A program made the translations under genes and the position numbers. From an uncultured Bacilli bacterium (GTDB taxonomy: Bacteria; Bacillota_I; Bacilli_A; RF39; UBA660), in NCBI GenBank assembly GCA_944363705.1, contig CALVUY010000004.1:1-38015 (forward strand): 38,015 nt of DNA, given 5' to 3'. Within the stretch, counting starts at the first letter, position 1. Every line of letters begins with the position of its first letter. A model generated the notes under the pieces. It saw nothing but the letters and a program-made list of their open reading frames with translations, was not told the DNA's origin and searched no databases. This document shows positions 1-38,015 of the stretch, in pieces.

Positions 1-33
1 ATCCTTACTACTCTTAGTATAAGCATCTTTCAA
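1..33 (-). CDS. Possible 5' end of a gene running off the window
   Basis: A TTG codon (positions 33-31) is preceded ten bases upstream by an AGGAG-type ribosome binding site (44-48, minus strand). It opens a frame of eleven codons beginning LKDAYTKSS that runs off the left edge. Nothing can be said about function. An ATG at 26-24 in another frame is a weaker alternative because its spacing from the binding site is too long. The call rests only on the ribosome binding site and the absence of stops in a very short stretch. Confidence 0.3.
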   Translation of the reverse strand, partial: MKDAYTKSSKD

Positions 34-86
34 TTTTATCTATCTCCTATCTTAGAAAGTATTGTACCAAAAATAAAAAGAAATTA

Positions 87-707
87 CTACTGTTTAGTAA
101 CTTCTATTACTTTATTTAACACATCTTTATACTTATCATAAGCATTTTCATCTTTCATAACAAGAAAATCATCTATACTAACCATTTTATTTTCTTTTAT
201 ATTTTTATTATCTTTAGTAGTAATAATTTCTGCCTTTATTTTACCACTACCACTTCTAAATAAATTAAGGGCTTCATCTGCTTTAACTTTAACAACACCT
301 AAGACTTCTTTAGGATCAAAATTAAAACTATTAATATTTCCTTCAAATAAATCAATATAAATATTTGCTTTCGCTCTATCTTTTATAAGAACATCATTTT
401 TAAGTTTATCCATTTTCCAAACATCAATATTTACAAGTGTAGCATCACTACTATCTATATCAAGCCCTATTTCTTCTTTTATTTTGCGTCTAAAGGCTTC
501 TTTAATAGTCTCTCCTTTTAAAACATGACCTGAGGCCGTAGTATAAAACTTATGGCTATCACTTCTTATTTGAAAGTAAATACTTCCATCCTTCTCATAT
601 AATCAACAATGAACTGTATTATGCCAAAGTCCTTCTTTATGAACTTCATCACGACTCTTATAACCTAAATAGTTTCCATTTTCATCATAATAATCTAAAT
701 ATTCCAT
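87..707 (-). pseudogene. NUDIX hydrolase (IDI-like) interrupted by an in-frame TGA
   Basis: The full frame starts at an ATG at 707 behind a GAGGAATGA ribosome binding site and would give 206 residues. An N-terminal part reading KEGLWHNTVHC is followed by TGA (603-605), then LYEKDGSIYFQIR and a NUDIX-type box (GHVLKGETIKEAFRRKIKEE). In relatives of the IPP-isomerase-like NUDIX family the residue after NTVHC is usually Trp or another large hydrophobic residue, so a TGG to TGA change is the simplest explanation. The frame is exact on both sides of the stop (172 codons from the terminal TAG). An internal ATG at 413 could only give the C-terminal half without the NUDIX box. It is probably a recent nonsense mutation or an assembly error. 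Readthrough is less likely because TGA is a working stop elsewhere in the window. Confidence 0.75.
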
Positions 708-739
708 CTAATCATTCCTCTTATAAATTATTTTTAAAA

Positions 740-761
740 GAAAAAGACTGCCGAAGCAGCC
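740..761 (-). terminator. Intrinsic terminator of the first surface-protein gene
   Basis: Read on the minus strand, GGCTGC-TTCG-GCAGTC forms a six-pair stem with a UUCG tetraloop followed by a run of T. It lies just past the TAA of the 773-1690 gene. Confidence 0.85.
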
Positions 762-772
762 ATTTTTTCTTA

Positions 773-1690
773 TTAATTATGAAGTCTTCTATAAGTTAAA
801 GCAACACCAGCAATACCAACAACAGTAAGACCTAAGAATAGTAAAATACCATCACTAGTTTCAGGATTTGCTACTTCTTCACTAACTTCTTCTTTAGGAT
901 TATCAGAAACATTTTCATCTTCTCCTGGTACAACAGGAACTTCTTCTACTTCTTTAGCTTGTAATGTATAACCATATTCACAATCACGATCAAGTGGTGT
1001 TGTTGTATTACCAACATAATGTTTATCATTACTTACGATTTCATAAGTGTCTTCTAAGCCATTTACAATATTAGAAGATATATCTTCTTTTTCAGAGTAG
1101 ATATTTCCATTTTTATATAATGTAAAGATAGAATCTCCAATATTAGCACTAGTAGTACCATCTGCTAAAACAGCAACATTACCATAAACATTAGTAGTAC
1201 CAGTTGATGTATATGTTCCACTACTTCTAATTTCTAAATTACCATATACATTAACTATACCTTCATTAATTAAAACACCTTTAGTACCTGCTGGAATAGC
1301 AAGAGTTCCTTTAACAGTTAAAGTAGAGTTTTCACTATTAGTTAGTTTTACTGGTAAAATATCTCTACCAGTATCAATTTGCATAATGAATTGTTTACCA
1401 CCATTAACAACAGATACAGTATTATTAGTTGTAATATTAACTACATTATTTTCATATTTTAATGTTACATCACCACTAACTAAACTAATACGACCATTTT
1501 CTCCAATCCAAGTTTCACCAGTAAATGTTAGCGTATCATCCTTTGTAATTGTTAAAGCTGTTCCACCCTCAAGTTCAGTAAGCTTATCTTCTAGTTTAAT
1601 TTCAGCAGCATTAACATTAACAACACTTAATGATATAACCATAACAAATGCAAATGTTAAAATAGATAATCCTTTTTTCAAATTCTTCAT
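773..1690 (-). CDS. Sortase-anchored surface protein, NPETSD tail
   Basis: A 305-residue exported protein. Residues 1-28 are a signal peptide (basic MKNLKKG, then a hydrophobic stretch ending near VNAAE). The middle is rich in short beta-type repeats with many Thr, Asn and Gly, resembling a small beta-solenoid. The C-terminus has NPETSDG, a hydrophobic segment (ILLFLGLTVVGIAG) and a basic end (YRRLHN), which is the layout of a cell-wall sorting signal. The same tail ends the neighbouring 1788-2840 protein, so the two are paralogous in their anchor. NPxT[SGN] fits class B sortases better than LPXTG, and a class B sortase lies at 3790-4644. Start is supported by AAAGGAG eight bases upstream. 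The ligand or function is unknown. Confidence 0.8.
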   Translation of the reverse strand: MKNLKKGLSILTFAFVMVISLSVVNVNAAEIKLEDKLTELEGGTALTITKDDTLTFTGETWIGENGRISLVSGDVTLKYENNVVNITTNNTVSVVNGGKQFIMQIDTGRDILPVKLTNSENSTLTVKGTLAIPAGTKGVLINEGIVNVYGNLEIRSSGTYTSTGTTNVYGNVAVLADGTTSANIGDSIFTLYKNGNIYSEKEDISSNIVNGLEDTYEIVSNDKHYVGNTTTPLDRDCEYGYTLQAKEVEEVPVVPGEDENVSDNPKEEVSEEVANPETSDGILLFLGLTVVGIAGVALTYRRLHN

Positions 1691-1748
1691 TTCTTATTCT
1701 CCTTTCTATTATAAGGATAGCAAATAATTAGAAAAAAGTAAACATCAA

Positions 1749-1782
1749 AAAAGTACTAATTAATTTATTAATCAGTACTTTT
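1749..1782 (-). terminator. Terminator between the two surface-protein genes
   Basis: AAAAGTACT and AGTACTTTT form a nine-pair stem. The inner arms (ATTAAT/ATTAAT) extend it, and a T-rich tail follows on the minus strand. It lies just past the TAA of the 1788-2840 gene, so the two surface genes are probably separate transcription units. Confidence 0.75.
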
Positions 1783-1787
1783 ACATT

Positions 1788-2840
1788 TTAATTATGAAGT
1801 CTTCTATAAGTTAATACACTACCTGCAATTCCTACAGCAGTTAAACCTAAGAATAGTAAGATTCCATCACTTGTTTCAGGATTTTCTTCATTACTAACTT
1901 CTTCTGTTTCTTCTGTAACATCAGTTACTGGTGTTAATTCTTCAAGAACTAAATTACCATCAGCATCAGTTGTAATATTATAATCATCAGTTACATCCTC
2001 ATTAACTGCCTTATCATAAATTGCATAATCACCTTTATCAGCAGCAGAGTTTAATGTTGCATTGGTAATATTAAAACTACTAAAATCTGGATTAGTACTA
2101 TCAATTTGATGCCTAATAGCAGAATTTTCTACTGATGTAAACGTTCCACCCGTTACAGTAGCAGACCCTAAGTTATCTAAAGCGAAAGTTTTTTGACTAG
2201 TAAAAGTACCATTTGTAATTGTAATAGCAGTATTTTCATTATTTTTAATAGCATCTCGTACGGCTTCAAAAGTGCCTCCATTAATTGTCATAGTTGGTAA
2301 ATCTGCACTTAATTCATTGTATTTAATATTACCAATCAATGAAGTAGTTTGAGAATTAGTTGTAAAGACACCTCCATTAATTGTAAGGTTAATACCCTCA
2401 TTTCTTACTGCATAAGTATCTGTACTTGTTGTAAAGTTACCACTTTCAATTATTAATGTTCCATAATTAGTAATAGGACCATAAGTAGATTGTGCTACAT
2501 TAGTTACAGTACCAGTACCTACACTATCCATAATAGTTAAAACTCCACCTTCATTTACCTTAATCGCTTCACAAGGGGCTGTTTGATTATCATGAAGATA
2601 ATTAGTTAAAGTAAATCCAGCTAAATCTAGGGTGACTGTTTGACCTGCTAAAACTTCAAAATCTTCATCAGCATCACCTGTTAGAGTAACCTTATAATTA
2701 TTTTCGCCTAAATCATCCACTGTAACATTACTACCAGCATACTCTACATTATCTACAGTAGTAGCTTCTACGCTCATCATTGGAATAAAGGCACAACATC
2801 CAACAATAATCATAGATAAAATTGTTTTTAAGTTTTTCAT
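1788..2840 (-). CDS. Sortase-anchored surface protein with pectate-lyase-like repeats
   Basis: A 350-residue exported protein. Signal peptide at residues 1-26 (MKNLKTILSMIIVGCCAF, then MMSVEA). Residues 30-290 show recurring short units such as LTINGGVFTT, MTINGGTFEA, ITITNGTFTS and ATVTGGTFTS, spaced about 20-25 residues apart, typical of a right-handed parallel beta-helix. The acidic linker (EETEEVSNEE) leads to NPETSDG, a hydrophobic segment and YRRLHN, identical in layout to the 773-1690 protein. It is probably displayed on the cell wall by the sortase at 3790-4644. RBS GAGGAGG precedes the ATG. A role in adhesion or carbohydrate contact is a guess from the fold only. Confidence 0.8.
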   Translation of the reverse strand: MKNLKTILSMIIVGCCAFIPMMSVEATTVDNVEYAGSNVTVDDLGENNYKVTLTGDADEDFEVLAGQTVTLDLAGFTLTNYLHDNQTAPCEAIKVNEGGVLTIMDSVGTGTVTNVAQSTYGPITNYGTLIIESGNFTTSTDTYAVRNEGINLTINGGVFTTNSQTTSLIGNIKYNELSADLPTMTINGGTFEAVRDAIKNNENTAITITNGTFTSQKTFALDNLGSATVTGGTFTSVENSAIRHQIDSTNPDFSSFNITNATLNSAADKGDYAIYDKAVNEDVTDDYNITTDADGNLVLEELTPVTDVTEETEEVSNEENPETSDGILLFLGLTAVGIAGSVLTYRRLHN

Positions 2841-2965
2841 ATTTCCTCCTCTTTTTGAATATATTAGATAGGTTCCCTATCTTCATAATTATCATACTAA
2901 ATATTTAGAGTTAAGTCAATCTACAAAAAAATAAAATTTTTCCTTTTATGTAAACAATATCAATA

Positions 2966-3451
2966 TTAATTTTCTTCTTTTTTTAGTTCTTTCAATAATA
3001 TTCCTTTAATATTATCAACATCAGGGAAAATCAAATTTACACCCTTTTTCTTTAACTTAAATATTTTATTTACTTTTTCTAGTATTATGCGTCTTGTTTC
3101 GGATGGTACTTGTAACGCTTTACCTTTAACTGTATCAATATGATCTATAAATTTAGCAATTATAGGAAACATATTTTGGATTAAAAATGCATGTTTTCTA
3201 CCTCTATAATTACCAATTACAATAGTGTCACATTTTTTATATTTTTCTATCTTTTTTTCTATTATTTCCTCATATTTATCTGTTTTACTACTCATAGGAA
3301 CAAACCATAATATTTCACTATTATCTAGTTTTATACAAAAATAATTTGGTCGTGTAAAATTACCTTCGTGATTTTTCATTAGTTTTTCATCTCTAACAAC
3401 TTTAAAATATTCTTCCTTAATATGATAAACATATCCTTCTTTAATTTTCAT
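2966..3451 (-). CDS. Type III toxin-antitoxin endoribonuclease, ToxN/AbiQ superfamily, CptN-like
   Basis: A 161-residue basic protein. It has the segments usual in CptIN-family toxins: an N-terminal GYVYHIKEEYFKVV, a central CDTIVIGNYRG, AFLIQNMFPI, then FIDHIDTVKG and a C-terminal Lys-rich helix with GVNLIFPDVDNIKG. Known members are sequence-specific RNases held inactive by a repeated pseudoknot RNA encoded just upstream. Here exactly such an array (3605-3696), a promoter and an intervening terminator precede the gene, so the assignment rests on both sequence and locus layout. The ATG at 3451 has AGAGGTG upstream, and the start region can be folded into an RNA hairpin. Alternative: another ToxN-type family (ToxIN or TenpIN). 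The superfamily call is firmer than the subfamily. Confidence 0.8.
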   Translation of the reverse strand: MKIKEGYVYHIKEEYFKVVRDEKLMKNHEGNFTRPNYFCIKLDNSEILWFVPMSSKTDKYEEIIEKKIEKYKKCDTIVIGNYRGRKHAFLIQNMFPIIAKFIDHIDTVKGKALQVPSETRRIILEKVNKIFKLKKKGVNLIFPDVDNIKGILLKELKKEEN

Positions 3452-3452
3452 A

Positions 3453-3514
3453 TGACGAACACCTCTGCTTAATATTTGTAACTTAAGTGTACTATATAAA
3501 ATATACGTTCGTCA
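3453..3514 (-). promoter_or_regulatory. Inverted repeat in the toxin leader, possible start-site occlusion
   Basis: TGACGAAC (3453-3460) and GTTCGTCA (3507-3514) are a perfect 8-bp inverted repeat. On the toxin mRNA the downstream arm lies between the ribosome binding site (AGAGGTG) and the ATG, so pairing would hide the start. TTGACG in the upstream arm could also act as a -35 element for a toxin-proximal promoter, which I cannot exclude. Confidence 0.45.
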
Positions 3515-3559
3515 ATACATAAATTCGATTTTTTAAAATCTATAACTTTCTTATAAACA

Positions 3560-3593
3560 AAAATTCCCTATTCATTATAGAATAAGGAATTTT
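3560..3593 (-). terminator. Leaky-type terminator between antitoxin RNA and toxin gene
   Basis: AAAATTCC-c-TATTC pairs with GAATA-a-GGAATTTT around a six-base loop: 13 pairs with one mismatch, followed on the minus strand by TTTTTGTTT. In type III systems a terminator at this place sets the excess of antitoxin RNA over toxin mRNA. Confidence 0.85.
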
Positions 3594-3604
3594 AATTTAC
3601 TATA

Positions 3605-3696
3605 TGGTATGATTTATTACTCGCACCAACCACAAGCGAGAACATTTGACAAAATGGTATGATTTATTACTCGCGCCAACCACAAGCGAGAACATT
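3605..3696 (-). ncRNA. Type III antitoxin RNA array (CptI-like), two units
   Basis: There are two nearly identical units of about 42 bases (3605-3646 and 3655-3696), 50 bases apart, with a single substitution inside the unit (A/G at 3625 and 3675). Read on the minus strand each has CTCGC...GCGAG (five pairs) with the loop element UGGU able to pair with ACCA downstream of the stem, i.e. an H-type pseudoknot as in ToxI/CptI antitoxins. A consensus promoter lies immediately upstream, and a terminator and the toxin gene lie downstream, all on the same strand. A second related array lies at 25043-25136. Confidence 0.8.
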
Positions 3697-3708
3697 TACT
3701 TGATATTA

Positions 3709-3737
3709 ATTATATACTAAATATCTTAAGATGTCAA
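3709..3737 (-). promoter_or_regulatory. Sigma-A promoter of the type III toxin-antitoxin locus
   Basis: On the minus strand TTGACA (3737-3732) and TATAAT (3714-3709) are separated by exactly 17 bases. Both hexamers match the consensus fully. The expected start near 3702 is only a few bases before the first antitoxin unit. Confidence 0.85.
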
Positions 3738-3789
3738 ATTTCTATATCAAGCATATTAATATTATATGCAAAAAATAAAATCTATAACC

Positions 3790-4644
3790 TTATCTTAACT
3801 CTTTTTTTATTAACTTAGCATGCATAACTACTCTATTTCCAAAATTATCTTTACATGTCGATAGAGTTAATATTTTATCATTTGTATTAACTTCTGCAGA
3901 AAACTCTACTTCACTTCTGCTTTTCATTGTATTTAGAAATTCTTGATAGGCTTCATTGCTATTAAAATTAGGCGTAATATAATAACTTTCTTTAGGTATA
4001 GTATAAACACTAAATACTTGCCACATTGTATTTTCTGTAGGTGTTGAAAGCCTTATGATATGATTATCTTTATTGGTATACCAAGAACTATTAAGTATAT
4101 TTTTTAAACTTCCAAACATAGATCCTGTCAATCTACTATGGGCATAAAGAATAGTGTTTTGATTAAAATTAACCGCATCATTTCGATAGTCCATAAAAAC
4201 CCATCCTGCTTCATTTTTAGTTTTATCAAAAGCATGAGTTAAATAATAACTATTATCAGTAGTTTGGACTATAGGATAATTAATGTTTGTTCCTTTTACT
4301 TGAATCCATCCTACAGTATCTGGGTTTTTTGTAAGTAATTCATTAAAATTAACTTCTAAAAGACTCATTTTGATATAATTCCAATAATCATTATCTTTAT
4401 TATCAGGGGGATTAACATTTTCTGTATTTTCTGTATCTTCTTTTTCTTTTACTTTAGTATCTTTAACTACATCATCTGATATATTTTCTATTTCTTTATT
4501 ATCTTTTAACCATTGATATACTTGATTAATAGAAACAGCAAAGATAGAAAGAAAAAAAATCAAAAAAACTACTATTACCCATTTTCTAAATCTCAGTTTT
4601 TTCTTTCTTCTTTTCTTTTTTTGATACGTTACTCTAGATTCCAT
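3790..4644 (-). CDS. srtB: Class B sortase
   Basis: A 284-residue membrane-anchored transpeptidase. An N-terminal block of Lys and Arg (residues 9-21) is followed by one membrane segment (about 22-40), an acidic linker, and the sortase domain. Class B hallmarks are DTVGWIQVKGTNINYPIVQ, AGWVFMDYRN and the C-terminal LSTC. Catalytic residues by this numbering are His169 (in YAHS), Cys264 (in TLSTC) and Arg271 (in NRVV). The family cleaves NPxT-type sorting signals and joins the protein to peptidoglycan; the two NPETSD proteins upstream are its probable substrates. The start at 4644 is chosen because AAGGTGA is correctly placed; a longer frame begins at 4665 without a good binding site. Confidence 0.87.
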   Translation of the reverse strand: MESRVTYQKKKRRKKKLRFRKWVIVVFLIFFLSIFAVSINQVYQWLKDNKEIENISDDVVKDTKVKEKEDTENTENVNPPDNKDNDYWNYIKMSLLEVNFNELLTKNPDTVGWIQVKGTNINYPIVQTTDNSYYLTHAFDKTKNEAGWVFMDYRNDAVNFNQNTILYAHSRLTGSMFGSLKNILNSSWYTNKDNHIIRLSTPTENTMWQVFSVYTIPKESYYITPNFNSNEAYQEFLNTMKSRSEVEFSAEVNTNDKILTLSTCKDNFGNRVVMHAKLIKKELR

Positions 4645-4685
4645 ATCTTTTATCACCTTAATCAATTATATACCAAAAAAGATTA

Positions 4686-4713
4686 GAAAAAAAGTCCTAT
4701 TAGGCTTTTTCAT
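4686..4713 (-). terminator. topA terminator
   Basis: On the minus strand AAAAAGCC-TAATA-GGACTTTTT forms a stem with one bulge followed by seven T. It overlaps the TAA of topA. Confidence 0.7.
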
Positions 4714-6724
4714 AATCACACTTACTACATTTAATTTTATTTTCTTTTTCTACAAGCATCTCACCACAGTTTGGACATTTTTCTCCAGTAGGCTTATCCC
4801 AAAAGGCTTCTTTACACTTAGGAAAGTTACTACAACCATAGAATATTTTACCACGTCTTGTTTTTCTTTCTAGTATTTTACCATCACATTTAAGACAATT
4901 GCATACTTCAACCTCTTGTTTCTCTTCCTTTTTTATGTATTTACATTCTGGATAATTAGAACAAGCGACAAACTCTCCATAACGACCAGTTCTTTTAACT
5001 AAAGGACTACCACACTCTGGACACATTTCACCAGTCTCTTCAGCTTCTTTTTTCTCCATATCACTAAAAGCTTTCTTAACACGAGGTTCAAAAACATCAT
5101 AAAACTCTTTTAATACTTCATTCCAAACCAAGTTACCATCAGCAATTTTATCAAGTTCTTCTTCCATATTTTTAGTATATTCTACGTTTATTATATCACT
5201 AAAGAACTCTTGTAATTTATCAGTTGTCTCTATTCCTATTTCCGTTGGTACAAACTTCTTATCTTCTACTTTTACATAACCACGCATCTTTATAGTGTCA
5301 ATTGTTTTAGCATAAGTAGAAGGACGTCCTATTCCTAAATCTTCCATTTCTTTAATAAGCTTAGCTTCTGTATATCTTGCAGGTGGTTTAGTAAAGTGTT
5401 GTTCAGATAAGATATCACTAGCTTTATAATTATTTCCTTCTACAAGTTCAGGAATAATTTTATCTTCATTTTTCTCATAGTCACTATATACTTTTAAGTA
5501 ACCATCGAAGTTTAAGATACTTCCAGTCGCTTTAAATAAATAATCATTATTATTAAATATCAATGTTGTACTATCCATAATAGCATCTGCCATAAGAGAT
5601 GCCAATGCTCTTTTATAGATTAAACTATATAGTTTAAACTCGTCATTAGATAGGTATTGTTTTACTTTTAAAGGTTCTCTTAATATACTAGTTGGTCTAA
5701 TTCCTTCATGCGCATCTTGCACATTATCTGTTTTCTTAGCATGTTTAGTATAACCAATATACTTTTTACCAAAGTTCTCTTCAATATAATGGAAAGCACT
5801 ACCTACAAACTCATCAGAAAGTCTAATAGAGTCAGTTCTCATATAAGTAATAAGACCAACTGTTTCATCTCCTAAGTCAATTCCCTCATATAATTTCTGA
5901 GCGATAGACATAGTCTTTTTAGCCGTAAAGCCTAACTTAGTAGATGCTTCTTGCTGTAGAGTTGAAGTTATAAAAGGAGCCCTGCTAGCTTTCTTTCTTT
6001 TCTTCTTTTCAATACTACTTAAGTTATAATAATCTCCTAAAGACTCCAATACCTTATTAGCTTCCAACTCATTATGAAGTTTAATATCTTCATCTTTATA
6101 TTTAAAAAGATTCGCTTCTGTATCTTCGATGATAGCAGTTATTGTAAAGTACTCTTCTGGAACAAAAGCCTCTATTTCACGCTCTCTATCAACAATAAGT
6201 TTTAAAGCTACACTTTGCACACGTCCGGCACTCTTCGCTTTTATTTTAGACTGTAATAACTTAGATAATCTAAAACCAATTATTCTATCAAGTATTCTTC
6301 TAGTCTCTTGACTCTTAACTAAGTTATCATCTATTTTAGTAGGATGCTTAATTGCATCAAGTACTTTATCTTTAGTAATTTCGTGAAATAACACTCTATC
6401 ATAATCTTTATCTTTAATATTTAAAGCTTCTTTTAAATGCCAAGAAATCGCTTCTCCCTCACGATCAGGGTCAGTTGCAAGTATAACATGGCTAGCATCT
6501 TTAACATCTTTTTTTAACTCTGTAATTATCTTTTTCTTACCTTTTAATGGTACATAATTAGGTTTAAAACCATTTTCTATATCAACACCAAGCCCTAAAG
6601 GTCCACTAGTCGCTAAATCTCTAATATGCCCCTGGCTTGCTACTACTTTATAATCATTACCTAAGTATTTTTCAATAGTTTTACTTTTACTAGGACTTTC
6701 CACTATCACTAAGTTTTTAGACAT
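4700..6724 (-). CDS. topA: DNA topoisomerase I
   Basis: A 674-residue type IA topoisomerase that relaxes negative supercoils. The Toprim domain starts at residue 4 (NLVIVESPSKSKTIEKYLG) and carries the acidic triad region DPDREGEA at 85-92. The active-site Tyr is Tyr294 in GLITYMRTDSIR. The C-terminus has three zinc-ribbon modules (CPECGSPLVKR...CSNYPEC, CLKCDGKILERK...CSNFPKC, CPNCGEM...CSKC), the usual firmicute arrangement. Length and domain order are normal. The start at 6724 is preceded by GAAGGGA. Its neighbour rnhB is often found close to topA in Firmicutes. Confidence 0.97.
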   Translation of the reverse strand: MSKNLVIVESPSKSKTIEKYLGNDYKVVASQGHIRDLATSGPLGLGVDIENGFKPNYVPLKGKKKIITELKKDVKDASHVILATDPDREGEAISWHLKEALNIKDKDYDRVLFHEITKDKVLDAIKHPTKIDDNLVKSQETRRILDRIIGFRLSKLLQSKIKAKSAGRVQSVALKLIVDREREIEAFVPEEYFTITAIIEDTEANLFKYKDEDIKLHNELEANKVLESLGDYYNLSSIEKKKRKKASRAPFITSTLQQEASTKLGFTAKKTMSIAQKLYEGIDLGDETVGLITYMRTDSIRLSDEFVGSAFHYIEENFGKKYIGYTKHAKKTDNVQDAHEGIRPTSILREPLKVKQYLSNDEFKLYSLIYKRALASLMADAIMDSTTLIFNNNDYLFKATGSILNFDGYLKVYSDYEKNEDKIIPELVEGNNYKASDILSEQHFTKPPARYTEAKLIKEMEDLGIGRPSTYAKTIDTIKMRGYVKVEDKKFVPTEIGIETTDKLQEFFSDIINVEYTKNMEEELDKIADGNLVWNEVLKEFYDVFEPRVKKAFSDMEKKEAEETGEMCPECGSPLVKRTGRYGEFVACSNYPECKYIKKEEKQEVEVCNCLKCDGKILERKTRRGKIFYGCSNFPKCKEAFWDKPTGEKCPNCGEMLVEKENKIKCSKCDYEKA

Positions 6725-6763
6725 CTAATCCCTTCTTTCATACAAATTTATACATGAGAATCA

Positions 6764-7741
6764 TTACTTTGTCAACTCTAAATATTCACTAACAGGTCCA
6801 TAACTTCTTCTATGCTCATCCAAAATACCATATTTTTTTATGGCCTCTAAGTGCTTCTTAGTAGGATAACCTTTATTATTCTTAAAGTCATACATAGGGT
6901 ATTTTAAATCTAACTCATCTAACATTCTATCCCTTGTTACTTTAGCGATGACAGAAGCAGCAGATATTGTAATACTTTTTAAATCTCCTTTAATAATAGA
7001 AGTACTTGGAATATCTATATCTAGCCTCATCGCATCTATTAAGACATGTTCTATCTTACAAGAACAATTATTAATCGCTTCCTTCATTGCCATCTTTGTC
7101 GCTTCATAAATATTAACTTCATCTATTTTTTTCTCACTTATAATACCAACACCTACTCCTAAAGCTTGTCTCATAATCTCATCATAAAAGTATTCTCTTT
7201 TCTTTTCACTAAGTTTTTTAGAATCAGTTAAGCCATCTAAATTGAATTGTTCTGGTAAAACAACACAAGCAGCGACTACAGGACCTACTAAAGGACCTCT
7301 TCCTACTTCATCAACACCAGCGATAAAGTTTATTCCTTCTTCTCTTAATTTTCTTTCAAAATAATAATTATCTTTAAGACATACTTTTAGTTCTAATTCT
7401 TTAATTAGTTTCTTCTCTTTAGGTCTATTTAATCTTTTCTTTATTTCTAAACAATCTTCTAATGATAAGAATCTATAACCATTAATTAAAACTATATCTT
7501 GATATTCAGGTAAATTACATCCTATTTCAAAACAATCTTTATATTTTACTTCTACACCAAAAGCTCCTATTCTAGTAGACCATTCTAACTCATCATAAAA
7601 CTCTTTAGAACAAGTTAAATCTATATCATCTGTTTTATCTATAATATCCTGACATACTAAACTCGCTCCACTAATTACTATATATTTATCTTTAGGTAAA
7701 TCTAATTTTTCTAGCTCTTTAAATATCTCTAACTTATTCAT
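6764..7741 (-). CDS. rnhB: Ribonuclease HII with an N-terminal nucleotidyltransferase-like domain
   Basis: A 325-residue protein, about 110 residues longer than usual RNase HII. Residues 128-325 are a complete RNase HII, which cuts RNA in RNA/DNA hybrids and at misinserted ribonucleotides: [14 protein letters not shown] with catalytic Asp144 and Glu145, Asp236 in LIDAM, and Asp271 in KVTRDR. Residues 18-100 look like a minimal nucleotidyltransferase fold: ISGASLV, then TDDIDL with Asp39 and Asp41, matching the hG[GS]-x(n)-DhDh pattern. The join is continuous and the N-terminal part has the same codon style, so this is a fusion and not a misread start. The RBS AAAGGATG precedes the ATG at 7741. 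The added domain may help target the nuclease, but that is open. Confidence 0.9.
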
Positions 7742-7769
7742 AAACTACATCCTTTACTTTTAACTATCC

Positions 7770-8474
7770 CTATATATTATTTACACTATAATAAAATATT
7801 TTCGCATGATTTGTAATATATTGATAATTTGCTTTATTTTTTCTATTCTTTTCCAAAAAATTTATCACTATAGATATATCATCAGCATCTTCCATCTTTA
7901 CCATTACTTCTTTACCTATACTTAACTGTTCAGACATTATCTTTTCATTTAACATACTAGGTATAAAGATATAAAAATCTACATCTATATAACTACCACT
8001 ATCTTCACTTAATACTACCCCATTTTTTCTATTAGTAAACACTCTAATAATTTGATACAAAAGATTATAACTGCTACTACAAACATAAATATCTAAATTA
8101 GGAAATCTATCTGTTACTTTCTTTACTTCCTCTGTATAACTTAAATTATTAGAAACTATTTTTTGATAATCTTCTATAAGTAATGCTTCATTCAAAGGTA
8201 ATAAGTTAATAATAATTTTCCCTTTAAAGTTATTTAACATATTAAGAGCGTCATCTAATGTTAAAATATCATAATAAGTTAATTCACTTAAATTATTATT
8301 TTGTATTGTATTAATAGTTATCTTATTAGTAGTAACAGGGGAAAACACTAACACCTGCTTATCTTTAGTCATAACTATATCTAACATAACACCTGTTAGT
8401 CCTTCTATGCTATTAACAGACTCAATAAAGGTTTTATTATTATACAAATTACTTTTATGAGCGATAATCTTCAT
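7770..8474 (-). CDS. Degenerate glycerophosphodiester phosphodiesterase-like protein
   Basis: A 234-residue protein starting MKIIAHKSNLYNNKTFIESV. The pattern of GDPD barrels is recognisable (an IIAH start, then GVMLDIVMTKDKQVLVFSP in place of G-x-E-x-D-V-x-x-T-K-D). The catalytic HR is HK, and the Glu of the ExD pair is replaced by Leu (LDI). The later half is poorly conserved. It may therefore have lost phosphodiesterase activity. The start at 8474 is preferred to the upstream ATG at 8486 because AGAAAGGATGG is the binding site for it. That site is also the 3' arm of a terminator-like hairpin (8478-8523). Confidence 0.55.
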   Translation of the reverse strand: MKIIAHKSNLYNNKTFIESVNSIEGLTGVMLDIVMTKDKQVLVFSPVTTNKITINTIQNNNLSELTYYDILTLDDALNMLNNFKGKIIINLLPLNEALLIEDYQKIVSNNLSYTEEVKKVTDRFPNLDIYVCSSSYNLLYQIIRVFTNRKNGVVLSEDSGSYIDVDFYIFIPSMLNEKIMSEQLSIGKEVMVKMEDADDISIVINFLEKNRKNKANYQYITNHAKIFYYSVNNI

Positions 8475-8477
8475 AAT

Positions 8478-8523
8478 AAAAACCATCCTTTCTTCTATAG
8501 AATATGTAGAAAGGATAGTTTTT
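8478..8523 (-). terminator. Terminator after yqeY, overlapping the next gene's ribosome binding site
   Basis: On the minus strand AAAACTATCCTTTCT pairs with AGAAAGGATGGTTTT, about 15 pairs with one G-T, and then five T. The 3' arm contains AGAAAGGATGG, the binding site for the GDPD-like gene whose ATG follows at 8474. Confidence 0.8.
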
Positions 8524-8961
8524 TTAACTTAATTTCGCTTTTATTTTACCAGATACTTCCTTCATATCGCATCTACCTTTAACTAAAGGAGTAACTACTT
8601 TCATTACTTTACCCATATCTTTTATAGAAGATGCTTCTGTCTCCTTAAAGGCATCATTAATTATTTTATCTACTTCTTCATCTGTTAATGGTTCTGGTAG
8701 ATATTCTTTAATAATAGCGATTTCTTTATCCAAGCCTTCTACTAAATCAGTTCTACCTGCCTTACTAAACTCTAATCTAGACTCTTCACGAGTCTTTAAC
8801 TCTTTAGCAAGAACATCGATAACTACTTCATCAGTTATTTCTATTTTCTTATCAATACGTTCTTTATCAATAGATCCCTTAATCATTCTAATAACAGAAA
8901 GTTTAAACTTATCTTGTTCCTTCATCGCTTTTACCATATCACTTTTAATTTTATCAAACAT
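8524..8961 (-). CDS. yqeY: YqeY/GatB-like domain protein
   Basis: A 145-residue soluble helical protein of the YqeY family, which resembles the C-terminal tRNA-binding domain of GatB. Typical segments are MFDKIKSDMVKAMKEQDKFK at the start, LSVIRMIKGSI, the central IAIIKEYLPEPLTDEEV and the C-terminal MGKVMKVVTPLVKGRCDMKEVS. Length is normal for the family. The biochemical role is not settled; links to amidotransferase or tRNA-dependent processes are inferred from the domain. RBS AAGGAGG is upstream. It is followed by a strong terminator. Confidence 0.92.
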   Translation of the reverse strand: MFDKIKSDMVKAMKEQDKFKLSVIRMIKGSIDKERIDKKIEITDEVVIDVLAKELKTREESRLEFSKAGRTDLVEGLDKEIAIIKEYLPEPLTDEEVDKIINDAFKETEASSIKDMGKVMKVVTPLVKGRCDMKEVSGKIKAKLS

Positions 8962-8964
8962 AAA

Positions 8965-9618
8965 CTATTCCTCCTTACTTGCAACTATTTCTTTTCCTGT
9001 TAGATAATAATTATCACCATCTTTAGTAAATGTAAAATTATACGTATCTTTAACTGTTCCAAATACTCCATCTAAAACTTCTACTGTTAAAATAATATTT
9101 TCATCATCATCTAAAGCAGCGTCACTTAATTTCATATTAACAGGATCTACACTAACTTCTTCATCTTTAGTGAAAATTGCATAGCCTTCCATTACTTCAT
9201 CATAAAAAGCATAATGATTAGGATCTATTTCAAAAGAAGTAGGTGTAATAGTTATATTAGGTCCATATATATCTTTAACAGACTTTTCAATATCCTTACT
9301 AGGAATAAAATCAACAATTCCTTCACAACTATAACCAGTAGTATCATCAGTAGTGTTAACGACATCACAGTTAATAGATTCACTAACATCCATGTTTTTA
9401 TAACCATAATATAACATAATTCTAGGACTCATGACATCCAAAGATTCTACATCATTAAAGGCAATTTTTTCATATAATGCTTTAGTTTCTTTATCATTAG
9501 TAGAAATACTATTATCACTACTATTTAATTTTTTATAAGCAAAGATAATACCTCCTACTACTAATTCTAAGATAATAATTGTAATTACAACTTTTATCCA
9601 AGTATTATTTTTCTTCAA
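8965..9618 (-). CDS. Membrane-anchored protein of unknown function, TTG start
   Basis: A 217-residue protein with one N-terminal membrane segment (about residues 8-28, VVITIIILELVVGGIIFAY) and an extracellular domain rich in Asp, Thr and Tyr. Two Cys (about 84 and 99) could form a disulfide outside the cell. The start codon is TTG at 9618 with AGGAGGGA seven bases upstream. There is no lipobox Cys after the membrane segment. It sits tightly between yqeY (3-base gap) and another membrane protein, suggesting an operon. I do not recognise a family. Confidence 0.75.
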   Translation of the reverse strand: MKKNNTWIKVVITIIILELVVGGIIFAYKKLNSSDNSISTNDKETKALYEKIAFNDVESLDVMSPRIMLYYGYKNMDVSESINCDVVNTTDDTTGYSCEGIVDFIPSKDIEKSVKDIYGPNITITPTSFEIDPNHYAFYDEVMEGYAIFTKDEEVSVDPVNMKLSDAALDDDENIILTVEVLDGVFGTVKDTYNFTFTKDGDNYYLTGKEIVASKEE

Positions 9619-9629
9619 TATAATCCCTC

Positions 9630-9944
9630 CTATATCTTTTTCTTCTTAATAAAGAACTTAGTATTATAAAATAAGAATATAGCCATTATTACAATATAAG
9701 CCCAAGCGATAATTGTATAAAGAATTCCATCAGTATAATTTGACACAATTGCTAATATACTTTCAGGAATATAATTATCAATAACTGCAGCAAGGTCAGG
9801 AAGTCCTATATTATTTTTAATAAATGTTAATATTCTTAAAAAGATATCTACTATTGCAACAAAATAAACAAAGCTTGAAAATCTTCTAAAATACATAACT
9901 ACTATTAATATTAAAACAACTAATACCACTAAATCAATATACAT
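9630..9944 (-). CDS. Small integral membrane protein, unknown function
   Basis: A 104-residue hydrophobic protein starting MYIDLVVLVVLILIVVMYF. Three membrane segments are visible: residues 3-20, about 26-44 and about 72-94. It ends with the basic tail KFFIKKKKI. The ATG at 9944 is chosen because AAGGAG lies eight bases upstream; a GTG two codons earlier is the only alternative. It is placed directly before the 8965-9618 membrane protein, so the two are likely cotranscribed and could form a complex. No family recognised. Confidence 0.7.
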   Translation of the reverse strand: MYIDLVVLVVLILIVVMYFRRFSSFVYFVAIVDIFLRILTFIKNNIGLPDLAAVIDNYIPESILAIVSNYTDGILYTIIAWAYIVIMAIFLFYNTKFFIKKKKI

Positions 9945-9956
9945 AACCACAACTCC

Positions 9957-10493
9957 TTACTTCTCTATAAAATATAAATTATACTGTTTTTCTCTACCTA
10001 AAGTAGTTTCATCTCCATGACCTGGATAAAGATTAATAGAATCATCATATTCTTTAATCTTTTTAATAGATTTATCCATCTCTTCACTACTACCTGTAGG
10101 TAAGTCACATCTACCAACAGTATCTCTGAAAATAAAGTCTCCTACAAACATAGCATTATCTTCTTTAAAGTAAAAAGTAACTGAATCACTACTATGACCT
10201 GGAGTCATTATAGGAATAAAACTAAAAGTTCCAACACTAACTTCTTTCATATCAGTTAAATTACTCTTCTTAAATATTTTTAATCTTCTATTAGAGTTTA
10301 AAAAATCACGTAAAGCTCCTATATGATCAAAGTGAGCATGTGTAACTAAAACTCCTATAATTTTATCATCACCAACTAATTCTTTAATATTTTTACTATC
10401 ACTACCAGGATCTACAATTAAGCATGTTCCATCTTTACTTAATACATAACAATTCTCTTCTAATGCCCCTGTTACTATCTTTTTAATCTCCAT
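9957..10493 (-). CDS. MBL-fold metal-dependent hydrolase (YqgX / glyoxalase II-like)
   Basis: A 178-residue metallo-beta-lactamase-fold hydrolase. The zinc motif THAHFDHIG holds His52, His54, Asp56 and His57. Further ligands are the His in MTPGHSSDS, the Asp in VGDFIFRD and the His in YPGHGDETT. The N-terminal LEENCYVL and the DPGSD turn match the small glyoxalase II-like group (YqgX/YcbL) found across Firmicutes. The substrate is probably a thioester such as S-lactoyl adducts, but this is family knowledge only. Start at 10493 with ATAGGAG upstream; the reading frame extends further 5' without a binding site. Confidence 0.85.
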   Translation of the reverse strand: MEIKKIVTGALEENCYVLSKDGTCLIVDPGSDSKNIKELVGDDKIIGVLVTHAHFDHIGALRDFLNSNRRLKIFKKSNLTDMKEVSVGTFSFIPIMTPGHSSDSVTFYFKEDNAMFVGDFIFRDTVGRCDLPTGSSEEMDKSIKKIKEYDDSINLYPGHGDETTLGREKQYNLYFIEK

Positions 10494-10620
10494 AAATAAT
10501 CTCCTATCTACATAATATATGATAGAAAAAAATAGCTTAAACGTCAAGCGAAAAAGAACATTTATTTGCTATTTTATCTAAACAATACTATAATATGACT
10601 CAACAAAAAGAGGGATTAAA

Positions 10621-11322
10621 ATGTATATTGATAAAGAAAAATACTTAAAAGAAAAAAATAATATTTTAAAGTTCTTAAAAGAACATAGATATTTATATGA
10701 TGATAAAGAATATGAAATGCTATTTTCTATAATTAGTTTTGATATATTATTAGAAAATGATGGATATAGTACCAATTGTAATATTGCAACATTACTTTCT
10801 AAATATAATGTTTTCACTGAAGAAAATGATAGATATCTTAAGTTTTATAAAATGCTTGAAGAACTTAATTTCATTAAAGGAAACTCTTTAGAAGTAGGAA
10901 GTGGCCCTTATCCAAGACTAGCAGAAGTTATTAAAGATAATCACAAAAGAAAAGATTATAACTTAAGTATCTATGAGAAATGTGATGTGTTTAAAGTAGG
11001 TAAAGATATTAAGATGGTTAAAGATAAATTTACATCCAGTACAAATATTGAAGAAGTTGATAATATTTTTTCTATTATGCCATGTTCTGCTTCTATTGGT
11101 ATAACATTAAAAGGAATAGAAGAAAACAAAAATCTATTAATAGCTTATTGTACCTGTGATCATAGTAGTAAAATATATCCAAGAGGAAATAAAAGATATT
11201 GGTCAATTAATTTTTGTGATATGTTAAAAGAAAAGTATAAAGACGAAATAGAAATAAAAGAATGGGAATATCTAAAAGACAAGAAAGTACCTATTTTAAT
11301 ACACAGAAAAAGAAGATATTGA
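10621..11322 (+). CDS. Methyltransferase-like protein of unknown function
   Basis: A 233-residue soluble protein, one of the few plus-strand genes. Residues near 95-106 read LEVGSGPYPRLAE, which resembles motif I of SAM-dependent methyltransferases (hExGSGxxP). The rest is not recognisable, though a CTCDHSS segment and a final strand VPILIHRKRR fit a Rossmann-type ending. The RBS GAGGGA precedes the ATG. It ends with TGA (11320-11322) inside a hairpin shared with the converging 11335-13011 gene. It is divergent from the MBL hydrolase, with 127 bases between their starts. The methyltransferase assignment is tentative. Confidence 0.65.
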   Translation: MYIDKEKYLKEKNNILKFLKEHRYLYDDKEYEMLFSIISFDILLENDGYSTNCNIATLLSKYNVFTEENDRYLKFYKMLEELNFIKGNSLEVGSGPYPRLAEVIKDNHKRKDYNLSIYEKCDVFKVGKDIKMVKDKFTSSTNIEEVDNIFSIMPCSASIGITLKGIEENKNLLIAYCTCDHSSKIYPRGNKRYWSINFCDMLKEKYKDEIEIKEWEYLKDKKVPILIHRKRRY

Positions 11323-11343
11323 AAAATCTCCTTTTTATTCAAT
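11318..11343. terminator. Hairpin shared by two convergent genes
   Basis: ATTGAA (11318-11323) and TTCAAT (11338-11343) are perfect inverted repeats, with AAA/TTT inside them. The hairpin contains the TGA of the plus-strand gene and the TAA of the minus-strand gene and has T runs on both sides. It could act as a bidirectional terminator. It also sits right after the DGR-like variable region, where such elements often have a hairpin. Confidence 0.55.
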
Positions 11344-13011
11344 TATGTAAGGATTTTCTGAAGTCCCGTCACCTGAGATAAACCCGTTTTCAGTGGTCAC
11401 ATTGATAACTGGACGAACGGCAAAGTCGTTAACTACACTGTAGAGAATGATGTAATCAAACTCAAGCCATACACGAGCACCACCAAAATCGAAACCGGCC
11501 GGCGTCATACTCCAATAATACATTTCAGAATCCCCAGGATTTAAATAACTATCTGTTGTTACTCCAGGATTTTCTCCTCCTAAAACTAATTCATCTGCCG
11601 TTATTAGTCCTGCTTTTAATCTATAACTTCCCCCATAACTTTCACTTGTAACAGGACACTTCAAAGTTGGACTATTTTCTTTTGTATATCCTATTGTTGA
11701 TTGTCCTAATCTATCATAACTTGCAAAAACATTATAATTCATAGAAGGAAAACCATAGTCAGTGTCTTTTTTATATCCACTACTATCACTACAGAACCTT
11801 CCGCCTAATACCTTACTATCATAACTACTACTTCCTAAGGTATTTTTATACCAAGTATCTACTTCTTTCTTTATAAAACTATCTACCCCATTATCATAGG
11901 TATATCCTGTGTATTTTGAATCATTATACTCTAAATTATATGATGTCATCCCCACTGCAAAAGAATTTACTAAATCTGTATTTGTAGGATTGACACTCGT
12001 TCCATTATAAATTAATCTTAAGCTTCCATCTCCATTTACTCTTACTATCTTCCAGTACATCTTATCTCCCTTAGATGCTAATAGCACTCTATTACTTTCA
12101 CTACAACTACTATTATATTCTTGGCAAGACGCTAAACTCTGAAAAAATCTACTACCATAATTATACACATAATAATCCTCTGTATATTCTCCAAATTGAA
12201 CATTATTATTTGTTACATTCCCTCTAAAATAGTAACTTGTTCCATCTTCATCTTCAATGCTATATAATCCATTTGTTACATACTCTGGATTATTTTGTGG
12301 ACCAGAACTCATATCTAAATAGTTTCCATTACTTGCATAATTAAACATATTAGTCTTTTCTTCTTGTAATTCATTATCAGCTAATATCTTTTGTGTTGTT
12401 AATGGAACATACTTATCTCCTGCTTTTCCATATAAATTTATTCTTACACTAAATGTTAATCCTCCTCCATCTCCTTGAGGATTATAACTCTCATCTACAT
12501 ACATTCTAAGTCTATAGTTATTACTTTCACTACTATTCATACTACTTGTATATAAACTCATCTCATTTACTGGTCTTCCTGTATAATCATTAGCACTACT
12601 CTCTTCATTATATGTCTCAGGTACCATTAAAGCTTCTTCACTACCATCATCTGTTAATCTAGTTAGATATAACTTTATATATTCTCCACCTATAGTATTA
12701 CCATCTTCTTTTTTAGCACTTATTTCATAGTTGATATTTACATCTCCTGTTATTTCACTACTTACACTAAAGTCAAAATACTCCCCTGGATTTAATCTAA
12801 CAGTTCCTGTCTTATCTGTTGTTGGTAAGGCTCCACTTAAACTTATTGTATTATCTGTTTCAGTATATGTCATTGTAATAGAACCTGTCGTTATAGAGTT
12901 TACTTTACTACCTGTTTTACTATAACTAAAGGCAGCATAACTTACTCCTACTATCGCTAGTATCATTACTACTAACACTACTATTATTATAATATTTTCT
13001 TTTTTCTTCAT
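11335..13011 (-). CDS. Secreted protein with camelysin/TasA-like N-terminus and C-type-lectin-like variable C-terminus (DGR target candidate)
   Basis: A 558-residue exported protein. Residues 1-28 form a signal or anchor segment ending in GVSYAAF, as in TasA/camelysin-type proteins, followed by a beta-rich domain (to about 195). A long Tyr/Ser/Asn-rich region (200-490) has conserved pieces YWKIVRVNGDGSLRLIYNG and LITADELVLGG. The C-terminus (498-558) runs YYWSMTP, then variable residues, then VRPVINV and GTSENPY, the layout of C-type-lectin/FGE-fold ligand-binding proteins. In residues 505-531, 23 of 27 codons end in C or T (nine in C, otherwise rare here). By count, G+C over 11401-11520 is about 43%. 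That is what adenine-directed mutagenesis of AAY codons leaves. RBS AGGAG lies before the ATG. No reverse transcriptase is in the window. Confidence 0.75.
   Translation of the reverse strand: MKKKENIIIIVVLVVMILAIVGVSYAAFSYSKTGSKVNSITTGSITMTYTETDNTISLSGALPTTDKTGTVRLNPGEYFDFSVSSEITGDVNINYEISAKKEDGNTIGGEYIKLYLTRLTDDGSEEALMVPETYNEESSANDYTGRPVNEMSLYTSSMNSSESNNYRLRMYVDESYNPQGDGGGLTFSVRINLYGKAGDKYVPLTTQKILADNELQEEKTNMFNYASNGNYLDMSSGPQNNPEYVTNGLYSIEDEDGTSYYFRGNVTNNNVQFGEYTEDYYVYNYGSRFFQSLASCQEYNSSCSESNRVLLASKGDKMYWKIVRVNGDGSLRLIYNGTSVNPTNTDLVNSFAVGMTSYNLEYNDSKYTGYTYDNGVDSFIKKEVDTWYKNTLGSSSYDSKVLGGRFCSDSSGYKKDTDYGFPSMNYNVFASYDRLGQSTIGYTKENSPTLKCPVTSESYGGSYRLKAGLITADELVLGGENPGVTTDSYLNPGDSEMYYWSMTPAGFDFGGARVWLEFDYIILYSVVNDFAVRPVINVTTENGFISGDGTSENPYIIE
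11419..11499 (-). other. Putative DGR variable region core
   Basis: This stretch encodes residues 505-531 of the secreted protein. Codons are mostly NNY, mixing Phe, Asp, Gly, Tyr, Ile, Leu, Ser, Asn and Ala at sites where a template would hold AAC or AAT. The frame is held by unvarying GTA, TGG and GAG-type codons and the flanks WSMTP and VRPVIN. Composition differs sharply from the AT-rich upstream part of the same gene. Confidence 0.6.
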
Positions 13012-13307
13012 CTTTCACTTCTCTCCTTTATTATTTTTCTCACACCATCAAAAAGAACAGAATAATCCTATCCTGCTCTTATATCATAATGAAAGAAAGT
13101 ATTATTTAAACTACCATTCTGGTAATTTAATGCCCCCCCCAAGTAACATATTGTGAACCCAAAGTTTTAGAAAAATGACGAATTAATTTACCCCAGAATT
13201 GACGAATTATTTTACCCTGATAAATTAAATTTGCCATATTTATTCATTCCTTTCTTTATCTTTGTTAACTTAATAATAACAGAAAAAAAGAACTTAGACA
13301 AGCCCTT
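13012..13307. other. Gene-free stretch with C8 tract and a repeated ATTCGTCA motif
   Basis: No ORF is supported here. On the plus strand it holds an eight-base C run (13133-13140) that is striking in such an AT-rich sequence. Two copies of TGACGAATTA follow (near 13176 and 13200), each followed by a TTTACCC-type run. Read on the minus strand these are ATTCGTCA repeats preceded by GGGGTAAA or GGGTAAAA, the style of repeated transposase-binding sites at some transposon ends, so a mobile-element relic is possible. A weak hairpin (CAGGAT/ATTCTG, near 13059-13075) followed by TTCTTTTT on the minus strand may be a terminator. Confidence 0.4.
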
Positions 13308-13850
13308 TTATTCATAGTTATTTGCTCTAACTTCCATAAAGCTTTGTGGATGATTACATACTGGACATACATCAAGAGCATCTTTACCAACATATACATG
13401 TCCACAGTTACGACAAATCCAAATCTTGTCTCCATCTTTATGGAATACTCTATCATCTTTAACATTCTTAAGAAGTGTTAAGTATCTTTCTTCATGTTCT
13501 TTTTCAATCTTTGCTACACTTTCAAATAGGAATGCTATACGAGTAAATCCTTCTTCTCTAGCAGTTTCTGCAAAGTTCTTATACATATCAGTCCACTCAT
13601 AGTTTTCACCAGCAGCTGCATCTTCTAAGTTAGTCATAGTATCAGGAATATCTCCACCATGTAATTCTTTAAACCATAACTTAGCATGTTCCTTCTCATT
13701 ATTAGCAGTTTCTTCAAAAATTGCTGCTATTTGTTCATAACCATCTTTTCTAGCTTTAGATGCGTAATATGTATATTTATTACGAGCTTGACTTTCTCCT
13801 GCAAATGCAGTCATTAAGTTTTGTTCAGTTTTTGAACCTTTTAATTCCAT
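13308..13850 (-). CDS. rbr: Rubrerythrin
   Basis: A 180-residue peroxide-reducing enzyme. The N-terminal four-helix domain has the di-iron ligands: Glu19 in FAGESQA, the EKEH motif at 52-55 and the second EKEH at 116-119. The C-terminal rubredoxin-like domain has the iron-binding Cys pairs Cys146/Cys149 (CRNCGH) and Cys162/Cys165 (CPVCNH). It reduces hydrogen peroxide to water with electrons from rubredoxin or NADH systems in anaerobes. It lies next to a Fur/PerR-type regulator read in the same direction, which fits peroxide-responsive control. A 12-bp perfect palindrome lies 35 bases upstream of the ATG. Confidence 0.95.
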
Positions 13851-13885
13851 TAATATACCTTCTTTCTACATATTATTTATATTAA

Positions 13886-13897
13886 AGAGCTAGCTCT
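13886..13897. promoter_or_regulatory. Palindrome upstream of rubrerythrin
   Basis: AGAGCTAGCTCT is a perfect 12-bp palindrome, embedded in a longer imperfect one (ATTAA/ATTAAT flanks). Its place between the regulator gene and the rubrerythrin start suggests an operator, but it does not match the PerR or Fur box, so the binding protein is unknown. Confidence 0.45.
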
Positions 13898-13945
13898 ATT
13901 AATATACTACTATTATTTTAACACTTCTAAATTTTTCTTCAAGAG

Positions 13946-14326
13946 TTAACAAGTATCTTTATTTAGTTTTTTACAATTATCACATATACCTTCAAATACT
14001 AAGTTAACATGTTTAATATCAGTTAAATTAGAAGTTGATAATAAATTATCTATAAGACTATTATCAAGAAAAACATCAGTAATTTTATTACACTTTAAAC
14101 AATAAAAGTGATAATGCTCTTTCCTATAATCATAATGAACTCCATCAGGACAATCTATCCTTCTAATAACATCATCATTAACTAGACTATTAACTGTTCT
14201 ATAAACAGTCGCTTGTCCTATATTTTTATCACTTACTAGTTCACACAACTCTTTAATAGTAGGATGATTATAGTTATTTTTTAATACTTCTATTATCTCT
14301 TGTCTTTGTACTGTTTTTCTTTCCAT
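13946..14326 (-). CDS. Fur-family transcriptional regulator (PerR-like)
   Basis: A 126-residue repressor. The N-terminal winged helix contains HPTIKELCELV and GQATVYRTVNSLV (recognition helix). The metal-binding C-terminal part has HYHFYC with His71 and His73, and two structural zinc pairs, Cys76/Cys79 (CLKC) and Cys115/Cys118 (CDNC). Its adjacency to rubrerythrin favours a peroxide sensor, while the operator in front of its own gene is a classic Fur-type 7-1-7 palindrome, so PerR and Fur remain open. It probably represses itself through that site. RBS AAGGTG lies directly before the ATG. Confidence 0.88.
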   Translation of the reverse strand: MERKTVQRQEIIEVLKNNYNHPTIKELCELVSDKNIGQATVYRTVNSLVNDDVIRRIDCPDGVHYDYRKEHYHFYCLKCNKITDVFLDNSLIDNLLSTSNLTDIKHVNLVFEGICDNCKKLNKDTC

Positions 14327-14337
14327 ATCTACACCTT

Positions 14338-14356
14338 ATTGATAATCATTATCAAT
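14338..14356. promoter_or_regulatory. Fur/PerR box in front of the regulator gene
   Basis: ATTGATAATCATTATCAAT is a perfect 19-base palindrome centred on 14347, containing TGATAATNATTATCA, the 7-1-7 Fur box consensus. It starts 12 bases upstream of the regulator ATG, so binding would block its own transcription. Confidence 0.85.
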
Positions 14357-14407
14357 TAAATTATAGTAAAAATAAATATATAAGTCAATAAAAAGAACTA
14401 AATATTG

Positions 14408-14563
14408 CTATTTAATTCCTATATATTTTCTTTTAAACTCCTCTAAGTCTTTAAAATACTTATTCTTAAAATCAATATCATTATTAACAAGACCTAAGTC
14501 TTTATTTTGTTTTATTTTATATAAATATCTCATCTTCATTAACTCTTCTTTTTCACTTTTCAT
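14408..14563 (-). CDS. Possible small protein downstream of sigE
   Basis: A 51-codon frame starts ATG at 14563, seven bases past the sigE TGA, and ends in TAG. The product would be highly charged (start MKSEKEELMKMRYLYKIKQ) and probably helical, with no membrane segment. There is no good ribosome binding site, so it would rely on translational coupling to sigE. No family recognised; it could be chance. Confidence 0.4.
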   Translation of the reverse strand: MKSEKEELMKMRYLYKIKQNKDLGLVNNDIDFKNKYFKDLEEFKRKYIGIK

Positions 14564-14567
14564 AAAC

Positions 14568-15260
14568 TCATGAATACTTAACTATATTCTTTAACCTCCT
14601 AATCACTTTCTTTTCTATTCTTGATATATAAGACTGACTAATACCAAGTAGTTCTGCAACTTCTTTCTGGGTTAATTCATTATGTCCCATAAGACCATAT
14701 CTTAGTATGATAATATCTCTATCTCTTGGATTTAACTTCATAACTTCATCTAACATTAATTTTTTATCAGTCTCTTCTTCTATTCCCTTAGTTACAATAT
14801 CTGCATCAGTTCCTAATATATCTTCAAGATGTAATTCATTCCCTTCTGCATCTAAACTAAGAGAAGCATCTATACTTACTTCTGTTTTAGATTTCTTAAT
14901 TTTTCTTAGATACATCAATATCTCATTATCAATACAACGTGATGCATAAGTTGCAAGCTTAATATTTTTATCTGGTTTAAAGGTATTGATACCTTTAATA
15001 AGACCAATTGTCCCTATACTAACTAAATCTTCTAAATCTACTTTCGTATTTTCATACTTTTTAGCAAGAAATACTACTAATCTTAAATTATGTTCAATTA
15101 AAACATCTCTTGCATGTATATCTCCATCCATAGCCATTACAAGATATGCTTCTTCATCTTCTTTTGATAATGGTTCTGGTAAGATATCACTACTACCTAC
15201 ATAAAATATTTCACAAGATTTATCAAGCAAAAATGCTACTAAATAAAGTAAACTAATCAT
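14568..15260 (-). CDS. sigE: Sporulation sigma factor SigE (mother cell, early)
   Basis: A 230-residue sigma-70 family factor that directs early mother-cell transcription during sporulation. The short N-terminal pro-sequence (about 1-28, MISLLYLVAFLLDKSCEIFYV) is followed by LPEPLSKEDEEAYL, region 2 (LIEHNLRLVVFLAKKYENT, DLVSIGTIGLIKGINTF, YASRCIDNEILMYLRK) and region 4 (ELTQKEVAELLGISQSYISR). The pro-sequence is removed by SpoIIGA, encoded directly upstream with a 4-base ATGA overlap. That overlap shows both that the pair is translationally coupled and that TGA is a stop. It ends in TGA. The pro-sequence is shorter than in Bacillus subtilis. Confidence 0.95.
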   Translation of the reverse strand: MISLLYLVAFLLDKSCEIFYVGSSDILPEPLSKEDEEAYLVMAMDGDIHARDVLIEHNLRLVVFLAKKYENTKVDLEDLVSIGTIGLIKGINTFKPDKNIKLATYASRCIDNEILMYLRKIKKSKTEVSIDASLSLDAEGNELHLEDILGTDADIVTKGIEEETDKKLMLDEVMKLNPRDRDIIILRYGLMGHNELTQKEVAELLGISQSYISRIEKKVIRRLKNIVKYS

Positions 15261-16046
15261 TTTAATTCCTCCTCTATTATATTAGGGAGTATACAACTAG
15301 CTCCCTTAATCTCTATATTTTTAGGGCTAACTCCTAATAAATATTTCTTAGTAATTAAATTATCATCTATCCTTAATTCCTCTATTTCTATGCATCTAAG
15401 TAAACTATTAGAATCTACTGTTTTAAAGGGTACTAAAATAGATTCTTCTAAACTAAGATTAATTTCACTAGAATTAATAAGAATAACTCCCCTTCTCTTA
15501 TAAGGATCTTTAATATTATTACCTGTATCTAAGAATCCTAACGTATTAATAGTACCTTTTTTACACCTAATAGAGACACTATGAAGTAGTTCTCTTTTTT
15601 TCTTCTCATTTTTCATCATTTTATGATATAGATAAAAGATTATAGGACTACTTATTAAGATAATTATTAAGTTTAAACTAGTCCCATCATGAATAAAGAT
15701 AAAGCCTTTTTGTTTATAACTAAACTGATTATTAAAAAAATAGATAAGCCCTCCTAAGATAATACTATTGCCATAAAGACTCTTTATAAGAGAAAAAAAT
15801 AATTCCTTAGATGTTATTTTAAAGCCAACAAAAATCATAATAATACTTATTACTACTTTAAAGAGAAATAAAGAAAAATTATTTAAGGGTAGGAACAAAA
15901 GAAATGTACTAAGACTTCCCAGAAATGAAGATATAAGTAATCTTCTTTTTTTAGAAAAGACTTTACACTCTATACTAACTGTCATTAAAAGGAGTAAATC
16001 AAACATGAAATTAATAAAGAATATTAGATCTAAATATACTTTCATT
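15257..16046 (-). CDS. spoIIGA: Sigma-E processing peptidase SpoIIGA
   Basis: A 262-residue membrane protease. It begins MKVYLDLIFFINFMFDLLLL, the well-conserved SpoIIGA start, and has about five membrane segments in residues 5-140. A cytoplasmic aspartic-protease-like domain follows, with FLDTGNNIKDP (active Asp173). It cleaves the pro-sequence of SigE at the sporulation septum. Gene order spoIIGA-sigE is the universal arrangement in spore formers. The start at 16046 is preferred over the upstream ATG at 16120 because homologues begin here and GGTGG lies just upstream. Confidence 0.92.
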
Positions 16047-16138
16047 CCTACCACCGTTTTAAGTATATAAAAAAAGAAGCGAATAATTTGTCGTTTCTTA
16101 TTAAATATTATTTTTTCCAATACTGTTAGGACTTTCTA

Positions 16139-18220
16139 TCATTTATAAGTGTTAATTTTATTATTAGTAAAGTCAAACATAACCATACCGTTTGCCCCAG
16201 TATTATAAATTAAAGAACCATTCTCCTCTAATCTTTCTACTACCTCTTTATGAGGATGATTAAATTTATTATTAACTCCTGCAGATATTAAGGCATAAGT
16301 AGGATTAATAACATCTATAAACTCTTCACTACTACTAGTTCTAGAACCATGGTGACCTACTTTTAATATAGTAATATCATCAAATTCATAGTTATCTAAA
16401 ATATATTCTTCACTTTTAATACTAGCATCTCCCATAAATAATAACTTCTTATCATCAATAGTACTATATAAAACTAAACTACTATCATTTTCATTAGGAT
16501 AAGTATTAGAGATAACTAAAAAGTTAAAGTTACCTAAACTAAAACTATCTCCTTCTCTTAATTTATAATGACTAGAAGAATTAACCCATATTTTTTTCTC
16601 TAATAAATTTAAATCATTTCCATTAAAGAAAACAGTTTCTACATCTATCTCATCCATTATAGTTAATGCTTCTCCAGCATGATCATAATCGCCATGAGTT
16701 AGAACTAAGTAATCTAATTTTGTTATACCTAACTGATTTAGAAATGTAACTAAATATTTACCCCCGCTACTCTTTTCATACTGCATCCACTCTTCAGTAT
16801 AATAATTCATAACACCTCCTGTATCTATTAACATAGCCTTATTATTTGATATTATTAAGAAAGAATCTCCTTGTCCTACATCTATCATATATAAAGCATC
16901 TTTGGGAAATACTTTAGGATAAGAGTAATGGACTATTACCATTAATAATATTAAGAACAGGAATAACTTCTTTTTTACCTTTAAGAATAAATAACTAAAT
17001 ATAAGTACAAAGTATAATAAATAATAAACTAGATTGAACCTTGCAAGAGTAATATATCCTATATTAATGTGAGATAAAAATAATACACTTTCTTCAAAGA
17101 TATTTATAAAAAACTCTAAGATAAAAGATAGAGGTGGTATAAAGAAACATATAATCGATAAAGGAAAAATTATTACATTGATAAATGGAACATAGAAAAG
17201 ATTATAAACTATACTAAGCGGATTAATATAAGAAAAATGATATAAAGAAATGGGTAAACTAACTAAGAAGCTTACCCATGATACCTCTAATAAGTCTATT
17301 ATCTTACCTTTACTTTTCTTATTATTCATGTATAGTATTAAAGTACAACTTATAACTGTAGAGTACTGAAAACCTACATTGAATATGTAATAGGGGTTTA
17401 TTAAGAAAAGAATACTTAAAGATAATAGAATTAAGAAAAGAGGTCTTATATTGAAGTTAAAAGTATTATTAATAGAAAATACTAAACTAAAAATCAAGGC
17501 TCTATCAATCGCTGCACAATCTTCTATTATTAAATAATAACTGAGTACGATAGAGAACACAAAAATTAAATTTTTTAAATTAAAATTTTTCTTACGAAAG
17601 GAAATAATTGAAATAAGAAAACTTATTTGTGTTCCTGATAGAGCGAAAAGATGAGAGATTCCAAGTTTTCTGAAATCTTCTTCTAAAGTAGCATCGAAGG
17701 AAGTATCATCTCCTAAGAAGAAGACTTTTATATAACTTCCTACTTTATTATCTGCTATACTACTTCTAACAGTATTTCTAATACTATTTAAAATATTACT
17801 ATTTTTGGTTTTAATAGAAAAATCAGATACTTCCATTATATAAAAAATCTTTTGGTATTCAAGGTAGGTAGGATAGGAAAAACCATAAAAATTTTGACTG
17901 GAAATGGGTTCGTTCAACTCTCCTTCTAAAGTAAGAGTATCACCTAATGAAAGTTCTTTTTTTGTTTTATTTAATTCTTCTTCGGTATCGAAGTAATAAG
18001 TGGCGATAAGTTTTTCTTTAGTTTTAAGTGTCAGTGTCATTTTATTACCTTGATATTTTATAGATAAAACTTCTCCATCTATTTTAGTTTCACTCCCTTC
18101 TAATGAAGAAGTAAAATCTATATTTATATAAATAGCAAGATAAATTAAACTAATAATAAATAACGTAATATAAATAGATTTAAATAGTAATATTTTCCTT
18201 AATCTGATCAAAGATAGCAT
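16139..18220 (-). CDS. comEC: DNA uptake channel / ComEC-Rec2 protein
   Basis: A 693-residue membrane protein. The N-terminal part has an OB-like soluble domain (residues about 30-135), then the Competence domain with many membrane helices (GISHLFALSGTQISFLIS is its signature), and a C-terminal metallo-beta-lactamase domain: MIDVGQGDSFLIISNN, MLIDTGG, VLTHGDYDHAGE and KVGHHGS. It forms the channel that takes single-stranded DNA across the membrane and may degrade one strand. Its first codons overlap the end of comEA by 41 bases. It ends with TGA. The start is supported by AGGAG directly before the ATG, so a TTG a few codons later is also possible. Confidence 0.93.
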   Translation of the reverse strand: MLSLIRLRKILLFKSIYITLFIISLIYLAIYINIDFTSSLEGSETKIDGEVLSIKYQGNKMTLTLKTKEKLIATYYFDTEEELNKTKKELSLGDTLTLEGELNEPISSQNFYGFSYPTYLEYQKIFYIMEVSDFSIKTKNSNILNSIRNTVRSSIADNKVGSYIKVFFLGDDTSFDATLEEDFRKLGISHLFALSGTQISFLISIISFRKKNFNLKNLIFVFSIVLSYYLIIEDCAAIDRALIFSLVFSINNTFNFNIRPLFLILLSLSILFLINPYYIFNVGFQYSTVISCTLILYMNNKKSKGKIIDLLEVSWVSFLVSLPISLYHFSYINPLSIVYNLFYVPFINVIIFPLSIICFFIPPLSFILEFFINIFEESVLFLSHINIGYITLARFNLVYYLLYFVLIFSYLFLKVKKKLFLFLILLMVIVHYSYPKVFPKDALYMIDVGQGDSFLIISNNKAMLIDTGGVMNYYTEEWMQYEKSSGGKYLVTFLNQLGITKLDYLVLTHGDYDHAGEALTIMDEIDVETVFFNGNDLNLLEKKIWVNSSSHYKLREGDSFSLGNFNFLVISNTYPNENDSSLVLYSTIDDKKLLFMGDASIKSEEYILDNYEFDDITILKVGHHGSRTSSSEEFIDVINPTYALISAGVNNKFNHPHKEVVERLEENGSLIYNTGANGMVMFDFTNNKINTYK

Positions 18221-18875
18221 CTCCTATACCACTAACTTCTTTTAACTCTTCAATATTTTGAAATGCTCCTACTTCTTCCCGATACTCTATTATAGCTTGC
18301 GCTTTTGCCTCACCAATACCAGGAAGTGTCATTAATTCATCTAGTGTCGCTGTATTAAGTGATACTTTACCACTAATAACTACACTACTAGAACTAGTAT
18401 CATCAGTACTATCTTTAATGCAAGCATCGTTTTGAATACCATTTTGACTTAAACAAGCTTCTTGTTCTATTTCTTCCTTTTCTTTAGTTTCTGTGAAACT
18501 ATTCACTTCATCATAACTATAGACAATAATAACCATTTCATCTTTAACTTTCTTAGAAAGATTCAAAACTGAAGTGTCGGCAACTTCCGTTAAATCACCT
18601 GCTAATCTAATGACATCAATAACTCTACTTCCTTCTTTAACAGTATATATTCCAGGATTAATAACTTCTCCTTTAATATCTACTTGATAGTAAACCTCTT
18701 CTTCCTCCTCTTCATCCTTTTTAGTATCATTCTTTGTATTTAAAACAATATTTTCATCTTCTTTATCATCCGCAGTATAATTTTTATAGATAAAGACAAA
18801 GCCTATGACTAATAGCAAAACAAGTCCTAAACACACGAGAATTATTTCTTTCTTATGACGATAAGTAAAAGTCAT
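18180..18875 (-). CDS. comEA: Competence DNA-binding protein ComEA
   Basis: A 231-residue membrane-anchored protein starting MTFTYRHKKEIIL. It has one membrane segment (about 10-30), an acidic linker, a SLBB domain (YQVDIKGEVINPGIYTVKEG, residues about 65-130), a low-complexity linker with two Cys, and a C-terminal pair of helix-hairpin-helix motifs (LNTATLDELMTLPGIGEAKA and FQNIEELKEVSGIG). It binds incoming double-stranded DNA and passes it to ComEC, encoded next. The start at 18875 has the strong site AAGGAGG; the frame extends 18 codons further upstream without support. The two hairpins upstream (18944-19026) may end or attenuate read-through from ftsW. Confidence 0.93.
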   Translation of the reverse strand: MTFTYRHKKEIILVCLGLVLLLVIGFVFIYKNYTADDKEDENIVLNTKNDTKKDEEEEEEVYYQVDIKGEVINPGIYTVKEGSRVIDVIRLAGDLTEVADTSVLNLSKKVKDEMVIIVYSYDEVNSFTETKEKEEIEQEACLSQNGIQNDACIKDSTDDTSSSSVVISGKVSLNTATLDELMTLPGIGEAKAQAIIEYREEVGAFQNIEELKEVSGIGDAIFDQIKENITI

Positions 18876-18943
18876 TTCTAATTCCTCCTTTCCAGTTACG
18901 ATACTATCAGAAGAGGAAAATAAATGCAAAAAGCAAATTTTGC

Positions 18944-19026
18944 AAATTCACCCCAATTTTAGAGGTGAATTTAATAAATTCGCCCGTAGAAAATGCAAAA
19001 TTGGCCCTCATTTTAGGGGTCAATTT
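18944..19026 (-). repeat. Duplicated 29-base hairpins upstream of comEA
   Basis: Two 29-base stem-loops (18944-18972 and 18998-19026) share the form AAATT[G/C]ACC[C/T]CTAAAAT followed by [GA/TG]GGG and AATTT. The closing G-C of one is C-G in the other, a compensatory change. A perfect palindrome GAATTTATTAAATTC (18965-18979) bridges toward the space between them and could form an alternative fold. On the minus strand the second hairpin is followed by TTTGCTTTTTGC. They may be terminators of ftsW, or a structured element. Confidence 0.6.
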
Positions 19027-19043
19027 ACAAAATTCATACTTTT

Positions 19044-20183
19044 TTAACTTTTTTTATCTCTTAGTCTATTTTCTATATTAACACGTTGAACTATCGCTAA
19101 GGAAACCATTAAACACAAAGTAAAACTTCCTCCATAACTTAAGAAAGGTAATGGAACACCTGTCATAGGCATAAGTCCAAACAATCCCATTAAATTAACA
19201 ATAACATGTAGGAATATATAAACCGCTACTCCATAACAAAGTAAAGCACCTCTATTGGTATAACTTTCTCTTCCTATTTTTAATATTCTATAAAGTAAAT
19301 AAAGATAAGCTAGGATGATAGCAATTCCTACAATAAGACCTAATTCTTCAACTACAACTGCATAGATAAAGTCTGTATATGGATATGGTAAATATAAATA
19401 TTTCTGAGTACTATTTCCAAGACCAATTCCTGTAAGTCCTCCATTATTAATAGCAATATAACCATTACATACTTGGTTACCTGTATCAAGGAGTCTATCA
19501 CAAGGTCTTGTAAAATTAAATCTTTCTAACTGTCTTGCTTGTAAAAAACTACCTCCCGACATAATAAGTACGGCACCTACTACTAAACACATACCAAAGA
19601 AAAGAGCGATGACTTTAAACTTAATAACTTTAGAGACAGGAGAGGAAAAAAATACTATTCCTATAAGTGCTGCAAATATAATAGCAGTTCCTAAATCTGG
19701 TTGTAACATAATTAAGAAAGTTATTATTACACCTATTATTAAAGGTATAATCGCTATAAAGAAATTATCTAAACGTTTCTCATGTACTTCATAAAATCTT
19801 GCCATAAAAACTATCATAATTACTTTAATAAATTCACTAGGCTGCAAAGTAAAAGAGCCTATTTGAATCCAACTAACAGCATAGTTTGTCGCTTTACCAT
19901 AAATAAGTAATAAAATAAGTACTGCTACAAAAGCTATCAAAAGAATATTTGACATCATACCATAAAACTTAGTATTAAATTTAACCATAAATATACAAAA
20001 GATAAAACTTACAATTAAAAATAATCCCTGTCTAAAAAAATAAGCATAAGGACTTCCCCCATTCATATAGGATGTAACGTTACTAGCAGAAAATATCATT
20101 ATAAGTCCTAATACGAAAAGAATTAAGGTTAGAATAAATAGAGGTTTATCTATATTTTTTATTATGTCCTTAAATTTAGTCAT
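19044..20183 (-). CDS. FtsW/RodA/SpoVE-family peptidoglycan polymerase
   Basis: A 379-residue protein with about ten membrane segments. Hallmarks of SEDS glycosyltransferases are present: GIMIFSAS-like start (GLIMIFSASNV), TLQPSEFIKV, LQPDLGTAII with the essential Asp, NGGLTGIGLGNS, TDFIYAVVVEELG and the final GVPLPFLSYGGS. It polymerises lipid II into glycan strands, working with a class B PBP. Which subtype is uncertain. FtsW (division) and SpoVE (spore cortex) both fit; the gene is close to sporulation and competence genes but not in a dcw cluster. RBS AAGGAGGG lies before the ATG. Confidence 0.9.
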   Translation of the reverse strand: MTKFKDIIKNIDKPLFILTLILFVLGLIMIFSASNVTSYMNGGSPYAYFFRQGLFLIVSFIFCIFMVKFNTKFYGMMSNILLIAFVAVLILLLIYGKATNYAVSWIQIGSFTLQPSEFIKVIMIVFMARFYEVHEKRLDNFFIAIIPLIIGVIITFLIMLQPDLGTAIIFAALIGIVFFSSPVSKVIKFKVIALFFGMCLVVGAVLIMSGGSFLQARQLERFNFTRPCDRLLDTGNQVCNGYIAINNGGLTGIGLGNSTQKYLYLPYPYTDFIYAVVVEELGLIVGIAIILAYLYLLYRILKIGRESYTNRGALLCYGVAVYIFLHVIVNLMGLFGLMPMTGVPLPFLSYGGSFTLCLMVSLAIVQRVNIENRLRDKKS

Positions 20184-20322
20184 TATTCTAACCCTCCTTA
20201 TCTTTAGTCTTTTTCTTTAAGAATACCACAAATTTTATCATGTTTAAAGTAACCTAGTCAAATTCATTAACAATTTGACATATTTTTTCATATCTTATAT
20301 TAGAAAAAGGAGGTTTTTAACT

Positions 20323-20502
20323 ATGTATTATTATGGTGGTGGATCATTTAATTCATTCCCAAGTTGTGGATGTGGTAATCAATGGTTCTTCCCTAGTTGC
20401 AATTGTGGCTGGGGCTGGAATAACAACAATAACAATTATGCTATAATTTTAGTCTTATTTATATTATTAGTTATTGTAATTGGTGTTAGATTCACAAGAT
20501 AA
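20323..20502 (+). CDS. Small YjcZ-like membrane peptide
   Basis: A 59-residue peptide with AAAGGAGG upstream of its ATG. The N-terminus is rich in Gly, Ser, Cys, Trp and Asn (YYYGGGSFNSF, CGCGNQWF, CNCGWGWNNNN). The C-terminus is one membrane segment (YAIILVLFILLVIVIG) like the YjcZ/YhjR-type tiny sporulation proteins. Four Cys in two CxC-type pairs could form disulfides or bind metal. Members are often made in sporulating cells, but the promoter here is not clear. A terminator follows at 20501. Confidence 0.75.
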   Translation: MYYYGGGSFNSFPSCGCGNQWFFPSCNCGWGWNNNNNNYAIILVLFILLVIVIGVRFTR

Positions 20503-20526
20503 GAAAGGTTAGCCTTTCTTTTTTTC
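20501..20526 (+). terminator. Terminator of the YjcZ-like gene
   Basis: AAGAAAGG-TTAG-CCTTTCTT is a perfect eight-pair stem with a four-base loop followed by T5, overlapping the TAA. Confidence 0.9.
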
Positions 20527-20567
20527 TGTTTTTATGTTAATATATAGCAAGAAATGGGGTATTTTAG

Positions 20568-21116
20568 ATGTTAAGAAATAAAGATATTTTAGATGAAAAG
20601 GACAAAAGATTAAGATTAGTTAGTAAAGATGTTACTTTTCCTTTAAGTAAAGATGACTTAAAAACTATTGATTTAATGGTAGAATATCTAACTAATAGTC
20701 AAATAGAAAGGTTATCAGAAAAATATAATTTAAGACCTGGTATGGGTATGGCTGCAATTCAATTAGGAATTCCTAAAAGATATTTAGTAATTGTTCATGA
20801 AGTAGATGAAGAAGAATTTGATACTTATATTGTTTGTAATCCTAAAATTATTAGTAATTCAAGTGAAAAGATTTATGTAGAAATGGGAGAAGGATGTTTA
20901 TCTGTTAATCGTGAAGTTGATGGTATTGTACCTAGATATGCTAGAGTTACTGTAGAAGGATATGATACTAAAGGTAATAAGATTAGAGTAAGAGCAAGAG
21001 AAGAACTTGCTATTGCCTTTCAACATGAAATAGATCATTTAAATGGTGTTATGTTTACAGATTATATTAATCCTAAAAATCCATTTAAAGATAGTGATAA
21101 ATATAGACCAATTTAA
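20568..21116 (+). CDS. def: Peptide deformylase
   Basis: A 182-residue metalloenzyme removing the formyl group from nascent N-terminal Met. The three motifs are all present: motif 1 GMGMAAIQLGIP (residues 58-69, GxGxAAxQ), motif 2 EGCLSV with ligand Cys110, and motif 3 HEIDHLNG with ligands His153 and His157 and catalytic Glu154. The longer N-terminal region and the inserted loop after motif 1 are usual for type 2 deformylases of Gram-positives. The upstream site is weak (GGGG, 11 bases from the ATG). A bidirectional hairpin ends it. Confidence 0.96.
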   Translation: MLRNKDILDEKDKRLRLVSKDVTFPLSKDDLKTIDLMVEYLTNSQIERLSEKYNLRPGMGMAAIQLGIPKRYLVIVHEVDEEEFDTYIVCNPKIISNSSEKIYVEMGEGCLSVNREVDGIVPRYARVTVEGYDTKGNKIRVRAREELAIAFQHEIDHLNGVMFTDYINPKNPFKDSDKYRPI

Positions 21117-21140
21117 AAACAGGACGAACCTGTTTTTATT
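21116..21140. terminator. Bidirectional terminator between def and the converging gene
   Basis: AAAACAGG-ACGAA-CCTGTTTT is a perfect eight-pair hairpin with runs of A and T on both sides. It separates the converging def and the 21136-21897 gene. Confidence 0.85.
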
Positions 21141-21897
21141 TTATACCATTCTTTTTTCCGTAGTATAAAGCTAATACTTGTAATTTATCATCATCAGAAT
21201 CCAAATCAGGAATTTCTTCTAAGACTTTCGCAAACTCATCAAGTGCTTCATCATAAGTAAGTTTAGCAAGTACTTCGCCATTAAGTACTTTATCTTTATC
21301 ATCCCTACTCTTATATAAAGCATTACCAGCAATATCTAATGTTATATCATCTTTTTCTAAATAAGAATGAAAATACCCCCCAGCAAATAAATTATTATTA
21401 TAAGAAAGTACTGCCTTATAATCTCTATTCTCAGATAAAAAGTCAAGACTTCTCTTATAGCAACAATTCATAAGATTTCTTTTAAAAATATAAGCAGATT
21501 TAGTGTTTTTAAAAATCTCGCTTGCCTTATAAACCTTTATTGTTCCTATACTTGTTTCAAGTCTATATAAAAAGCCATCATCTTCTTCACTAATTACTCC
21601 AGGCCAGAGTAAACTTTCCTTTTTTTCACCGCATAACAAATCATAAATTGCTCTTTTAATAGATGAGCTATAATCAAAATTATATCTATTTAGTATTTTA
21701 TCTAAAACTTGATGTTTTCCTCTCTTTTTTAAACGAAAATAATTATAAAGTAACTTATCACTAAAAGTACCTTTAATATTAATATATGATCCAATTTTTT
21801 TATATTCTCTAATAATATTTTCTGCTATTTGATTAGATAAATCTAAATAGTATTTTTCTGTATTGCTATCATATCTCTCTATTTCTTCCATTTTCAT
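21136..21897 (-). CDS. Hypothetical soluble protein
   Basis: A 253-residue protein with mixed helices, charged and Tyr-rich, with no membrane segment or signal. It begins MKMEEIERYDSNTEKYYLDL at 21897, six bases past AAGGGGAAT; the longer frame upstream (to 21984) has no binding site. Features are a central LLCGEKKESLLWPGV and a C-terminal acidic helix (LTYDEALDEFAKVLEEIPDL). It overlaps the shared terminator and its neighbours are def (convergent) and the transglutaminase-like gene (divergent). No family recognised. Confidence 0.65.
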   Translation of the reverse strand: MKMEEIERYDSNTEKYYLDLSNQIAENIIREYKKIGSYINIKGTFSDKLLYNYFRLKKRGKHQVLDKILNRYNFDYSSSIKRAIYDLLCGEKKESLLWPGVISEEDDGFLYRLETSIGTIKVYKASEIFKNTKSAYIFKRNLMNCCYKRSLDFLSENRDYKAVLSYNNNLFAGGYFHSYLEKDDITLDIAGNALYKSRDDKDKVLNGEVLAKLTYDEALDEFAKVLEEIPDLDSDDDKLQVLALYYGKKNGIK

Positions 21898-22017
21898 AAA
21901 GATTCCCCTTCTAATGATTCTATATATTATAACACATTTTACATAGATTAAATCATTTATTTTGTTTTTAGATTTACAAAACAAATCATCCTTGCTAGAA
22001 TTAAGTAGGAGGATATA

Positions 22018-22929
22018 ATGAAGAAATACATTGTTTTATTAATTTTAGTTATTTTATTTGGATTCACTTTTGCCTTTAGGCGACCTTTATATAATTTGTA
22101 TAGGACTTATTTTATTAAAGAGGAAAAAGAAGTTACTTTGACTGCATCTAATGATTATACAAGGGATTATGATTTTAATTATGTTAAAAGAACTGATGAT
22201 TTTACTCCTAGTAATTATCAAGATTTATTAAATATTTATTATACTGTTTTAAATTCTGGAGAAGAAGAATTCTCATTTTACTGTACTGATGAATATTCAG
22301 AATGTATAAATGATGTTGATAGTCTTGCTAATAATCAGAAAGTTCTTTCTACTATTAATAATTTTGTACATCCCTTTAATAGTTTTAGGCATTTAGAAAC
22401 TAGTTATGATGATTATGGTAAAGTTACTTTAAAGATTGAACATATTTATAATAATAATGATATTAAATTAATAAATGCTAAAGTTGAAGAAATAGAAAAA
22501 GAAATATGGAATAGTTCTATGAGTAATGAAGATAAGATTAAGGAAGCTCATAATTATATTATTAATAATAGTAAGTATGATAAGGATAGAAGTGATAATA
22601 ATATTGTTAAATATAAATCAGATACTGCTTATGGTAGTCTTTTAGAAGGTTATAGTTTATGTGGTGGTTATACTGATGCTATGGAACTATTTTTAGAAGA
22701 TATGGGGATAAAAAGTTACAAGATATCTTCAGAAAATCATGTTTGGAATGCTGTTTATTTAAATAATGTTTGGTATCACTTAGACCTTACTTGGGATGAT
22801 CCTATTACTACTGATGGTAGTGATATCTTAGAATATAACTTCTTCTTAATAACTACAAGTGAGTTAAGTGAATTAGAAGGAGAACAACATAATTATGATA
22901 AAAATGTTTATAGTGAACTAGCTGTTTAA
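22018..22929 (+). CDS. Membrane-anchored transglutaminase-like protein
   Basis: A 303-residue protein with one N-terminal membrane segment (residues 4-20, YIVLLILVILFGFTF) and an extracellular part. The C-terminal domain is of the transglutaminase/protease type: Cys in GYSLCGGYTDAMELF, His in ISSENHVWNAV and Asp in YHLDLTWDDP form the expected Cys-His-Asp triad. Such proteins in Firmicutes are usually cell-surface proteases or crosslinkers; the substrate is unknown. RBS AGGAGG precedes the ATG. It is divergent from the 21136-21897 gene and ends at a strong hairpin. Confidence 0.83.
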   Translation: MKKYIVLLILVILFGFTFAFRRPLYNLYRTYFIKEEKEVTLTASNDYTRDYDFNYVKRTDDFTPSNYQDLLNIYYTVLNSGEEEFSFYCTDEYSECINDVDSLANNQKVLSTINNFVHPFNSFRHLETSYDDYGKVTLKIEHIYNNNDIKLINAKVEEIEKEIWNSSMSNEDKIKEAHNYIINNSKYDKDRSDNNIVKYKSDTAYGSLLEGYSLCGGYTDAMELFLEDMGIKSYKISSENHVWNAVYLNNVWYHLDLTWDDPITTDGSDILEYNFFLITTSELSELEGEQHNYDKNVYSELAV

Positions 22930-22961
22930 AAAATGTTAGGAAATGATTCTTAACATTTTTT
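22928..22961. terminator. Hairpin between convergent genes
   Basis: AAAAAATGTTA and TAACATTTTTT form an eleven-pair stem with a 12-base loop and T-rich arms. It serves the transglutaminase-like gene (plus) and probably the phosphatase (minus). Confidence 0.85.
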
Positions 22962-22979
22962 GTTACAATCAGAAATAAT

Positions 22980-23546
22980 CTACTTCTTTAATTGCTTTTC
23001 TTCAAAATTAAGTTCTAAATTATCATAAATTTTTATTTCGTCATTATTATGAAAGAAAGAATTTATTAAGTCCATATCGGAAATATTATTTTCTAAAATC
23101 CATATACATTTGCTTATAAAATTATGAGTAACAATAAGTACTGTTTTTTCCTCATATTTTGTATGTATTTCACTAAGAAAATTCCCTACTCTCTTTAATC
23201 CTGCTAATAAAGTTTCTGCTCCTTCCGGTGTTCTATCCATATCAAGTGAATTCCAAGCCTTTTTATCTATACTTCTTCTTGATATACCTAACAACGTCCC
23301 TGGGTCTCTTTCTGCTAATCTAGAATCTAATATAATACTATTTTTTGGTGCTACAATATTAGCTGTTTGTATAGCTCTATCTACAGGTGAAGAGTAAACA
23401 ACATCAAATTTAACATTTTGCAATTCATTTCTAATTTTTGTAGCTTGCTCTATCCCTTTTTTGGTTAGCTTTTCATCATTCCATCCACTAACAACTTTTT
23501 CAATATTAGATGGTACTTGTCCATGTCTAACAACATATAATTTCAT
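22980..23546 (-). CDS. Histidine phosphatase (phosphoglycerate-mutase-like)
   Basis: A 188-residue member of the histidine phosphatase superfamily. The N-terminal catalytic motif YVVRHGQVPSN supplies the phosphoacceptor His; further motifs are SSPVDRAIQTA (Arg), AERDPGTLLG (acid residue) and IVTHNFISKC (second His). Length fits the small phosphatases rather than true PGAM. The substrate is not predictable. It lies 12 bases downstream of a NUDIX gene in the same direction, so the two are probably one transcript that handles nucleotides or sugar phosphates. RBS AGGAGG precedes the ATG. Confidence 0.88.
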   Translation of the reverse strand: MKLYVVRHGQVPSNIEKVVSGWNDEKLTKKGIEQATKIRNELQNVKFDVVYSSPVDRAIQTANIVAPKNSIILDSRLAERDPGTLLGISRRSIDKKAWNSLDMDRTPEGAETLLAGLKRVGNFLSEIHTKYEEKTVLIVTHNFISKCIWILENNISDMDLINSFFHNNDEIKIYDNLELNFEEKQLKK

Positions 23547-23558
23547 TACAAAAACCTC

Positions 23559-24005
23559 CTATTTATTAAAGAACTGTTTATCACTAAATATTTCTAACGG
23601 ATAAATTCTATTTTCAATATAATCTTTAATGATATTTTTACCAACCAAATAATTTCTAAGTTGTTCTTCTGTCATTTTTTCAATATCTTTAATATCTATC
23701 CACTTAACATCAACAATTTCGTTGGAGTCAAATTCTATTTTTCCACCAATTACTTCTGCAACAAAGCGTATAATGACATGCGTTTCATTTCGCAATTCTG
23801 TTTCACATATAGGTAACACGCCTTTTAATTTTACATCTAATCCTGTTTCTTCTTTTACTTCTCTAACTGCTGCGTCTGTAACATTTTCAAACTCATTAAC
23901 ATGACCTGCAGGAAAATTCCACTGTCCATAACAAAAGTCCAAGCCTTCTTGTACCATTAAAATTTTATTATCTTTTTCAACTACACAACCTGCAATAATT
24001 TTCAT
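23559..24005 (-). CDS. NUDIX hydrolase
   Basis: A 148-residue NUDIX-fold pyrophosphatase. The full NUDIX box is present: GHVNEFENVTDAAVREVKEE then TGLD, with the metal-binding Glu residues of REVKEE. The N-terminal strand MKIIAGCVVEKDNKILMVQE and the C-terminal EIVDVKWIDIKDI fit standard house-cleaning enzymes that hydrolyse nucleoside diphosphates linked to another group. Substrate unknown. It forms a tight pair with the histidine phosphatase downstream. Unlike the NUDIX gene at the left end of the window, it is intact. Confidence 0.9.
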   Translation of the reverse strand: MKIIAGCVVEKDNKILMVQEGLDFCYGQWNFPAGHVNEFENVTDAAVREVKEETGLDVKLKGVLPICETELRNETHVIIRFVAEVIGGKIEFDSNEIVDVKWIDIKDIEKMTEEQLRNYLVGKNIIKDYIENRIYPLEIFSDKQFFNK

Positions 24006-24059
24006 AAAAGTTGCATTCCTTTCTTTTTTATGTATAGTAATTAGACTCTTGAACTGAAA

Positions 24060-24941
24060 TTATTTATTATTTTCCATCATTTTCTTAGCCATTTTTAAAA
24101 TAAATTTATTAGTTGCAGGTACTTTTTCTCTATCTTTCTTATAACCTAGTGTTTTAAGAGAATTGTCTGCAGAATCAACACATAAATCAACTCCAGATAT
24201 AAAGCTTGCCATACTTGAGCATAAAAAGACAATAGGTCCTGCCATTTCTTCACTAGTGGCAAGGCGATGAGCGACTCCTGTCTCAGCAAGTAGAGCTTCT
24301 TCTCCACCAGCCATCTTTTCAAATTCATCTTTCATACCTGTATCAGTAGAGCCTGGCATTACATTATTAACTCTAATACCTTGTTTACCTAGTTTAACTG
24401 ATGCTTCACATGCATACTCTGATAAACATCTTTTAGAATACATATAGGCAAAAGTTGAAGGAGATATTTTTGCAAGATGTTCTACTACCCTCTCTACTTC
24501 TTCCCAAGTTTCAGCATTTACTACCTTACTTTGTTCTTTTCTAAACTCTTTCCAATTAAGTCCTGCAGTACTAGTAACATAGACAATACTACCACCCTTA
24601 CTCATTCTCTTAGTTAAATATTCTTCTGTAATATAGAAGTTCGCAGTGTAGTTACAATTAAACGTTGTCATATAATCTGATTTAGAACCTGATAGTCCTG
24701 CTACTCCAAAGAAACAGTCAATATGTTCAGGAAGTTTACTAAATAAGTTATCTATTTCTTCTTTTTTAGACAAATCACATTTAATAAACTCAGTTATACC
24801 CTTAACATCACAAGAATTTAAGTCGACTGCATAACAACTAGCTCCTAAATCAACTAACATTTCTACTGTTGCCTTACCCATACCACTACTAGCTCCTGTT
24901 ACTATACAAACTTTATCCTTATAACCAAAATAATCTTTCAT
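24060..24941 (-). CDS. Short-chain dehydrogenase/reductase
   Basis: A 293-residue NAD(P)-dependent oxidoreductase. The cofactor motif is VTGASSGMGKA (residues 15-25), NAG is replaced by AGLSG, the catalytic Ser is in VTSTAGLN, and Tyr and Lys are in YMYSKRCL. An insertion of about 30 residues between Ser and Tyr, a C-terminal extension (KVPATNKFILKM), and DTGMKDEF in the substrate loop resemble the hydroxysteroid and coniferyl-type SDR branch. In a gut organism a steroid or aromatic alcohol substrate is possible, but not shown. It sits directly downstream of the orphan antitoxin array. RBS GAAAGG precedes the ATG. Confidence 0.88.
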   Translation of the reverse strand: MKDYFGYKDKVCIVTGASSGMGKATVEMLVDLGASCYAVDLNSCDVKGITEFIKCDLSKKEEIDNLFSKLPEHIDCFFGVAGLSGSKSDYMTTFNCNYTANFYITEEYLTKRMSKGGSIVYVTSTAGLNWKEFRKEQSKVVNAETWEEVERVVEHLAKISPSTFAYMYSKRCLSEYACEASVKLGKQGIRVNNVMPGSTDTGMKDEFEKMAGGEEALLAETGVAHRLATSEEMAGPIVFLCSSMASFISGVDLCVDSADNSLKTLGYKKDREKVPATNKFILKMAKKMMENNK

Positions 24942-24982
24942 ATAAATCCTACCTTTCTAACTAAAGTATAGATAGACAAAAG

Positions 24983-25021
24983 AAAAAAGTAAATAATTTA
25001 TTAAAAATTAGATACTTTTTT
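24983..25021 (-). terminator. AT-rich hairpin between the orphan array and the SDR gene
   Basis: AAAAAAGTA (24983-24991) and TACTTTTTT (25013-25021) are a perfect nine-base inverted repeat with a 21-base loop. On the minus strand the 3' arm supplies a six-T run. It could end a minus-strand transcript from the array, but the stem is only A-T rich. Confidence 0.5.
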
Positions 25022-25042
25022 ACAGTATATATGATTTTCTAG

Positions 25043-25136
25043 TAGAATAATTTATTACTCGCGGGCCATCTACAAGCGAGATAATCTGCAGTGTAGAATA
25101 ATTTATTACTCGCATCCATCTACAAGCGAGAACATC
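25043..25136 (-). ncRNA. Orphan type III antitoxin-like RNA array, two units
   Basis: There are two units 51 bases apart (25043-25085 and 25094-25136). Each has the invariant middle TTTATTACTCGC and CAAGCGAGA shared with the array at 3605-3696. The stem CTCGC/GCGAG is unchanged. The second pairing changes on both sides: TAGA/TCTA here against TGGT/ACCA there, and it extends to TGTAGA/TCTACA in the second unit. This is covariation in an H-type pseudoknot. No toxin gene is next to it: the downstream minus-strand gene is an SDR. A 10-bp inverted repeat (25031-25040, 25146-25155) encloses the array. A TATAAT (25170-25165, minus) lies upstream without a good -35. Confidence 0.65.
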
Positions 25137-25272
25137 TCCGTAAAAAGAAAATCATCTTACATATATTATATGAAGTTTCCCTCATCTAATACATTTTAAT
25201 CATATCATAAATGGTACTAGTATGTAAAGCTATTTTGTAAAATTAGTTAGCTATTTTATATTGTTGATATTA

Positions 25273-25986
25273 TCATTTTAATAATAATTTCTTTTCTAAA
25301 GAATAATCTACAATAGAGTCAATATGTGACTGAGTAGTATCAAATACAGGAATATCTAAATCTTTTTGACTAATTAACATTTCTATTTCAGTACATCCTA
25401 ATATTACACCTTTAATATTGCTTTGTTTTTTCATATTATTTATTACTTCTATATAATAATCTCTTGAATTGTCACTAATCCTGCCTTTACATAGCTCATC
25501 AAATATTATTCTATCTATTTCATTAATCTCATTTTCACTATTTGGAATACTAACTGTTAAGCCATTTTTTCTTAATCTGTCTTTTAAAAAGTCTTCTCTC
25601 ATTGTATAACCAGTACCCAAAAGTCCAACGTTTAATACTTCATTCTCTTTACATTTATCAGCAACACAGTCAGCAATGTGAATTAGAGGAATATTTATTT
25701 GACTTTCTATATAATCTGCTAATTTATGCATTGTATTAGTTGCAATAACTATATAATCAGCACCAGCATTTTCTAATGTTTTAGCAATAGAAGCTAGCTC
25801 TACACCAATTTTATCCCATTCATTATTTAACATTAGTTTTCTAATCTCTTCAAAATTAACATTGTAAATAATCATTTTAGCACAGTTTAAACCACCACAT
25901 ATCGCATTAACTCCATTATTAATTCTTTCATAATAATGAATTGATGACTCATAACTCATTCCACCAATAATACCAATTGTTTTCAT
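25273..25986 (-). CDS. Aspartate/glutamate racemase family protein
   Basis: A 237-residue enzyme of the Asp/Glu racemase superfamily. It begins MKTIGIIGGMSYESSIHYYE, the standard aspartate racemase start. The two catalytic sites are IVIATNTMHK (first position, where Cys is usual, is Thr) and GVILGCTEIEMLI (second Cys). The loss of the first Cys suggests that true racemization may not occur, or that it works with one Cys as in some amino-acid racemase-like or hydantoin-type enzymes. It overlaps the preceding small gene by 4 bases, so they are coupled. The RBS is GAGGAG inside that gene. Confidence 0.82.
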   Translation of the reverse strand: MKTIGIIGGMSYESSIHYYERINNGVNAICGGLNCAKMIIYNVNFEEIRKLMLNNEWDKIGVELASIAKTLENAGADYIVIATNTMHKLADYIESQINIPLIHIADCVADKCKENEVLNVGLLGTGYTMREDFLKDRLRKNGLTVSIPNSENEINEIDRIIFDELCKGRISDNSRDYYIEVINNMKKQSNIKGVILGCTEIEMLISQKDLDIPVFDTTQSHIDSIVDYSLEKKLLLK

Positions 25987-26159
25987 TTTTTATTTCTCCT
26001 CAATTTATTTTTTGTTTTTTTAGGTTTTTCATCATCAAAATCAATAATACCTTCCCATTCAAAAGGTTTTAAATCTTTAAGGACCTCTGATGCATTAAGT
26101 ATAGGTCTTTTCTGTTGAAAGAACCCTTCAGGAAACTTTGTTATGCTTTTCTTTACCAT
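25983..26159 (-). CDS. Small protein of unknown function, coupled to the racemase gene
   Basis: A 58-residue soluble peptide starting MVKKSITKFPEGFFQQKRP, with an acidic middle (FEWEGIIDFDDEKP) and a basic tail (KKTKNKLRRNKK). The GGAGGG site lies seven bases before the ATG. Its TGA overlaps the racemase ATG. Upstream, 97 bases away and in the same direction, is the PemK-like gene, so it may be a partner such as an antitoxin, but the size and charge pattern alone do not show it. Confidence 0.6.
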   Translation of the reverse strand: MVKKSITKFPEGFFQQKRPILNASEVLKDLKPFEWEGIIDFDDEKPKKTKNKLRRNKK

Positions 26160-26256
26160 ATAACATTCCCTCCCTATATAAAATTTAATACAATTATATA
26201 TTATCATTAATGTAACAAGCAGTCAATATTTTTAAATGCTATTAACAATAAATAAA

Positions 26257-26664
26257 TTATAAATTATTAATTAAATCTTTAGTTTTATTCTCGACATTTA
26301 ATTTTATTATTAGTTTTATTAACTTATCTAACATATCATCACTTAAACGACCAATTACTTTATATTCTATTTTATCTTTCTTAAAATAGAATAAATCGTC
26401 TGCCCTAATATAACCACTTTTGTTGTTAACATTTCTACCTTTGATTTTGTTAGGTACGATTTCTAGATTACTTTTAATCTTTAACTTTCTTTTCTTATGG
26501 CTTTCACTGTGAAAACTACACATAACATTAGAAATAAAATCATATGAATAACTCTCTATTATCCCTGCTTCGTCACTAATTACCACAAAAGAATGCTTAG
26601 GAACAACAGTGCCATTCCTATCTTTAAATTCCTTAACAACAATTATGTCTCCAACTCTACACAT
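26257..26664 (-). CDS. PemK/MazF-like protein (possible toxin)
   Basis: A 135-residue basic protein starting MCRVGDIIVVKEF. The pattern VGDIIVVK-x(n)-KHSFVVISDE, a charged middle, SGYIRADDLFYF and the final VIGRLSDDMLDKLIKLIIKL follows the strand and helix order of PemK/MazF SH3-like RNases, including the last helix typical of the family. Catalytic residues are not certain, so it may be a relative without RNase activity. The AAGGAGGG site lies before the ATG at 26664. A small peptide gene follows. No classical antitoxin is visible upstream. Confidence 0.5.
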   Translation of the reverse strand: MCRVGDIIVVKEFKDRNGTVVPKHSFVVISDEAGIIESYSYDFISNVMCSFHSESHKKRKLKIKSNLEIVPNKIKGRNVNNKSGYIRADDLFYFKKDKIEYKVIGRLSDDMLDKLIKLIIKLNVENKTKDLINNL

Positions 26665-26760
26665 AGATACCCTCCTTTCTTTAATATTCACACAAGAAGA
26701 AATACTTGTGTCTACTATATAATTAACGATATCTTTATTTTTGCTCTTTTAATTCTACAC

Positions 26761-26787
26761 AAAAAAAACTAGAGTTTTTCCTCTAGT
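26761..26787 (-). terminator. pheT operon terminator
   Basis: On the minus strand ACTAGAG-GAAAAA-CTCTAGT forms a seven-pair stem followed by eight T, 25 bases after the pheT stop. Confidence 0.9.
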
Positions 26788-26811
26788 CTCTTTTCTCTTC
26801 TTTTAACTTTA

Positions 26812-29178
26812 TTACTTATCTCTTAATTCTACATCTAAAGATGTTGTTACTTTCTTAATAATATTATCAAAGACATTCATAACCTCTTCATCAGTTAAAG
26901 TTCTATTACTATCCATAAATGTTAAGTTATAGGCAATAGATTTTTTATCATTATCAAATTTTTCATAAACATCAAATACCTTAATATCACTAAGTAATCT
27001 ACCCCCTGCTTTTTTAATAACTGTCTCCACTTCACTTGATGGCATAACCTTAGGAACAATGAATGCTACATCTTTAACGATTGTTGGATATTTTGATGCT
27101 TCTTTATATTTTAATGGTTTAACTTTAGTCATTAAAGCATTTAAAGATAACTCACACACATATACTTCATCCTTACATACTTTAGGATGAACTCTACCCA
27201 TAATACCTATTCTTTTACGGTCAAGTAAAATATCTGCAGAAATTCCTGGATGTAAGTCTGAAACACTACTTTTAACAAAGCTATAACGATTTTTAAAACC
27301 TAGATATTCAAGAATACTTTCTACTATTCCTTTCATTAAATAGAAGTCTACTTTCATAGAACCTTTCCAAGAATTAGTAATGTAATTACCTTTCATTAAG
27401 AATGCTATTTTAGATTCTTCATTATAAGCTTTATCATAGGTTTTAGCAATCTCATAGATATTTATATCTTCTACTTTACGAGCTTTATTATAATTATAAA
27501 CATTCATTAATGATGGAATTAAACTTGTTCTAATAACACTCTTATCAACACTCATAGGATTAGGTAAAGTGATTCTTTCTTTTTCTTCATAATCAAAGCT
27601 AGAAGCCATTGAAGGTGATACTAAAGTATAAGTTTTAACTTCATTAAGCCCTAAACTTCTAAGACGTTTAGATATGGCTTTACGATATTTAACATCTCCT
27701 ACATACTCACCTTTTTTTACTTCAATATTAGGAAGAGTTCCTTTTATATTTTGATATCCATAAAGTCTACCAATCTCTTCTGCTATATCATTAACATTAG
27801 AATCAATATCTAGTCTTCTACTAGGAATAGTTACAGTAAATTTACCATCTTTAATAGTATATGGAAAGTCTAGTCTTTCTAACTCATGTTTCATATCTTC
27901 TTCATCTATTTTAAGTCCTAGCATTTTATCTACTTCAATAGGATAGAATTCTACTACTTTAGGAGTCTTATTTAGTTTATCGTGCACAACAGTTCCAGAA
28001 AGAATGGTAGCATTAGCATATTTTTCTAATAAGTGGCAAGCTCTATCAAGAGCCATATTAGTGTATTCATAACTTAGTCCTTTACCATATCTTATACTAG
28101 CTTCACTTCTAAGGTCTAAATGAGATGCAGTATATCTAATACTAACAGGGTCAAAGATAGCTGCTTCTATCAAGATATTTTTAGTAGTGGTCTCTACTTC
28201 AGTATTAAGTCCTCCCATAACACCGGCAACACAAATAGGCTTAGTTCCGTCAGTAATAACAATATCACTGTTTTTTAAAGTTCTTTCCTTACCATCTAAA
28301 GTAGTAATTAACTCATTATCTTTAGCATCTCTAACTAATATTTTATCGCCTAGAGAATCTTTATCAAAGAAATGAAGTGGTTGACCAAACTCTAACATAA
28401 CGTAATTAGAAATATCAACAACATTGTTTATTGGTCTCATACCTACTGATAATAGTCTTCTTTTAATAAAATCAGGTGAATCTTTAATTTCAACATTAGT
28501 AACCATCTTTGCTAAATAATAAGGACATTTAGGAGTATCAACTTCTAGTTTAAAATGATTATTAACGTTATCTTTATCTTCATTATAAGATAAATCAGGT
28601 AGTTTTACTTTTCTATTTAATATTGCAGAGATTTCATAAGCAAAACCAATATGATAGTAACAGTCATTATTACGATGTTTATGAATATCTAACTCATATA
28701 AAGTATCTTCTAATCCTAAGTATACAAGAGGATCTTTTCCTACAGGAGCATTTTCATTTAATTCTTCAATACCTTTAGCATAAGTCTCATCAGTTTTCTC
28801 CTCAAGACCTAATTCATATAAAGCACAAATCATACCATTAGATTCTACTCCTCTAATCTTACTTGATTTAATAGCAAAGTCTCCTGGTAAGACAGCTCCT
28901 GGTAATGCTACTATTACTTTAAGTCCTTCTTTTACATTAGGAGCCCCACAGACTATTTGTTGTAGTTCCTCTTTACCTATATCTACCTGACATAAATGTA
29001 AATGGTCACTATCAGGATGGTCTATACAACTAACAACTTTGCCTATTACTAAATTATCTATTTTATTAGTAATAACTTTTTCAATATTAATACCAGATTC
29101 TGTTATTTTAACTGCAAGCGTCTCTAAATCTTGATCGCTTATATCAATATAATCTTTTACCCATTCTAAATTAATCAT
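26812..29178 (-). CDS. pheT: Phenylalanyl-tRNA synthetase beta subunit
   Basis: A 788-residue subunit that works as a heterotetramer with PheS to charge tRNA-Phe. Domain order is visible: N-terminal MINLEWVKDYID, EMAP/OB-type tRNA-binding domain (PDSDHLHLCQVD, VCGAPNVKEG), B3/B4 editing domain (DISNYVMLEFGQPLHFFD), B5 domain (LDIDSNVNDIAEEIGRLYGY), catalytic-like core, and the C-terminal anticodon-binding fold (KYPTIVKDVAFIVP). The start at 29178 overlaps the end of pheS by 8 bases (ATGATTAA); a longer frame upstream is not supported. It is part of the T-box-controlled operon. Confidence 0.97.
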   Translation of the reverse strand: MINLEWVKDYIDISDQDLETLAVKITESGINIEKVITNKIDNLVIGKVVSCIDHPDSDHLHLCQVDIGKEELQQIVCGAPNVKEGLKVIVALPGAVLPGDFAIKSSKIRGVESNGMICALYELGLEEKTDETYAKGIEELNENAPVGKDPLVYLGLEDTLYELDIHKHRNNDCYYHIGFAYEISAILNRKVKLPDLSYNEDKDNVNNHFKLEVDTPKCPYYLAKMVTNVEIKDSPDFIKRRLLSVGMRPINNVVDISNYVMLEFGQPLHFFDKDSLGDKILVRDAKDNELITTLDGKERTLKNSDIVITDGTKPICVAGVMGGLNTEVETTTKNILIEAAIFDPVSIRYTASHLDLRSEASIRYGKGLSYEYTNMALDRACHLLEKYANATILSGTVVHDKLNKTPKVVEFYPIEVDKMLGLKIDEEDMKHELERLDFPYTIKDGKFTVTIPSRRLDIDSNVNDIAEEIGRLYGYQNIKGTLPNIEVKKGEYVGDVKYRKAISKRLRSLGLNEVKTYTLVSPSMASSFDYEEKERITLPNPMSVDKSVIRTSLIPSLMNVYNYNKARKVEDINIYEIAKTYDKAYNEESKIAFLMKGNYITNSWKGSMKVDFYLMKGIVESILEYLGFKNRYSFVKSSVSDLHPGISADILLDRKRIGIMGRVHPKVCKDEVYVCELSLNALMTKVKPLKYKEASKYPTIVKDVAFIVPKVMPSSEVETVIKKAGGRLLSDIKVFDVYEKFDNDKKSIAYNLTFMDSNRTLTDEEVMNVFDNIIKKVTTSLDVELRDK

Positions 29179-30220
29179 TACTACTAATCTCCCCTCTATC
29201 AAAATTATTAACTTCTCTTAAGTCTGTATTATAGAAAACTCTTAAGTCATTAATACCATATTTAAGCATAGCGACTCTCTCTGCTCCAAAACCAAAGGCA
29301 AATCCTGACCAAACACTAGGATCAAATCCACTCATTCTAAGAACATCTGGATGAACTACTCCTGCTCCACAGATAGTAATAAATCCTGTATTTTTACAAA
29401 TATTACAGCCATCTCCTTTACAATTAAAACAACTAATATCTACTTCAACTGATGGTTCTGTAAACTGATAATAACTTGGTCTTAGTCTTACTTCAACACT
29501 ATCACCAAATAACTTTTTAAATACAACTTCAAAAGTACCTTTTAAGTCAGATAGTGATATATCTTTATCTACAAGTAGTCCTTCTATTTGCATAAATTGA
29601 TGAGAATGAGTCGCATCATCATCATCTCTTCTATAAGTCTTACCAGGACAAATAACTCTAACTGGCTTCTTACCTTCTGCTTTTAACATTGTCCTAACTT
29701 GAACAGGTGAAGTTTGACTTCTAAGTAATATCTCTTCTCCTTCAATATAGAATGTATCTTGAGCATCTCTTGCAGGATGTCCTTTAGGTATATTTAACAT
29801 CTCAAAGTTATATTTATCTTCCTCAACTTCAGGTCCATCTACTACATCATAACCCATAGACATAAAGATTTCTTCTACTTCTTCTATTAATTTCTCTAAG
29901 ATATTAGGAGAACCTATACTAACTTTAGTAGAAGGTAAACTAATATCAATAGATTCACTTTCTAACTTTTTATTTAACTCTTCTGCATCAAATTTATCTT
30001 TCAATGCATTATACTTTTCATTAAAGTAAGTTCTTAGTGAATTAACTTCCATTCCAAACTCTTTTTTCTTATCATTGGGAACATCTTTAATCTTACTATT
30101 AAGTTCTGTAATAATACCTTTCTTACTTAAATATTTAATGTGTAGTTCATTAAGTTCTTTTAAGTCCTTAACACTTTCTAAATCTTTTTCTATCTCTTTT
30201 TTAATATCTTCTATATTCAT
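29171..30220 (-). CDS. pheS: Phenylalanyl-tRNA synthetase alpha subunit
   Basis: A 349-residue catalytic subunit of PheRS. It has an N-terminal coiled coil (residues 1-85), then motif 2 region (RSQTSPVQVR, CPGKTYRRDDDDATHSHQF) and motif 3 (SGFAFGFGAERVAMLKYG). A Cys cluster (CFNCKGDGCNICKNTG) is usual in bacterial PheS. The start has AAAGGAG upstream. Together with PheT (8-base overlap) it forms the alpha2-beta2 enzyme. It is preceded by a HAD gene within the same T-box-controlled unit, with a 1-base gap. Confidence 0.97.
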   Translation of the reverse strand: MNIEDIKKEIEKDLESVKDLKELNELHIKYLSKKGIITELNSKIKDVPNDKKKEFGMEVNSLRTYFNEKYNALKDKFDAEELNKKLESESIDISLPSTKVSIGSPNILEKLIEEVEEIFMSMGYDVVDGPEVEEDKYNFEMLNIPKGHPARDAQDTFYIEGEEILLRSQTSPVQVRTMLKAEGKKPVRVICPGKTYRRDDDDATHSHQFMQIEGLLVDKDISLSDLKGTFEVVFKKLFGDSVEVRLRPSYYQFTEPSVEVDISCFNCKGDGCNICKNTGFITICGAGVVHPDVLRMSGFDPSVWSGFAFGFGAERVAMLKYGINDLRVFYNTDLREVNNFDRGEISSND

Positions 30221-30221
30221 A

Positions 30222-30845
30222 TTAATACATCTCCTTTATCTTAACTAATCTTTTTATATGAGGAATATCTACATCTTTTTTAGGACTATAGTAAATTGTA
30301 TTAAGTCCTGCATTCCTCGCTCCTAATATATCTTTATCATAATTATCTCCTACCATAACACATTCACTAGGTTTATAAGGACCACAAGCATAGAGAAATC
30401 CTTCTTTACTTGGTTTCATATGATAATCTGCTCCTATAATTCCTTTGAAGTATGAATCAAGTCCTAATTTCTTAAGTCTACCTACCTGAGTTTTTGTAAA
30501 CAAATTTGAATAGATAATATTCTCTATTTCTAAACTATTTAGATAATCCAATACTTCAACCGCACCAGGATGAATACACTCATTAACATTAATCATATAA
30601 TCAATCCATTTATCAATTAAGTCTTGATTAATCATAACTCCACTTCTTATACTTAGAAAATCACTAAGTAATTTTTTATTATATCTAGGATACTCTCTTT
30701 CATAAGCATTGATTAAATCCCAACGTTGTTTATTAAACTTAAGAAAATCTTCTTCACTTAAGTTCGCTCTAAATAATTCTTCTTCCCTAGAAAAATCTCC
30801 ATCTAGAATTGTGCCATCTAAATCCCATATGAATCTTTTTATCAT
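30222..30845 (-). CDS. HAD-superfamily hydrolase, first gene of the pheST operon
   Basis: A 207-residue HAD phosphatase. Motif I is FIWDLDGTILDG (nucleophile Asp9 and acid Asp11), motif II is IIYSNLFTK, motif III includes Lys in MKPSKEGF, and motif IV is MVGDNYDKDILGA. It resembles the small phosphoglycolate-phosphatase/YjjG-type group. It is the first gene after the Phe-specific T-box, so its production should rise when charged tRNA-Phe is low. A link to phenylalanine use is inferred from this place, not from the protein. RBS AGGAGGAG precedes the ATG. Confidence 0.9.
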   Translation of the reverse strand: MIKRFIWDLDGTILDGDFSREEELFRANLSEEDFLKFNKQRWDLINAYEREYPRYNKKLLSDFLSIRSGVMINQDLIDKWIDYMINVNECIHPGAVEVLDYLNSLEIENIIYSNLFTKTQVGRLKKLGLDSYFKGIIGADYHMKPSKEGFLYACGPYKPSECVMVGDNYDKDILGARNAGLNTIYYSPKKDVDIPHIKRLVKIKEMY

Positions 30846-30851
30846 AAACTC

Positions 30852-31082
30852 CTCCTAAAATAAAAAATAACTATAACTTAAGGGTGTTAAACTAACACTG
30901 TACCACCTTAATTTATAGTTATTATAACTATCTCATTAATCTTAACGCGAATTAACGCCTATAATTTTGTTATAGGAACTCCTAAGACGAATTCATAAAC
31001 TATTCTTATCTATTTCCACCTACCATAGACTCTCTTTAAAGAAATCATTTACTACTACTTCTTAATCACAGTCATTTCAAGA
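30852..31082 (-). promoter_or_regulatory. T-box leader, phenylalanine specific
   Basis: Read on the minus strand, the leader has the stem I elements AAGTAGTAG, AAGAGAGTC and GGTGGAAATAG, a specifier region GAATTCGTC with TTC (Phe codon), and the T-box AAGGTGGTACAGTG (consensus AGGGTGGTACCGCG). The terminator arm follows (AATAACTATAA pairs with TTATAGTTATT, then T6). UGGU in the antiterminator bulge matches tRNA 3' ACCA. When uncharged tRNA-Phe binds, transcription goes on into HAD-pheS-pheT. The element ends a few bases before the AGGAGG of the HAD gene. Confidence 0.93.
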
Positions 31083-31085
31083 ATT

Positions 31086-31115
31086 ACTATATCATATTTA
31101 AAAGTTAATTGTAAA
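31086..31115 (-). promoter_or_regulatory. Promoter of the T-box transcript
   Basis: On the minus strand TTTACA (31115-31110) and TATAGT (31091-31086) are separated by 18 bases. The expected start near 31079 coincides with the beginning of the T-box leader. Confidence 0.6.
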
Positions 31116-31124
31116 TAGAAAACA

Positions 31125-31676
31125 TTACTTTTTAAGTGAATACTTCTTTTCTAATTCTAAAACTCTCTCTCTTCTTTCATCCATTTCTACTAAATAATTA
31201 TAGTTATAATCTCCATCTAAATATTTAGTTAAATTTCTAGCCATTAAATTATTCATATAATCATCATAATTATCAGCATAAACCTCTGCATTATATAACT
31301 GTTCTATTAAAACTTTAATATCATCAAGTTTTCTTGTATCATTTGTAATATCTAATCCTTCTAAAACTTTCTTATAATTATCAAAAGCTATTCTACCACT
31401 ATCTAGTCCTAATAAAATCATTTTTCTAAGTTCTTTTTTTCTAGGAATAAATATACCTAAGGTACTTCTTACATATAAAGACCCTTTTATAGTAAAACTG
31501 TTCCATTCTTTTAAATTATTTATACTATCATAAATATCAACACCTATTTGTTTTAACAACAAGTTATAACTATTAATAGAAAGATTACCATTTTTACTTG
31601 TCTCTTTATCAATAAACTTTTTCCTATCTTTCATGATCTCTAAAGGATAATCAAACTTTTCTTTACCATTAATCAT
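31125..31676 (-). CDS. Hypothetical helical protein
   Basis: A 183-residue soluble protein, mostly helical and strongly charged, with no membrane segment or signal. It starts MINGKEKFDYPLEIMKDRKK behind AGAGGGG. Residues 66-85 (KGSLYVRSTLGIFIPRKKEL) are the only hydrophobic part. The C-terminus is a charged helix ending LEKKYSLKK. The gene lies between the T-box leader and the AAA ATPase gene, 45 bases downstream of the latter in the same direction. It could be a partner of that ATPase, but nothing else supports this. Confidence 0.65.
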   Translation of the reverse strand: MINGKEKFDYPLEIMKDRKKFIDKETSKNGNLSINSYNLLLKQIGVDIYDSINNLKEWNSFTIKGSLYVRSTLGIFIPRKKELRKMILLGLDSGRIAFDNYKKVLEGLDITNDTRKLDDIKVLIEQLYNAEVYADNYDDYMNNLMARNLTKYLDGDYNYNYLVEMDERRERVLELEKKYSLKK

Positions 31677-31721
31677 AAATACCCCTCTTTCTAATAAAGC
31701 ATATTATATACTAAACCAAAT

Positions 31722-32624
31722 CTAAAGTAAAGTAATAGTTTTTACATCATAATTATTACTAAAATGACTACTAAATATAAATTGGCCTTTACTATCCTTT
31801 AGCATATTTATAATCTCTTTAATTATTCTGCTATCTAAATTACTATCCAAATCATCTATTATTAAGACTTTTTCTTCTTTAATAGTTTTTAGTATAAAAG
31901 GTATAATTGCAAAGACTATTCTATTACTTTTAGATTCATCTCCATAATCTATTATATAGTTTTTACTATCTATATTATGCTTAAATTTAGTAGTATAACC
32001 AACTTCTTTTCCTAACATAATGCTTTTAACATTATAATCTATAATATTAACATTAATCTTTTTATAGAAGTCTAAAACATAAGGTTTTAACTTATTATTA
32101 ATATCTCTACTATATAGATTAAATGATGGTTCAATTAAAGTTCTTATATCTAGGCAAATACCTATAGTTGATGTTAAGAAGGTATATACTTCTTTTAATT
32201 CATCTTTAGCATAGCTTAAAAAGAGTCTATTATCTAAAACCATTTTAGAAATATTTTTTAATTTCTTATCATTAAAAGTATAACTTTTATTTATTCTTTC
32301 AAAGATAATATTTTCTTCTTTTTCATCATAGTAGTATAAATACTCTTTATCTATAGTATTTTTATTAAAAATAAACCCATAAATATACTTAGTATTATTT
32401 ATAAGAAAAGTTATCTTAAAACTACTAGGTTTATCATTAAACATATAAGTATTTAAATAGTTATTATTATTTTTAAGAATCAAACTAACAGAATTTAGTA
32501 TCTTTAAGAGATTAGTTTTCCCACTATTACTAGGACCATTTATATTAACGATACTACTATTCATATCAAATATTACTTTATCTTTAAATGAGAAAAGATT
32601 CTCTACTTCTAATTTTAAAATCAT
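31722..32624 (-). CDS. AAA/ABC-type ATPase (OLD/RloC-like, short)
   Basis: A 300-residue P-loop ATPase of the SMC/ABC-like AAA_15/AAA_21 type. The Walker A motif is NGPSNSGKTNLL (residues 29-40), Walker B is KVLIIDDLDSNLD, and the H-loop is FIFSSHFSN. There is no nuclease or Toprim domain after it, which sets it apart from full OLD nucleases. Similar proteins occur in anti-phage systems and also as lone genes, so its function is uncertain. It starts six bases after AGGAGG and directly follows frr, separated by a hairpin (32644-32663). The downstream hypothetical gene may be its partner. Confidence 0.8.
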   Translation of the reverse strand: MILKLEVENLFSFKDKVIFDMNSSIVNINGPSNSGKTNLLKILNSVSLILKNNNNYLNTYMFNDKPSSFKITFLINNTKYIYGFIFNKNTIDKEYLYYYDEKEENIIFERINKSYTFNDKKLKNISKMVLDNRLFLSYAKDELKEVYTFLTSTIGICLDIRTLIEPSFNLYSRDINNKLKPYVLDFYKKINVNIIDYNVKSIMLGKEVGYTTKFKHNIDSKNYIIDYGDESKSNRIVFAIIPFILKTIKEEKVLIIDDLDSNLDSRIIKEIINMLKDSKGQFIFSSHFSNNYDVKTITLL

Positions 32625-32643
32625 ATATCCTCCTAAAAATTAA

Positions 32644-32663
32644 AATAGTGCCTTAGCACTATT
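32644..32663 (-). terminator. Hairpin after frr
   Basis: On the minus strand AATAGTGC-TAAG-GCACTATT is a perfect eight-pair stem followed by TTAATTTTT. It overlaps the frr stop. The next gene's RBS (AGGAGG) begins right after, so it may reduce rather than stop transcription. Confidence 0.7.
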
Positions 32664-33207
32664 ATACAGTCATTAATTCTTTTTCTTTATCTTTATAGAT
32701 ATTATCTATATCTTTATTATAGTCATTAACTAAATCTTGAACATCCTTCATCATACCTTTTTCTTCATCTTCAGGTAGTTCCATCTTCTCTATCTTTTCA
32801 TTAGCTTCATGTCTAATATTTCTAATAGATACTTTAGCTTCCTCTGCCATAGCTTTAACTTGTTTAGTTAATTCACGTCTTCGCTCTTCTGTTAAAGCAG
32901 GTATAACTATTCTAATAGTCTCTCCATCATTAGAAGGATTAAAGCCTAGATTAGCGGCGATAATAGCTTTCTCAATATTACCTAAGCATCCTCTATCAAA
33001 AGGTTTAATTAATAACTGAGTCGCTTCAGGAACTGATATAGTTGCAAGACTTTTTAATGGAGTCATAGACCCATAATAATCTACCATAACCCCATCTAAA
33101 CTAGAAGGATTAGCACGTCCTGCTCTAACTGTAGTAAAACGTTTTTCTAAGTTAGCAAGAGTTCCTTTCATTTTATTTTCAATATCTCTAATAAATTCAT
33201 TATCCAT
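32662..33207 (-). CDS. frr: Ribosome recycling factor
   Basis: A 181-residue protein that splits post-termination ribosomes together with EF-G. Family features: MKGTLANLEKRFTTVRAGRA near the start with the key Arg-rich RAGRA, VDYYGSMTPLKSLATISVPE, the LLIKPFDRG segment, LTEERRRELTKQVK and the final three-helix arm with the conserved RNIRHEANEKIEKME. Length is near the usual 185. RBS GGAGAG precedes the ATG. The common partner pyrH is not beside it here. Confidence 0.97.
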   Translation of the reverse strand: MDNEFIRDIENKMKGTLANLEKRFTTVRAGRANPSSLDGVMVDYYGSMTPLKSLATISVPEATQLLIKPFDRGCLGNIEKAIIAANLGFNPSNDGETIRIVIPALTEERRRELTKQVKAMAEEAKVSIRNIRHEANEKIEKMELPEDEEKGMMKDVQDLVNDYNKDIDNIYKDKEKELMTV

Positions 33208-33258
33208 ATTTTCTTCTCTCCTTAATTAAATTTTACTATAAATATTACAAAATATCAA

Positions 33259-34260
33259 TTAGATTAAATTACTTCTTTTATAAGTACTTACTTTAGAATC
33301 TAAATATATATCAACTATTCCTTTATTAACACCTTTTACAAAGCCTAAACCATTGATACAAATATCTTCATCATAACCCATTTCATAAGTTCTTTTCTGT
33401 AAATCTTTTAAATCATCATGCTTACTAGATATTCTTCTAATCTTTAAATCATTAGACATATAGTAAGTAAAACTATTTCTTTCTCCTTCTACATAATCCA
33501 TTCTAAAGAAGTTATCTACTATTACACTTTGTCCTTTCCTAAGTTGAAAAGTCTTAGGTTTAATCTCTTTTTTAGGACTTATCTTCTTAAATTCATCATC
33601 ACTAATATAATTAATTATACTACCACTATCAACTAGTCCTGGTGTATCTATAAGAGTTAAATACTCATTTATTTCTATTTCTACTGTATTTAATGTAGTA
33701 GAAGGAAGTGGTGATATAGTAAGTTCTCTATCACTAGTAGAATAGTTCTTTAATAATTTATTTATTAAAGTACTCTTACCAGCATTAGTATGTCCTACTA
33801 CATAGACATTATTAGTAGTCTGATATAGTTTTATTTGTTTTAATAAATAATCTATATTATAGTTTTTTTCACTACTTATAACTATTACTTTATCAAAGAT
33901 ATTATTATCTTTAAAATAATCTATTAGTTTATCATCATTTACTGACTTAGGTAAAACATCTCTTTTATTTAGTACTAATATCATTTTATTAGGAATAATC
34001 TCTCTTATTTTATTAATATCTTCTTCTATATTTAGTAAATCTGCTATATAAAGTACTAAATCTTTAGTCTCTCCTACACTTTTAAGTATCTCTAAATACT
34101 CATCATTACTTTTAGTAACTATCTGATACTCTCCATAGTTTTTAATTCTAAAACATCTTTGACAGTATTCTTTATCTAAACTAGTAGTATAACCTTCTCC
34201 TAAGATATTCTCATCTTGAAGCTTAACTCCACATCCAAGACAATACTTCTCACTATTCAT
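33259..34260 (-). CDS. yqeH: Ribosome biogenesis GTPase YqeH
   Basis: A 333-residue circularly permuted GTPase required for 30S assembly. A C4 zinc finger (Cys7, Cys10, Cys33, Cys36) opens the protein. The permuted G motifs follow: G4 VLNKRDVLP, then G5, and later G1 GHTNAGKSTL, G2 and G3 LIDTPG. The C-terminal part has a beta-rich domain. It overlaps the end of yqeG by 8 bases (ATGAATAG), which is the common firmicute order yqeG-yqeH. RBS lies inside yqeG (AGGAAAG). Confidence 0.94.
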   Translation of the reverse strand: MNSEKYCLGCGVKLQDENILGEGYTTSLDKEYCQRCFRIKNYGEYQIVTKSNDEYLEILKSVGETKDLVLYIADLLNIEEDINKIREIIPNKMILVLNKRDVLPKSVNDDKLIDYFKDNNIFDKVIVISSEKNYNIDYLLKQIKLYQTTNNVYVVGHTNAGKSTLINKLLKNYSTSDRELTISPLPSTTLNTVEIEINEYLTLIDTPGLVDSGSIINYISDDEFKKISPKKEIKPKTFQLRKGQSVIVDNFFRMDYVEGERNSFTYYMSNDLKIRRISSKHDDLKDLQKRTYEMGYDEDICINGLGFVKGVNKGIVDIYLDSKVSTYKRSNLI

Positions 34261-34768
34261 AATACTTTCCTTTCTTGAAAAGATTATTCTTACTATATTT
34301 ATTCATAATCTTTTCTTCTAAATATCTATTAATATTAGTAATCTTTAAATCTTTAACTGCTAGAGGATCTACAAATATTTTAGTAATATTACCTTTATAG
34401 CCATATCCCATATCTGTAATAAATTGATCTCCTATGATAGCAATGCTTTTAGACTCTAAATTATATTTAGATTTAATTTTCTTAAGTGTTCTAATAGTAG
34501 GTTTAAGTGCAAAGGGATAGGAATCTACTCCTAAATCTTCACTAAACTTAGACACTCGTTTTTTAGGACTATTAGAAACTATAACTACTAAAAAATCTTT
34601 CTTTAATTTAGTAATTAACTCTTTAACATTACTCTCTACTTTAGTAGCGTCTATTAAAGCTAGGGTATTATCTAAGTCGAATATTAAACATTTAATACCT
34701 TTTTTCTTTAGTTTATCATAATTAATAGAAAAGATATTTTTCTTATATATATCTGGTAAATATTTCAT
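34253..34768 (-). CDS. yqeG: YqeG-type HAD phosphatase
   Basis: A 171-residue HAD IIIA-type phosphatase starting MKYLPDIYKKNIFSINYDKL. Motif I is CLIFDLDNTLA (nucleophile Asp and acid Asp), motif II is VVIVSNSPKK, Lys is in FALKPT and motif IV is AIIGDQFITDMGYG. YqeG-type proteins are always near yqeH in Firmicutes and act probably on a phospholipid or nucleotide phosphate; phosphatidylglycerophosphate phosphatase is known for some relatives. The start at 34768 is preferred over 34783 because GAGGAGT is well placed before it. Confidence 0.92.
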   Translation of the reverse strand: MKYLPDIYKKNIFSINYDKLKKKGIKCLIFDLDNTLALIDATKVESNVKELITKLKKDFLVVIVSNSPKKRVSKFSEDLGVDSYPFALKPTIRTLKKIKSKYNLESKSIAIIGDQFITDMGYGYKGNITKIFVDPLAVKDLKITNINRYLEEKIMNKYSKNNLFKKGKYYE

Positions 34769-34815
34769 AGTCTTACTCCTCATATATTTAGTATATACTA
34801 AAATTTAATATATTT

Positions 34816-36225
34816 CTAGTTATTTAATTTCTGTCTTATAGGCATAGTATCTATATCTAAGGAATCAAAACTATAACCATTACTTAAACAATAGTCAATT
34901 ATATTACTTAAAGTATCTCTTGTATAAGTCTTAGTATCATGCATTAAGATAACATTATATTTATCATGAGATATACTATTAACTACACTATTATATAGTT
35001 TATGAGGATTAGTTGCAAAAGAAGCATCTCCACTATCAACGTTCCAATCATAGTATTGATAACCTTTATTTAAGACTTCTTTAGTTAAAGTACTCATAAT
35101 ACCTTCACTATATTTTTTAGATATAGTATTACTAGAACCTCCTGGGAATCTAATTAATTTAGAATCAACTCCTGTTATATCATAAATTCTCTTATGAACT
35201 TGTTCTAAATCATTAAAGTAGTTATCTTTTGATGCATAAATAATATCATATTTATGAGATGCAGTATGAATACCAATAGAATGTCCTTCATCTACAATTC
35301 TCTTAATTAAAGAATCATTTCCATTCATCGTTACAAAGAATGTCGCTTTAACTCCTTTTTCTTTTAAGATATCTAAAATTACATCAGTAGTACCATCTCT
35401 TGGACCATCATCAAATGTAAGATAGATAGTATTAGCTTTTAATGGTTCTCTTACTTTAACATTTCTTACTATTTTACTTTTATTATTACTACTATCACTA
35501 ACTTCATAGGTTACTCTATAATCACCTACTTTAGTATTATCTATATCATTAGTTATTTTAATATTAGAGGTTAAATCACTATCACAGTTATCACTAATAG
35601 TTACATTATCTTCTATATAAGGCTCATTTAAACTTAAAAAGATATTATCATCTCCATTTAGTGTTATAGAAGGAGAATCTACATCTTTAGCAATTATTTT
35701 TCTTATTACTTCACTTTTATTACCACTACTATCAAAAACTCTATAAATAATTTTATCTTTCTCTTTTTTTACTTTAACTTTATCAGTAATATCTTTATCT
35801 ACATTATCATAAGCACTAAAACCTTGCTCTTTATATTCACCATTAGGACAATAGTATTCTTTTAGATTACCATTTAATTTAATTTTAGGTTTCTCTATAT
35901 CTTTTACACTTATTTTTTTAGATATATGATAAGTAAATATATTATCTTTATAAGTATAATTTATATTATAATCTCTATTCTTATTAGTATTTATCTTATC
36001 AAGTGGTTTAACTATTCTTTTATTCCCTAAAATATCACTTATAGTTATCCCTTTATCAGTATAAGAAGAATTTATATTAATTATTTCTTTTAAAGGAGCA
36101 TTTAAAGAGACTTTAGGAACAAATAAAAGTGCAAAAGTAAAAAGGACAAGTACTAAAGTAACACTAATATTTATAAAATATTCGCTTTTAGATATTCTTC
36201 TTTTTTTAATCTTCTTCTTAAGCAT
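34816..36225 (-). CDS. Membrane-anchored polysaccharide deacetylase
   Basis: A 469-residue protein. It has a basic N-terminus (KKKIKKRRISKSE), one membrane segment (18-38), two immunoglobulin-like domains (about 110-180 and 181-258, each with ITLNG/IKLNG and DSSGNKS or DSSNNKS), and a NodB domain (262-469). The NodB motifs are TFDDGP with Asp272 and Asp273, HTASH (metal His pair), RFPGGSSN, WNVDSGD and ILMHD. Such enzymes remove acetyl from peptidoglycan GlcNAc or MurNAc, as in lysozyme resistance or cortex formation. Its place next to sigK is suggestive of a sporulation link, but a vegetative role is equally possible. RBS AGGAG precedes the ATG. Confidence 0.93.
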   Translation of the reverse strand: MLKKKIKKRRISKSEYFINISVTLVLVLFTFALLFVPKVSLNAPLKEIININSSYTDKGITISDILGNKRIVKPLDKINTNKNRDYNINYTYKDNIFTYHISKKISVKDIEKPKIKLNGNLKEYYCPNGEYKEQGFSAYDNVDKDITDKVKVKKEKDKIIYRVFDSSGNKSEVIRKIIAKDVDSPSITLNGDDNIFLSLNEPYIEDNVTISDNCDSDLTSNIKITNDIDNTKVGDYRVTYEVSDSSNNKSKIVRNVKVREPLKANTIYLTFDDGPRDGTTDVILDILKEKGVKATFFVTMNGNDSLIKRIVDEGHSIGIHTASHKYDIIYASKDNYFNDLEQVHKRIYDITGVDSKLIRFPGGSSNTISKKYSEGIMSTLTKEVLNKGYQYYDWNVDSGDASFATNPHKLYNSVVNSISHDKYNVILMHDTKTYTRDTLSNIIDYCLSNGYSFDSLDIDTMPIRQKLNN

Positions 36226-36285
36226 AATCTCAACTCCTAATATTAGTATAGCAAGTTCTATAATTTTTACAATACACTAATATTT

Positions 36286-36996
36286 TTAACTGAAGTCTAC
36301 ATCATTATACTTATTATTCTTAATAAATTCTCTAAGTATTTTAGTTAAGGCTCTTTTTTCAATTCGTGATACATAACTTCTAGATATATTTAGTTTATTG
36401 GCAATTTGTTTTTGAGTCCACAAATCATTTCCTTCTAAACCATATCTTTTAACAATAATTTCTCTTTCTCTTTTAGTTAAAACTTTTAAGTAAGAGTTAA
36501 GAAGTTTTACATTATCTTTTAAGTTAATTTCTTCTATAAAATCAGGACGTGGGGCTTTTATAACATCAAGGATTGATATTTCATTACCTTCTTTATCAAA
36601 ACCAACGGGTTCATTTAAAGAGATATTTTTATTATTTTTGTTGTTAGCACGAAAGTACATTAGTATTTCATTTTGAATACATTTAGCACAGTAAGTAGTA
36701 AGTCGATTCCCTTTATTTGGAACAAAGGTATCTACACCTTTAATAAGGCCAATAGTACCAACACTAATAAGGTCATCTTGATCAACGTTTTTATAATCAA
36801 ACTTCTTAACGATATGAGCGACTAATCTAAGGTTATGTTCTATTAAACTATTACGAGCTTCTTTATCTCCCCCCACCATCTTTTTTATACACTCTTCTTC
36901 CTCATCTTTTGATAGTGGTTCTTTAAAGACTTGATTAGAATAACTGGCTGTAAAAGTAAAGAAACCTCTTAGACTATCAAATAAATTAAACAACAT
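36286..36996 (-). CDS. sigK: Sporulation sigma factor SigK (late mother cell)
   Basis: A 236-residue sigma-70 family factor for late mother-cell transcription. The N-terminus (MLFNLFDSLRGFFTFT, about 20 residues) is a pro-sequence to be removed by SpoIVFB. After FKEPLSKDEEEECI come region 2 (LIEHNLRLVAHIVKKF, DDLISVGTIGLIKGVDTF) and region 4 (WTQKQIANKLNISRSYVSRIEKRAL). The gene is one open frame, with no skin-type element. The ATG at 36996 has AGGTGA before it; a GTG three codons upstream is an alternative. SigE versus SigK is told apart by KRAL at the end and RSYVSR. Confidence 0.94.
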   Translation of the reverse strand: MLFNLFDSLRGFFTFTASYSNQVFKEPLSKDEEEECIKKMVGGDKEARNSLIEHNLRLVAHIVKKFDYKNVDQDDLISVGTIGLIKGVDTFVPNKGNRLTTYCAKCIQNEILMYFRANNKNNKNISLNEPVGFDKEGNEISILDVIKAPRPDFIEEINLKDNVKLLNSYLKVLTKREREIIVKRYGLEGNDLWTQKQIANKLNISRSYVSRIEKRALTKILREFIKNNKYNDVDFS

Positions 36997-37021
36997 TTTT
37001 ATCACCTAATAAATAATATGT

Positions 37022-37055
37022 CAAAAAAAAGGAGTTAGAATATCTAAGCTCCTTT
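37022..37055 (-). terminator. Minus-strand terminator between sigK and the toxin-like RNA
   Basis: On the minus strand AAAGGAG-c-TTAGA-tat-TCTAA-CTCCTTT is a 12-pair stem with one bulge, followed by T8. It can only end a transcript coming from higher coordinates, such as an antisense RNA over the peptide gene, or from the degraded ORF. Confidence 0.85.
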
Positions 37056-37094
37056 ATTACCATAAATTACCAGTTAAAATTATCTCTTGTTCTA

Positions 37095-37123
37095 TTGTTA
37101 TATAGATTACAGTATGATACTAT
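37095..37123 (+). promoter_or_regulatory. Promoter of the toxin-like RNA
   Basis: TTGTTA (37095-37100) and TACTAT (37118-37123) are separated by 17 bases. The expected start near 37130 puts AAGGAACATTTGAT at the very 5' end of the RNA, where it can pair with the 3' end. Confidence 0.55.
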
Positions 37124-37180
37124 ATAAACAAGGAACATTTGATATGAGTGTCGTACCTCCAGAAAGGAGGCAGAAGAAAA

Positions 37181-37273
37181 ATGAAGTTAAAAACATTTAT
37201 TATAAAAACTTTAAAACAACTTCCTTTTATTCTAATTAGTCTTGCTTTACTAATACTTGCAATTAAAATATAA
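37181..37273 (+). CDS. 30-residue hydrophobic peptide, type I toxin-like
   Basis: A 30-codon frame with AAAGGAGG ten bases before the ATG. The peptide has a basic N-terminus (MKLKTFIIKTLKQ), Leu-Pro and then a membrane-spanning part (FILISLALLILAI) ending in Lys-Ile. Size, charge and one membrane segment fit type I toxins, which insert in the membrane. The binding site is locked in a perfect CCTCC/GGAGG hairpin, and the mRNA ends pair over a long distance, as in mRNAs kept silent until processed. I do not recognise a named family. It could instead be a small regulatory or leader peptide. Confidence 0.6.
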   Translation: MKLKTFIIKTLKQLPFILISLALLILAIKI

Positions 37274-37328
37274 ATAGCGACACTCTAATCAACATTTGAG
37301 AAGAGTGTCTGCAATCCAAAAAACTTAT

Positions 37329-37370
37329 GGAGGAGACATTCGGTCGCAAATCAAATGTTCCTCTCTTTTT
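37329..37370 (+). terminator. Terminator of the toxin-like mRNA
   Basis: GAGGA-g-ACATT pairs with AATGTTCCTC around a 13-base loop, ten or more pairs with one bulge, followed by CTCTTTTT. Its 3' arm is the same segment that pairs with the mRNA 5' end, so the two folds exclude each other. Confidence 0.8.
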
Positions 37371-37431
37371 AGTTTATGCAAATTTCTTTTACATATTCAT
37401 GATATCATAAATGTTATGTTTACGCAAGTAT

Positions 37432-37950
37432 CTAACATGTACTTTGTTTTTTTACTTTAACATGTTTATTAGTATTATAATGAAAAACATTCTCTTCATT
37501 ATCTATATATGAAGGTATTCCTCTTTTAGCAAGTGAACTTTGAAATAATTCTAAATCTACTATTTCAGAAACAAATTCTTGATTATCAATTAAGCAAGCA
37601 AAGGAACTATTAGTTAAAGCTCTTTCATAAACAACTTTACCATATCTAGATATTAATTCTTCTTTTCTAAGCTCAATTTTTCCTATATCATACTCAGTTA
37701 TTAAATTATTAACTTTAGATAAATTATCGGCAAGATTTATAGTTTTTTCTTCTATATCTCTTATAAACTTATTATAAGCTCCTTCTTGCTTTTCTACTCT
37801 GCTACTTATAGTATCTAAAAATCCTTTTTCTTCACAAATTCTTATTAAATCTTTAGTATATAAATAGTAGCCACTAGATAATAATATGAGCCAATCATTA
37901 TTCGCAGTAGCATATCCCTTATCGTTAAAATCTTCACTATAAGGGAATTT
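37432..37950 (-). pseudogene. Degraded ORF without a start codon
   Basis: On the minus strand a frame of 172 codons ends in TAG (37432-37434) and is open up to a TGA at 37951-37953, but has no ATG, GTG or TTG in its upstream part. The codon choice looks coding: DFNDKGYATANNDWLILL, YYLYTKDLIRICEEKG and SRVEKQEGAYNKF are protein-like, with a helical middle (KTINLADNLSKVNNLITEY). The frame continues before the TGA for about 14 codons to a TAG, so the 5' end is lost or shifted. Family unknown. It may be the end of a decayed or frameshifted gene. Confidence 0.5.
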
Positions 37951-38015
37951 TCAAAAATAAATCTTACAATTTGACAAAATAAAAACAACGACCTAAACTT
38001 ATTAATAAATAGAAA

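Follow-up and report, generated by a model that had tools for sequence, protein, structure and literature searches.

The window, as the whole stretch of 38,015 nucleotides is called here, carries on its minus strand a type III toxin-antitoxin module of the CptIN family, in which the leader of the toxin gene derives from a transposon. The reading favoured below, with a probability of roughly 0.7, is that an IS element was inserted between the antitoxin and the toxin and then eroded, and that the toxin is probably also transcribed from a promoter inherited from this element (P2). With such a promoter of its own, the ratio of antitoxin to toxin would depend on the antitoxin promoter (P1) versus P2, besides the leakiness of the terminator. 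According to published descriptions, type III operons have one promoter, and terminator leakiness sets the toxin dose. An earlier note on this DNA had followed this rule, taking the terminator to limit toxin read-through; as a description of how the toxin level is set here, this is probably wrong or incomplete, because an IS-derived leader with a promoter-like site intervenes. The parts listed in that note stand, and it had overlooked the transposon-derived stretch and the second promoter-like site.

The order of promoter, antitoxin units, terminator and RNase, all on the minus strand, supports the type III assignment well, and the module can now be specified as CptIN. P1 (3709-3737), already noticed as a TTGACA-17-TATAAT consensus promoter, is exact at 12 of 12 positions. 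It is the sole exact promoter with a spacing of 16-18 in the 38-kb window, and it is placed equally relative to the repeats in related loci within and beyond the genus. It is followed by the two units of the antitoxin gene cptI (3648-3697 and 3598-3647, counted from an AAAUG motif), which are detected as direct repeats at 3646-3695 and 3596-3645 with 92% identity. Their pitch of 50 nt is that given before, as is their number; the unit length is nearer 50 nt than the 42 bases proposed, the latter corresponding roughly to the near-identical core. A rho-independent terminator separates the repeats from the toxin (3560-3593; one found by the scan vs a mean of 0.0 in shuffles), and its stem, followed by a T-run, counts 14 pairs in the scan rather than 13. 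The transposon-derived stretch, from an IS200/IS605-type tnpB left end to the start codon (about 3449-3558), includes P2 (3486-3515) and ends with a ribosome-binding site and start codon, AGAGGTG TTCGTCAT ATG (3449-3466), common to the tnpB leader. The toxin gene cptN (2966-3451) encodes a predicted endoribonuclease of 161 residues.

This protein scores 169.3 bits against the NCBIfam CptIN equivalog NF047359 (cut-off 90) and matches the solved CptN of Eubacterium rectale (PDB 4RMO) with a phmmer E-value of 2.9e-21. Membership in the CptIN family is therefore firm at the sequence level, and it is an ordinary one, the family being already known. Of the ToxN/CptN-like RNase read earlier from the letters, the CptN half is borne out, and the Pfam ToxN profile (PF13958) stays under its gathering cut-off (22.3 bits vs 25). 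In the 4RMO alignment, Ser-Ser-Lys of the window protein stands opposite Ser-Ser-Arg, which has been described as the catalytic triad of CptN (PMC4627078). The conservation of the E. rectale adenine-contact residues Asp81, Ser85, and Tyr104 is not obvious in the same alignment, which makes the exact cut site of the window CptN uncertain. Carriage of the toxin by phages was rejected, since none of 50,697 phage records contains a match to it, and its plasmid matches are distant only, at 41% identity or less.

The CTCGC/GCGAG stems reported earlier occur in both units. In the RNA, this CUCGC/GCGAG helix and a second one, GUGGU/ACCAU, would form an H-type pseudoknot, a fold that is supported by covariation. 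When 26 distinct units, drawn from the window, from its paralogs, and from other bacteria, are aligned by sequence, 95.8% of cells can pair vs 77.1% when shuffled, 54 cells are double-changed vs 14.8, and the covariation score is 0.55 vs 0.18. Sliding the partner by one to three columns leaves a pairing of only 31-48%. Both helices covary, stem 2 being variable at all five pairs. Most related loci also have two units, and the units are unlike between toxin types. An Rfam search over the repeats yields nothing near the gathering score, nor any CptI match for clear paralogs of the module. An AAAU motif is found at every unit junction, with a spacing of ~50 nt, which fits a processing into single units by analogy with E. 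rectale CptIN, where the RNA has been found by experiment to be cut into single units that inhibit the toxin (PMC4627078).

The module sits between a sortase gene (Pfam PF04203; 3790-4665, minus strand), located upstream, and presumed sortase substrates. The latter, at 773-1690 and 1788-2840 (minus strand), are proteins without a Pfam match that resemble sortase substrates by their C-terminal ends, NPETSDGILLFLGL. The same sortase end is found upstream of at least one cptIN locus of another genome (L009). Farther away, the window harbors a T-box leader (30877-31078, minus strand; Rfam RF00230, 114.5 bits). The host, described earlier as a spore-former, may be one, since its genome has Spo0A.

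The stretch of about 95 nt that separates the terminator from the cptN start is a repeat of the host genome. Used as a query (3545-3452), it matches 11 other places, with E-values from 6e-21 to 4e-8. The matches (6e-21, 5e-19, 6e-18, and weaker ones) are dispersed, several lie at contig ends, as expected for a repeat, and two of the 11 are other cptN genes. The intact loci mostly lead to tnpB as the next gene, the best-scoring ones among them, and these tnpB products carry the Pfam domains OrfB_IS605 and Cas12f1-like_TNB. A full IS element aligns with the window from 3563 to 3431 (76% identity over 133 nt, E 1.7e-20), a segment that spans its left end and extends slightly beyond the tnpB start codon. 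The homology sets in where the cptI terminator has its T-run, and other copies of the element likewise follow terminator-like T-runs. In tnpB copies the ribosome-binding and start region reads GGGTTCGTCATATGAAAAT or GAGGTGTTCGGATTATG, and the window type has such a tnpB-like site, unlike the GGGGGTG of other cptN types. All five type-A loci carry the same fusion of leader and cptN. The derivation of the toxin leader from an IS is, for the window type, firm as a matter of homology. Neither tnpB nor a right end is found near the window locus. An 8-nt inverted repeat seen by eye in the leader, TGACGAAC/GTTCGTCA, was discarded, as it is broken in some close relatives.

Of 35 genomes of the genus, 30 carry the left end, often in multiple copies, and it is almost confined to this genus among 146 genomes of the order. 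Another genome of the genus (L067) provides a further case of insertion at this place. There, a tnpB element that ends with its right end immediately precedes a cptN gene with P2, and along some 480 nt its DNA is 90% identical to a copy from the host genome; the contig begins within tnpB and does not cover the far side of the element. Some other copies are unusual. One in the host genome (L090, G000 C11:24554) joins the left end to a right-end-like stretch without tnpB, upstream of a gene reading as tyrosyl-tRNA synthetase, and is perhaps a small non-autonomous copy. The stretch that follows its left end had been taken by eye for a T-box, which finds no Rfam support; it resembles the IS right end. 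In L084, a group II intron (2725-2943; Rfam RF02005, 146.7 bits) is located close behind a tnpB with an interrupted reading frame. Within the window, a weak match that the IS query gives with its end (15835-15879; 78% over 46 nt, E 0.001) is possibly due to chance.

The host genome (1.46 Mb in 112 contigs) has five cptN genes, the four others being 47-51% identical to that of the window. Two of its modules form a tandem pair (L003 and L056, G000 C36:12230-13548); repeats, a terminator, and a P2-like site accompany each of them. These paralogs are likely orthogonal, since published CptI RNAs give no cross-protection (PMC4627078). Matches to cptN are present in 24 of 60 related genomes, all of the same genus, and the toxin type of the window in five. 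Several copies in the genus (L016, L017, L023, L074, and G012:C32) contain in-frame stops, indicating that the toxin genes are decaying in some genomes. Loci outside the genus lack the IS-derived stretch, and their start codon is close behind the terminator; the median distance from P1 to the ATG is 291 nt with the stretch vs 200 nt outside the genus. The nearest toxins beyond the genus are 78-79% identical and also lack the P2-bearing stretch. A maximum-likelihood tree was computed for 63 toxins. The five of the window type cluster in it with clostridial toxins without P2 (support 99/96), L038 being the nearest relative (99/94), and the other genus types with P2 stand apart from this clade (100/98). 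The presence of P2 requires at least four changes on the tree. This placement implies that the element was acquired by the window type independently of the other genus types, barring repeated losses outside the genus.

P2 (TTGACG-18-TACACT) agrees with the promoter consensus at 9 of 12 positions, a grade of site that AT-rich DNA often contains (on average 3.4 when 401 bases are shuffled). This weak match is one ground for regarding the IS-derived stretch as a neutral scar in a canonical CptIN module, the toxin being expressed solely by terminator read-through from P1. The other is the published rule, according to which type III operons are bicistronic and transcribed from a single promoter (PMC5086642). 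Against a neutral scar, P2 is retained in diverged toxin types with TTGAC and TA-A-T preserved, and its 42-nt core is 75% identical between types vs 52% in the 30 nt upstream and 58% in the leader, for the 12 of 14 representatives in which the search pattern recovered the core. Such conservation fits selection on a promoter; recent common descent from a transposon would likewise raise the core identity. The repeated gain or retention of the element on the toxin tree also speaks against a neutral scar, which is considered rather unlikely, and P2 is likely to be active as a promoter. A LexA/SOS operator at P2 was rejected as a canonical SOS box, CGAAC-N4-GTTYG being found nowhere in the genome. 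Among open papers, type III systems with a second promoter gave one hit, and none of ten titles was relevant to a tnpB promoter associated with a toxin-antitoxin system, which is weak evidence of absence.

The transfer might also have run the other way, a cptN gene having supplied the tnpB promoter of the transposon. Several toxin types of the genus indeed have an old and diverged core, and the IS left end is almost restricted to that genus. For the window type, however, homology spans the whole left end and includes the ribosome-binding site of the tnpB type, not the GGGGGTG leader, and the IS is far more widespread (30 of 35 genomes) than the window type (five), making this direction improbable. 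In the other toxin types of the genus, similarity is mainly that of the promoter core, so that the transfer may have run in either direction. As for the presence of the left end upstream of cptN, it might suggest that the toxin gene is a passenger that replaced tnpB between the two transposon ends. A passenger would be followed by a right end, of which there is no significant match around 2700-2966, and the antitoxin has its own promoter outside the left end; cptN as transposon cargo was thus dismissed, and very little credence is given to it.

The preferred reading, an IS leader inserted and then eroded, can be put as a series of proposed steps. Transcription from P1 would yield a short RNA with two pseudoknot units, ending at the terminator. 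CptN would cut this RNA at the A-rich junctions (AAAU), and the resulting single units would hold CptN inactive. Most likely, an IS200/IS605 element of the tnpB type landed in the terminator T-run of cptI, and its body would later have been lost, the left end, promoter, ribosome-binding site, and start region remaining fused to cptN. The toxin would then probably have its own promoter, P2, in addition to read-through. More tentatively, it may be suggested that type III toxins of this genus took the tnpB transposon promoter at least twice, their transcription being thereby uncoupled from that of the antitoxin and perhaps controlled together with that of the transposon's nuclease gene.

Among known systems, E. 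rectale CptIN (PDB 4RMO; PMC4627078) has a homologous toxin with a Ser-Ser-[Arg/Lys] motif in the alignment, and two tandem antitoxin units with an H-type pseudoknot and an A-rich second loop. It differs by its units of 45 nt vs about 50 in the window, by its stem sequences, by adenine-contact residues that are not obviously conserved in the window toxin, and by the lack of both an IS-derived stretch and a further promoter-like site ahead of the toxin. Closer still are the clostridial loci L038 and L039, from MAGs, with 78-79% toxin identity, near-identical antitoxin units, P1, and terminator; their toxin, in contrast, starts directly behind the terminator, with neither P2 nor the IS left end. 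The ToxIN and TenpIN families of type III systems share the order of promoter, repeats, terminator, and endoribonuclease, whereas the below-cut-off Pfam ToxN score and the NCBIfam match place the window module in CptIN. IS200/IS605-family tnpB elements (IS1341-like, with tnpB only) are the source of the toxin leader, their tnpB and right end being absent at the window locus. A second, working toxin promoter would set the module apart from type III operons as described, with a single promoter. If true, the toxin dose could be set independently of the antitoxin, and transposon promoters could rewire toxin-antitoxin regulation, as they would apparently have done in two separate toxin clades of a single genus.
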